This document shows positions 1 through 47,377 of a DNA stretch of 47,377 bases, one piece after another. Origin of the DNA: an uncultured Bacteroidales bacterium. GTDB taxonomy: Bacteria; Bacteroidota; Bacteroidia; Bacteroidales; Paludibacteraceae. The first letter of the stretch is position 1. The number at the start of each line of letters is the position of its first letter. Below the pieces are notes generated by a model that ran no database searches, had not been told where the DNA came from, and saw only the letters and a program-made list of their open reading frames with translations. The stretch covers positions 1-47,377 of the forward strand of contig ONMU01000031.1 of NCBI GenBank assembly GCA_900319035.1, in the 5' to 3' direction. Position numbers and translations under genes: made by a program.

Positions 1-256
1 TGCGAGGAGCCACCTCATGTCCGAAAGCGTCCATTGGATTGCCTTTGCCGCGAAGCTTCATATAGACAATAGTCCACACGCTGAGTGTTAAGCCGCCCAG
101 CATCAACAGTCCTGTCAGGGACGCACGCAATGCGCCGATATGTTCCAATGCCGGCATTCCTGATGCCAGCCACATAATCGTCGGCAAAAGCACTACGAAC
201 ATCACTCCTCCAAGCATATAGCCGGCTATGTTTTGAATGGTCTTTTTCATAATCAT
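1..256 (-). CDS. Isoprenylcysteine carboxyl methyltransferase-like membrane protein, partial (N-terminus)
   Basis: The gene runs off the left edge, so only about the first 85 residues are present. The start is ATG at 256 or the in-frame ATG at 250 (MKKTIQNIAGYMLGG). Two hydrophobic helices are visible (around residues 10-30 and 42-65), followed by GKGNPMDAFGHEVAPR. That loop is the conserved cytoplasmic segment preceding the catalytic part of bacterial isoprenylcysteine carboxyl methyltransferase-like membrane proteins. The SAM-binding C-terminus lies outside the window, so catalytic competence cannot be judged. It begins 18-24 bp after the DUF1349 gene on the same strand and is probably the last visible gene of the PARG-Nudix-DUF1349 operon. 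The substrate in bacteria is usually unknown. Confidence 0.7.
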   Translation of the reverse strand, partial: MIMKKTIQNIAGYMLGGVMFVVLLPTIMWLASGMPALEHIGALRASLTGLLMLGGLTLSVWTIVYMKLRGKGNPMDAFGHEVAPR

Positions 257-273
257 TTTCTTTTAATGCCCTC

Positions 274-951
274 TTACAAACTGTCCGGTTGCTGGCCGTC
301 ATGGGCATGCCATGCACAGGCGGTAATCTTCATATCTGAGAAAAGAGCCGTGAAAGACGAATCTTCTGGCGAACAGGCATAGATACCAAAACAAATCTCT
401 TCGGCTCCTGCGTGCATGTGGCAGATACGCATCTGATTGAAATGCACACCATCGGTGGAGCACTCGATACAGTAATCGTTCTCCCTCCGCGAGAAGCGAT
501 ACCACATAGTCTTCACGTCCGCAGGAATAGCGGTTGTCGCCCAGTCCGAATAGCCGCCGTTGGTGACTACGCTACCAAGGTGTTGGAACTGCTCATTCTC
601 GTATTCGACGGAACCTTTGAGCCAGTTCTCGCTGTCGAGGTACATCACAATACCGCACTGGTCGAACCGATGGTGGCTCTGCGAAAAGTCGGTCTTGACG
701 ACAAACGAAAAGAACCGCTCACTTGTCCTCATCTGCAGAACAGGCGCATTGTCATTTCGGAAATGGTAATACGTCCGTTGCCAGAGATCGGTATGCGGTT
801 TAGTGGTGACGGCAATCACACCGTCTTTCTCTTCTACTCTCGCGGGCTCACGCGTCCACTGCATCTGATTATATATCTGTTCAAACATGATGGCGTACCT
901 GCGAAAGCAGTTTCTCCGCTTCGCGTCGATTATTGCTTCCTCAATTTTCAT
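274..951 (-). CDS. DUF1349 domain protein (concanavalin-like fold)
   Basis: The 225-aa protein reads as a DUF1349 (regulation-of-enolase-1-like, concanavalin-type jelly roll) protein. Typical segments are TDLWQRTYYHFRNDNAP near residue 55, FDQCGIVMYLDSENWLK near 97 and GSVVTNGGYSDWATT near 126. There is no signal peptide, so it is probably cytoplasmic; the ligand is unknown, and the fold suggests carbohydrate or small-molecule binding. The ATG at 951 overlaps the Nudix stop codon (TAATG), which favours translational coupling. Family members, as recalled, begin at the MFEQIYNQMQW equivalent, which would put the start at 888. Either start is plausible. The gene follows PARG and Nudix genes, so a role in nucleotide-sugar or ADP-ribose handling is an inference from context only. 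Confidence 0.8.
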   Translation of the reverse strand: MKIEEAIIDAKRRNCFRRYAIMFEQIYNQMQWTREPARVEEKDGVIAVTTKPHTDLWQRTYYHFRNDNAPVLQMRTSERFFSFVVKTDFSQSHHRFDQCGIVMYLDSENWLKGSVEYENEQFQHLGSVVTNGGYSDWATTAIPADVKTMWYRFSRRENDYCIECSTDGVHFNQMRICHMHAGAEEICFGIYACSPEDSSFTALFSDMKITACAWHAHDGQQPDSL

Positions 952-1409
952 TAGTCAATATTCAATACTTTCTTTGCGTCAACCAATATCTTATCATGGT
1001 CGAAAGCCAAAGGCGGTAACTCATTCAGTGGCCACCATTTGGCTGCAGCGGCATCATCGGCAGCAGTAGCTTCCGGCATGGTAGTCATGGCGGTATAAGC
1101 AGCCGTGATGACACGTCCACGTGGATCACGCTCCACGTCGGAATAGATACCCACCAACTGCATGCCGATCAACACGATACCGGTCTCTTCCTCCAGTTCA
1201 CGCTCGGCACAACGAGCTACCGTCTCATCCATCTCCAGAAACCCGCCTGGAAAAGCCCAATAGCCTTTGTACGGGTCGTTGCCGCGTTGGATAAGTAGCA
1301 CGTACATCTGACCTTCTTTCTCTGCAAAGAGCACAGCATCTGCTGTTACCGAAGCACGCGGATATTGGTAGGCATAAAGCCCATTTTCTGTTAATTTATA
1401 GTCTTTCAT
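951..1409 (-). CDS. Nudix hydrolase, ADP-ribose pyrophosphatase type
   Basis: The 152-aa protein has a complete Nudix box, G-x5-E-x7-REUxEExGU, at about residues 55-77. It reads GFLEMDETVARCAE followed by RELEEETGI, with all metal-binding glutamates present. The N-terminal strand ASVTADAVLF and the GYWAFPGG lead-in are typical of the ADP-ribose/NAD-derivative branch. Length is normal for a single-domain Nudix enzyme. Its ATG overlaps the stop of the upstream PARG-like gene by 4 bp (ATGA), and its own stop overlaps the next start (TAATG), so the three genes are almost certainly co-translated. A PARG neighbour that would release ADP-ribose makes ADP-ribose a likely substrate (cleavage to AMP and ribose 5-phosphate). 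The exact substrate is inferred. Confidence 0.88.
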   Translation of the reverse strand: MKDYKLTENGLYAYQYPRASVTADAVLFAEKEGQMYVLLIQRGNDPYKGYWAFPGGFLEMDETVARCAERELEEETGIVLIGMQLVGIYSDVERDPRGRVITAAYTAMTTMPEATAADDAAAAKWWPLNELPPLAFDHDKILVDAKKVLNID

Positions 1410-2230
1410 GCTCTTATTATCTCCTTAAATGCGCGGTAGTTGCTGTCGTCGTGCGGACGGCAATAGACCGCAAACTCTATCGTCCGGAAATGATGGCTAA
1501 ACTCTGCTAACACATCGTTGTACGCACGTGCCACCACTTGCGGGTCGTTCTGGAAGGCTCCGCAACCAAACGCGCCCAATATTAGCACATCTGCTTCGTT
1601 CTGCGCTGCCACCGTTAAGATACGACGTGCACGTTGCTTGTGCAGTTGGTACAACTCGTCCTTGCTTATCCGTTTGGCATCGCCATCACTCGGATTATAG
1701 GGATTAGCCGGTTGCTCACGCAGGTTCGGCGCAGCACACGTGATAACATCCACCGCAAACGGATCCATCAATGGCCGGTAGTCATCGTCTTTGAGCACTT
1801 GCACGTTGGGCGTGAAGATAATGTCATCGTTATGCAACGGATTGCCGGAATGACGATGCGGCGTGTAGAACCCATCCCACATGGCGCGTGTGTTCAGGCA
1901 GTTGTATAAAGTGGAGCAACGGCACAGACATTCCTCTTGCGCAGACGAACCATGCGTCACACCTCCGCCGGGATTAGTTGCCGAAGCGAAGTTCAGCACG
2001 CACACATGTTGTCCAATGTATTGTGCCGCTGCCTCAAAAGAACGGTTCTTCGTCACAAGGACTTGTGCCTTCTCGTCGAACCTCGGCGACGGAACGGCTA
2101 ATGTTTCCGCTTCGAGAATCAGCTTCTGCGCGGCTATGGATTGCTGCTGCGCTTTGTGCACTTCAAAGTCACCATTGATACGCTCCAACGTATCGTCAAA
2201 AACCGATATAAGATATGCTCTGCGATCCAT
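1406..2230 (-). CDS. TIGR02452 family protein, bacterial-type poly(ADP-ribose) glycohydrolase-like (macrodomain fold)
   Basis: The 274-aa protein carries the PARG signature GGG-x(6-8)-QEE: NPGGGVTHGSSAQEECLCR at about residues 86-104. The two adjacent glutamates correspond to the catalytic pair of bacterial PARGs. Further family segments are the N-terminal helical part with NFASATNPGGG, then DVITCAAPNLR, LILGAFGCGAFQNDP and EFAVYC at the end of the macrodomain. Function by family: removal of ADP-ribose from proteins or polymers in the cytoplasm. It is the promoter-proximal gene of the operon. A TAnnTTTG promoter lies about 30 bp upstream of the ATG, and a Nudix hydrolase able to consume the product overlaps its 3' end. 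Some TIGR02452 proteins are uncharacterised, so true hydrolase activity is inferred from the intact motif. Confidence 0.85.
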   Translation of the reverse strand: MDRRAYLISVFDDTLERINGDFEVHKAQQQSIAAQKLILEAETLAVPSPRFDEKAQVLVTKNRSFEAAAQYIGQHVCVLNFASATNPGGGVTHGSSAQEECLCRCSTLYNCLNTRAMWDGFYTPHRHSGNPLHNDDIIFTPNVQVLKDDDYRPLMDPFAVDVITCAAPNLREQPANPYNPSDGDAKRISKDELYQLHKQRARRILTVAAQNEADVLILGAFGCGAFQNDPQVVARAYNDVLAEFSHHFRTIEFAVYCRPHDDSNYRAFKEIIRA

Positions 2231-2259
2231 GTTTCTGTTTGGTTGCGTCGTTTACGGCG

Positions 2260-2291
2260 CAAAGGTACAAAAAAAATCTGACATACACAAG
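2260..2291 (-). promoter_or_regulatory. Bacteroidetes-type promoter of the PARG-Nudix operon
   Basis: On the minus strand a CTTG box (2291-2288) is followed by exactly 20 nt and then TACCTTTG (2267-2260), matching TTTG-N20-TAnnTTTG. Transcription would start near 2253, about 22 nt before the ATG at 2230. The spacer contains a T8 tract next to the -7 box. Confidence 0.75.
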
Positions 2292-2340
2292 GATTCCACC
2301 CTAAAAACACCCTAAAAAGTGATTATCTACCCCAAAAATT

Positions 2341-2447
2341 GGAAAAGCGCGCAAAAAATCGTGATAATTTATAGGAAAAGCGCGTTAATCTAATTAAAAA
2401 ATCATAGGAAAAGTGCGTTCAAGGACAAAATCGGTCGGAAAAGTATA
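2341..2447. repeat. Degenerate 33-bp phased repeats with a GGAAAAG core
   Basis: GGAAAAGCGCG at 2341 and 2374, GGAAAAGTGCG at 2407 and GGAAAAGTAT at 2437 are spaced 33, 33 and 30 bp. Partly conserved AT-rich text lies between them. They sit about 50-155 bp upstream of the -33 box of the PARG operon promoter. Three short ATACAGAAA copies follow near 2445-2480. No coding potential is seen. Confidence 0.6.
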
Positions 2448-2556
2448 CAGAAAACCATACAGAAACCATACAGAAAAGTAACGGAAAGAAGGCATTTGGA
2501 AATGCAATTCTGCAATGATGCAATAGATGAGCGGGCAATTAGATTGCCAAGTAATG

Positions 2557-2575
2557 GAAAAAAGAAAAACGCGCC
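2557..2575 (-). terminator. Distal arm and U-tract of the same split terminator
   Basis: On the minus strand GGCGCGTT (2575-2568) runs into TTTCTTTTTT. It complements the arm at 4015-4022. It is described separately because the IS lies between the two halves. Confidence 0.75.
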
Positions 2576-2588
2576 CGTGTGTGTAATG

Positions 2589-2622
2589 AACCCCAAAAGT
2601 TGAACACAAAACTTTTGGGGTT
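2589..2622. repeat. Perfect 13-bp stem hairpin overlapping the left IS end
   Basis: AACCCCAAAAGTT (2589-2601) and AACTTTTGGGGTT (2610-2622) form a 13-bp perfect stem with an 8-nt loop. It includes most of the inverted repeat and ends 6 bp before the transposase ATG. Such end hairpins in IS elements can limit read-through expression of transposase from outside; that role is inferred here. Confidence 0.75.
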
Positions 2623-2628
2623 TGTTAT

Positions 2629-3153
2629 ATGTATAAGAAACATTCCATTGAAGAACGGCTGTTAGCTGTAAAAAAATGTTTAGAGGGTTATGCGCCTAAG
2701 GGTGTAGCTAAAGAACTAGGACTAAATGAGCATGATATATCAGAATGGTTGCTTCGTTATAAAATGGAAGGAGTCTTAGGATTGCAAAAACGCCCTATAA
2801 AACATGCTGATTTTGAAGAAAAATGCAAAATTGTTTGCGAATATGCAGAAAAAGGTGTATCTTTGCACCGAGTTTGCGCAAAGTATCATGTTTCTCAAGC
2901 AGCAGTATCCCGCTGGACGCGTATCTACAGACAAGGCGGATATGAGGCTTTGCGCAACATAAAACCGCCAGGAAAAGGTCGTAAAGGTATGGGACGTCCA
3001 AAGAAGAAAGAACCGCAGACAGAGTTAGAGCGTCTGCGCTACGAGAATGAGTATTTGCGTGCAGAGGTTGCATTGCTAAAAAAAGTGAGGGCTTTAGTGG
3101 AAGAAAGAGAGAAGCGTCTACACGAGATTGGGCGCAAGCCATCCAAACATTAA
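2629..3153 (+). CDS. IS3-family transposase OrfA (helix-turn-helix plus leucine zipper)
   Basis: The 174-aa protein has two consecutive helix-turn-helix units: residues 1-50 with KGVAKELGLNEHDISEWL, and 60-105 with VSLHRVCAKYHVSQAAVSRW. A basic linker (GKGRKGMGRPKKKEP) and a heptad-spaced leucine zipper follow at about 128-152 (ELERLRYENEYLRAEVALLKK region). This is the usual DNA-binding and multimerisation half of IS150-group transposases. Alone it normally acts as a repressor of transposition. The A7 slippery run at 3078-3084 inside this gene allows a -1 shift into the orfB frame, giving an OrfAB fusion of about 448 aa. Beyond the slip site the zero frame continues only to 3153. Confidence 0.92.
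   Translation: MYKKHSIEERLLAVKKCLEGYAPKGVAKELGLNEHDISEWLLRYKMEGVLGLQKRPIKHADFEEKCKIVCEYAEKGVSLHRVCAKYHVSQAAVSRWTRIYRQGGYEALRNIKPPGKGRKGMGRPKKKEPQTELERLRYENEYLRAEVALLKKVRALVEEREKRLHEIGRKPSKH
3078..3084 (+). other. Slippery A-AAA-AAA heptamer for -1 programmed frameshifting
   Basis: Seven consecutive A residues sit after the cta codon in orfA. In the orfA frame they read A-AAA-AAA followed by GTG. The -1 frame is open from well upstream through orfB without a stop, and translating it joins the zipper directly to an AIQTLKPEHSLDLLLG segment typical of IS3 OrfAB linkers. No strong downstream stem-loop was recognised. Confidence 0.8.
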
Positions 3154-3194
3154 AGCCCGAACATAGCCTTGATTTACTCCTTGGGATCAAGGGG

Positions 3195-3974
3195 ATGGCT
3201 CGTACTACGTATTATTACAATATCCGTCCGAGAGAGGATAAGTATGCGCAATTACGCAAGGATATAATACGTATATTTAATAAGAATAAAGGGCGTTACG
3301 GATACCGGCGGGTATACCAACAGCTGCGCACGGAAGGCAAAGACATCAACCATAAGACAGTAGCCAAACTGATGGTAGAAATGGGCTTATACGCCCGGAA
3401 ACCTAAGTTGCGTTACCGCTCTTATAAAGGAGAAGTAGGTAAGATTGCACCTAATGTATTACAACGCGATTTTGCTACCGATGCGCCTAATCGCAAGTGG
3501 ACTACTGATGTCTCACAAGTGGATATACGTGGCAAGAAATGTTATATATCGCCTATACTGGATATGTGGAACGGAGAGATTGTTAGCTATGTCATCTCTG
3601 ATCGTCCGGATCTAAAGATGGTAGTGGATATGTTGCAGAAAGCGTTCCGCAAACATCCGCAGACAAATGGTCTAATAATGCACTCGGATCAGGGGTGGCA
3701 CTATCAGCACACGCGCTACCAGTATCTATTGCGTGAACATGGTATTACGCAAAGTATGTCCCGTAAGGGGAATTGCTTGGATAACTCAGTTATGGAGAAC
3801 TTTTTCGGCCTGATGAAGAACGAGCTGCTCTATAACAATAGATGGGAGAGTATCGATGACTTTAAGGCAGCGTTAAAAGAGTATATCCGGTACTACAACA
3901 ACGAACGTATCAAACTAAAACTGAAAATGAGCCCGGTACAATACCGAACTCACTTTCAAAATCAAGTCAAATAG
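3195..3974 (+). CDS. IS3-family transposase OrfB, DDE (rve) catalytic part
   Basis: The 259-aa open part carries HTH_21-like text (NKNKGRYGYRRVYQQL), then the rve integrase core. The catalytic triad is complete: D105 (WTTDVSQ), D165 (MHSDQGW) and E201 (SVMENFF), with the D(35)E spacing of the IS3 family. The C-terminal YYNNERIKLKLKMSPVQYR is also canonical. The frame is open upstream to the slippery site, so the functional product is most likely the OrfAB fusion starting at 2629 rather than a protein started at the ATG given here. There is no sign of decay. Confidence 0.92.
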   Translation: MARTTYYYNIRPREDKYAQLRKDIIRIFNKNKGRYGYRRVYQQLRTEGKDINHKTVAKLMVEMGLYARKPKLRYRSYKGEVGKIAPNVLQRDFATDAPNRKWTTDVSQVDIRGKKCYISPILDMWNGEIVSYVISDRPDLKMVVDMLQKAFRKHPQTNGLIMHSDQGWHYQHTRYQYLLREHGITQSMSRKGNCLDNSVMENFFGLMKNELLYNNRWESIDDFKAALKEYIRYYNNERIKLKLKMSPVQYRTHFQNQVK

Positions 3975-4014
3975 ATTTAATAATCCGTCCAACTTTTTGG
4001 GGTCACCTCAGTGA

Positions 4015-4022
4015 GGCGCGTT
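4015..4022 (-). terminator. Proximal arm of the R-M operon terminator, split by the IS
   Basis: On the minus strand AACGCGCC begins 3 nt after the stop codon of the large R-M gene. Its partner arm GGCGCGTT and the U-tract lie at 2575-2557, on the other side of the IS. Removing the IS and one GTG duplication rebuilds a perfect 8-bp stem with a 5-7 nt loop followed by T5CT6. The hairpin is now broken by 1.4 kb. Confidence 0.8.
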
Positions 4023-4025
4023 GGA

Positions 4026-7000
4026 TTATTCCATCGGTTTGATCAGAGATTCAATGTATTGTTGTTCCTCTTTTGAAATGTTATATTTAGCGTAAAGCTT
4101 TTCGTCAGTCCATGACTCGTGGAAATCTTGGATAGGAACAAACTGGAAGGAATCACGAGATATGTGCATAGACGACAACGTTAGTTGAATCAAGAATCGT
4201 GTTAGGCGACATTTGATGTACGAACGTAGGTTCTCTGCTTCCTCTTGCGTTGCAAATGCTCCGAGCACTAAATATGTAGCGGTTGTTACTTCTCCAGGAT
4301 TACTGATGGATATTTTGGTTGTTACATTACTCTTACCGTCGGCAGCATTATTTACTCCAGCACGATCCGGATTTAACTGACCTATCCAAACTTTATATTG
4401 ATCAATAAGTGCCTCATTTGAATGTATCGTTGCACGATCAATATAGCTCTTACCTTGACTACTAATCAATGCTACAGAATTTTCAAATTCAGATTCTTTA
4501 CCTCTAACGGATGTCGGAAGTCCGAACGGAGAGATAGGTAATACCATTTGAGACATCATTTGCGGATTACCTAATTTATGGAGAATATCAATACCTCTAT
4601 TATCACGAACGAAAATAGGATACTCATTCAATCGGCGCACCTCTGTTATACGTTGCCCATTGATTGAGTTAACAACTTCACAACCTTGCGGATTATTATA
4701 TGTTTCATCGCACAAGAAATAGCAAATACCACCTGCTATATCTACCGTTGGGAAGCAGTCACGACTCTTTGGGAAATCTACAAGATATGCCAAATGTTCA
4801 TCGCTAAGCATAGCCGTTCTAAAGTCATTAAGACCGATACCACCTGCATACCAACGCGCCGGTATAATAAGCGACAGATATGAAGGATGCAGACTCTTTG
4901 CTGCATTCACAAACTCGCGATATACAGGCACAGCTTGTATACCATCAGCATTTGTACTCTCCTGATAAGGAGGATTACCTACAACTGCATTAAATCTTAT
5001 CATAGTTCTTTGATTGTATTCGTAAAATAATTTCAGATAACCGACTCGTTCAACAAACTCCTCCGGATTGTCACGAAGGGTTTCATTAAGCTTCTTGTAG
5101 CAAGCAATATGATGCGGTGCATCTTCTCTGAATGCGCCAAGTGTTCGTTTCGTAATGCTTGCTGCCATGTTTGTGCGGCATACCACATAGATATTCTCAT
5201 CTACGGTCTGGTTCCAAAGACGAGTCTTTTCTTCCGCACTAAGTACATGCTCTCCGAACATACTTTGTTCCAATGCCGCTAAACGGCTGCGATATGTACT
5301 ATATGCTACGTACAGTGGATACAAACCCGTTTTCGAGTTGATCTCCAATATGCGGGTTGTCGGATTAAATACATTAGCGGTTACCTCGCCACGATTAACC
5401 AAACGCGGTTCTTCCAACAGACCTTCATTGACGTGTGTTTCGTCGAAGAAATCATAACCACCAAGCGTATCTGACATGTGCATGTTAACAACTCGCCACG
5501 GTGTCAGTACGGTCTCTTTATCAGGATTATGGAAATAAGAGAATATCTGCGCTATCTTCTTTGCGCGTTCCGTTGGTTCGAGACGATCTGCGGCTGCTGC
5601 CAAGTCGCGAATGCGACGACCTGCAGCGCGGAACACATCTCCATCGTAGAAACGACTAATCGCATTAAAATCTTTCTGTGTCACGCCCTTTGGCATAAAC
5701 TCTTCCCAAGATTTCTTATCTACCTTAGCCGTTAGATTGTCCGGCATCAAGTCTTCGTTACTCTCTAATTCCGCACCGTAAATCAACAACGGAATACGGA
5801 TGGATATACCATGCAGAATGTTGATCGCCGCACGACGATTTTGTTGCTTGCGACGTCTCTCGCGTTCTTCAGGAGTAAGCTGTGATTCGTCCTTCTTAAC
5901 GCGTTTCTTCTTTTCACCTTTCCGCTTACCCATGTTGGACTCAGACAGAACTAAGGTGTCATCTCCTCTTGATTTTTGGGTTGTTCCCACACTATCTTTC
6001 AAGTGCTCTAATAGCGCAATAGCCGTATCGTCGATCTCAAACAACTGGTCATTATACAGGCGCGAATCTTCAAAGCCACGACGCACGACACGATCAATCT
6101 GGATACGCTTGAGTGTTTCAAGCATGTTGGTTGTGTCATACGGTGTCATTCGAGTGCCATTGTAACCGATTACCGGACAGAAGTTCAAGAAGTGATCCAA
6201 GTAATCACGTTGACCTTGGTCGGTGTTCTTTGTATTCATATGCGCTGCTTGTGATATTACTTGCAATGTTCGGTCTGGCGCGAAATCAAACACATAGCAA
6301 TCTTCCTTTCTCTTGCCATCCGGTGTCTTGTACGGACTTTGTACGCGGAAGATGGTTTGCATATATGCCTTTGCATCAGTCTTTACACTACCTTTTAACA
6401 TCAGTACGCCGGTCCATTCCGGAACCGTAACACCCGTAGTCAGACGGTTACACGAAAGCGTGATCGTATGCGACTGACGCGCATCCGGTCCAATTGCGTT
6501 ACGTAGTTTCTGTAATGATTCTTCACGACTATCATCATCGTCACCTTCTCCGGCAACATTAACGACCGTGAAATCTTTGAATGCGGGTGTTTCTTTAATT
6601 AGAGCAGATAGTGCCTTTGCTGCCGGAACACCTGGAACCATCCAAAGTGTATGACGGAAGAAATCGCAGTATTCCTCGGTTGCATATGGATAGTGATTGT
6701 CTTCGTCCGGCATAGATATTAATGTCAAGAACCTGCGAACATCTTGCTCGTGAACGAAACGACCGCGATGATCCAATGATGGAAGCACCTTGTGATCTTT
6801 GTCTAAATCTCCAGTCCATACGCGGAAGAACTCAGAGAACGAGAATGCTTGATCCTCCAACGTCTGCTCATTGATAGCGTAGTTCAGATTTAGCAAATCA
6901 CCGAGATCAAAGGTATAGATATTCATCTTGGGCAGATCAGCATACGGGTTTGGTGCTCCAAAGTGCTCAATTTCCCAATTCCGTTTTGCCTCTTGCTCCA

Positions 7001-8048
7001 TGATATAGTCCCACGTGAAGACTTGTTCATCCGAGAATTGCTCCTTGATATTAAATGGTGTGCCCGAAAGACTAAGCACGTAGGTATTTTCTTTAATCAA
7101 CTTACTAAACAGCGATTGTGCCAAATCGGTTTGTGTACCTTCGTGTGCCTCATCAATAATGATACAATCCCATTGCGTGTTCAGTAGAGCCGTTTTCTCC
7201 TCTATGTCACCCGTAAGCACTTTCTCTCGCAGGTATTGGATGGACGAGAAATAGATATAATGACCATTGGGGTTAGAGAATAATCCACCACCGATAAAAT
7301 CCTCTAAAGCACCATAGGAATCACCATTTTCTTTGCTACCGTAACGATAATCTTGTGTATCAAAGAAGATCTTCTCGAAATCTTTGAACCAACCATCATC
7401 TACAACAGGTCGGTGTGTACTGATAAGCGTGCGTTTGAATGCCATTTCACGCACTACTTGTAATGCGGTTAATGTCTTACCAAAACGCATCTTTGCATCC
7501 CACAACATTTCGCGTGTATCCGGTTTCTTGCGGAACACTTTCAGTGTGCGTTGGATGGCTTCTATTTGCTCCGGTCTGAACTCAATCTTTTTGCGTTGTT
7601 CAGCAATCGGTTGCTCGTTTCCTTGGATAGACTGCTTGCCCTCCTTAACTGCTTGAATGGCGGCCTTTATAGTAGCCACATCCACTTTGAACCATTCAGC
7701 GCCGTTCGTCTTGGCTTCTTCGAACTTCACTCTCGGATAACCAGAACGCTCCAGTACTTTATGTACGTCGTAATCGCGGAAAGATTTTACCTCTCCGTTC
7801 TTAATGTACAGCGTCAGTTCTACATAGTCCACATCGAAATCCAGCGATAGTTCGTTGGAATAATTCTTTATGCGCTTTTCCGCAGCAACTTTCATTTCCG
7901 GACTATTTGGAGCAAGCGCAGCACCATAACCATCTTCCAATTTGGTATCTCCAATTTTCAGATACCCCGGATGCAGTTTATCCACACGCAATGCGTAGAT
8001 AAGCTTTGGCTCTGGTGCCTGTAGTGGTGATTTATACGTGTTTCCCAT
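4026..8048 (-). CDS. Fused restriction-modification protein: T5orf172/GIY-YIG-like, SF2 helicase, Eco57I-type adenine methylase
   Basis: This 1340-aa protein has three parts. Residues 15-150 resemble a T5orf172 (GIY-YIG-like) domain: IYALRVDKLHPGYLKIGDT, DVHKVLERSGYP, GAEWFKVD. Residues 160-560 form an SF2 ATPase with MRFGKT (Walker A, 187-192), DEAHEG (299-304) and SLSGTPF. From about residue 880 comes an N6-adenine methylase of Eco57I type with VVGNPPYQES (NPPY 1025-1028). Its motif I position reads LEINSKTG (about 901-908), not the usual F-x-G-x-G. A target-recognition region probably follows. The order nuclease-translocase-methylase-TRD recalls single-chain type ISP/IIG enzymes, but with a GIY-YIG-like rather than Mrr-like N-terminus. 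It lies 8 bp downstream of its partner gene. Cleavage activity is inferred. Confidence 0.82.
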   Translation of the reverse strand: MGNTYKSPLQAPEPKLIYALRVDKLHPGYLKIGDTKLEDGYGAALAPNSPEMKVAAEKRIKNYSNELSLDFDVDYVELTLYIKNGEVKSFRDYDVHKVLERSGYPRVKFEEAKTNGAEWFKVDVATIKAAIQAVKEGKQSIQGNEQPIAEQRKKIEFRPEQIEAIQRTLKVFRKKPDTREMLWDAKMRFGKTLTALQVVREMAFKRTLISTHRPVVDDGWFKDFEKIFFDTQDYRYGSKENGDSYGALEDFIGGGLFSNPNGHYIYFSSIQYLREKVLTGDIEEKTALLNTQWDCIIIDEAHEGTQTDLAQSLFSKLIKENTYVLSLSGTPFNIKEQFSDEQVFTWDYIMEQEAKRNWEIEHFGAPNPYADLPKMNIYTFDLGDLLNLNYAINEQTLEDQAFSFSEFFRVWTGDLDKDHKVLPSLDHRGRFVHEQDVRRFLTLISMPDEDNHYPYATEEYCDFFRHTLWMVPGVPAAKALSALIKETPAFKDFTVVNVAGEGDDDDSREESLQKLRNAIGPDARQSHTITLSCNRLTTGVTVPEWTGVLMLKGSVKTDAKAYMQTIFRVQSPYKTPDGKRKEDCYVFDFAPDRTLQVISQAAHMNTKNTDQGQRDYLDHFLNFCPVIGYNGTRMTPYDTTNMLETLKRIQIDRVVRRGFEDSRLYNDQLFEIDDTAIALLEHLKDSVGTTQKSRGDDTLVLSESNMGKRKGEKKKRVKKDESQLTPEERERRRKQQNRRAAINILHGISIRIPLLIYGAELESNEDLMPDNLTAKVDKKSWEEFMPKGVTQKDFNAISRFYDGDVFRAAGRRIRDLAAAADRLEPTERAKKIAQIFSYFHNPDKETVLTPWRVVNMHMSDTLGGYDFFDETHVNEGLLEEPRLVNRGEVTANVFNPTTRILEINSKTGLYPLYVAYSTYRSRLAALEQSMFGEHVLSAEEKTRLWNQTVDENIYVVCRTNMAASITKRTLGAFREDAPHHIACYKKLNETLRDNPEEFVERVGYLKLFYEYNQRTMIRFNAVVGNPPYQESTNADGIQAVPVYREFVNAAKSLHPSYLSLIIPARWYAGGIGLNDFRTAMLSDEHLAYLVDFPKSRDCFPTVDIAGGICYFLCDETYNNPQGCEVVNSINGQRITEVRRLNEYPIFVRDNRGIDILHKLGNPQMMSQMVLPISPFGLPTSVRGKESEFENSVALISSQGKSYIDRATIHSNEALIDQYKVWIGQLNPDRAGVNNAADGKSNVTTKISISNPGEVTTATYLVLGAFATQEEAENLRSYIKCRLTRFLIQLTLSSMHISRDSFQFVPIQDFHESWTDEKLYAKYNISKEEQQYIESLIKPME

Positions 8049-8056
8049 ATCAATGG

Positions 8057-9082
8057 TTATTTAATTTCAATAAACTTGTGCTCTTTCTTATTGAGCATGC
8101 CCTTCTTCTGCCATTCTGCTATTTTGGCATAGATTTTCTGTCCTTGAATTGGCGACTTTACTTCACGTACTCTAACACCCATTTCCGGGAAAAGTGATTG
8201 TTCGGTCGTTTGTTTCTCCAGTTCTCCACTTAATGGCAGTGTCTTATTCATGCCATCCATTTGCCACAAGTTCCATGAGATTAGATATGCAATGGACGGA
8301 TATGTCTTGGTTAATTTTGGGATAGGTTTCTTCAGTACGTTTGTGAAGAAGTCCTCGTAGAAATCTATGAACGTATAGAAAACGGCTTCACGTGCAAGTA
8401 GCAGGTTATCGCCTTGCCACTCGTATCCGTAAATGGATTTCAATGCGCATTCAGCCCAGAAAAGCCATTCCTGTTTGTTGGCTACGTTTTCATTTACGAT
8501 ACGGAGTTTGCGATCAAGCAGTCCTACGCGCATGTAGAGGTCGTCAATCGGTTCGCCTGTTGTGGTGTCGTAACGGCTAACCAGATATGGCGCTTCTCCG
8601 CAAGCTATTTCGAGACGCTTATCCCATACGTAGTCCTGCCAAGTCTTTCCTTCGGGGAAGGTTATCTTTTCGCGAATCGGTGTCCATGTATGATCCTCGT
8701 TCTCGTGATTGAAAACATCCTTGCGACCAAACCATGCTTCGTCGATAAGATTATTTTGCGCGTTGCATACCCATGAAGGCGTAAACACTTCGGCTTTCTC
8801 TCTTGTGCGTTTCTCCTGTTCCTCTTTGCTCTTGACGGCACGTGGACGCACCAATTTCTTGTTCTTGCCGGTTATGCTTGCAATTTGAATCTCGTCAAAG
8901 AAGCCAAATCCCTCGCCGCGCGATTCATACATATCGGTTGCCCAATAGATGTGGTGGTGATGCTCTTTGCCGTTCTCGTCATAGAATTTCGGGCGAGAAT
9001 GATCCCAAAGCAAACGCTCCAGCACGTTGGGCGCCAGTTTTAGGATTTCTTCTTCGAGTATGTCTATACGTTGGTTAGCCAT
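8057..9082 (-). CDS. DNA methyltransferase-like restriction subunit (subunit M) partnering the large R-M protein
   Basis: The 341-aa protein starts at MANQRIDILEEEILKLAPN (ATG 9082). An upstream in-frame ATG at 9151 would add 23 residues of poor character and is not favoured. It contains AEVFTPSWVCN (97-107), matching the N-terminal motif X region of N6-adenine methylases (xFTPxxV). It also has LEIACGEAPYL (157-167), matching a DPACGxGxFL-type AdoMet-binding motif I with alanine replacing the second glycine. No NPPY is present. In related Bacteroidales this gene type sits directly before a large helicase-methylase protein (established by memory, not searched). It probably supplies AdoMet-binding or specificity function to the complex. 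Confidence 0.72.
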   Translation of the reverse strand: MANQRIDILEEEILKLAPNVLERLLWDHSRPKFYDENGKEHHHHIYWATDMYESRGEGFGFFDEIQIASITGKNKKLVRPRAVKSKEEQEKRTREKAEVFTPSWVCNAQNNLIDEAWFGRKDVFNHENEDHTWTPIREKITFPEGKTWQDYVWDKRLEIACGEAPYLVSRYDTTTGEPIDDLYMRVGLLDRKLRIVNENVANKQEWLFWAECALKSIYGYEWQGDNLLLAREAVFYTFIDFYEDFFTNVLKKPIPKLTKTYPSIAYLISWNLWQMDGMNKTLPLSGELEKQTTEQSLFPEMGVRVREVKSPIQGQKIYAKIAEWQKKGMLNKKEHKFIEIK

Positions 9083-9150
9083 GGCCTTAAAATGACAAAA
9101 CCGAATAGCGTCGGCTATCCGGTTAATTAAAAGCACAGGCAAGCGGGGCA

Positions 9151-9256
9151 AGAGACAAGGTCGGCAAACTTTGCAATAATACCCCGCAAACCCATGCAGC
9201 GCACGGATAGCAGGGACATATATCTCTTTATTGCTTATGGTTTGCCGACCGTCTCT
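9151..9256. repeat. Long imperfect inverted repeat (about 24 paired positions)
   Basis: Left arm AGAGAC-aa-GGTCGGCAAAC-ttt-GCAATAA (9151-9180) pairs with TTATTGC-ttatg-GTTTGCCGACC-GTCTCT (ending 9256). About 50 nt form the apical region. It would fold in either strand and sits in the 5' region of the R-M operon. Confidence 0.7.
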
Positions 9257-9437
9257 AAAGATATACGCCTATTTGCTCGCTGTTACGATATGTAGTTTTC
9301 TATTTCTTTTGTTTCTATTCGTTACTATATATACACAAAAAGCGCAGGACCTGTATTGTTACTTGTCCTGCGATTTAGAGGCCTTAGGATTGCCCATCTT
9401 TGTCAGATACAAGCAACACAGAGCCTACGCTAAAAAA

Positions 9438-9475
9438 GTATATAGTTCTCCCATAGCAATAGGAGGGTTATATAC
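9438..9475 (+). repeat. 14-bp hairpin whose wobble pairs favour a plus-strand RNA
   Basis: GTATATAGTTCTCC (9438-9451) pairs with GGAGGGTTATATAC (9462-9475). Three positions are G-U wobbles if transcribed on the plus strand, but A-C mismatches on the minus strand. A run of six T follows on the minus side, so a minus-strand terminator for the AlbA_2 gene is the alternative. Confidence 0.55.
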
Positions 9476-9639
9476 CCAACGCAGACATCTATTGTTGCAT
9501 GCTTTGAACAAAGATTTGTGAAAGTTCCTAAGTTTCTAAATCGTCAAAACAAGCGTCAATAAACGCTATTTCAATATGTCTCCGCTTTTTTACGCTGTCG
9601 GAGCCAGCGGCTTGTTTAACCTACAAGCGGAGGGTTATT

Positions 9640-11172
9640 TTATATCAATTGCCAAACGCCTTTAACTTTGGAGTGCTCTTTGTTGATGTAGCCGTTATCT
9701 TTAAGCCATGCTATAGAACGTTGAACCGTATTATCATCGATGCCCAAATTTTCCTCAATCTGTACATATTTGATTGTTGGATTCTGGCGAATCAGCTCAA
9801 AGACATTCTTGACGGTCAGTGTAGGGAATGGGCATTTTTGAGTATTTTTACCCACATTTTCCCCCATTTGTGGGGGTTTTTGAGTATTTTTCCCCATATT
9901 TTCCCCCATTTGTGAGGATTTTATGTCAGATTCCGAGGAAATCAAGCCTTGCTCAATAGCCGCCTGGATGAGACGGTCGGGTATGGCGGATTTATGTTCA
10001 ACCACCATCACTGCCGTTCCGAAAGAGAAATCATATTGCGGTTCACCGTTCTCATTCTCTTTGAGATCCTCCTGCACCCGAAAGACACCACGACTTTGAC
10101 GATTGACATAACCCAGCACTTTCATCGCTTCTGCAATAACCAGATTGCGATAGTCATTGACGTAGGGGAAGTTATCAATCGTAGCACGACCGTACAAACC
10201 ACCATGATTCAGAATCTCTATACGGTCATCGTACTGATAGAACTGAATAGGTCCGTTGCTGGAGTAGTCACGATGGCAGATGGCGTTCATGAGCAACTCT
10301 CGGGTAGCCCAATCGGGATAATCAACCACCGTTTCTTCGCGGAGCGAACTCACAGGGATAGGACGACGGTTGACGATGGTGGTCTTGATAAACGTATCCA
10401 ACTCCTGAAGCGTAGTAAACAGGTTCTCTTTGAACTCGTGCTCCATCAATATCTCACCAGCGCGCGTCTTGCCTTTGTAACGTACGTATTGCACGTATGC
10501 ACCGGGGAAGAAACGGCGCAGGTTCTTAGCAAATAGCAGTACTCCGGCGTTCGTCGGACAATCGAAACGGATGTCATAGAAGCCTAACGAACTCAACTGA
10601 TATTTTACCTCACGCTTGTCATTGCGCAGCTCATCAGCCGGCATTGTCTTGGGCAGATAATTGAACTGGAAGAGGTTCATATCCAGATCATCCAGCGTGG
10701 CGTTGAAACACGGTGTGGCATCGAAAGTCAGCACATTGCTGTTGCGTTTCTCCATCAAAAGGCGTTCATCAGCCTCACTGGCGATACCTTTTCGTGGTCC
10801 GACACGCACCCATACGCGTCCTTTGTAACGAATGGGAGGGAAGACGTGCGGTTGCACCTCAACGGCCACGATGTCACCTTCTGGAAAGGACACTTTCTCA
10901 ACTACCATGCTGGGCTGTGGTTGGATGTTACCGTCAGTACGTATTGCAGCTACGTTCTTGAGCAGTTCATCCGTCACGCTGATGGGATGAATAGTACCGT
11001 CATCATTCACGCCGAGGAATAGGAAACCGGGCTTTTGATTGTTGGGAAGGTCATTGGCAAACGCACAGATAGCCTGACCAAACTTATCCGTATTGGTCGT
11101 GCTAATGGTTCGCTCTACTCGATCATTTTCCAGATCGTTCAGCAATGCCTGTATTTCCTCCTTTGTTAACAT
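9640..11172 (-). CDS. AlbA_2/Schlafen-type ATP-binding protein with C-terminal winged helix (RecG-like regulator)
   Basis: The 510-aa protein starts at ATG 11172 (MLTKEEIQALLNDLEN). A longer 524-aa form from 11214 would begin inside the promoter and is rejected. Residues 1-140 form an AlbA_2 domain (ICAFANDLPN, FLFLGVNDDG, VWVRVG). Around 270-400 there is a GHKL-like HATPase_c_4 region (LLMNAICHRDYSSNGPI, DDRIEILNHGGLYG). Residues 450-510 form a winged helix (VKNVFELIRQNPTIK, DDNTVQRSIAWLKDNGYI). A linker near 425-450 holds a tandem 14-residue repeat (QMGEN-GKNTQK twice). Such proteins are usually transcriptional regulators found near defence or mobile genes. A palindrome over its own promoter suggests autoregulation. 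Confidence 0.85.
   Translation of the reverse strand: MLTKEEIQALLNDLENDRVERTISTTNTDKFGQAICAFANDLPNNQKPGFLFLGVNDDGTIHPISVTDELLKNVAAIRTDGNIQPQPSMVVEKVSFPEGDIVAVEVQPHVFPPIRYKGRVWVRVGPRKGIASEADERLLMEKRNSNVLTFDATPCFNATLDDLDMNLFQFNYLPKTMPADELRNDKREVKYQLSSLGFYDIRFDCPTNAGVLLFAKNLRRFFPGAYVQYVRYKGKTRAGEILMEHEFKENLFTTLQELDTFIKTTIVNRRPIPVSSLREETVVDYPDWATRELLMNAICHRDYSSNGPIQFYQYDDRIEILNHGGLYGRATIDNFPYVNDYRNLVIAEAMKVLGYVNRQSRGVFRVQEDLKENENGEPQYDFSFGTAVMVVEHKSAIPDRLIQAAIEQGLISSESDIKSSQMGENMGKNTQKPPQMGENVGKNTQKCPFPTLTVKNVFELIRQNPTIKYVQIEENLGIDDNTVQRSIAWLKDNGYINKEHSKVKGVWQLI
9835..9912 (-). repeat. 42-bp in-frame tandem repeat inside the AlbA_2 gene
   Basis: Two near-identical 36-nt blocks (9835-9870 and 9877-9912) with a 42-bp period encode QMGEN(V/M)GKNTQK twice. 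They lie in the linker before the winged helix. This is probably slippage; copy number may vary between strains. Confidence 0.8.
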
Positions 11173-11194
11173 TTTAGAGCTCGTTTTATATGCC

Positions 11195-11212
11195 GCACGC
11201 AAAATTGCGTGC
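11195..11212. promoter_or_regulatory. Perfect 8+8 palindrome over the AlbA_2 gene start region, candidate operator
   Basis: GCACGCAA and TTGCGTGC are separated by 2 nt. The palindrome abuts the -7 box (11212-11219) and covers the expected transcription start. A dimeric regulator bound here would block initiation. The encoded winged-helix protein is the natural candidate (inference). Confidence 0.6.
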
Positions 11213-11243
11213 AAAGATACGAAAAAAATCTGGATTATGCAAG
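11212..11243 (-). promoter_or_regulatory. Bacteroidetes-type promoter of the AlbA_2 gene
   Basis: Minus strand: CTTG (11243-11240), 20-nt spacer, TATCTTTG (11219-11212). The predicted start near 11205 leaves a leader of about 33 nt before ATG 11172, which is why the 11172 start is preferred. Confidence 0.75.
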
Positions 11244-11474
11244 TTTTTCTTTATAAATCGTTCAAACAGAGTTTTTTTTGTCACAATTTTTTGATATAAG
11301 TGTGACAACTACAAGGTCAACATACCATATTTTCATTATTTTTGATCCGTTTTCACACCTCTTGAAAATAGACCAGAAATATGTTCGTTTTAGTCGTTCT
11401 TGTACCATTTTACTACCAGTCTAAAATAGAGCAAAATTCCTAAAAAATTGCATAAATTTTAGGAAAGAGTCTGG

Positions 11475-11504
11475 TAAAAAAGGAAGCGGGGTTGTGCCCC
11501 GCTT
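11475..11504 (-). terminator. Rho-independent terminator after ardA
   Basis: Minus strand AAGCGGGG-CACAA-CCCCGCTT forms an 8-bp stem and is followed by CC and TTTTTT. It begins 4 nt after the ardA stop codon. A separate 9-bp inverted repeat (TTCCTAAAA/TTTTAGGAA) lies just beyond, at 11437-11465. Confidence 0.9.
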
Positions 11505-11508
11505 GCCC

Positions 11509-12072
11509 TTAGTTCCGGAAGATGTGCCCATCGACCTCGGTGTAATCGCCACCCGTATCAAGGTTTCGCCATACTGCGGTGTAATCAATGCAGCATTGCA
11601 GCCACTGCGGCAAGTTCTTAAAGTAGCCGCACTCCTCGCACAGGTACTCGGCGAAATCTTCGGGGCTATTGTATTTGCCCTCGTAGCGATCCTCGAAATC
11701 TTCGAGCGTGCCCTCATCCCAATAGGTAAGATACGCTTCGTATGCTTCGCGCTTTTCCTCGCTCAGCTCGGCATAAGCTTTGATTTTATCGAACGTGCTT
11801 TCGCCCATGCAGCCCTCGCAATACCACTGCTCCGGGTAGTGCTCGTAATCTTGGAACATGAGTTCCGGCTCGGCTTCGTTGGCGTGCAAGCGGTTGCAAA
11901 ACTCCATAAAATCGTGGTAGTTCTCAAAGGTGGACAAATCAATCCACATGCCGTAGAGACTGCCGTTGTTGTACTTGGCATAGGTGCCACAATAGACTGC
12001 CGGGTTGCTGTTCTCATAGTGTGCAGCGTGTTCGCGGATTTCGTTCTTCGTTAATGGTTCTCTGTAGTTCAT
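11509..12072 (-). CDS. ardA: ArdA family antirestriction protein
   Basis: The 187-aa acidic protein matches ArdA, a DNA-mimicking inhibitor of type I restriction enzymes. Visible hallmarks: AVYCGTYAKYNNGSLYGMWI at about 25-44 (the N-terminal ArdA strand motif), FMEFCNRLHANEAEPELMFQD around 55-75, a highly acidic middle (EEKREAYEAYLTYWDEGTLEDFEDRYEGKY region), and the C-terminal PQWLQCCIDY...GDY...HIF. Length is in the family range. It lies downstream of a 57-aa acidic gene on the same strand and has its own terminator. ArdA is normally carried by conjugative or integrative elements, so this marks mobile DNA. Its neighbour here is an R-M system, which it might restrain or has been recruited beside. 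Confidence 0.9.
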   Translation of the reverse strand: MNYREPLTKNEIREHAAHYENSNPAVYCGTYAKYNNGSLYGMWIDLSTFENYHDFMEFCNRLHANEAEPELMFQDYEHYPEQWYCEGCMGESTFDKIKAYAELSEEKREAYEAYLTYWDEGTLEDFEDRYEGKYNSPEDFAEYLCEECGYFKNLPQWLQCCIDYTAVWRNLDTGGDYTEVDGHIFRN

Positions 12073-12109
12073 AATGCAAAAATTTTGATTGTTTATAAAT
12101 GTTAGTTAA

Positions 12110-12283
12110 TTAGCGCCAAACTTGGCTCGTGTACTGAAAATCTTCGTATTCCTCGTAAATATCTCCGAAATCGCTTTCTTCATTTGCGGTAATGCTGGAG
12201 CGGTGAGCAACCTTTACAAAACTTTGATTGTTGTTTGAGCGGCTTTCGAAATCGATACCAAATGAAATAGTTAGCTGTGCCAT
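12110..12283 (-). CDS. Small acidic hypothetical protein upstream of ardA
   Basis: The 57-aa frame begins at ATG 12283 (MAQLTISFGIDFESRSNNNQ) and ends in an acidic, aromatic tail (ESDFGDIYEEYEDFQYTSQVW). It lies 37 bp upstream of ardA on the same strand and probably shares its transcript. No family is recognised. The acidic tail resembles a DNA-mimic composition, like ArdA itself, but this is only a resemblance. A start 9 codons upstream (12310) is possible but less likely. Confidence 0.5.
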   Translation of the reverse strand: MAQLTISFGIDFESRSNNNQSFVKVAHRSSITANEESDFGDIYEEYEDFQYTSQVWR

Positions 12284-13519
12284 AATTGTATGTGTTTTAG
12301 AATTTAACATTTGCGTATAAAGCAGTTAGCGTTTGATATAACCTTTACGGTGCTTTACAAGTGTTCCGTGGGAGTGTTTGCAAGGTTTTCGGAATAATGT
12401 GTGGAGATTTTTTTAGTGACAATCGGAACGGCGAAACGTGCCCCGACCTTTCAAATCAACGTAGCGGTAACTAACTTTGCACCGGAAAGGATTGTATCAG
12501 ATAAACGCGGATCTGCTGCTGACAAATGTATTCGTATAGAAACATATACTTGGCATAGCAGACAGTTTCGGTATCGAGGGCGAAAAATCAAGCCCTCAAA
12601 TGACAAGCAATTAGAAAAAGAAATAATATGGGGAGGGAGAAGGCTGCCATCACGAATGGGTGGCGGCTGTGCTCGTATTGCAATGGCGTAGTTGCGACTG
12701 TAGCAGGCAGGCGGGAAAATAGCGAGTCAGAACTGAATACTTGGAGGTCTGCCGCCATTTTCGCGCCGGTATTAGCATAAATGATAATCTATGCCAATAC
12801 GCCTCCTACAGGTGCAGCGCCTGCATAACGGGCGTGCCGGGAAGGAGCGGAGAAGTAACAGCCGGGCGGCGGCGAAGCATGTTGAGGATAGTCAGAACTG
12901 AACACTTGGAGGTCTGCCCGAAAACACGCTGACCCAAAGCCCAGCCGTGGAGGTGTAGCGACTGTGCGTGGGAGAGTGATAGCAGCCTGTGCTGCAGCAG
13001 GCATTGGGAGGAGAGCGCTCGTATTGCAAGAGGCGAACAGTTGCGCCGGTACTGGGTAGGTTAAGAATTGCGGTCAGAACTGAACACTTGGAAGTCTGCC
13101 GCCATTCTCAACCGGTTTCGTGCCTGGTGTTCCGGGCAAAGAAAACCCAACTACTGGGGCAAATGCCTGCATAATGGGCGCGGAAGAGGGAGAGAAGGAT
13201 GGAACAGCAAAGTGGAGGGAGTGACCAAGGCGAACGGTCAGAACTGAACACTTGGAGGTCTGACCGCGAGACTTAACGACCAAAGCCTTGCCGTGGAGAA
13301 CGAACGACCGGAGGGAGGACAGCCTGCAGCAGCTTTATGGGGTGGTCAAGCCGGACGCTCGCAGGGTGTATGTGCAGCTGGTACAGCAAAGGGCTGTAGT
13401 CATCCACCGGAGGTAGTTGCAGCCACCGGCAGGTAGAGTGAAGGGCGCAGCTGCTTGGTCTGGACGAACAAACGTGACAGAAAGTGGTAGACCGTAGGTA
13501 GATGGCTTCTCTCCAATAT
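12284..13519. other. 1.24-kb gene-free, repeat-bearing region
   Basis: No coding frame with recognisable character. From 12672 the base composition is visibly more G+C-rich than the flanking genes. The region contains a weak plus-strand TAACTTTG box (12470-12477, upstream TTTC at 19-nt spacing), the tandem repeat at 12672-13340, and from 13453 a segment shared with 24289 onward. Confidence 0.6.
12672..13340. repeat. Two degenerate tandem units of about 346 bp with four shared boxes
   Basis: A 27-bp box (core GTCAGAACTGAA plus CTTGGAGGTCTG, slightly variable) starts at 12726, 12891, 13073 and 13237. Boxes 1 and 3 are followed by GCCGCCATT-rich text; boxes 2 and 4 are followed by other text. 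With the paired GCTCGTATTGCAA (12672/13015) and GCCTGCATAA-GGGCG segments, this shows a duplicated unit of about 346 bp. Each box can form an imperfect 7-bp stem (CAGAACT/AGGTCTG). Confidence 0.75.
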
Positions 13520-13587
13520 ATAAAAAAAGGCCCACCATGAAGTGAGCCTGATTGGGGTTAGGGGTTACGAGTTACGGAGCGCAGACA
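13453..13587. repeat. Segment nearly identical to 24289-24423 (copy 1)
   Basis: About 135 bp, differing at only a handful of positions from 24289-24423. It covers flanking DNA, the terminator hairpin and the last codons of the lipoprotein gene. Identity falls off inside the lipoprotein genes. Confidence 0.85.
13520..13549 (-). terminator. Rho-independent terminator of the first surface-protein cluster
   Basis: Minus strand AGGCTCAC-TTCATG-GTGGGCCT (8 pairs, one wobble) followed by TTTTTTT. The same hairpin ends the second cluster. Confidence 0.9.
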
Positions 13588-14066
13588 AAGGCCGGGATGA
13601 AGGGGTCGTCAGCATAGCCTTGCTGGGTGTCAGATACGTACGGAAAAGCGTCCTTGGCCTCAAAGAGGTTCTTATAATGCGCGGAATAGTAACGGAGCGT
13701 AACGGAAGTCGGTGTTACGCCTATAGGCGCACCGATATACAAATAGAAGAACCCCTCATTAGGAGACGCCACACCGAGACATGTTTCACCGGAGAAAGCA
13801 GCAAGGAGGTCGTTGTCCGTAAGGACAAAGTCCGCAGCGCTATTCGGGTATTGCGCCGCAAGATCCACCTTAATCACCGCCGTCATGGATGCAGCAAAAT
13901 CGTAATCAGAAGCAATGGTCCACGTGGGACGAGACGCATTGCCCACAAGGGATTCAGGGTCCCTGCCCTTGTCCTTGCACCCGGTTAGGGAGCAGAGGAC
14001 AAGGAACAAGGAGCAAAGAGCAAAGAGTTTTTTACAGTTTCTTACCTGTGACATCATATTTTTCAT
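13572..14066 (-). CDS. Surface lipoprotein sharing a domain with the neighbouring giant protein
   Basis: The 164-aa protein has a lipoprotein signal with lipobox LTGC at about residues 27-30 (CSLFLVLCSLTGCKDKG). A single beta-rich domain follows: ASMTAVIKVDL, DNDLLAAFSGETCLGVA, GFFYLYIGAP, SVTLRYYSAHYKNLFEAKDAF, and the end FIPAFVCAP. This pattern of M-(S/T)...ND-x-(L/V)-A-x-F...G-E...LG-A...YL...T-L recurs in the giant proteins near residue 2790-2900. The start at 14066 overlaps the giant gene by 35 bp (later ATGs at 14057 and 14054), implying coupled translation. It is a paralogue of the lipoprotein at 24408-24875. Function unknown; probably surface-exposed and associated with the giant protein. 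Confidence 0.8.
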   Translation of the reverse strand: MKNMMSQVRNCKKLFALCSLFLVLCSLTGCKDKGRDPESLVGNASRPTWTIASDYDFAASMTAVIKVDLAAQYPNSAADFVLTDNDLLAAFSGETCLGVASPNEGFFYLYIGAPIGVTPTSVTLRYYSAHYKNLFEAKDAFPYVSDTQQGYADDPFIPAFVCAP

Positions 14067-17000
14067 TGTTTTTAATAATTACTATATGGTTGTTCTCAAT
14101 AATCTTGTAGACTTTATCCGTCGTTGGCACGAGCAGTACGGGTTTGCGGAGAGTACCATAGTGCGCATTGGGTTCGTTGGCAATTTGCCCATATGCCATT
14201 TGGTCCGCTTGCGGCTGAACCGTGAGATATTCGCCATCCGCTGTGCGGAAAGTGAGCGGTTGTCCCACATGGTCGCTTTGCACGGTGATGAAATAGAGCG
14301 TATCTCCATCTATCACTTGCGGAGCGGCAACAGCAGCCAGTTCGTCCTGTACATAGACTTCGATCTCCTGCAAGCCCTCCGTTTCGGGCAACGCAGCCAC
14401 CAAAGTCATGTTGGCAGAGGCGGCAGGGTTGGTGAAGAGCGGCATGTCCTTAGAGCGATCACGCCCGGGTGCATTATATCCTGACGGTGTGAGGATGTAT
14501 CGCATAGTGGTGGTTTCCCCTGCAAGTCGTCGGAAGAGGTAGCCTTGTCCGGGTCTCATGGTCTGCAGCGAGCCTTCCCATTTGCCGTTTTCGGAGAAGA
14601 CAGCCACCGCGTCTTTGGACTTGACGACATCGCCAATGGTTGCTTTGTCGTAGTAGTCGGCGAGTGCTTCGCGAACAGGCATGGGTTCGTCCAGCAGATA
14701 AGCGATACTGCTCCAACCGTTGTTGAGCGTGACAACACGCTGTTCATCGGTAAGTGGTGTGCCCTCTACGTCGAGCGTCCGGTCTTCAGCTACTCGCATC
14801 ATGTACATGGACGGGTAATTGATCTGAAGAAGTGTTCCTCGCCAACCTACGGTAGAGTCGGTCTCAACGAAATTGCTGAATTGGCGTTCAGAGGGCGACT
14901 TGACGATATCCCCTGCACGGAACCCTTTGTCGTAGGAGAAGAGTTCGTCGAGTGCGGTTGAAGACGGGTTGAGGTTCAAAGATATCCAGTTCCAACCCTT
15001 GTTGAGGTCAATCTGTTGGGCAGCGGCACCGATGTTCACGTCAAGCATAACGGGGGTGTTCGGCGCATATCCGCGTATCGCATTGTTTTGATAACGCTGT
15101 GCAGCAGCAGGACTCAACACGAAGGTTTTGCCGGTAGAGGCTTGCCAGAGTTTGAACGTCAGCAGTTTGTCTATCATGTTTGAGTTGCCGTAAACAGTGA
15201 GATAGACGTACGAGGTGCCGGCATTGTTGTCGTAAGTGATGTTGGCTTTTCCTACCAATTCACCTTGACAGAAGACAGCGACTACGTCGTTGGGGTCCAC
15301 ATCAAGCGCATTGCCTGATTGCTCATGGAAGCGGACTTGTGCGCGGAGCGACATCGAGTTGTCGTATTTATCTTGTTTGACATCCTCCCAGGGGCAGATA
15401 GCAGCGACCGTGTATTCGATGCGCAGGGGCTCAGACAGTCCGTTTTCATCGGTTAGATAGATATAATCCGAATAGGTGCCCACGGGCAATTCGGGGTTGA
15501 AGTAGAAGCGTATGGTCTTGTCGCTGATGGCCGAAATCGAGCCATAGGAATCACTCACGGTGAGCCAATCGGGCAACGACTCGATGGCGAACTGATGACG
15601 TAGACCGGTCTGGTTGAAGAATGCGAACTCGACATTGTTCTCGTAGTCGAGAGATCGGTCGTTGGAGTACAGCCACTCGTGTACGAGTTCGTTGTCGTAC
15701 CAGCGGAGTGCATTACGGTCCACCGTAGCCATCCACATGACGGGTGAGGGCATGGGGTTACCATTGAGGTCTTCCACATCTCTAACCGTCACGAACACGG
15801 GCTGATGGTTCACTTCGTAATCCGCCATCTTGAGGTTGATGAGCAACTCCTCGTTGTTGTAAGTCCAGTTGAAGTTGAGTTTGGACAGCAATCCCATGCC
15901 GCTCACGGGTGCGTAACTGGTTTTGTCTGCCAATGCTGTTATCGCTTTTCCGTTTACTATGGAATCGGTAACCAAAGGTACTGCTTTGTTGACCACATTA
16001 CCATTGGGGTCTCGGAAGATACGTTGGTCATTGATAGAGAAGACTTGCTCGAGTACGCCGTTGGCGTTCTGCACTTGTTGTTCAAACGGCAGGTACGCCA
16101 TCAGTCCCATTTCGTCGCCAAGCGGCGTACGATTACCAAACTCAGCGATGAAGGCTTTGGGCAACGCCTGCTCGAACACCACGAACTCGTCGATGTTCCC
16201 CTCAAAGCCGTTACCACCGAAGAACATATCACCTACCATGCCAGACAAGCGGTCGGCTGCAAAGGTAACAGCCATTTGGTTATCCAAATAAACGGCCACG
16301 TTGTTATATGTACGGTTGATAACCAATACCAGGTGGTGCCACGTATTCGTGCCGATTTGACCACTGATGATTTGGTCGGCATCTCCATACCGGAAGATGA
16401 ATTTGCCATCTTGGAGAGCGAAGCGTTTATCTCCGACAGTGAAAATCGTACCATTGGTGCTTGTCGGGCGGAACCACAACATGTAGGTGCCATCATAAAC
16501 AGCAGACCGAGAGAGTACGTTGCGTGCAAGGTTGATACTGTCCGTCTTGTTTATAGCCAAAGAGAGCCCCTTCGGCAGGTTCCATGACGCGTTTTGCATC
16601 GAGAGAGTCGCCCCTGATGCTCGGTCGCGCAGCGTGGTGCCGGTACCCTCGTTCATACGGTAGTATGCCATCAACTCTCGCTCGTAGCCTGTCAGGTACC
16701 GGAGGTTGGTAGCGGACACTTGTTCGGGCGTAAGGGCTTTGGTCCAAACGCGTGTTTCCAAGATATTGCCCTCCAAGCCTCTGCCAAAGACCAGAGGTGC
16801 AGAGAGGTTATACGGTTCTGGCAAGTGCAGGTTGGCACTATCGGTCACCTCTTTGGTTCCGGCGAAGAAACGTACGACCTTGGTTTCATGGTCATATGTA
16901 ACAACGACACGCGTGAACTCGAGCATCTTATCCGGCAAAGGCTTTGAATAGATGGTTGTTGACGCTGTACGGAGCAGCAGTCGGTTGTCGGCAGTGCGGC

Positions 17001-20000
17001 CAAAACTCAAGCCATTACCGTCCAGTCCGTGCGTAAAGAAAGTGACAGCGGCATTGGGGTCGTTGGGCTTAACCATCATGTCGATGGAGAAAGAGTGTCC
17101 ACTGAGGCTGCGGTTGACCGCCGATGCGGCGTAGGATTGTTGCGATCCATCGAAGTGCGGCGAGGCATCGGTGGTGGGGCTGGTCTCGTTGGTGATACCT
17201 ACCAATTGGAAGTTATTGTCCTCGTCCAACCAATTGCCTGCGATAGGCTCCGAGAATCGGAGATAGAGATGTTCGCCGATACCCAAAATGCCATTGGCGG
17301 GTTCGGGGTCACCGAACACTACGGGCGGGCGTGTATCTTTCACGCCGCTGATGACGGTTGACGATTTGGTTACGAAGCCGGAACCGAAGCGGCAGAACGT
17401 CACGGCGCGGAGGTCGTAGTTGAGTTCTTTCGGGTCTCGCTCGCCATAGAAACGGAAAGGTACTATTCTGCCGTTTTCAATCATCGCCTTGTTACCTGAC
17501 GCGAGTTGATAGAGACTATCGTCGGCATAGAACGAACATTGGTTTACCCAATCGTCGTCGGACTGCGTGGAGAGTTTGTATTGGAACTCGATGTGGTCGA
17601 AGTTCTTGTGATGGATATCAAATCCGTCGATTTCTATCGGTAGATAATATCCGATTGAGTCGCGTGGCGAGAGGGTGTTCATCGTCCAGTTTTGGCGCGG
17701 CGAAGTAATCTCGACAGGGCAGGAAACGGGCAGGAAGTGCACAGAGAAATTGAGTGTGGTGAACGTAATCGGGCAGTCTGCCAAGCCGAGACTGAGTGAG
17801 AGGTTCTCGTAGTCGTCCACTGTGCCTCGCTCTACTTCCAATGTTTTCGTCACGGGCACGCCCGGGGTGAGCCAGAAGCCCATGCTCTGCGTGAGCGGTT
17901 GTCCGTCCATAGTGATACGTGCGCCATTGGGGTTGGACGTTGTAACCAAAGAGAGGTCAAACTGATTACCCAAGGCTGCCCGCCCTGCTTGTACGGGGGC
18001 ATTGTTCATCATGGTCACATGGAACACGGCGCGCTTATCCGGCATGACAGCACTTTGCTCATAGGTGTCTATGCTCAGTTCGGGCTTGGATACCCATTGC
18101 GTGCCGTTGTTGATGATTGTTCCGGGGTTGTAGAATCGGGTTCGCTCTTCCTCTTCATGCGGGCAGTAGGTCGATCCACCCACCGTGTAGAACACATACG
18201 AGCCGTACAGCATATTTTCATCCGTAACGCCTGTCTTGTTCCGCATTATTGCCGTCGTATCACGCCAGATACTATCAGTACGTGCACGATAAACAGCAAC
18301 GGTGAGGTCACCCATATTGTCGGCAGAGAGTGAGAAACCGGCGCTCTTCGAGACGTCACGGTCTCTGGATATATTGAAATCCGACATGTAGTTGGCAATC
18401 GGTGTGAAGTCGAAGTTCCACTTGGTGGTGTTCGTACGCGAACCCATCTGTTGTATATTCTCCTTATGCTCTGCACTTCCGGGCGTTCCTTGCGCTTCTG
18501 TGAGGTCGCCAATCTTACTGATGGCAGAGCCCACGGTCTCACCTATCTTGTCGCCTTTGCTAAGAGCAAAGAAGCCGGCTATACTCTTCCAATCCATCAA
18601 CAAGGTAGAGGCGGTAGAAATTCCGTCTGATGCCGCTGATTGTCCCCACAGTTTCGCTGACTGAGGCAACTCGTTATACCCGGCGTCGCCTGTATAGGAA
18701 TCGGTATGACTCAGGCTGGCGCCGGCAGCAATCGACCACGTGCCGACCTCTTTGCTGGAGCCGCCCATGCGGGCATTGACCTTTTCTTTCTCGTTGGCGT
18801 AGAGGATAGCAACCCATTCACGAATCATGTTATCGAGGGCAGCAACGCGGTTGGTATAAACCTTGTTGTCGTTCGGTATAATCATCTTGTAGGTACCTTT
18901 GGGCAGCGTGTCGGTTACTCCTGCCATGGCAGAGGTGTTATATCTCCAATATACCGGCTCGCCTGTGCCATCGGCATAGGATTGTGCCGAAGTAGAGTCG
19001 GGGAAATCCATGAGCAGGTTGGCGCGCTCCAATGCCAACTTAGGGATCAACGTATTGATAATATAGTCTTGCGTATAGATGAAAGTATTGTTCACCTTGG
19101 ATCCCAATACTGTTTTCTGACCGGTAACGAGGTAATAGTTCTTACCGTCTGCCGTAGTACCTTGTCCCAACACCTTCATCATGCCGGCAGCAATAGCAGG
19201 CATCCGTACTTGGTACAAACTGTCTGAGATAACCGCCACAGCGTTCACTTTACCTGCCAATTGGCTCACTGTTGTGCCATAGAACACATCCGCTAATGAG
19301 CCTACATCAGCTGGAGTAATGCCCATAGAGGTGGAGATATTATTACTGGTCGTGACAGAATACATATAGTTGTATCCCCAGTTCCATTCATGGTTAATCG
19401 GGATAGGAATCGTGAGCAGACGTGTAGTTTCAAAGTTTGAGCCCAAATAGGTTCCCGCCCCCATTGGCGCGGAGACCGTACCGATATCCTGCGAGAAATT
19501 TAGGCCTCGCATCACATCTATTTCCACTCCGGCTGACCATGCATACGTCTCGGTGTAGGAGAAGGAGTAGGTGGAGCCGGCATCCACCCAAGCCGAAGAG
19601 CCCATGCCTGCGGGGTCACGAATAATATCCAGCAGCACGACTTCACTCTCGGTGGCAGTGATGTCACCCGATTGGTAGTCCACTCCGCTGACATACGCTT
19701 GGAAGACGGAAGTTTCTACAGCAGTGCCCTCAGTTTTGAGTAGGGTGCTGACCGTGCGCAGCGCATTGGTTCCGCTGTTGCGTGTGTCTATTTGGTCGAC
19801 AGAGAGCCATACCGCGCGGTTCTCGCCCTTTTCATTGAGCGTGAAGTGCAGCGTGTCGGTTTGACTATGCAGACCATTGTGGATTATCACTTCGCCACCA
19901 CGTTGGGGCACACGGTCAACAATGCCGATGCTGCGGTTGTTATTATATACATATTCTTCATACGCACGCGCAACGAATTGGTAACGGCGGTTGCTGATGA

Positions 20001-23000
20001 ACACCGGATGCCCCATCAGGTAATTGATAGTGCCATCGGGTTGCTCCGTGTACATGGACACCTTGTCTGTTGCCACGGGGTTGAGGGACGAGAACTCCAT
20101 CTCTGATTCACCATACCCCTTGCGCTCGACGCCATATAGAACCTGATTGAGTCCTATTACCACGGGGTTGTGGTATATGCGGTCATAAACGGCATTATAG
20201 ACGACATTTTTGCCGTTAAGTGAATCGGTGATTTGCTTTAGCGGGGCGTTCACCAAGTCGAAGGTTTCAGAGCCTTGCCCTTGTGCAAAGAGTGTTGCGT
20301 AGCCTGTGGCCGTTGCCTGTACTACTTTGTACTTCACGGGGAACAAATCCACGGCGAACTCACCCGTTGCAGAGTCGGGACGAAGCACGATTCGTTTTTT
20401 CTCGAATCGGGTATTTGTCACCACTTGTCCGTCATTAATCGAAGCATAACTTACGCTTTGGTTAATCGTATCTCGGCTCAGGTCGTCCGGATCGTGCACG
20501 ATTTGGGCGGTGTTGTCACCCTCTAGCATGAGGACGAGTTGCAAGTTGTCACCCAAGTTGTTTTTGCCCAAGCCAAATCCGTGCTTGAGGTCTCGCTGGT
20601 CGTTACCGCCGGCCACACGGCCTACGAGTCGCACTTTCGTTTGGTCGTAGAATCGCACGCCATCCAAAGGTTTGGTCAGCGCAAAAGTGTCTTGTCCTTG
20701 CTCTACATGCAGAATGCCGTCTCCCTCGAAGGTATGTCCGGGCTTGAACACCTGCAACTTACAGGGCTGCGAGGTAGGTAAAATGAGTTCGAAGTTACCG
20801 TCGGTACCAGTTGTCACAGGCGTATTGCCTCTGCGCAACGTGTCCCCGTTGAGCAGGAACATAACGCCCGGCACAGGTATTGTACTCATCTTGTACAGCA
20901 CCCTACCCGACAAGCGTGTGGAGGAGGTGTTGGCGAAGTCAATGCCGTTACCAACAGCCTCAGCCGAAGACAGGGTCACAGCAGCCGTAGAGGCAGAGGT
21001 ACTGTTGTAGGAGAAAGTGCCGTATTGTGCAGTCGGCACAACGATGAAGACGCCTCCCTTGGTAGCATCATATGTCAAACTGTCAAAGAGGAAGAAACCC
21101 GTGCCATCGGTGGTCATTCTGCGCAGCGTAGTTCCGGCGGTGTCTTGCAACGCCACTTCTACTCCTGCCATGCCACTGTTATCCGACATGTTGATAGCAC
21201 CCGAAATCTCACCGTACGGCGTACGCCATCCCTCTGTTGTGGCAGCGTTAGAAGTACTCCTGCCGTTGCAGGAATAGTGGGTGGCAATGGTGTAGTCGTA
21301 GTGCACATCGGGCACGGCAGAGCGGTCGAAGAAATCACTGTTGTCGCCGCGATAGATGGTATCGGGCGAGGCGTCACTACCTTTCCGAATACGTGTCAGT
21401 ATATATTCATCTACCGCATTGCTGTTCACTTGCCATCTGAGCTGCACACCGTTCTTCATTGCTGTGGAAGCATCGCCTTGGGTAGCAGTGAAACGGGTAA
21501 TGGTAGCCGACTCGTCGAAATAGAGTTCAGGTCCGCTAATGGTGATAGGCTGGAGCTGCAAGGAGTCGAATACATGCAAGTCAGCGGTCGATTGGTCGAT
21601 GCGCACTGAGTAAGAGTAGTGCGAGCAGGCACGGTCGGCTATGTCGCTATAGGTGGCTATCCACGAGCCGTCCGCCTGACGGCGGATACTATCGGGCGGA
21701 ATGATAAACTCCATCCTCTGACCCGTTTCCTCTATCGTACGTGTTACAATCAGTTTGGCGGAGTTGTCCCACATGCACTTGCCACCATCATACAACTGTT
21801 GATATTTGGCTACAATCAGCGGACTGAGACTGTCAATCAAATGCTGCCGCTGTTCCGTTGACAAAGAAATTTTCTCCGAAATGACACCTTTGTCAACAAT
21901 ATAAGAGAAACGGTTACTCAACAACGGCAACATCACTTGAAACAAGTGGCTTTCATTTAACACGACACATAGATCATCTCGCCCCAAACCCATGCTAAAA
22001 TAGATAGTAGCACCTCTGGGAACTTTGAATTCCCTGTTTCCATGGAAATGGTAGTTATCCTCTGATATTATCGTTTCTCCTTGATAGAGGACTTTCATAC
22101 TATGCAAATCCCCTTTTCTTTCAGGGACGTCAATAATACGCACGGTCACCGAATCAGAGAGGTTGTTTACCTTTTTTATATTCAGTTTAAATCCGTCGTT
22201 AGGGAATGATATCGGAGGAATATCGCTGTTCTCAATCTTGAACCGGAAATTGACTTTGTGATTGGTATCAAAGTCGGCATCCTTGGTGTAGTTCTCCTGC
22301 GCAGCGGCGAGCGGTGCCAGATAATTCACATTATTTAGTTGCGTAGTTTTCACCAACTCGTTGTTCCAGCCCCATATAGACGCGGAAGCACGGCGGATAC
22401 GGTAATAGACAGGCACTGACGATACCAGTACCTTGTCGTTGATAAGTTCCAACTCTACACTATACTTGGCGTTTCCGTTCTGATCGTTGATGACATAGGC
22501 TGAGTTCGGTGTATAGGAAGTATAAAAACTGAATGTATCAGCCTGTGCATTGTTGTTTCCCGTCCATGTGTCGCGGCTGTTGTCCACGAAAGAATAACTG
22601 CTTTTATTGCGGCTCATAGAGGTTATCGTAACTTGACGGGCGTCAGAGAAATCAGACTTGAGCGCACGCTCAATCTCGAACATATCGCCGTCCATGAGGT
22701 CGGTGAGGTGTGAGTTTTTGATATTCCACGTGAGGATATGATTTCCGGTAAAGGTGCCGGTGGGATCCATCTCTGCCGTAGCCGTGAAATCATAGATTCG
22801 GTGATAAGGCGGGATCTTCACCGTATTGGATTTAACGGTTATCTTCTCATGGGTGGTAGCGTTACGCTCCTGCGTGAAGGTAGCATAGAAATCGGGCTGA
22901 ACAGTATCGGTAGTAGGCACTTGTATCATGCCGGCACGCTCCTTGTTGCTGACAGGCCATTCTTTGCCGGGGGCTAAAGAGGTAGTATAGTTGAATGCCG

Positions 23001-23751
23001 TCTGATAGGTCATGAACGGCACAATAGCGGCGCCATAACCGGCTACCCCCGACTCGTTCGTCGTGTACAGGTACGGGTCCATCAACATTGGAGCCATCAC
23101 GTTATCATTGGTAGTGAAGTTCTGTCCGCTATTGTCGAAGTGCCAGTCGAAATCATAGGCAGAGTTGTTGTCTTTCGGGTCGGACTGATTCGCGTAGAGA
23201 TAGATTCGCAGATTGATACGGAATTTCTTCCCGTTCAACTCTGTCGGCGGATACCAGTCGAACTCCAATTTAGACACCTTGGTACTCTCGTCCTCTTCTT
23301 CCTTTACAATCATCTTGCCGGACTCTTTCCCTTGGTCCACCAGTTGGTTGATGCCGTTGTAAGTGGAGGTCACGATCGCTTTACCCATCTTCATCTCCAG
23401 ATAAGCCGAACCCTTACCGTTGCCGTGGGTGTTGTTCTCCGCATCATCCGCGGAACGCTTGGTGTACATCTTGGCGATGGTCTTAGAACCCGACTCATCC
23501 GTGATGTTGTCAATGTAGATATAACTCATCTTATGGACATAATAGTCCTTTGTGGTGGTATTGTACCACGAGTACATCGGGATAACAAAATGAATCACAT
23601 CCTGGCCCGTAGCGGTCACCGAATAGTGATTCTGCTTTTCCAGATAGTCGTTACCGTAAGCCCATGCATTGGTAGGCATAAGGCAAAACGCGCACAAAGC
23701 AAGAAGCAATATTGCCCCCCCCTCGCTACTTAAGTGAAATAGTTTTTTCAT
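14032..23751 (-). CDS. Giant secreted multidomain surface protein with LamG domains (3239 aa)
   Basis: Signal peptide to about residue 31 (LLALCAFCLMPTNAWA). N-terminal beta-rich region, then an FN3-like module near 760-835 (VQLRWQVNSNAVDEYILTR). Carboxypeptidase-regulatory-like modules follow at about 845-920 (GEISGAINMSDNSGMAGVEV), 943-1010 (RLSGRVLYKMSTIPVPGV) and 1040 onward. Two LamG/concanavalin-like domains lie near 2195-2390 and 2400-2555. Near 2785-2900 comes the domain shared with the lipoprotein, then two GW-x-x-I modules (GWNWISLNL, GWSSIAYLL, 2910-3080). The last 25 residues form the tail KIIE...EKY...GKKL, shared with the LRR and second giant proteins and probably an export or anchoring signal. 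It is a paralogue of the 3211-aa protein. Adhesion or glycan binding is inferred; no catalytic motif was seen. Confidence 0.85.
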   Translation of the reverse strand: MKKLFHLSSEGGAILLLALCAFCLMPTNAWAYGNDYLEKQNHYSVTATGQDVIHFVIPMYSWYNTTTKDYYVHKMSYIYIDNITDESGSKTIAKMYTKRSADDAENNTHGNGKGSAYLEMKMGKAIVTSTYNGINQLVDQGKESGKMIVKEEEDESTKVSKLEFDWYPPTELNGKKFRINLRIYLYANQSDPKDNNSAYDFDWHFDNSGQNFTTNDNVMAPMLMDPYLYTTNESGVAGYGAAIVPFMTYQTAFNYTTSLAPGKEWPVSNKERAGMIQVPTTDTVQPDFYATFTQERNATTHEKITVKSNTVKIPPYHRIYDFTATAEMDPTGTFTGNHILTWNIKNSHLTDLMDGDMFEIERALKSDFSDARQVTITSMSRNKSSYSFVDNSRDTWTGNNNAQADTFSFYTSYTPNSAYVINDQNGNAKYSVELELINDKVLVSSVPVYYRIRRASASIWGWNNELVKTTQLNNVNYLAPLAAAQENYTKDADFDTNHKVNFRFKIENSDIPPISFPNDGFKLNIKKVNNLSDSVTVRIIDVPERKGDLHSMKVLYQGETIISEDNYHFHGNREFKVPRGATIYFSMGLGRDDLCVVLNESHLFQVMLPLLSNRFSYIVDKGVISEKISLSTEQRQHLIDSLSPLIVAKYQQLYDGGKCMWDNSAKLIVTRTIEETGQRMEFIIPPDSIRRQADGSWIATYSDIADRACSHYSYSVRIDQSTADLHVFDSLQLQPITISGPELYFDESATITRFTATQGDASTAMKNGVQLRWQVNSNAVDEYILTRIRKGSDASPDTIYRGDNSDFFDRSAVPDVHYDYTIATHYSCNGRSTSNAATTEGWRTPYGEISGAINMSDNSGMAGVEVALQDTAGTTLRRMTTDGTGFFLFDSLTYDATKGGVFIVVPTAQYGTFSYNSTSASTAAVTLSSAEAVGNGIDFANTSSTRLSGRVLYKMSTIPVPGVMFLLNGDTLRRGNTPVTTGTDGNFELILPTSQPCKLQVFKPGHTFEGDGILHVEQGQDTFALTKPLDGVRFYDQTKVRLVGRVAGGNDQRDLKHGFGLGKNNLGDNLQLVLMLEGDNTAQIVHDPDDLSRDTINQSVSYASINDGQVVTNTRFEKKRIVLRPDSATGEFAVDLFPVKYKVVQATATGYATLFAQGQGSETFDLVNAPLKQITDSLNGKNVVYNAVYDRIYHNPVVIGLNQVLYGVERKGYGESEMEFSSLNPVATDKVSMYTEQPDGTINYLMGHPVFISNRRYQFVARAYEEYVYNNNRSIGIVDRVPQRGGEVIIHNGLHSQTDTLHFTLNEKGENRAVWLSVDQIDTRNSGTNALRTVSTLLKTEGTAVETSVFQAYVSGVDYQSGDITATESEVVLLDIIRDPAGMGSSAWVDAGSTYSFSYTETYAWSAGVEIDVMRGLNFSQDIGTVSAPMGAGTYLGSNFETTRLLTIPIPINHEWNWGYNYMYSVTTSNNISTSMGITPADVGSLADVFYGTTVSQLAGKVNAVAVISDSLYQVRMPAIAAGMMKVLGQGTTADGKNYYLVTGQKTVLGSKVNNTFIYTQDYIINTLIPKLALERANLLMDFPDSTSAQSYADGTGEPVYWRYNTSAMAGVTDTLPKGTYKMIIPNDNKVYTNRVAALDNMIREWVAILYANEKEKVNARMGGSSKEVGTWSIAAGASLSHTDSYTGDAGYNELPQSAKLWGQSAASDGISTASTLLMDWKSIAGFFALSKGDKIGETVGSAISKIGDLTEAQGTPGSAEHKENIQQMGSRTNTTKWNFDFTPIANYMSDFNISRDRDVSKSAGFSLSADNMGDLTVAVYRARTDSIWRDTTAIMRNKTGVTDENMLYGSYVFYTVGGSTYCPHEEEERTRFYNPGTIINNGTQWVSKPELSIDTYEQSAVMPDKRAVFHVTMMNNAPVQAGRAALGNQFDLSLVTTSNPNGARITMDGQPLTQSMGFWLTPGVPVTKTLEVERGTVDDYENLSLSLGLADCPITFTTLNFSVHFLPVSCPVEITSPRQNWTMNTLSPRDSIGYYLPIEIDGFDIHHKNFDHIEFQYKLSTQSDDDWVNQCSFYADDSLYQLASGNKAMIENGRIVPFRFYGERDPKELNYDLRAVTFCRFGSGFVTKSSTVISGVKDTRPPVVFGDPEPANGILGIGEHLYLRFSEPIAGNWLDEDNNFQLVGITNETSPTTDASPHFDGSQQSYAASAVNRSLSGHSFSIDMMVKPNDPNAAVTFFTHGLDGNGLSFGRTADNRLLLRTASTTIYSKPLPDKMLEFTRVVVTYDHETKVVRFFAGTKEVTDSANLHLPEPYNLSAPLVFGRGLEGNILETRVWTKALTPEQVSATNLRYLTGYERELMAYYRMNEGTGTTLRDRASGATLSMQNASWNLPKGLSLAINKTDSINLARNVLSRSAVYDGTYMLWFRPTSTNGTIFTVGDKRFALQDGKFIFRYGDADQIISGQIGTNTWHHLVLVINRTYNNVAVYLDNQMAVTFAADRLSGMVGDMFFGGNGFEGNIDEFVVFEQALPKAFIAEFGNRTPLGDEMGLMAYLPFEQQVQNANGVLEQVFSINDQRIFRDPNGNVVNKAVPLVTDSIVNGKAITALADKTSYAPVSGMGLLSKLNFNWTYNNEELLINLKMADYEVNHQPVFVTVRDVEDLNGNPMPSPVMWMATVDRNALRWYDNELVHEWLYSNDRSLDYENNVEFAFFNQTGLRHQFAIESLPDWLTVSDSYGSISAISDKTIRFYFNPELPVGTYSDYIYLTDENGLSEPLRIEYTVAAICPWEDVKQDKYDNSMSLRAQVRFHEQSGNALDVDPNDVVAVFCQGELVGKANITYDNNAGTSYVYLTVYGNSNMIDKLLTFKLWQASTGKTFVLSPAAAQRYQNNAIRGYAPNTPVMLDVNIGAAAQQIDLNKGWNWISLNLNPSSTALDELFSYDKGFRAGDIVKSPSERQFSNFVETDSTVGWRGTLLQINYPSMYMMRVAEDRTLDVEGTPLTDEQRVVTLNNGWSSIAYLLDEPMPVREALADYYDKATIGDVVKSKDAVAVFSENGKWEGSLQTMRPGQGYLFRRLAGETTTMRYILTPSGYNAPGRDRSKDMPLFTNPAASANMTLVAALPETEGLQEIEVYVQDELAAVAAPQVIDGDTLYFITVQSDHVGQPLTFRTADGEYLTVQPQADQMAYGQIANEPNAHYGTLRKPVLLVPTTDKVYKIIENNHIVIIKNNEKYDVTGKKL

Positions 23752-23830
23752 TGTATTTTTTTTTGATTATTACGATATAATTAGGCGTTCCTTTCGAACG
23801 AAAAAAGAGCCCATGGCACCGATTTGGGTG

Positions 23831-23862
23831 CAAAGTTACAACTTTTTTTTGACATACGCAAG
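23831..23862 (-). promoter_or_regulatory. Bacteroidetes-type promoter of the first giant gene
   Basis: Minus strand: CTTG (23862-23859), 20-nt spacer with an A8 run, TAACTTTG (23838-23831). The start is predicted near 23824, leaving a leader of about 70 nt. Confidence 0.75.
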
Positions 23863-23932
23863 TTTTTAGCTGATATTCTATTAGAAATCATAATTTTGAA
23901 ACAAAAATAGAAAAAATCTTGATTTTTTCGTC

Positions 23933-24004
23933 CGCGTTAGGGATTGGACGGGCTACGGTATTGTGTAACAATGCGGAACTTGTGAACCCCTGCAAAGCCC
24001 GACC
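23933..24004. repeat. Dispersed intergenic repeat, copy A
   Basis: About 72 bp from CGCGTTAGGGATTGGA to TGCAAAGCCCGACC, closely matching 37451-37522 and 38341-38410. It lies about 70 bp upstream of the -33 box of the giant-gene promoter. A palindromic AAAAAATCTTGATTTTTT precedes it, as in copy C. Confidence 0.8.
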
Positions 24005-24135
24005 TCGTCGAGTCAGAGAACATCCGACCTAAAGGACAAAATAGCGGGGCTCATGCTCTGCGTAAGAGATGTAATCCTCCCGCTCGCGAAACTCGCGGGC
24101 ACGGGACACCGAGGACAGATGTCGGCAGAGCCGAT

Positions 24136-24154
24136 GTCGGGATTAAATCCCGAC
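24136..24154. repeat. Perfect 9+9 palindrome in the intercluster gap
   Basis: GTCGGGATT-A-AATCCCGAC, no T-run next to it. It is the only notable structure between repeat copy A and the 24289 duplicated segment. Possible protein site or remnant; function unknown. Confidence 0.6.
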
Positions 24155-24288
24155 GAAATGGACGAAGAAAAAGGCGGCATTTGCCAAACATCGGCAACTG
24201 CCAAGAAGAAAAAGCCAGATGGCTTCCAGAATTGGTTGCACGTTCACAATGCCTGTTGGTGAATCGGTCAGCATGATCCAGTCGCGAT

Positions 24289-24423
24289 GCTTGGTCAGGG
24301 CGAACAAACGTGACAGAAAGAGGTAGACCGTAGGTAGATGGTTTCTCTCCAATATATAAAAAAAGGCCCACCATGAAGTGAGCCTGATTGGGGTTAGGGG
24401 TTACGAGTTACGGAGCGCAGACA
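24289..24423. repeat. Segment nearly identical to 13453-13587 (copy 2)
   Basis: Partner of the segment at 13453, in the same orientation. It includes flanking DNA, the terminator and the lipoprotein 3' end. It points to a segmental duplication or later gene conversion between the two surface-protein clusters. Confidence 0.85.
24357..24385 (-). terminator. Rho-independent terminator of the second surface-protein cluster
   Basis: Same hairpin as at 13520-13549: AGGCTCAC/GTGGGCCT with a T-run on the minus strand. Confidence 0.9.
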
Positions 24424-24875
24424 AAGGCAGGGATGAACGGTTCGGCAATGGTGCCAAGGTGGTCATCGTTGATGAAGCGGAAAGCGTCCTTGGCTTCGAA
24501 GAGGTTCTTGTAATGCGCGCAGTAGTAGCGAAGGGTCACCGATGATGGGTTACCGGTTACGGGAGCCGCTATATACAAGAAGAACAAGCCGTCTTGCGGT
24601 TGAGCCACGCCAAGGCAAGTCTCGCCGGAGAAAGCGGCAAGGAGATCGTTGACGCTAGGTTGCCAGTCGGCAGCCGTTTCCGGGTACTGCGCCTTGAGAT
24701 CCACCTTGATGACCGCGGTCATGGAGGAGTTAATGTCACTCACTCCGGGAGCGGTCCATGTAGGACGTGCTACGTTGCCATTGAACGATTCGGGAGCGTT
24801 CTTATCCTTGCACCCTGCGAAAAAGACCGTTAGCACTGACAAAATACAGATTACATAATACAGATATTTTTTCAT
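24408..24875 (-). CDS. Surface lipoprotein, paralogue of the 13.6-kb lipoprotein
   Basis: The 155-aa protein has a signal peptide and lipobox FAGC at about residues 19-22 (VLTVFFAGCKDK). It has the same single domain as its paralogue: RPTWT, SMTAVIKVDLKAQYP, NDLLAAFSGETCLGVA, FFLYIAAP, VTLRYYCAHYKNLFEAKDAF, ending FIPAFVCAP. The N-terminal half has diverged, while the C-terminal end and terminator are almost identical at DNA level. It follows the LRR gene by 165 bp on the same strand and is the last gene of the second cluster. The gap before it contains a direct GAGGGAGG-type run but no recognised promoter. Function unknown; surface anchoring by lipid is supported. Confidence 0.8.
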   Translation of the reverse strand: MKKYLYYVICILSVLTVFFAGCKDKNAPESFNGNVARPTWTAPGVSDINSSMTAVIKVDLKAQYPETAADWQPSVNDLLAAFSGETCLGVAQPQDGLFFLYIAAPVTGNPSSVTLRYYCAHYKNLFEAKDAFRFINDDHLGTIAEPFIPAFVCAP

Positions 24876-25039
24876 TTTTTCACAGATTTATCAGATTAAA
24901 CAGATGTTAATTTACCAAGCATTCGTTTGAGTATCCCCTCCCCCAATAGGAGTGGTGCGTTCTCCGCTGGAACTGAGGAGGGAGGCTGTTTGCAGTACAA
25001 AAACTATTTCTGTACGCGGAGCGATATAGTGTTTCTGCA

Positions 25040-26314
25040 TCATAGTTTCTGTCCGTTTATGGAGTATTTCTCTCCGTTTCTAATAATGATTAAATGGCCA
25101 TCTTCGATAATCTTATTGGTCTTTGGTAACTGGTCATTAGTAATTTGATCCATGTCCGTAGGGGTAGAAACGATGCGGAAGGAGGCGGGCATCTGGTCAT
25201 TAGTAATTTGATCCATGTCCGTAGGGGTAGAAACGATGCGGAAGGAGGCGGGCATGTTTCGATGAACGGGAGCGAATGAAGCCACTGTACTTACCTGAAA
25301 CCATGCGCGGAAACCAAGCATTTTAGCGGATGCGATATCTCCGTCGGTAGGCCAATAGAGGGTGTTGTTTCCGCCAAGGAAGAGGTTGAGGTGCTGCGTG
25401 CCGTTGGTAGCATCGTCAATGTGCGTCCTACCGTAAAAACCATGGTACGTCACTTGTCCTGCACCGGCATCATCAGCCATTTGGTCAACGTCCCATGAGA
25501 TGCCCATAAAAAGCATTGCATTGAGCACCTCGCCTGTGTTCGGCCATTGGATAAGATACGGTGTGCCAGCAGTAAGAGACGAACCTGCGAGCAGCGTGAT
25601 GTCGAGTTGGAGGGCATTATCCACAACGGTTGCGCCAACGAACTCATACACCTCTGCTCCTGCGAGCGGGGAAGTGGCGATATTCGGCACATTGAACGGA
25701 AGCGTGAGGGTATTAAAACAACCTGCCTTACGCAGCGTACGGAAGAGAAAGACAGCGGGTGTAGATTGCGTTCGAAAGGCCGATATCTGACCAGCGGTAG
25801 TCTCCTCATCGTCACGTTCGTCGAGAAAACAGAGATTTAGTTTTTCTCCATAACTGGTGTTCCAATCTGAATAGTTGTACGCACTGAGCGCGGGTACGCA
25901 AATCTGCAAACTTGCATTGCAACCCGTAAACGCATCTGTGCCCAATGTAGGCGCTGTCTGCGGACGGCAGAGCACGCTCAAAAGCGAAGTACAGCCATAG
26001 AATGCGTGCTCTCCGACTAAAGTAACCGAAGGCGGGATGACTACAGTTAGGAGGCCGGTACAATTCTCAAATGCCTTCGTATTGATCTCCGTCACATTAT
26101 CCGGGATAATGACCTCTTGGAAACTCATCTCGGAGTTATAAAACGCTTGCGTAGCAATTGTAGCCGCTTGCGTGGGGTCGGGTGAAGTGAGGACAAGCGT
26201 AGTGCCGTCCAGTTCGTACTCCAGGTTCGTACCGCAAGGAGTGCCTGCGATAGCACTGCCTACTGCCCCGATGAGCAAGGCAGTAAGCAGCAGTTTATTG
26301 AAGTTTTTTTCCAT
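25040..26314 (-). CDS. BspA-like leucine-rich-repeat secreted protein with the shared C-terminal tail
   Basis: Starting at ATG 26314 gives MEKNFNKLLLTALLIGAVGSAIA, a standard signal peptide; in-frame ATGs at 26323 and 26335 also exist. Residues about 45-145 hold BspA/LRR_5 repeats: FQEVIIPDNVTEINTKAFENC, LLTVVIPPSVTLVGEHAFYGC, and an APTLGTDAFTGC unit. A beta-rich region follows (FNTLTLPFNVPN, GTPYLIQWPNTG). A 21-residue segment beginning MPASFRIVSTPTDMD is present twice. The protein ends KIIEDGHLIIIRNGEKY...GQKL, the tail also found on both giants. Its start codons lie inside the end of the giant gene. Such proteins act in adhesion in Bacteroidales; that role is inferred. Confidence 0.85.
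   Translation of the reverse strand: MEKNFNKLLLTALLIGAVGSAIAGTPCGTNLEYELDGTTLVLTSPDPTQAATIATQAFYNSEMSFQEVIIPDNVTEINTKAFENCTGLLTVVIPPSVTLVGEHAFYGCTSLLSVLCRPQTAPTLGTDAFTGCNASLQICVPALSAYNYSDWNTSYGEKLNLCFLDERDDEETTAGQISAFRTQSTPAVFLFRTLRKAGCFNTLTLPFNVPNIATSPLAGAEVYEFVGATVVDNALQLDITLLAGSSLTAGTPYLIQWPNTGEVLNAMLFMGISWDVDQMADDAGAGQVTYHGFYGRTHIDDATNGTQHLNLFLGGNNTLYWPTDGDIASAKMLGFRAWFQVSTVASFAPVHRNMPASFRIVSTPTDMDQITNDQMPASFRIVSTPTDMDQITNDQLPKTNKIIEDGHLIIIRNGEKYSINGQKL
25130..25255 (-). repeat. Perfect 63-bp in-frame tandem duplication
   Basis: Copies at 25130-25192 and 25193-25255 appear identical base for base and encode 21 residues twice in the linker before the C-terminal tail. Perfect identity indicates a recent event or ongoing copy-number change. 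Confidence 0.92.
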
Positions 26315-29300
26315 CGATATCATACTTTTCGCCATTTTTAATGATTACTACATGTTGATCTTCGATGATCTTATACGGACGGCTGGTCTCGCCGGGTTTC
26401 AGGATAATAGGAGCCTTTAACGAACCGTGATGGGCATCAGAGGTGTATCGTATAGGCTGCTCGGCACGAAGCGGGGTCCCATCTTCTGTTTCGAAGTGAA
26501 GTTCGTCAGCAAAGTCAGACGAAACCGTTAAGAAGTAGAGCGTTTCGTTGTTCAGTTCAATCGGCGTTGCGATACCTACGAGTTCATCACCGCTGAACGC
26601 CTTAACTCCCTCATTCATTAATTCATTCACTCCTTCAACCTTACAGATCATCGTCATGTTCGTAGCGGCTTTGCCGTTGAACTTCGGAGCGCGTTGCGGC
26701 GCGTTAGCGGCCTTGCTGTAGAACTTGATCGTTACATCTGATTCAGCAAGGCGCTTGAAGAAGTATCCTTCGCCCGGACGGAAAGCAGTGAGGTCACCTA
26801 CCCATTTGCGGTCGGGCGAGAAGACGGCGAAGCGATTATGTGCCTTCACCATATCACCCGGAGTGGCATTGTCATAATAGCCGGCGAAGGCTTCGGTGAT
26901 GGTCGTTGCTTGTTGTAACAAGCACGGCATCGGACTCCATTCGCCACCACCCTTAACCGTGATCTCCATCTTGTCTTCCGGCAGCGGATCACCACTGATA
27001 TGCATCGTATTGCCTCCGGCGGCATACATCATATACATATCGCGGTAGTTCAAGGTCTTGATAGTACCGAGGAAGGCATCCATGGCCTCCGAATAAGTGA
27101 CGAACTGCTGGGTGGAGGGGTTCTTGATGAGGTCGCCTTCTTTCCACGGTTCGTTCGCCGTCAGCATATTACGAATTATACCTGTGGTTTCATTGAGGTT
27201 CAGATTGAACGATATCCAGTTCCAACCGGAATAGATGTCGATATTCTGTGTCTCACTACCACCGGTGGTGAAGAGTACCTGTGCTTCGTTTCCGCAACCA
27301 TGGACATCACCTGCACGGAACTGTACATCTCGATCGACAATCAGGTTATATGTACGCCCGGTGGATGCCTGCCATAGGATGAAATTCACCGTCTTACCCG
27401 TCATCGCTTCGTTACCGAAGATCGTGAGATAGACATTGGAGGTATTAGCGGTGTTATCGTAGTCCACGTTGGCTTTGCCGATACACTCGTTGCGATAAAT
27501 CGCATAGATGATATCGTTCTCGTCGGAGTCGTAGATATTGTTTATCTTCACCTGACCGCAAATGGACATGTTCAGCGGGTATTTGGATTCGTCCACATCG
27601 ATGTATGGCGGGAAGGCTTCTACCATGTATTCGATTTGCAGCGGTTCCGCCAAACCATCTTCGTCCACGACGTAGATAAGGTCGCCATACGTACCTACCG
27701 GCATAGGCTGCTTATATACCAGTTTGATAGACAACTCGCCTAATGGCTCTATCGTACCGTAAGTTTGATCCACAGTAAGCCAGTCGGGCAACGACTCAAT
27801 CTTATACGTATGGCGCTTACCGCTCATGTTGATGATCTGTGTGACGGTGTAGTTATTCGAATCTTCCATGCCGTATCGACCCCATATAGTCAGTTGTTTG
27901 TCTGCCCATTTGAGACTGTTATGATCCACAAAAGCGGTCCAAGTGATAGGCGAACGCATCGGGTTGCCGTTGAGGTCCTCCACATCGCGCACAGTGACAT
28001 AGATAGACTGCTTGTTAATCTCGCGGTCAAGCATATTGAGGTTAATCATCAGTTCATCGCCGTTGAACGACCAGTCGAAGTTCAGTTTGGTCAATGCCCC
28101 GTGACTGGTGACAGGTGCGTTCTGCGTCTTATCTGCCAGTGCCGTGATGTCGCCATCTACGAGTGGCAGTATTTTGTCTATCACCTTGCCGGTAGCCGGA
28201 TCTTTGAACTGACGACGGTCGTTGATAGAGAAGCGTTGTTCGAGTTTGCCGTTGGGGTTGAGGAACTGCTCTTCGAACGGCAGGTAAGCGATCAGACCCA
28301 TCTCGTCTCCCACGAGAGCGATGTTGTCATACGCCTCCACAAGCGATTTCGGCAGTGCTTGCTCGAACACAGCGAACTCATCGATGTTACCGGCGAAGTT
28401 ACCTCCCAAGTACATATCGCCTTGCGCACCGGCTGCAACGGTTGCGGGGAAAGTCTGAATCAGACTGCCGTCCACAAACAGGGCGGCGTTGTTATACGTG
28501 CGGTTGATAGACAGCACGACATGATGCCATTCGCCGTCGGCATAGTTGACAGAACCGATCCATGTGAGCGAGTCGGAGCACAATACAATATTACAGTTCT
28601 CCAGCGCGATGAGCGCGCCGTGTTTATCGTCCGTACGTCCGGCACTGAAGAGGTTCGCACGCTCGGCAGCATTGTCCGTGGTACGGAACCAGAACATAAG
28701 GGTAGCATCATACACTTTGGAGCGTCCGAAGAGGTTGCCTATCAACTCGACACGCTGCTCTTTAGCCAGTTGAACCGAGAAGCCTTGCAGTTTATTCCAT
28801 GTGCAACCGTGCAACGAGAGCGTAGCACCGTGTGCATGGTCTTTCACCAATTCACCCTTACCTTCGCTCATGCGATAGTAAGCCAATAACTCTTGTTCGT
28901 ATCCCGTCAGGTAATGGTCAAAAGTGGCGGCTATCTCTTCGAGCGTCAATGCCTTGGTCCATACGCGTGCCTCCAGCATCTGACCCGCATAGCCCTGACC
29001 GAAGATGAGCGGTGCAGAGAGGGAGTATTCGATGTTTTTCGAAGGCAGTGCTGACGGTTCGGTCATATCTACCGTACCTACATAGAAGCTGAAACCATTC
29101 TCTTTGGAATAGGTGACAGCCACACGCGTGAAGGCCAACATCGGGTCTGCCAACTTTTTAGAGTAGTACGTCGTGAGGCCACCTATCTGCGCATAGAGGC
29201 GGTTATCAGCGGTCTTTCCGAAGATCAATCCTTTGCCTTTGTCACCGTGGGTGAAGAATACTTCATCATTGTACGGAGACGTCGGCTTCACCATCATCTC

Positions 29301-32300
29301 CACCGTGAAGGATTTGTCGGTCAGACTACGCTCCACGGAGGAGGCGGCATACGAATCAGCCGTTCCTCTGAACAGGATTGCCGTCGAGGCGGAGATACCG
29401 GTATGGTTGGTGATGCCGAGGAGTTGGAAGTTATTATCCTCATCGAGGTAATTACCGGCTATCGGTTCATTGAACCGCAGCAACAGATGGTCGCCTACAC
29501 CGAGGATGGCATTCGCCGGTTCGGGATCGCCGAACACACGCGGAGGACGGGTGTCTTTCGTTCCACGGATAACAGGAGAAGCCTTCGTTACAAATCCCGA
29601 ACCGTAGCGGCAGAAGCAGACGGCGCGCAGGTCATATTGCTGCTCCATCGGGTCCCGCTCACCGTAGAAACGGAACTGCGGAATACGTCCGTTCTCAATC
29701 ATCGCTTTATTGCCTGTAGCGAGTGCATAGAGGCTGTCGCTGGCGTAGAACGAACATTGGTTCACCCATTTCTCCTCGCTCTCCGTGGAGAGTTTATATT
29801 GGAACTCGATATGGTCGAAGTTCTTATGATGGATATTGAATCCGCCGATGTCCACCGGCAGGTAGTATCCGATAGAATCGTGCGGCGAGAGGGTATTCAT
29901 CACCCAGTTCTGACGCGGCATCTCGATGCTGACCGGACTGGATTCCGGCATGAAGTGCGCCGAGAACTGCAGCATCGCATAGGTCTTCGGGCAGTCGGCA
30001 AGGCGGAAATAGAGGGTCAGGTTGTCGTAGTCATCCACTTCGCCTCGTTCCACCTCCAGCACTTGCGTGATGGATTGTCCCGGCGTGAGGAAATAGTCGA
30101 GTCCTTGCACGAGCGGTGCACCGTTGATATAGACCTTCGCGCCGTGAGGGTTGCTGTCACCCGTGAGGGAGAGCGAGAAGGTCGTTCCGGTGTTCGCCAG
30201 ACCGTATTGCACTTGTCCTTCGTTCTTGAGTTCGATATGGAAGACGGCGCGCTGATCCGCCGGCACACTGCTTACCTCATGGCGGTCGATGCTCAGTTCA
30301 GGCAGAGCCAAAGCCATCGTCCCGTTGTTGATGACCGTACCTTTGTTGTAGAACTGCGTCTTCTCCTCTTTTTCGTGTACGCAATAGGTAGCGCCCGCTT
30401 GCGTGAAGAAGACGTACGAACCGTAAAGTATATCGTCGTTGTTGGACTCGCCCACTTTGCTGACGATAGTACCGGTCGTGGCCTTCCACAGGCTATCCAC
30501 CTCTGCCCGATAGACCGAAACGGTGATATCGCCCTGCGCATCCGGCACGATGGTGAAACCGCAGGATTTCTTGACGGTCTTTTCATTCGACGTACGCGCA
30601 TCGGAATTGAAATCCAGCACGGGATCGAAACTCATCGTCCATTTGGACGTGTTCGTCACCGTACCTAACTGCGACTGTGTCTTATGGCCGCTTCCGTTCG
30701 GGTTCTTCTCGTCCTTGAACATGGCCGAGATAGCATCCGTGATGGTGGTTCCGAAGCGTTTCTGACTATCACTACCCCAGAAGGCGCTGAAGTTTTTGAT
30801 AGCATCCTTGAGAAGATTTTGGGCATTGGAGGTAGCAGCCGAAGCGGCATCCTTACCGATTAATCCCATTCCTTGCGGCAGTTCGTTGTAGTTGGCAGTA
30901 GCCGAATAACTGTCGGAGTGCGAGAGGGTTGTTCCGGCATTGACGGAATAGGTACCTACATGTTGACCGGACTGACGCGCCGCTACTTTCTCCGCCTCGT
31001 TATAGATAAGGATAGTACACCATTTCTGGATGATATTATCGATTGCAGCCACGCGGTTCGGATAGGCCTTCGTGCTATTAGTCGGCAATATCATCCGATA
31101 CGAGTCTTTCGCCAGCGTGTCATGCAGACTGACGCTCGTCAACGAATCGATATACCAATATACGACGTCATCCGATGCATTCGCAGCCGCTTGCGCGGAA
31201 GCCGAGTCCGGGAAGATTGTTAGCAGGTTCTGACGCTGCATCGCCAGCTGCGGGAGCACGCTCTCCATAATATAATACTGCGAATAGGCGAAGCTATTAG
31301 TGATACCGGAACCCATGACGACCTTTTCACCCGTCACGAGGTAATACGGCTTGTTGTCTGCGCCGGTACCGCTGGCGAGCACATGCATCGTGCCTGCCTG
31401 AATAGCCGGCTGACGCGCCTGGAAGATGGTATCATTGATGACGGCGATAGACTTCGCTTTACCGGTCAATTGACTGTTCATCACGCCGACGAACACATCC
31501 GCATTCGAACCTACGCCGGCTTTGGCATGGCTGGACGATGTGGAGATTTTATCGGTGGTGGTGAAGGTATAAGAATATTTATAGCCCCATGCCCATTCGT
31601 GCGTGATAGGAATAGTGAAGGACAACTGCTTGCTGGACGTATAATTGCTACCGATATACGAACCGGCACCGGACGGCGCTGTGACAATACCGATATCATT
31701 CGATATGTTCAGTCCGTATTTCGGAGTAAGGTTGATACCGCCTTTCCAGTCATAACTCTCGGTATAGCCGTAGTTATACGTGGTACCGTTCTCCACCCAT
31801 GCGGAGCTACCGTTTCCTCCCGGGTCACGGATGATGTCGAGCAGCGTAATATCCGCATCGGCAGTGGTCAGTTCGTTCGCCTGAATGACATCTCCTATCA
31901 CAAAGGCTTGGAAGGCGTCTGTCTCCACCGTGTTGCCTTCTTGCTCCAGGGCGATGCTGACCGTACTGAGTGCATCTTCACCGTAGGTCTGGGTCTGGAT
32001 ATGATCTACCAACAGCCATACATTGCTGTTTTTACCCAAGCGGTCGAGCTCGTACGGCAGTTGCTCCGTAGCGCTATGCATACCGTTATGGACGATTACC
32101 TTGCCTCCTCGTTGCGGAACACGGTCCAGTTTGGCTGTCTCGTCATTGTTGTAATAATAATCTTCGAATGCCTCCGCTTCAAACTGATAGCGGCGGTTGT
32201 ACTGGAAGAGAGGGTGACCCAAGGTATAAGTGACGGTGCCGTCACTGTTTTTGGTGTACAGTTGTACTTTCTCTTTCCGGGACAGGTCGAATCCGCTGAC

Positions 32301-35300
32301 CGAGATAGAGGGTTCGCCGTATCCGTCTTGCTCCATACCATATAGGAGTTGCTTGAGATGCACTTTGACAGGCGAACGGTAGATGCGGTCATACACGGCA
32401 TTGTATATCGCGCTATCCTGATTATAATAGTTCTTCGTCACATCCAGCGGCGCATTCGTCAGGTCGATGACCTCACTGCCCTGCCCTGCGGCAAAAAGCG
32501 TAGCGTAACCTTTGGCGGTAGCCTGTACCACTTTGTACTTGACAGGGAATAAATCCACGGCATACTCTCCCGTCTTCGGATCCGGCTGAATCGTGATACG
32601 CTTCTTCTCAAAGAGCGTATTGGTGACAACCGCAGATTTGTCCCCCTTGACGGATGCATACTGAACGCGTTGTTGTACGGTGTCGCGCGTCTGGTCATTG
32701 GGGTCATGCACTATCTGCGCGATGTTATCACCCTCCAGCTGGAGCACCAGTTGCAGGTCATCACCTAAGTTGTTCGTTCCCAAACCGAAGGCTTCGGGCA
32801 GGTCGCGCTGGTCGATACCACCGGCTACGCGACCGACAAGGCGCACTGTGGTCATATCGTAGAACCGCACACCGTCTTCCGGAGCATCCAGCGTGAAGGT
32901 ATCCTTACCCTGCTCTAAACGCAAGATACCGTCGCCCTCGAAGGTATGACGGTGTTTGACGATACGCAAGACATACGGTTGACGTTTGGACAGCGTCAAT
33001 TCGAAATTACCATCCGTGCCGGTCTTCACCGGTGCTCCGTTGCGACGAACGGTGTCGCCGTTGAGCGTGAACATAGCTCCGGCTACCGGAATGGTCGAGT
33101 ACTTATACAATGCCCGTCCCGTCAGACGCACAGTAGAAGTGTTCGCAAAATTGAGGCCTTCCACCACCGCATTATCCGTCGATAGGCCGATAGAAGCCGT
33201 CGGAGCTGTGGTATTATTGAAACTGAACACCGCATACGAATGCGTCGGGATAATCGAATAATTAGAGCCTGTGGCTATATTGTATGTCAAGCTGTCGAAT
33301 TTAAAGGTGCCGGTAGGATCGGTTACGCACTGTAAACCAGTAACCGGTAACCCATCACCCGTAATTGTTACGGTAACGCCTGCCATACCACTGTTATCCG
33401 GCATCAGGACACTACCGCTAATCTCACCGTACGGACTACGCCAACCTACCGCCTCGGCACTGTTGCGTGAAGACTTGCCGTTGCAGTCATATACCGCCGT
33501 GATCGAATAAGTATATCGTTGGTTCGGCACAGCTGTCTCGTCAAAGAAATTATTGTCCAAACCGATGTAAATCGTGTCCGGCGCTGCATCACTATTCTTC
33601 GCTACACGGCGCAGCACATATTGATCTACCGCCGTAGAGGACGCCATCCACTCCAGTTTGACTCCGCGTTTATGATGTCCCACAGCATCTCCCTCACTCG
33701 CCGTAAAGGAGGTGATGGTAGCCGCTTCGTCGAAATAGAGACTCGGACCACTTATGGCCTTTGGCTGCAACTGTGTGGAGTCTTGTACATGCAGGTCGGA
33801 CTTGGACTGGTCAATACGCACGGAATACGAATAATGCGTGCAGGCTTTGTCCGCCACATCAGAATAGGTCGCTATCCATGAACCGTCATCCTGACGCTTG
33901 ATACTATCTTGCGGAATGATAAACTCCGAAAACTCTCCGGTCTCTTGGATCGTTCGCCGGAGGATGAGACGTGCGGTTCGATCCCACATACAACGACCGT
34001 AGCCTTTCGCATATTCGGTTTGCAACTTTTTGAACAAACTGTCTTTGATAACCGGCTCGTATACACTAAAGTCAGGCGAGGAAGGACCATCAAACCCGAT
34101 GTCGATAAAATCTTCCGCCATCAAGTATGTGGACTTACACTTGATGGTACTATTTCCCCACACCGTGAACTCATATGACTTATGCGAACTGCGTACACCT
34201 TTATCCACATTCACCTGTACCATACCTCCCATCGGGATGTCATACGTACCGGCGTCCATACGTTGCCAGTCTCGGATGACACTCTTCTCCGCATTCAGCA
34301 CGCGGAACGTCAAATAGTCTTTGGGATTGACCGTATAATAGGCATATTTCTCATAGGCGATAGTAAAGGAGGTGGTTCCTTCCGTATAAGCGCTGTTGAT
34401 AGTATAATTCAGCGAGCAGTCTTCCTTACTCAGCGGGAGCACTTGAATCTCGGAGTTGTCAATCTTGAATTGAAAATGCACCTTATGGTTCTTCTCCCAC
34501 TCCGCATCCTTGATATAGTTCTCTTGCTGATTCGCCAGAGGCGCCAGGAAGTTATGCTTGTAGAGCGTCACCTGTCGCGAGAAACCGTCCACCCATCCCC
34601 ATACAGAAGAGGTCGCACGGCGGATACGGTAATAAACAGGCACAGCTGCCATATGGCCTTTGTTGCACGTGAGCGTAGCCGACACATCAAGGAGCAACGT
34701 GCCGTTATCATCATAGATATAGTAATGTTTTAGGGTTGTTTTCCATTGTGCATCCACCGTATCGGTCCGAACCGCCGCATTGCCGGTCCATATCTCACGG
34801 CTGTTGTCCTGGAAGGTATAATAACCGATAGAATCGCGCATCATCCGCTGGATACCTAACTGTTGGGCGTCCGAGAAATCCTCCTTCAACGCGCGCTGGA
34901 TCTCGAAATAATCCCCATCAACCAGGTCCACCAGCCGAGGGTTCTTAATCGTCCAATGCAGCACATTGTTACCCGTGTAGGTACCGGTAGCATCCTTCTC
35001 CTCCTCCGCTTCGAAATTATAGATACGGTGGTAAGGCGGGATATCCACCTTGGTGGTCATCTGCGTACTCATCACCTCCTGAGGTGTCTTCATTCGGTAT
35101 ATCTGGAAGGTGGCATAGAAATTCTCCTGCACCGTATCGGTCGTTGGCACAAAGATATTACCCGATCGGTCCGCGGCTTGAAACTCCGTTGCATCCAACG
35201 AGGTATGATAACTCTTCGGGTCATAGAACACCATATACGGCACCGCCGCGTTACCGTATCCCGTCACGCCGGCATTGTTGACCGTATAGAAATACGGGTC

Positions 35301-35930
35301 GTACAACTGCGCCTGAATCATATTGCTATTTCCTTTGATATCAGTAGCCAGGATCCAGCTCTTCGTGTAGTTGATATTACCCGTCATACGCTTACTGATC
35401 TTCACCTCCGTACCGATGTTGAAGGTCTCTCCGTCCAGCGCCTCCTGCGGATACCAGTCTATCTCCACCCAAGTCACATTGTCCTTGTCGTTGTCCGGCT
35501 CCGCCACTTTCTTCACGTCGTACGCGTGCTCCTGATTGTCATTCGGCACCACCTTGCGTTGGCCGTCGTGGATGTTCGTGATCTCCACGATACCTCTGCC
35601 GCTGTAGGCTCTCACCCACGCGCGACCGTACGCTTTGTTGTCGTCCGCACTCGGGCCGTCGCTGGCGCGTTCGCTACTATAGGAGAAAATCTTGTACTCC
35701 GAGCCGTTCAGCTTGTAGTACACATACGACTCGCCCTGGTCGTTGGTGGATACATAGTAGTCGTATGCACCACGCGAGTAAATAGGTAACTTGAAATGCA
35801 CTTTGTTCGCTCCGGCTGTATACGCCGAGTAGTGCTTTTCTAACTCCAAAAAATCATTTGCCTCGGCTCTGTTCACACCAATGAACAAGGAGCACAAAAG
35901 AAGGATAAGTAAAAACAGTTTGTTTCTCAT
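26295..35930 (-). CDS. Giant secreted multidomain surface protein with LamG domains, paralogue 2 (3211 aa)
   Basis: Signal peptide to about residue 24 (LFLLILLLCSLFIGVNRAEA). Domain order follows the 3239-aa paralogue: beta-rich N-terminus; FN3-like near 745-825; regulatory-like modules near 830 (GEISGSVLMPDNSGMAGV), 925 (RLTGRALYKYSTIPVAG) and 1020; two LamG domains near 2185-2375 and 2385-2545; the lipoprotein-like domain near 2780-2890; GWNWISFNLNLNE near 2905; and the final tail KIIEDQHVVIIKNGEKY...GKKLQ. In the stretch around PRQNW-MNTLSP-DSIGYYLP the two paralogues are mostly identical. It probably follows the 81-aa gene in one operon (73-bp gap) and overlaps the LRR gene. Surface adhesion or glycan binding is inferred. 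Confidence 0.85.
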   Translation of the reverse strand: MRNKLFLLILLLCSLFIGVNRAEANDFLELEKHYSAYTAGANKVHFKLPIYSRGAYDYYVSTNDQGESYVYYKLNGSEYKIFSYSSERASDGPSADDNKAYGRAWVRAYSGRGIVEITNIHDGQRKVVPNDNQEHAYDVKKVAEPDNDKDNVTWVEIDWYPQEALDGETFNIGTEVKISKRMTGNINYTKSWILATDIKGNSNMIQAQLYDPYFYTVNNAGVTGYGNAAVPYMVFYDPKSYHTSLDATEFQAADRSGNIFVPTTDTVQENFYATFQIYRMKTPQEVMSTQMTTKVDIPPYHRIYNFEAEEEKDATGTYTGNNVLHWTIKNPRLVDLVDGDYFEIQRALKEDFSDAQQLGIQRMMRDSIGYYTFQDNSREIWTGNAAVRTDTVDAQWKTTLKHYYIYDDNGTLLLDVSATLTCNKGHMAAVPVYYRIRRATSSVWGWVDGFSRQVTLYKHNFLAPLANQQENYIKDAEWEKNHKVHFQFKIDNSEIQVLPLSKEDCSLNYTINSAYTEGTTSFTIAYEKYAYYTVNPKDYLTFRVLNAEKSVIRDWQRMDAGTYDIPMGGMVQVNVDKGVRSSHKSYEFTVWGNSTIKCKSTYLMAEDFIDIGFDGPSSPDFSVYEPVIKDSLFKKLQTEYAKGYGRCMWDRTARLILRRTIQETGEFSEFIIPQDSIKRQDDGSWIATYSDVADKACTHYSYSVRIDQSKSDLHVQDSTQLQPKAISGPSLYFDEAATITSFTASEGDAVGHHKRGVKLEWMASSTAVDQYVLRRVAKNSDAAPDTIYIGLDNNFFDETAVPNQRYTYSITAVYDCNGKSSRNSAEAVGWRSPYGEISGSVLMPDNSGMAGVTVTITGDGLPVTGLQCVTDPTGTFKFDSLTYNIATGSNYSIIPTHSYAVFSFNNTTAPTASIGLSTDNAVVEGLNFANTSTVRLTGRALYKYSTIPVAGAMFTLNGDTVRRNGAPVKTGTDGNFELTLSKRQPYVLRIVKHRHTFEGDGILRLEQGKDTFTLDAPEDGVRFYDMTTVRLVGRVAGGIDQRDLPEAFGLGTNNLGDDLQLVLQLEGDNIAQIVHDPNDQTRDTVQQRVQYASVKGDKSAVVTNTLFEKKRITIQPDPKTGEYAVDLFPVKYKVVQATAKGYATLFAAGQGSEVIDLTNAPLDVTKNYYNQDSAIYNAVYDRIYRSPVKVHLKQLLYGMEQDGYGEPSISVSGFDLSRKEKVQLYTKNSDGTVTYTLGHPLFQYNRRYQFEAEAFEDYYYNNDETAKLDRVPQRGGKVIVHNGMHSATEQLPYELDRLGKNSNVWLLVDHIQTQTYGEDALSTVSIALEQEGNTVETDAFQAFVIGDVIQANELTTADADITLLDIIRDPGGNGSSAWVENGTTYNYGYTESYDWKGGINLTPKYGLNISNDIGIVTAPSGAGSYIGSNYTSSKQLSFTIPITHEWAWGYKYSYTFTTTDKISTSSSHAKAGVGSNADVFVGVMNSQLTGKAKSIAVINDTIFQARQPAIQAGTMHVLASGTGADNKPYYLVTGEKVVMGSGITNSFAYSQYYIMESVLPQLAMQRQNLLTIFPDSASAQAAANASDDVVYWYIDSLTSVSLHDTLAKDSYRMILPTNSTKAYPNRVAAIDNIIQKWCTILIYNEAEKVAARQSGQHVGTYSVNAGTTLSHSDSYSATANYNELPQGMGLIGKDAASAATSNAQNLLKDAIKNFSAFWGSDSQKRFGTTITDAISAMFKDEKNPNGSGHKTQSQLGTVTNTSKWTMSFDPVLDFNSDARTSNEKTVKKSCGFTIVPDAQGDITVSVYRAEVDSLWKATTGTIVSKVGESNNDDILYGSYVFFTQAGATYCVHEKEEKTQFYNKGTVINNGTMALALPELSIDRHEVSSVPADQRAVFHIELKNEGQVQYGLANTGTTFSLSLTGDSNPHGAKVYINGAPLVQGLDYFLTPGQSITQVLEVERGEVDDYDNLTLYFRLADCPKTYAMLQFSAHFMPESSPVSIEMPRQNWVMNTLSPHDSIGYYLPVDIGGFNIHHKNFDHIEFQYKLSTESEEKWVNQCSFYASDSLYALATGNKAMIENGRIPQFRFYGERDPMEQQYDLRAVCFCRYGSGFVTKASPVIRGTKDTRPPRVFGDPEPANAILGVGDHLLLRFNEPIAGNYLDEDNNFQLLGITNHTGISASTAILFRGTADSYAASSVERSLTDKSFTVEMMVKPTSPYNDEVFFTHGDKGKGLIFGKTADNRLYAQIGGLTTYYSKKLADPMLAFTRVAVTYSKENGFSFYVGTVDMTEPSALPSKNIEYSLSAPLIFGQGYAGQMLEARVWTKALTLEEIAATFDHYLTGYEQELLAYYRMSEGKGELVKDHAHGATLSLHGCTWNKLQGFSVQLAKEQRVELIGNLFGRSKVYDATLMFWFRTTDNAAERANLFSAGRTDDKHGALIALENCNIVLCSDSLTWIGSVNYADGEWHHVVLSINRTYNNAALFVDGSLIQTFPATVAAGAQGDMYLGGNFAGNIDEFAVFEQALPKSLVEAYDNIALVGDEMGLIAYLPFEEQFLNPNGKLEQRFSINDRRQFKDPATGKVIDKILPLVDGDITALADKTQNAPVTSHGALTKLNFDWSFNGDELMINLNMLDREINKQSIYVTVRDVEDLNGNPMRSPITWTAFVDHNSLKWADKQLTIWGRYGMEDSNNYTVTQIINMSGKRHTYKIESLPDWLTVDQTYGTIEPLGELSIKLVYKQPMPVGTYGDLIYVVDEDGLAEPLQIEYMVEAFPPYIDVDESKYPLNMSICGQVKINNIYDSDENDIIYAIYRNECIGKANVDYDNTANTSNVYLTIFGNEAMTGKTVNFILWQASTGRTYNLIVDRDVQFRAGDVHGCGNEAQVLFTTGGSETQNIDIYSGWNWISFNLNLNETTGIIRNMLTANEPWKEGDLIKNPSTQQFVTYSEAMDAFLGTIKTLNYRDMYMMYAAGGNTMHISGDPLPEDKMEITVKGGGEWSPMPCLLQQATTITEAFAGYYDNATPGDMVKAHNRFAVFSPDRKWVGDLTAFRPGEGYFFKRLAESDVTIKFYSKAANAPQRAPKFNGKAATNMTMICKVEGVNELMNEGVKAFSGDELVGIATPIELNNETLYFLTVSSDFADELHFETEDGTPLRAEQPIRYTSDAHHGSLKAPIILKPGETSRPYKIIEDQHVVIIKNGEKYDIDGKKLQ

Positions 35931-36003
35931 ATTTTGGTTGTGTTTTTAAATGATTTTAATTGTTAATAATGTGATTTGTTGTTTGATTTATTTGTCTTGT
36001 TTC

Positions 36004-36249
36004 TTAGTTCTTGCGAATCGGGGCATTGGGAGCGATTTGTAAGTCCTCTTGGTCATCGAGCGGAATCCACCACATCTCCTTATACTTATACCCCTCATGT
36101 GTGCGGTTGAGGAAATGAAGCATCCAGTCCATCCGCATAAAACTGCGCTCCAGCCAAAAGAACTCTCTCCATTGCTCCGTATTGAGGTGAACAATATCAA
36201 ACGTCGGCGTCTTCGCCTCATGATACCTAAATCGTACTGCTAATACCAT
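36004..36249 (-). CDS. Small hypothetical protein leading the second surface-protein operon
   Basis: The 81-aa protein has no signal peptide and is rich in aromatic residues (TEQWREFFWLERSFMRMDWM, YKEMWWIPLDD). I recognise no family. It begins 31 nt downstream of a TTTG-N20-TAATTTTG promoter and stops 73 bp before the giant gene, so it is the first gene of that transcript. A start inside the promoter is not available, so ATG 36249 is firm. It might be a chaperone or regulator of the giant protein, but nothing in the sequence shows this. Confidence 0.65.
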   Translation of the reverse strand: MVLAVRFRYHEAKTPTFDIVHLNTEQWREFFWLERSFMRMDWMLHFLNRTHEGYKYKEMWWIPLDDQEDLQIAPNAPIRKN

Positions 36250-36279
36250 AATCTTTTACTCCATATTCAAAATCGGCTG

Positions 36280-36311
36280 CAAAATTACTGCTTTTTTAGC
36301 ACATACGCAAA
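36280..36311 (-). promoter_or_regulatory. Promoter of the second surface-protein operon
   Basis: Minus strand TTTG (36311-36308), 20-nt spacer ending AAAAAAGCAG, then TAATTTTG (36287-36280). It is divergent from the araC-type promoter and shares its spacer end. Confidence 0.8.
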
Positions 36312-36371
36312 TTTTAAAAGCAAAAAATGTTATCAATTTTCGCCTTTTTGCTACCAAAATGTGTGAAAAAA

Positions 36372-36403
36372 TTTGCATATATCAGAAAAAAGCAGTATCT
36401 TTG
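36372..36403 (+). promoter_or_regulatory. Promoter of the AraC-family gene
   Basis: TTTG (36372-36375), 20-nt spacer ending AAAAAAGCAG, TATCTTTG (36396-36403). The start near 36410 leaves a short leader to ATG 36424. It rules out the in-frame TTG at 36373. Confidence 0.82.
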
Positions 36404-36423
36404 CACAAAATTTCAGAAAAGTT

Positions 36424-37308
36424 ATGGAAAATTATTCAACCTTGCGTTCTCTTGAGAACAGAGAAAATGTAGAATCAAACGGTATTATCCTTTGCATGAA
36501 ACAAGAGGGAATAGCTGTTCCGCCGGGTATAGATATGATGTATCCCTATATTATCTTATCGCTGAATCTATCCGGCACGTCGCATTGCTTGTATGACATG
36601 AAGGATATACGAGCCCAAAAGAATGACTTGACCTTCTTTCTGCCCGGACACATCATCCGTCATCTGGAGCCTAGTGAGGATTATACGCAAGCATGGTTGC
36701 TCTTTGATCCCAGTAAATTCAAGGATTCGGAGTTGAAATTCAACCCCAGTGACATGGAGTTACTTTCCCAAAGTCCGATATGTCATTTGACAGACGAGCA
36801 AGCGGAAAATCTTTTACTACTTCTTGGTGCGATCAATTATATAGCGAGCCGAAGCGAGGAAGAGCTTCCCAACAAGCATCGTTTGTTGGAGCAGCAGCTG
36901 TCAGTAACATATGAGTTGTACATGTCGATTCGTCATGAGCAAGATACAGAGTGGAACAAAGACCGCATGGGACATATCTATCTCACCTTCTGTAATCTCG
37001 TTGTAGAGCACCATAAAGAGGAGCGAAATGTAAACTATTACGCCAAATTATTAGGTTACGATCCGCGATATTTCTCAAAGATTTTCCGTGCATATAATGA
37101 CGGCACTTCTCCATTGGAGTGGATCCAGAACTATGTCACGAATCAGGCAAAACGTATGATAAGCGAGCATCCGGAACAGTCCATCAAAGAGGTATCCATT
37201 CAGCTTGGATTCCCGACGACCGCGAATTTCTGCCGTTACTTCAAGCGTGCCACCGGCATCTACCCGCTGGCATACAAAGACTCCCTCCAATCCGACAAAG
37301 AGGCATAA
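36424..37308 (+). CDS. AraC-family transcriptional regulator
   Basis: The 294-aa protein has an N-terminal cupin-like sensor part (residues about 15-130, with PYIILSLNLSGTSHCLYDMKD and FFLPGHIIRHLEPSEDYTQA). The C-terminal AraC/XylS DNA-binding domain spans about 195-285. It has two helix-turn-helix units: NYYAKLLGYDPRYFSKIFRAY and IKEVSIQLGFPTTANFCRYF, then KRATGIYPLAYK. It is divergently transcribed from the 81-aa/giant/LRR/lipoprotein operon across a 174-bp region with two similar promoters. That makes it the likely regulator of that operon and possibly of itself. The ligand is unknown. A weak hairpin (37319-37352) follows the stop codon. Confidence 0.9.
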   Translation: MENYSTLRSLENRENVESNGIILCMKQEGIAVPPGIDMMYPYIILSLNLSGTSHCLYDMKDIRAQKNDLTFFLPGHIIRHLEPSEDYTQAWLLFDPSKFKDSELKFNPSDMELLSQSPICHLTDEQAENLLLLLGAINYIASRSEEELPNKHRLLEQQLSVTYELYMSIRHEQDTEWNKDRMGHIYLTFCNLVVEHHKEERNVNYYAKLLGYDPRYFSKIFRAYNDGTSPLEWIQNYVTNQAKRMISEHPEQSIKEVSIQLGFPTTANFCRYFKRATGIYPLAYKDSLQSDKEA

Positions 37309-37318
37309 AAGACCGCAA

Positions 37319-37352
37319 AAGAGACGGGCACGAATATCGCGCCCCGCCTCTT
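37319..37352 (+). terminator. Weak terminator-like hairpin after the AraC gene
   Basis: AAGAGACGGGC pairs with GCCCCGCCTCTT around an 11-nt loop, with one wobble and one bulge. It lies 10 nt past the stop but lacks a clear T-run, so termination is uncertain. Confidence 0.4.
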
Positions 37353-37450
37353 GCGATACATCAAAAATCTCTGCAAAATTACACTTTTTTTTGAATATGC
37401 AAGTTTTTCTTCCTAATTCGTTCAGAATTAAGCATTTTGAAAGAAAAAAA

Positions 37451-37585
37451 CGCGTTAGGGATTGGAAGGGCTATGGTATTGTGCAACAATGCGGAACTTG
37501 TGACCCCCTGCAAAGCCCGACCGACGCAGCTCTGGAGAGAATGATTTGCAGGGCTATGGAGGGAATGCCCCAATAAAGACAGTCG
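37451..37585. repeat. Dispersed intergenic repeat, copy B
   Basis: The first 72 bp match copy A. The extension GCTCTGGAGA through ACAGTCG matches copy C. It lies about 50 bp upstream of a promoter-like CTTG-N18-TAATTTTG on the minus strand (37375-37404) that drives no recognisable gene. Confidence 0.8.
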
Positions 37586-37594
37586 TAAAAAAAG

Positions 37595-37759
37595 ATGAGG
37601 AAGATAAAAGTCCGAAAACAAACCGCCGACGTTCACAAGCCAGCGGTCTCGGGCGGTTCGATTGACTTTACCGATGTTCTGCTCCTTTTGAAGATTGACG
37701 GGGAATGGAAATGTGTTGCCAAGGCATATAACCAAAACCCCAACACCATCAAAAAGTAA
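37595..37759 (+). pseudogene. C-terminal remnant of an NTF2/lumazine-binding-like protein
   Basis: A 54-codon frame ends SIDFTDVLLLLKIDGEWKC, then VAKAYNQNP and a TAA stop. This is the typical C-terminal strand pattern of SnoaL/NTF2-like putative lumazine-binding proteins (full length about 120-150 aa). The N-terminal two thirds are missing and replaced by repeat copy B immediately upstream. The ATG at 37595 is probably fortuitous. The stop abuts the convergent acetyltransferase gene. Confidence 0.55.
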
Positions 37760-38236
37760 TCATTCCTTCTTATACATGCGGGAATGTGTGCGGTCGGCGT
37801 ATTTCCAACTGACATTTGCAACGAAAGACCAGCCGTAACGCTCGTAAAAAGAGGTGTGCTCGGTAACGAGGTAAAGTGTGTGGATGCCACGATTCAACAT
37901 GTCCTTTTCTGCCGTGGAAAGGAGTTGCCCCGCTATGCCTTTTCCTCTGAACTCGGGTTCAATCCACAAATCGCAGATGTTCGGCGTCAGATCCGGGCGA
38001 TCGTGATCGTCGTTAACGCACACACCTATTCCGCCGATGATACGGTCTTCCTGTACGACAATATAGTACTGCGGCAGGTCGTTCGGGAATGCCGTGCAAT
38101 GGGCTATGTCGGCTCTAAACTCATCAATGGGGTCATTCCAATGCGGCGCAAAGAAAGCCGCTGCACGCTCCGCCCATTCGGGGTGCTCGCGCAAAAAGAG
38201 AATCGTATAGTGTTGACTAAATGGCATCTGCGTCAT
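37760..38236 (-). CDS. GNAT family N-acetyltransferase
   Basis: The 158-aa protein has the GNAT fold: PQYYIVVQEDRIIGGIGVCV (strands 3-4), ICDLWIEPEFRGKGIAGQLL (motif A, with the acetyl-CoA-binding R-G-K-G-I-A-G), and SFYERYGWSFV (motif B). Substrate unknown; it resembles the small-molecule or aminoglycoside-like branch. A TAATTTTG promoter ends at 38248, so the ATG at 38236 would have almost no leader. The second ATG at 38227 (MPFSQHYTILFL) is an equally good start. It is convergent with, and abuts, the NTF2-like remnant. Confidence 0.88.
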   Translation of the reverse strand: MTQMPFSQHYTILFLREHPEWAERAAAFFAPHWNDPIDEFRADIAHCTAFPNDLPQYYIVVQEDRIIGGIGVCVNDDHDRPDLTPNICDLWIEPEFRGKGIAGQLLSTAEKDMLNRGIHTLYLVTEHTSFYERYGWSFVANVSWKYADRTHSRMYKKE

Positions 38237-38247
38237 TATTTTTGATG

Positions 38248-38279
38248 CAAAATTACAAAAAAAAATTTACATGAGCAAA
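38248..38279 (-). promoter_or_regulatory. Promoter of the GNAT gene
   Basis: Minus strand TTTG (38279-38276), 20-nt spacer with a T9 run, TAATTTTG (38255-38248). Confidence 0.78.
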
Positions 38280-38340
38280 TTTATTGCGCGTAGGTTTATC
38301 GATTTAACAAAAATTAACAGAAAAATCTTGATTTTTCCGT

Positions 38341-38476
38341 CGCGTTAGGGATTGGAACGGGCAAACTTGGTACGAAGTGCGGAACTTGTGAACCCCTGCA
38401 AAGCCCGACCGGGTTAGCTCTGGAGATGAGCGGATCTGCAGAACTATGCCGGGAACGCCCAAATAAAAACAGTCGG
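38341..38476. repeat. Dispersed intergenic repeat, copy C
   Basis: It starts CGCGTTAGGGATTGGAACGG, diverges from copies A and B in about 20 nt, then matches through GCGGAACTTGTGAACCCC and the copy-B extension. It lies 62 bp upstream of the GNAT promoter. Confidence 0.8.
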
Positions 38477-38548
38477 ACAAAATACTACGATAGCAGTCAT
38501 GCTGACGAACAGGATGCCCGTCATCCGGAAGAGCCTGCGACCGGTCTG

Positions 38549-38572
38549 AAAAAAAAGGAGGGTTGCCCCTCC
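38549..38572 (-). terminator. Rho-independent terminator of the two-gene cluster at 38.6-39.3 kb
   Basis: Minus strand GGAGGG-GCAA-CCCTCC followed directly by TTTTTTTT; 17 nt after the stop of the 93-aa gene. Confidence 0.9.
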
Positions 38573-38589
38573 CAATTCCATTTCTTAGA

Positions 38590-38871
38590 TTAAAAGTTAT
38601 ACTTATAGGCTTCAGCTCTCAAAGCTTCGAACTCAGCCAGTGCTCTTTCATTCTTGCGCTCATGCGCCAGCTCGCGCTCCAATTGAGCGTAGAGCCATGC
38701 GCCACGGCCGTACATCAAATCCTTTTCAAGTTCCATTTGAGCTTCGAACTCTGCTCTGGAAATGGAGTAGCGGACCGTTTTTGTTTCGCGCTTAACTTCT
38801 TTCTGCGTAAGAGAAACTTGCTCTTGAACGCACTCGAAATCAAAACTGAGTTGTGTAACTTGATTTTTCAT
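38590..38871 (-). CDS. Hypothetical protein, charged and helical
   Basis: The 93-aa protein starts at ATG 38871 (MKNQVTQLSFDFECVQEQVS). The C-terminal half is strongly charged and alpha-helical (AEFEAQMELEKDLMYGRG, LERELAHERKNERALAEF). No family is recognised. It lies 60 bp downstream of the 119-aa gene, with a shared terminator behind it. Small charged proteins like this are common accessory genes of Bacteroidales plasmids and integrative elements; that association is inferred from the primase and iterons nearby. Confidence 0.6.
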   Translation of the reverse strand: MKNQVTQLSFDFECVQEQVSLTQKEVKRETKTVRYSISRAEFEAQMELEKDLMYGRGAWLYAQLERELAHERKNERALAEFEALRAEAYKYNF

Positions 38872-38931
38872 AAAGCCATTCTTTTTAGAGGTGATTGCCA
38901 CCCGCCATTTGAGGCGAGTGGCTTTCTACAT

Positions 38932-39288
38932 TTATGCTTGACAAACTGCTTGCGGAACGTAAAAGTGGGTGATTGGGAAGAAGGTGTATTGTTCACCTGT
39001 TTCTTTGTTCTGACGGCTTACCGGCTTGCCCCAAGCGGGGAAACGAGTGAGGTTGTTATCGAATACTCTGAAGCCTTCACGTTCCCATTGCTCGCGGGTT
39101 TTCAAGATGGGGAGATTGTGCAGCTCTTTGTAATAGATGCAGAGGAGATTGTTAATGCGCTCTTCTGTGCCGTACTTCTCGCGGAGTTGCTTGCAGAGTG
39201 CTCGGAGCGACTGACGCTCTGTTAAGGGTTGTGCAACTGCATTGTTGTTCACTTCAACTGCCTGGTTGTTTTTCTTAGATGCTTTCAT
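38932..39288 (-). CDS. Hypothetical protein of an accessory element
   Basis: The 118-aa protein starts at ATG 39288 (MKASKKNNQAVEVNNNAV). A low-complexity polar N-terminus precedes a helical segment (ERQSLRALCKQLREKYGTEE). Then come LHNLPILKTREQWEREGFRV and a C-terminal FPITHFYVPQAVCQ. I recognise no family. An in-frame ATG 10 codons upstream (39318) is the alternative start. It is probably co-transcribed with the 93-aa gene. Confidence 0.6.
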   Translation of the reverse strand: MKASKKNNQAVEVNNNAVAQPLTERQSLRALCKQLREKYGTEERINNLLCIYYKELHNLPILKTREQWEREGFRVFDNNLTRFPAWGKPVSRQNKETGEQYTFFPITHFYVPQAVCQA

Positions 39289-39465
39289 AACTGTACTGTT
39301 TTTTGAATTGTTTAACATATTGTTTTGAGATTTGTTTCTTTTACAATGCTTTCTGAGTTGACGGAGTGCAGTTCAACATTCCGTGAACAGCAAGACTTCC
39401 GAAAAATTTACTACCTCTTGAGGCTGGAGAAATTTTAAGCACCTGTGCGCCGGAACATGTTTAGC

Positions 39466-39496
39466 CTTGCCATACGGAAAGAACCAACTACCTTTG
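39466..39496 (+). promoter_or_regulatory. Candidate plus-strand promoter in a gene-free stretch
   Basis: CTTG (39466-39469), 19 nt, TACCTTTG (39489-39496). It points into the gene-free 39.5-40.2 kb region with no credible plus-strand gene, so a small RNA is possible. From 39289 to 39919 no other feature was supported. Confidence 0.5.
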
Positions 39497-39919
39497 CATT
39501 GCTAAAAGGAACGACATAAATCTGAAGGCAATATGTAATTCAAAAGCAGGACATGAAAGCCAAGAAATGACCGGCACAAGTGAACGATGCAGCGCAACCA
39601 TTGAGCGGTAGCACCGAGTACTGCAAGCCCGTGGGAAAGGCACAGGAAGCATGAGATCATCCTCTTGTTACAAGTAGCACAAGCCCATTTAACCTGCGGC
39701 GGGAAAAGTAGGCTGCCGTTTTCGATACTCATCCGTTCGCCGGAATAAGCCATACAGTTCGGACAAGAAACATCTTCCACAACTGCAACAATACATATTT
39801 ACAGGGGAAAGCAGTAAGCAAAAATGTAGAAAAGACCTCGATATTGCAGGAGTAGCAGAAAAGAAAGAACTGAAAAAAAATCAACGCAACACAGATGACA
39901 TCTATTTCGACGCAACGGA

Positions 39920-40130
39920 TTCAACAGTTTCAACAGAAAGATAAGTTATTCATTTATAGGTATTTATCTATTATACTATTTGTTGAATAGATACTATAAA
40001 TGTTGTAGAATGTTGAAAATGGTTCTTACGGGCTGTTGCAGGGTGTTGAAAGATGTTGAAAGGGTGTTGAATGGTGTGGGCGTGATAAAGCGCACAAAAT
40101 GAACGTGTTGCAGTTGTTGAAAGCGTTGAA
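39920..40130. repeat. TGTTGAA iteron cluster, candidate replication origin
   Basis: Degenerate TGTTG(A/C/T)A copies start at 39981, 40001, 40011, 40034, 40044, 40054, 40065, 40106 and 40115, with a related CGTTGAA at 40124. Two inverted copies (TTCAACAG) lie at 39920 and 39929. Local spacing is 9-11 bp, one helical turn. The cluster is 90 bp beyond the stop codon of the primase-helicase gene. Iterons beside a replication gene suggest an origin or a copy-control site. Confidence 0.65.
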
Positions 40131-40168
40131 CGGCTTTTCGCGACAAGTAAACTATTTCGCAAAGACAT

Positions 40169-40199
40169 GAAAAATGCCGCCCTTTGAGTGAGCGGCATC
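40169..40199 (-). terminator. Terminator of the primase-helicase gene
   Basis: Minus strand GATGCCGC...GCGGCAT (7-bp stem, 11-nt loop) followed by TTTTTC, 19 nt after the stop. Confidence 0.75.
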
Positions 40200-40217
40200 G
40201 CAGTGGAGAAGCGGATG

Positions 40218-43200
40218 TTATTCATCCTCGTTGGTGAGACCATAGACCACATCGAGGTTAACCCCGTATTGCTCGACAATCATGTCGTAATCGAAGCAAT
40301 AGGCTTGATCGAGTACCGACTCCGTAGTGAGACCGGACTGCCCATCCGGGACACTGGATTGCGTGTAACCCTGAATGACGTTCTTAAAACGGAACGAGCG
40401 TTTCTTACCGAGGTACGCAGGTGAGTGCTCCATATAGAACGGCAGCGAGGATTTAGCCAGCAGCGACTCACCGATCTTCTTGCTATGCAGCTGATAGAGT
40501 TCAAAGACACGTTTATAGCGCAAGTACAGAATTTTCTTGGGCTCTGCGAACTCAACAGGCGAGGAACTGTTGTCCACCTTGAGGTGCGAGACCGTTTCTA
40601 TGCGATAATCCGCCTGCATGCACAGATGGCCTTCGGTACGCAGGAAACTGATGATATCCCAAAGCGTAGCTACTTCGTTGTTACGCTTGGTTTCTTTGTT
40701 CTGCTCCATGATGCCATCGACCGCAATCGAAAGCAAATCGGCATAGGAGAACGGCAGATCCAAACGGTTCTGCAGGCAATGGAATGCCGCTAAGACGGAT
40801 GCCCAGTTATTGGCAATACGATCCTCAACGCCTCTGTTCTCAAGCGCCTTGCGCAGGTCCTCTTGCACTTGTTTGTACGAATGTGCATACTCGGCTTCGA
40901 ACAATGCACGGTTACGGAGAATGTCCATTGTCAGATGTGTGCATCCCATCTTGCGGAGCTCTTTGAGACGCTGGAACTTCATCTTGGATTCGGGTGTGAA
41001 TTCGGACTTGTCGTAGCGCAGGAAGATGAATCGTGAGAAAAGGGCAATGTCGGCTGTGGCCATCTCCTGACCGGAGAGGATGATGCCGGAGTTAACGCGC
41101 GTCACCTCGCGTTTCTTGTCCTTGTCCATGTTCATGCGGTTGCGCCCGGTGCCATCCCAAAGACCTTTGAGAAACTCCCGTTTGTCGATGTCGATGGTGT
41201 TCTTGAACTCATCGATATGCACGAGGGCATTGGCACATTGCGCCACGGCATCTGCGAGCGCAGGAAGCGTGGAGTTCTGGATGTTCGGCGGCGTATTCTC
41301 GATGATGAAGAACGACATGAGCGAGTGACCGAGTTCGGACTTGCCGGAGCCTTTCGGACCAAACAGATTGAGGATGGGGAACGACTTGGTTTGCGCCGTG
41401 ACGACGTCGCGAAACAAGGTTGCCAACAGGAATGATAGTCCGATTTTGGCGTTGTCGCCGAAAACGTCTATCAGTTGCTCTGCGTATGTGCGTAGCGTGA
41501 CCTTGCCTAATCCGTAGTGGACGAAACTCCGCTCGAACTGGTAGAGCGATTTCTGCTTCTCATAGATCGACGAGAATGCCGGCAGGTAGAAGTTGCCTTG
41601 GTCACCCAAGCGCACGATACCGAAATCATCCACTTTGTGCCATGTGCGCCCATCGAAAATACCGTTTCCGAAGGCGAAGAATCCGTGATCCTGCCAACCG
41701 AGCTGGGTGATAGGCTCTGCCGTTTCGGTGGCTTTATAGAGGAACTGTTTGAGGCGTGTCAGCTGTTCCTCTTTTGCCAACCAGATATAGTTGCCGATGG
41801 ACTCGATTTTCTGCTTGAAACGACTGAGGCTGACTAAATCTTCTGCCTTGAACTCGATGATACGTTTCTCGCCATCTTCGTTCTCAATCTCGAATAGACG
41901 AAGCGCATTGGATCCGCCATCAGAGATATGGAACAGCGGACGAAGGAGGAAGTTCGACCATTGAAAAATCTTACCGTTTGCACCGATGGAGATATACGCA
42001 TTACCTCTGGTCTGAAAGCCGTATTTCTCGAAGAGGTCGAGGTAATGCGAGTTCTGATCGTTGCACCGAAGCGACTCCTCGCGGCGGTTCTGTTGTGCAG
42101 CATGAATAGCCTTGCGCCACATGGACTTACCTTGGATGACATCGTGGAGTAGATTGATGTACCGATCCACCTCATACTCGCGCTCCAGACGACCTAAGAG
42201 GAATGCCACTTTGTCCACAATCTCCGTGGGCGAGAGCCCTTGTGTCTGAATCAGTTTCTGGGCATACCAAACGGGGAAATCCTGCGTCTCAAGATCGTCG
42301 TAGAGCAGGCGCGATTTGCAGAACGAATCCGGATCCTGCTTACGACCTTCTTGACCTAAAGGAATCTCCTTGACGCTTACGTCAAAACCGAGGTTCCAGG
42401 CTTGGACAGCGGATTTCATAACCTTTTGAATGCCGGTTCCGTACGGAGTGCCTACTTTCGGGCAGTCCGCATCGGGCATGAAGATCAGTTTGGTAGCATT
42501 CCTTTGCAGGACTTTGAACTGCTCATCCGTCCAATCCGAGCCCAACGAAGCGACCGCATTGAGGATACCGATGGACTGCAGACGCAGTACGTCCGGCGCT
42601 CCTTCGACCAGCACATACACGCCATCTTTGACCGCGGCACGAGCGGCTATGTCGATACCGAAAACAGACTGACTCTTCTGGTAGATGAGACTGTTGGAAG
42701 AATTGAGGTACTTGGGCGTTTTGTCGTCATCCGCCATCGTGCGTGCCGTGTAGCCGATGATGCGGTTGTAGCGGTCGCGGATGGGGATCATGATACGAGC
42801 ACGGAAGAAGTCGTAATCCTTTTTCGACTTCTCCGAGTGCGCGATGAGACCAAGTTGGGTGAGAATCTCGCTGGAGAGCAGTTGCTGCTTCGCATAGTTG
42901 ATGAGCCCATCCCATGCATCATACGCGAAGCCGATGCCGAACTCTTCGACGAACTCCTTGCCCCAGCGATTGAGGGCATACGTATAAGCGGCACGAGCCT
43001 GATCGTCCTGATTGTGAATGTTCGCAACATAGTACTTCTGAATGAGGGAATAGGCCGTGAACATCGCCTCGCGCTGTTTGTCTTGTTCCTGCTCTTCGGG
43101 TGTGCGCTCGTGCGTATCCTCCTCTATGGAGATATGGTACTTGCTCGCCAGATGGCGAACCGCTTCCGGAAAATCCATATTCTCCTTCTTCTGGATAAAG

Positions 43201-43406
43201 GCGATAGCGTCACCGCCTTCGCCACATCCGAAACAATGCCACGTGTTCCGCGCGGGATTAATATGGAGAGAGGGCGTTTTCTCATGGTGTAACGGGCAAC
43301 AGCATTTAAAGCTGCTGCCAGACGGATGCAAGGTAGCATAATCAGAGACAACGTCTTTGATATTCACCTGCATTCGAACTAATTCTATGGTTCTATTGGA
43401 TATCAT
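40218..43406 (-). CDS. Plasmid/phage-type DNA primase fused to a P-loop helicase-like ATPase
   Basis: This 1062-aa protein begins with a DnaG-type CHC2 zinc finger (residues 35-62: CPLHHEKTPS...WHCFGCGEGGD, ligands C37, H40, C58, C61). A primase core and TOPRIM motif follow (VLVEGAPDVL with E268; FMPDADC with D312 and D314). The C-terminal half has a P-loop ATPase: NLFGPKGSGKSELG near 682-692, and ALVHIDEFKN (Walker B) about 60 residues later. After that come arginine-containing segments (GIILSGQE, SRFIFLRYD) typical of primase-associated helicase ATPases. The architecture fits replication initiation of a plasmid, phage satellite or integrative element rather than the host replisome. The iteron cluster downstream and the divergent regulator upstream support this. 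Confidence 0.85.
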   Translation of the reverse strand: MISNRTIELVRMQVNIKDVVSDYATLHPSGSSFKCCCPLHHEKTPSLHINPARNTWHCFGCGEGGDAIAFIQKKENMDFPEAVRHLASKYHISIEEDTHERTPEEQEQDKQREAMFTAYSLIQKYYVANIHNQDDQARAAYTYALNRWGKEFVEEFGIGFAYDAWDGLINYAKQQLLSSEILTQLGLIAHSEKSKKDYDFFRARIMIPIRDRYNRIIGYTARTMADDDKTPKYLNSSNSLIYQKSQSVFGIDIAARAAVKDGVYVLVEGAPDVLRLQSIGILNAVASLGSDWTDEQFKVLQRNATKLIFMPDADCPKVGTPYGTGIQKVMKSAVQAWNLGFDVSVKEIPLGQEGRKQDPDSFCKSRLLYDDLETQDFPVWYAQKLIQTQGLSPTEIVDKVAFLLGRLEREYEVDRYINLLHDVIQGKSMWRKAIHAAQQNRREESLRCNDQNSHYLDLFEKYGFQTRGNAYISIGANGKIFQWSNFLLRPLFHISDGGSNALRLFEIENEDGEKRIIEFKAEDLVSLSRFKQKIESIGNYIWLAKEEQLTRLKQFLYKATETAEPITQLGWQDHGFFAFGNGIFDGRTWHKVDDFGIVRLGDQGNFYLPAFSSIYEKQKSLYQFERSFVHYGLGKVTLRTYAEQLIDVFGDNAKIGLSFLLATLFRDVVTAQTKSFPILNLFGPKGSGKSELGHSLMSFFIIENTPPNIQNSTLPALADAVAQCANALVHIDEFKNTIDIDKREFLKGLWDGTGRNRMNMDKDKKREVTRVNSGIILSGQEMATADIALFSRFIFLRYDKSEFTPESKMKFQRLKELRKMGCTHLTMDILRNRALFEAEYAHSYKQVQEDLRKALENRGVEDRIANNWASVLAAFHCLQNRLDLPFSYADLLSIAVDGIMEQNKETKRNNEVATLWDIISFLRTEGHLCMQADYRIETVSHLKVDNSSSPVEFAEPKKILYLRYKRVFELYQLHSKKIGESLLAKSSLPFYMEHSPAYLGKKRSFRFKNVIQGYTQSSVPDGQSGLTTESVLDQAYCFDYDMIVEQYGVNLDVVYGLTNEDE

Positions 43407-43430
43407 TTTAAGTTAGGATATTAGGTTTTT

Positions 43431-43457
43431 AAAAGAGAGTTGGAACGCGTCCAACTC
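43431..43457 (-). terminator. Possible terminator or attenuator between the 80-aa gene and the primase gene
   Basis: Minus strand GAGTTGGA-CGCGT-TCCAACTC hairpin followed by TCTTTTAAAAA. The T-run is short, so partial read-through into the primase gene is likely. Confidence 0.5.
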
Positions 43458-43468
43458 ATTACCAATTA

Positions 43469-43711
43469 TTACTCCGCGATGTGGTATCTCTTGTAATAAT
43501 TCTCCGCAAACCGCTCCTGACTACGATCTGCATAACGGAAACGTGCAAGGATGGTGTCGATGACCTCATCCTCTAACTTGGTCAGGTTCTCATGCTCGCA
43601 CTTGTAATAAAAAGTGGAGTTACTCCATCCGGTGCGTTGCATCACCAGACGCTTGAAATTGCGACGGCGACTGCCGCACAATTGCTCATAATAAGACTTA
43701 AAACTTTTCAT
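43469..43711 (-). CDS. Small basic hypothetical protein, possible DNA-binding
   Basis: The 80-aa protein has a basic N-terminus (SRRRNFKRLVMQRTGWSNS). Residues about 17-45 could form a helix-turn-helix-like unit (FKRLVMQRTGWSNSTFYYKC), and a helical C-terminus ends ENYYKRYHIAE. No firm family match. It lies 62 bp upstream of the primase-helicase gene on the same strand and shares the intergenic region with the divergent XRE regulator. A role in control of replication of the element is plausible but inferred. Confidence 0.6.
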   Translation of the reverse strand: MKSFKSYYEQLCGSRRRNFKRLVMQRTGWSNSTFYYKCEHENLTKLEDEVIDTILARFRYADRSQERFAENYYKRYHIAE

Positions 43712-43765
43712 AGTTATGTTTATTTATTGGTTTTGGTTAAAAAATGCAAAAATAATTCAAAAATT

Positions 43766-43916
43766 GCGTATTATATTTGCGTATTTGCAATTTTTGTTGT
43801 ACTTTTGTGGTGCAAAATTAGTATATTTTATTGATAAATGACCTAAAAACTGCAAGAAAAGCGTATTATTATAGCATTTTAGTAATTATAATACGCAAAT
43901 GCGCACTATAATTACT
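43766..43916. promoter_or_regulatory. Repeated GCGTATTATA operator-like boxes and leader hairpins
   Basis: GCGTATTATA occurs at 43766-43775 (direct, abutting the -33 box), as GCGTATTAT-T-ATA at 43861-43873, and inverted as TATAATACGC at 43887-43896. The last two can form a 9-bp stem. AGTAATTATA (43881-43890) can instead pair with TATAATTACT (43907-43916), a hairpin ending 17 nt before the regulator ATG. This fits autoregulation of the XRE gene and control of both divergent genes. Confidence 0.6.
43776..43807 (+). promoter_or_regulatory. Promoter of the XRE regulator gene
   Basis: TTTG (43776-43779), 20-nt spacer, TACTTTTG (43800-43807). The start near 43814 gives a leader of about 120 nt containing the paired hairpins. 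Confidence 0.78.
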
Positions 43917-43933
43917 TTTTAACTTCAAAATCT

Positions 43934-44509
43934 ATGTACGACGGAGATGTAATTCGGCTTTTATTAGCCAAACAAAAGAAGACCCAACGCGATTTATCGT
44001 TGGCAGTAACCGGCAAGCCCAACAGCAGCTTGCATAACTTGTACAAGAACCCGACAGCTGCGACACTGGAAAAGATTGCAGACTTTTTCAATGTCACGAC
44101 TGACTCCTTTTTTATTCGTGAGCGAAAGCCGATTGATTACGAAACGGAGAAAGACATGGAGAATGGCTATTTGAAGAAGCTGATCCAATACCAAGAGACC
44201 ACCATCAATGCGGCACACTTGTTGGATGATGCCAATAATTATATACTGGAGCAGTTGAAGCATCGCGTGGCTGAGTTGGAGAGTAGGTTAAAATATATAC
44301 AGGCTCATCCGGAAGCAATCGCTGAGTTGCCACCGCTGCCGGAGTTCAACTTGATTGTTCCATACGCACAAGGTGTGGGAGAGCCGACAGTATATACGAA
44401 TCTGACTGCGGCGCAAAAGCGTCAGAATAAGATTCACAAAAAATACCAAAAGAAAGTTATCGAACCGCAGATCAAAGAGACCCTTGAGGAACTCGATAGT
44501 GAAAAATAG
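43934..44509 (+). CDS. XRE/HTH_3-type transcriptional regulator with coiled coil
   Basis: The 191-aa protein has an N-terminal helix-turn-helix (residues 5-62: VIRLLLAKQKKTQRDLSLAV, then LHNLYKNPTAATLEKIADFF). A helical, probably coiled-coil, segment covers about 70-125 (YLKKLIQYQETTINAAHLL, LEQLKHRVAELESRLKYI). A proline-rich link and a basic C-terminus follow (AQKRQNKIHKKYQKK). It is divergent from the 80-aa and primase genes, the classic position for a repressor controlling a mobile element's replication module. Repeated boxes cover its promoter. It ends at a strong bidirectional terminator shared with the convergent RloB gene. Confidence 0.85.
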   Translation: MYDGDVIRLLLAKQKKTQRDLSLAVTGKPNSSLHNLYKNPTAATLEKIADFFNVTTDSFFIRERKPIDYETEKDMENGYLKKLIQYQETTINAAHLLDDANNYILEQLKHRVAELESRLKYIQAHPEAIAELPPLPEFNLIVPYAQGVGEPTVYTNLTAAQKRQNKIHKKYQKKVIEPQIKETLEELDSEK

Positions 44510-44515
44510 AAATAG

Positions 44516-44544
44516 AAAATGCAGGCTCAAAAACCTGCATTTTT
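44516..44544. terminator. Bidirectional rho-independent terminator
   Basis: AAAATGCAGG-CTCAAAAA-CCTGCATTTT, a 10-bp perfect stem with T-runs in both orientations. It separates the convergent XRE regulator and RloB-like genes. Confidence 0.92.
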
Positions 44545-44600
44545 GCATTTTATTTGGGGTAAAGTGCTCCACTGAGGGGGTAAGTGCCAAGTATAAAGTA

Positions 44601-45191
44601 CTATTTTTTACTTTTATTTTCTAAAAGTTCTAATTTTTCAAAGAGTTGATACATCTGTGAATAAGAGATTTCTGCTCCTTCATCATGCAGTTCAACGGAC
44701 CGTTTGGCTAAGTTCAATGCTTTTTCAAGGTCACCATGCTGGGACAGAAATTCATAGAGCCTGATACGCTGAAAGTACTTCTTGGTTTTCTCGTATCCAG
44801 GCATGTACTTGCATAGCTCTTTTGCTACTGCTTCATAATCTGCATACTTCCGGTGCGAAGGTTTGGGCATAAAGTGCATTAGGAACCAATATTCAGTACA
44901 CGGATCTGTCTCTATAAATGTTACCTTTTGAAAGATCCTTTGTTGTTTGGCTCTATGGTAAGCTTGCTTCTCTGAAGGATGCGTATTCAATCTATCCATG
45001 TCTAATAGACAGATAATCTCATCATACCCCTCGGTGACACATTGTCTCGCTTCTGCAAGTAAATGCTTTATATCCGAGTGCTGCGGAATAGAAGGACGCA
45101 TTTTAAATGGATAATGACCAACTATACGTAGAGAGTCAATATAAAACCATTCAGTTATTCCTTCGCCAAAGATTGCGATACTCTTTTTCAT
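44601..45191 (-). CDS. RloB-like TOPRIM protein (effector of an ATPase-TOPRIM defence pair)
   Basis: The 196-aa protein matches RloB. TOPRIM motifs are FGEGITEWFY (E10, E14) and CLLDMDRL (D64, D66). The hallmark DPCTEYWFLMHF (97-107; family form NPcFElWlLlHF) follows. The acidic residues expected for metal binding are present, so a nuclease or related activity is plausible. The ATG overlaps the stop of the upstream ATPase gene by 4 bp (ATGA). This gene order and overlap match AbiL-type systems (AbiLi/AbiLii) and resemble PARIS (AriA/AriB). The small size and RloB motif favour the AbiL/RloAB type over a DUF4435 AriB. Confidence 0.82.
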   Translation of the reverse strand: MKKSIAIFGEGITEWFYIDSLRIVGHYPFKMRPSIPQHSDIKHLLAEARQCVTEGYDEIICLLDMDRLNTHPSEKQAYHRAKQQRIFQKVTFIETDPCTEYWFLMHFMPKPSHRKYADYEAVAKELCKYMPGYEKTKKYFQRIRLYEFLSQHGDLEKALNLAKRSVELHDEGAEISYSQMYQLFEKLELLENKSKK

Positions 45192-46402
45192 TGCATGTCC
45201 TCCGTTGACTCGTCCAGATATATCGCTCCTGTAAATGGCAGTTTGACCAATTTACCTTGACGATACGCGTTATATGGCGATATGTTTTTGTGTAAACCAA
45301 GGTCTGAGAGGCGAACCAATTCCGTTTCGGCCTCTTCGTTCTTATCCGTAAACCAGATAGTATCACGGCGAACAAAATCTTCATTCAGCAAATTGATGTC
45401 ATGCGTAGCTATCAATAATTGCGATGTACCAGTATTATTTGCAAGATATACACGCAGGAAATAGGATAGCAACTCGTAATGCAAACTCGTCTCTATCTCG
45501 TCAATGATAATGAATTGATTGTCTTGCACGAGATACTTCATAATGGCTGCAATGCCCATGAAGCGCAAAGTACCATGTGATTCCAATTCTTCCGGCAAAG
45601 TACCTATACCATTTAGCGTCTCATGCGAAAAGATAATAGAAGATGCATCTGAAGAAAGGTGGAATTCGTTGATGTTGAAATCTGATTTCTGCAGGAATTG
45701 GATGATAAACTGTTTGAGTTTACCATCCTTATCGTTCTTCAGCTCCTTATGGAGGAAAAACGACAAATCAATGGATGGCCTTAATACTTCAGAGAAATTA
45801 CTATCAATCCACGTATAAACCGTATTTAAGCGAGTGCTGACTACATTCGACTTACCAAAGGCTGCTATCACAGAGCAGTTGTTAAGGGTGTTTCCGGCAA
45901 CGAAATCTTGTTCGCGACGAGACAAACCAAGATTCTTACCAAACTCCACTTGAGTACTATCCGTTTCCGGGTTATATTTGCGTTCGAAAAGCATGGTGGG
46001 ACGCACTGATGAATAAACCATCAGTTTCTCCTCCAGAATACGCTCATTGTTGAATAGTAGATTCAGGTTGTACTTCTCACCTTCGAGATAAAAATTCATC
46101 TGCATCCGAGTCGGCTCGTTCTTACTATGGCCATCTAACAAGAATGGAACCACATCAATCTCCTCAGTTTTACTTTGAGGATAATGAAGCAAAGTATGAA
46201 CAAAGGTCTCAAAAGCATTGAGGACTTTTGTTTTACCAGACGCATTGGCACCGTAAACAACGCCCATTTTCAAAAGGCGTACGCCAGGCTTAACCTCTAC
46301 GGTGTATTCTTCTAATAACCCTTTATCCGTTGTGGGCACAAAACTAAGCGTTTGCTGCGAACGGATGGAATAGTAATTCTCTACTGAAAAATCAGCTACC
46401 AT
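45188..46402 (-). CDS. RloA/AAA_15-type SMC-like ATPase (sensor of the defence pair)
   Basis: The 404-aa protein starts at ATG 46402 (MVADFSVENYYSIRSQQTLSF), the usual N-terminus of OLD/RloA-type ATPases. An in-frame start at 46456 lies inside the promoter and is rejected. Walker A is GANASGKT (51-58), Walker B is FIIIDEIETSLH (DE at 301-302), and the H-loop is ATHD (332-335). The middle part carries the lid and dimerisation region. The family senses phage infection and licenses a partner TOPRIM nuclease. The partner gene overlaps by 4 bp. This is the cargo closest to the candidate attachment sites. Confidence 0.87.
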   Translation of the reverse strand: MVADFSVENYYSIRSQQTLSFVPTTDKGLLEEYTVEVKPGVRLLKMGVVYGANASGKTKVLNAFETFVHTLLHYPQSKTEEIDVVPFLLDGHSKNEPTRMQMNFYLEGEKYNLNLLFNNERILEEKLMVYSSVRPTMLFERKYNPETDSTQVEFGKNLGLSRREQDFVAGNTLNNCSVIAAFGKSNVVSTRLNTVYTWIDSNFSEVLRPSIDLSFFLHKELKNDKDGKLKQFIIQFLQKSDFNINEFHLSSDASSIIFSHETLNGIGTLPEELESHGTLRFMGIAAIMKYLVQDNQFIIIDEIETSLHYELLSYFLRVYLANNTGTSQLLIATHDINLLNEDFVRRDTIWFTDKNEEAETELVRLSDLGLHKNISPYNAYRQGKLVKLPFTGAIYLDESTEDMQ

Positions 46403-46425
46403 AGTTGTAAATCTTAAATTTGCTG

Positions 46426-46457
46426 CAAAATTACAAATAAAAATTGAATTATACAAA
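46426..46457 (-). promoter_or_regulatory. Promoter of the RloA-RloB operon
   Basis: Minus strand TTTG (46457-46454), 20-nt spacer, TAATTTTG (46433-46426). The start near 46419 leaves about 17 nt to ATG 46402. Confidence 0.8.
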
Positions 46458-46594
46458 TTTTATTTTAGTTTTTCGTAATTTTTCTACGTTTTACTGCGTT
46501 ATAAACATAAATTTTATTATTTAGTCAATCGAAACACTCAATATCTTATGCCAGCGGGGTATCAGTTCGTTGTTATATACCTTATGAATAAAAT

Positions 46595-46633
46595 TGTGCG
46601 CATAGCTGGCACGCTCATACGCACCTGCGCACA
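46595..46633. repeat. Inverted repeat TGTGCGCA...TGCGCACA
   Basis: Two perfect 8-bp arms (46595-46602 and 46626-46633) around a 23-nt loop. The loop has further partial symmetry (GTGCGCAT versus ATACGCAC). It lies in the 357-bp gap before the plus-strand promoter at 46760. No gene is seen from 46458 to 46759. Confidence 0.55.
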
Positions 46634-46759
46634 CGAGATTTTGAGCTTTCCGAGAAAATGGCAAAAACACTTATTCGAACTAATTAATGTTTGAAAGGGA
46701 TTCAAAAGTACACAGTTATTAACAAAATCGTGCTAAAATTGCATTTTTTTGCCAAAAAA

Positions 46760-46791
46760 TTTGCATAATTCCAAAAAAAGCAGTACCTTTG
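46760..46791 (+). promoter_or_regulatory. Plus-strand promoter driving a short non-coding transcript
   Basis: TTTG (46760-46763), 20-nt spacer ending AAAAAAAGCAG, TACCTTTG (46784-46791). It is the same spacer end as at the AraC gene. The next strong terminator is at 46954-46987. Confidence 0.78.
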
Positions 46792-46930
46792 CACTCGCTT
46801 TTGAAAAGAAGAAAAAACTGCCCGAAATCGGCACAAGCCGTCCTAAGGTAGAATGGTATTTGAAATTGCTAACCAACTGATTGATAATCAGGAAGAAAGT
46901 TAATAGCTGGGCGAGGGTTTCTCGCGAGTT

Positions 46931-46954
46931 CGAGTCTCGTCCGCACCGCAAAAA
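46931..46954 (+). repeat. Candidate attachment-site core, copy 1 (tRNA-Asp 3' end)
   Basis: A 24-nt sequence starting CGAGTCTCGTCCGC and ending in AAAAA, identical to 47113-47136. Here it lies in the full T-arm context. tRNA 3' ends are the usual target of tyrosine integrases. Confidence 0.6.
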
Positions 46955-46987
46955 ACGCAATTTCTCTTTTGAGAGGTTGCGTTTTTT
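46954..46987 (+). terminator. Rho-independent terminator after the tRNA-like end
   Basis: AACGCAA...TCTC-TTTT-GAGA...TTGCGTT followed by TTTT. Strong hairpin. Confidence 0.88.
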
Positions 46988-47051
46988 CGTGTGATGGTCT
47001 GACTCGAACTCTCTTTGGGGTCCCCGCAAATTTTAATTTGTGGGGAGAGGA

Positions 47052-47107
47052 GGAAGCGCGACCATTACATAAGTTACGCAGTAACGTAATCATGGATCGC
47101 CGCTTCC
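47052..47107. repeat. Long imperfect hairpin between the two tRNA-like copies
   Basis: GGAAGCG/CGCTTCC, CGA/TCG, CCAT/ATGG, ATTAC/GTAAT and GTTAC/GTAAC pair in nested order, about 20 or more pairs, with a GCA apex. An adjacent CCCCGCAAAT/ATTTGTGGGG hairpin sits at about 47025-47045. There is no coding content. Confidence 0.7.
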
Positions 47108-47112
47108 GACGA

Positions 47113-47136
47113 CGAGTCTCGTCCGCACCGCAAAAA
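47113..47136 (+). repeat. Candidate attachment-site core, copy 2
   Basis: Identical 24-nt core to 46931-46954, but the upstream T-arm half is replaced by unrelated hairpin sequence. The 159 bp between the cores would be the DNA delimited by these two sites. Confidence 0.6.
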
Positions 47137-47160
47137 GACATCCATTAGGGTGTCTTTTTT
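47132..47160 (+). terminator. Rho-independent terminator after att-like copy 2
   Basis: AGACATCC-ATTA-GGGTGTCT (8 pairs, one wobble) followed by TTTTT. Confidence 0.85.
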
Positions 47161-47214
47161 GTTTTAGTGCAGAAATAGAGTGCTTTAGTGCGTAGTTGTG
47201 CGACCGTATGTATA

Positions 47215-47251
47215 TAAAAAGAAAAACCGCTGGCCAGTGACGGTCAGCGGT
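47215..47251 (-). terminator. Rho-independent terminator of the right-edge gene
   Basis: Minus strand ACCGCTGACC...GGCCAGCGGT (10 pairs, one wobble) followed by TTTTTCTTTTT, about 28 nt after the stop of the partial gene. Confidence 0.88.
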
Positions 47252-47278
47252 GAAATAAAATAAGAGTGAATAATGGGT

Positions 47279-47377
47279 TTATAGAGAATACACTTTCTTG
47301 CCTTCGAAGTAAGTGGCTTCTGGTTTCGCCTCGTGAATCTCTGTTTTTGGACAAGTGAGCACGTCCTTGTTAACGAG
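47279..47377 (-). CDS. Unidentified protein, C-terminal 32 residues only
   Basis: The open frame enters from the right edge and ends KTEIHEAKPEATYFEGKKVY, then SL and TAA. A cysteine (LTCPKTE) is present. Too little is visible to name a family; it resembles the end of a small metal- or cofactor-binding domain, but this is not supported further. A strong terminator follows. It appears to be host DNA beyond the candidate attachment sites. Confidence 0.5.
   Translation of the reverse strand, partial: LVNKDVLTCPKTEIHEAKPEATYFEGKKVYSL

What the first reader, a model, noticed from the sequence alone, without database searches (positions are those of the whole stretch)
2557..4022. IS3-family element inserted in the loop of an intrinsic terminator
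Seen in sequence: AACGCGCC (minus, 4022-4015) lies 3 nt after the R-M stop codon. GGCGCGTT followed by a U-tract (2575-2557) lies on the far side of the IS. A GTG duplication sits exactly between them. Deleting the IS rebuilds a textbook terminator with an 8-bp stem. Known: some IS3/IS150-group elements (for example IS1397, ISKpn1) target stem-loops of repeated palindromes. Inference: this element may target terminator loops, which would also expose the IS and the PARG operon region to R-M read-through.
Basis: partly seen in the sequence, partly recalled or inferred. Interest (0 to 1): 0.72.

Follow-up and report, generated by a model that had tools for sequence, protein, structure and literature searches.

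The report
Jumping gene that lands in terminators
A small bacterial jumping gene has inserted exactly into the loop of a gene's transcription stop signal, and most of the relatives examined sit in such stop signals too, so they appear to seek them out while carrying stop-signal-like hairpins at their own two ends.

Summary
A 1429-bp IS150-like IS3 element (2582-4010, GTG duplicated on both sides) splits an 8-bp-stem intrinsic terminator that starts 3 nt after the restriction-modification gene's stop codon. A genus relative has the uninterrupted terminator at the same place; its hairpin differs by one extra G. Kin do the same: in 31 of 46 distinct sites the joined flanks form a strong hairpin around the insertion point, against 3-4% of random or 3'-end positions and 8% of swapped flanks. 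Insertion is at the dyad centre (mean offset -0.04 nt, n=24), and sites share little sequence beyond terminator composition, so a shape or dyad seems to be read. A- or T-tracts flank 26 of 31 hairpin sites against 48 of 113 non-coding background hairpins. The element also carries inward-facing, terminator-like hairpins at both ends (51 of 63 left, 73 of 77 right); the right one exceeds codon constraint in 67 of 70 tails. I judge it a terminator-targeting, probably self-insulating variant of the palindrome-targeting IS3 elements such as IS1397. Ten paper searches found no description.

The parts
2557..2575 (-). Distal half of the split terminator: arm GGCGCGTT (2575-2568) and T-rich tract
   Evidence: same order in the empty site
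2579..2581 (.). Target-site duplication GTG, left copy
   Evidence: IS ends fixed by homology to the ends of relatives
2582..4010 (+). IS150-like IS3 element, 1429 bp
2582..2605 (+). Left terminal inverted repeat
2582..2629 (+). Left-end hairpin: IRL pairs with an inverted inner copy that ends at the orfA start codon; T-rich 3' side; candidate inward terminator and translation block
   Evidence: -26.1 kcal/mol, z -6.3; terminator-like in 51 of 63 relatives against 5 of 721 internal windows; A-U to G-C change at one core pair
2629..3153 (+). orfA, 174 aa, two HTH regions
3078..3085 (+). A7G run, likely -1 frameshift site between orfA and orfB
   Evidence: sequence; orfB lies in the -1 frame; function inferred from the IS3 family
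3195..3974 (+). orfB, DDE (rve) transposase part
   Evidence: NF033516 3.6e-90, PF00665
3921..3959 (-). Right-end antisense hairpin inside the orfB 3' end, then TTTTAGTTT; candidate inward terminator
   Evidence: -23.4 kcal/mol, z -8.0; 73 of 77 relatives against 49 of 721 internal windows; beyond codon constraint in 67 of 70
3987..4010 (-). Right terminal inverted repeat
4011..4013 (.). Target-site duplication GTG, right copy
4015..4022 (-). Proximal arm AACGCGCC of the split terminator, 3 nt after the R-M stop codon
4026..8048 (-). R-M gene (ResIII plus Eco57I-type methylase) whose terminator was hit

Best explanation
This is an IS150-like IS3 element whose transposase inserts at the dyad centre (the loop) of intrinsic transcription terminators. 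Shown: the exact insertion, an empty site, and the same kind of site in most relatives examined in Bacteroidales and Fibrobacter, with single cases in Treponema and Priestia. Inferred: the transposase reads the terminator's shape (inverted repeat with a G+C core, A-tract and T-tract, perhaps as an extruded cruciform) and not a sequence. Also inferred, from conserved hairpins at both ends: each IS end supplies an inward terminator, so the destroyed host terminator is replaced in either orientation, the IS is shielded from incoming transcription, and the insertion is close to neutral for the host.
For: Empty site in G133. 31 of 46 distinct sites score 16 or more, against 3.2% of 2812 random positions, 7.9% of 2000 swapped flanks and 4.0% of 7764 positions 6-60 nt past stop codons. 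With loops up to 40 nt, 26 of 31 duplicated (TSD) sites score 20 or more, against 101 of 1385 random and 141 of 1000 swapped. Duplication centre minus dyad centre: mean -0.04 nt, sd 1.35, n=24. T-run of 4 or more on the right in 67% and A-run on the left in 59% of 46, background 11-12%, wrong-side runs 13% and 7%. Tracts in 26 of 31 hairpin sites against 48 of 113 non-coding background hairpins. A long-ORF stop codon pointing at the site lies within 150 nt in 30 of 34 hairpin sites (no background rate was computed). End hairpins.
Against: 15 of 46 sites score under 16 in the strict test, and 15 of 46 have no duplication; of the 31 duplicated sites, 5 score under 14 strictly and 5 under 20 even with long loops. 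One subclade sits in a REP-like repeat instead. 5 of 31 hairpin sites lack tracts. In the sister-group control one of four sites also reaches 16. Among more distant relatives, Bacillaceae L201 (score 7) and Priestia L202 are not in short-loop hairpins. E. coli IS150 has the right-end hairpin but its one K-12 site is no hairpin. The end-hairpin counts come from related elements and are not independent. No transposition or transcript was measured.
Confidence: 0.82

Rival explanations
1. The element inserts with little specificity and only insertions in non-coding gene ends survive, so terminators are hit by survivorship.
For: A stop codon pointing at the site lies within 150 nt in 30 of 34 hairpin sites.
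Against: Positions 6-60 nt past stop codons score 16 or more in only 4.0% of 7764, against 31 of 46; the insertion point is centred on the dyad. A sister group in the same genus (OrfB 59-60% identical) scores 4, 17, 12 and 6.5 in the same test, so one of four reaches 16 (a small control).
Confidence: 0.04
2. The element is guided by transcription: it inserts where RNA polymerase pauses or terminates and exposes single-stranded DNA or an RNA hairpin, and does not recognise the DNA dyad itself.
For: Enrichment of full terminators (dyad plus tract) over other non-coding hairpins (26 of 31 against 48 of 113).
Against: Insertion is centred on the dyad with no firm orientation bias relative to the T-tract (18, 8 and 8 tied of 34); 5 of 31 hairpin sites lack tracts; IS1397 and ISKpn1 of the same family hit REP palindromes (PMC1525189, passages).
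Confidence: 0.15
3. The element recognises a repeated palindromic sequence family (REP-like) that only resembles terminators.
For: Some relatives do sit in a REP-like repeat; IS1397 and ISKpn1 are REP-specific (PMC1525189, passages).
Against: Aligned sites have little sequence information except the A-rich and T-rich sides and an A or T in the duplication, and stems differ between copies.
Confidence: 0.03

Closest known systems
IS1397 and ISKpn1 (IS3 family; IS150 group from memory)
   Same: IS3 family; insert into REP palindromes; specificity ascribed to the transposase (PMC1525189, passages)
   Different: They target one REP/PU sequence family of their host; here the targets are sequence-diverse intrinsic terminators in several host phyla
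IS150 (E. coli)
   Same: OrfB 50% identical, similar ends, right-end antisense hairpin
   Different: The single K-12 site shows no hairpin (score 7) and no left-end terminator-like hairpin was found
IS1272 (IS1182 family from memory)
   Same: Targets inverted repeats of differing sequence (PMC5678879, passages; some older copies there are in non-IR sites)
   Different: Different family, no target duplication, replaces the stem-loop instead of splitting it
Group IIC introns
   Same: Use Rho-independent terminators to choose insertion sites (PMC3522654, passages; Robart 2007 cited there, not held and not read)
   Different: Retroelements that insert downstream of the terminator; here a DDE transposase splits the loop

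Membership tests
IS3 family | OrfB DDE transposase of the IS3 type | tested here: met
   NF033516 302.9 bits, cut-off 160
IS3 family | orfA and orfB in -1 frames with an A-rich shift site | tested here: inconclusive
   Frames and A7G at 3078-3085 seen; frameshifting not measured
IS3 family | TG...CA ends and a 3-4 bp duplication | tested here: met
   GTG in the window; 31 of 46 relatives' sites have 3-5 nt duplications, swapped flanks 60 of 2070
IS150 group | Transposase and ends closest to IS150 | tested here: inconclusive
   50% OrfB identity to IS150 and similar ends; other subgroup type elements (IS2, IS3, IS51, IS407) were not compared
REP-targeting IS (IS1397/ISKpn1 type) | Insertion into a REP/PU repeat sequence | tested here: not met
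   No shared target sequence; only some relatives use a REP-like repeat
IS1272 type stem-loop replacement | Target stem-loop deleted, no duplication | tested here: not met
   GTG duplication present, both stem arms kept
Intrinsic terminator (the target) | G+C stem, short loop, T-tract after a gene end | tested here: met
   L123: -17.6 kcal/mol, z -4.3, followed by TTTTTCTTTT; termination itself not measured

The most novel reading that the evidence does not exclude
A cross-phylum clade of IS150-like elements uses intrinsic terminators as a universal safe harbour recognised by DNA shape, and swaps the host terminator for two of its own: every insertion splits a terminator but brings inward terminators at both IS ends, so that host gene ends and IS silence are both kept. 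REP-targeting elements such as IS1397 would then be specialised offshoots of an ancestral taste for hairpins.
Probability: 0.5. Interest if true: 0.82.

Novelty: new variant of a known kind. Interest (0 to 1): 0.75.

Why it matters
Terminators are common in bacteria, sequence-diverse and lie between genes, so a transposase that reads them needs no host-specific site and does little harm. That would help to explain how such elements spread between phyla. It makes an open question, how a DDE transposase chooses a target by shape, directly testable with a single loop-centred readout. It would also mean that gene ends next to such elements rely on terminators supplied by the IS.

Tried and rejected
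Chance hairpin at one site: rejected by the empty site and the controls. A fixed orientation relative to the T-tract: T longer on the right in 18, A longer on the left in 8, tied in 8 of 34, no firm bias. Other IS3 subgroups of the same genus as a large negative control: most of the 20 stretches fetched lack a duplication or clear ends, so only seven such elements could be scored. Known RNA family in window 1-9000: none at E 0.5. The left flank was also searched in the genus (51 of 178 genomes match part of it); these were not used for an empty site. In the tree the four L154-group rows were read on the wrong strand, so their place and identities there are void, and the end-hairpin labels for that group are left-right swapped; one search corrects both. 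The first search for inverted repeats ran into the host hairpins and was replaced by end motifs. Paper searches found no report of an IS3-family element that targets terminators. One main review, two IS1397 papers and the group IIC intron original are not held, so an earlier mention cannot be excluded.

Of 77 elements with both ends found, 22 were dropped for flanks under 25 nt and the other 55 collapsed to 46 distinct sites. The counts are over loci L041-L120 with the end in question found and were not collapsed.

Full report
What is there. The window carries one IS150-like IS3 element at 2582-4010, 1429 bp, with ends TGTAATGAACCCC... and ...GGGGTCACCTCA and a GTG duplication at 2579-2581 and 4011-4013. 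OrfB matches the NCBIfam IS3 transposase model with 302.9 bits. On the minus strand the R-M gene (4026-8048; ResIII and Eco57I-type methylase domains) ends 3 nt before the arm AACGCGCC; the partner arm GGCGCGTT and a T-rich tract lie on the far side of the IS. It is the only full copy in the genome held; the nine other matches there are 29 to 67 nt long. That genome is a draft of 97 contigs, so copies may be missing.

Empty site. A search of 178 genus genomes with the R-M 3' part matched 3, the window's own included, and one of them, G133, over the gene's very end. After the same gene's stop codon G133 (locus L123) has an uninterrupted hairpin, loop and T-tract at the place predicted; the hairpin has one extra G, and the sequences diverge about 15 nt beyond the stem. 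It folds at -17.6 kcal/mol, z -4.3.

Other copies. Relatives came from the genus (24 of 178 genomes at E 1e-50, own included) and from genome contigs (80 best of 576). Of 77 elements with both ends, 22 had flanks too short and the other 55 gave 46 distinct sites. A duplication of 3-5 nt is present in 31 of 46, in swapped flanks in 60 of 2070. A hairpin with its loop at the insertion point (score 16 or more) is present in 31 of 46. Controls: 3.2% of 2812 random positions in the same flanks, 7.9% of 2000 swapped flanks, 4.0% of 7764 positions 6-60 nt past stop codons. The five distinct sites of elements with OrfB at least 92% identical to the window's, the window included, all score 22 or more. 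With loops up to 40 nt the rates at score 20 or more are 26 of 31 duplicated sites, 7 of 15 without a duplication, 101 of 1385 random and 141 of 1000 swapped. Three sites under 16 in the strict test (L107, L111, L118) are strong hairpins with longer loops (35 to 37.5).

Precision and nature of the target. For 24 sites with hairpin and duplication, the duplication centre is at the dyad centre (mean -0.04 nt, sd 1.35). All 46 sites aligned on the insertion show A-richness on the left, T-richness on the right and mostly A or T at the middle of the duplication, and little else. T-runs of 4 or more lie to the right in 67% and A-runs to the left in 59%, background 11-12%, opposite sides 13% and 7%. 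Hairpin sites have tracts in 26 of 31, background hairpins in 130 of 766 overall and 48 of 113 outside long open frames. The target is therefore more often a terminator than hairpins in general would give, with the reservation that selection removes insertions into genes.

How wide. Among the 46, Fibrobacter copies L074, L097 and L117 reach 16 and L116 does not. Among more distant elements, Treponema saccharophilum L193 scores 32.5 and its other copy, L192, 8; Priestia L206 38.5, Cytobacillus L207 16, Bacillaceae L201 7; Priestia L204 scores 12 but by eye is a terminator with a longer loop (OrfB identities 52-57%). Priestia L202 is not in a hairpin by eye, L205 looks rearranged, and no ends were found for L203. 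Two copies of a still more distant Priestia IS3 (42%) lie in terminator-like hairpins by eye, but the one scored gave 7.5. K-12 IS150 is not in a hairpin (score 7). In the window's own genus a sister group (59-60% OrfB identity) scores 4, 17, 12 and 6.5, that is, one of four reaches 16.

A target shift. Some relatives sit in a recurring palindrome TTTCGAGG-GGGA...CCTCGAA: L058, L060 and L064 match its left part with at most one mismatch, while L048-L050, L160 and L028 resemble it by eye. An exact pattern search gave 9 places in 6 of 12 chosen genus genomes, the window's own included, against none for the reversed control; at least three of the nine are IS-occupied and six are free copies that fold into a long hairpin. 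No Rfam family matches it. This parallels IS1397 and ISKpn1 in REP sequences (PMC1525189, passages). L048 and L049 are among the 46 sites (14 and 16), so not all hairpin sites are terminators.

The element's own ends. The left inverted repeat pairs with an inner inverted copy that ends at the orfA start codon: -26.1 kcal/mol, z -6.3 in the window. A terminator-like form (score 16 or more) is found in 51 of 63 relatives against 5 of 721 internal windows. On 54 distinct left ends 768 of 1079 cells pair, and the core pair 14-35 is G-C in 25 and A-U in 14; the REP-like users L048-L050, L058, L060 and L064 have another, shorter hairpin. At the right end the antisense strand of the orfB 3' end forms a hairpin with a T-rich tail in 73 of 77 against 49 of 721 internal windows. 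In 67 of 70 distinct orfB tails it is stronger than at least 95% of synonymous shuffles; the three failures are L058, L060 and L064. In the sister group left scores are 7, 15, 7 and 10 and right scores 14, 12, 14 and 16, all weak against the window's 33 and 38. Three other IS3 elements of the genus (L165, L174, L184) score at most 13 at either end. IS150, Treponema, Cytobacillus and Priestia L204 and L206 share a strong right hairpin (30 to 37), Bacillaceae L201 does not (10); of these only Cytobacillus has the left one (27).

Reading. Shown: terminator-loop targeting as a property of most copies of a clade, and conserved inward hairpins. Inferred: that the transposase reads shape; that the end hairpins terminate incoming transcription and, on the left, also hide the orfA start from read-through transcripts; that together they replace the terminator that the insertion destroys.

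Compared with what is known. Membership in the IS3 family is met; the IS150 group is likely (50% OrfB identity to IS150) but other type elements were not compared. REP-specific targeting and IS1272-type stem-loop replacement are not met. Group IIC introns use the same niche by another chemistry (PMC3522654, passages). Ten paper searches gave no description of an IS3-family element that targets terminators. Of papers opened I saw passages only (PMC5678879, PMC1525189, PMC6211511, PMC3196728, PMC3522654); a main IS review is not held.

Noticed in passing
L208, L209, L212, L213, L214, L215 (position 1500 of the strand shown): REP-like structured repeat TTTCGAGGTGGGA-variable hairpin-TGTCGGTGCCCTCGA in the window's genus, no Rfam match (L208, L209, L212-L214 searched), used as target by some relatives of the IS.
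   Followed up: partly
window 2803-2878: Part of orfA containing TATCTTTGCACCG has short matches at 9 other places of the genome; resembles the Bacteroidetes promoter -7 box (recalled), perhaps an internal promoter.
   Followed up: no
window 2341-2412: Three spaced copies of GGAAAAG(C/T)GCG(C/T) upstream of the PARG operon.
   Followed up: no
window 2182-2361: Stretch around the PARG gene's 5' side has short matches at many places in genus genomes: an interspersed repeat or a common leader.
   Followed up: no
L165 (element flanks): A distant IS3 (26% OrfB identity) sits inside a hairpin with a long loop: score 22 with loops up to 18 nt, 7.5 with loops up to 10.
   Followed up: no
L194 (copies near 1039-1920 and 6368-7249): Two copies of a more distant IS3 of Priestia megaterium lie in terminator-like hairpins by eye.
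   Followed up: partly
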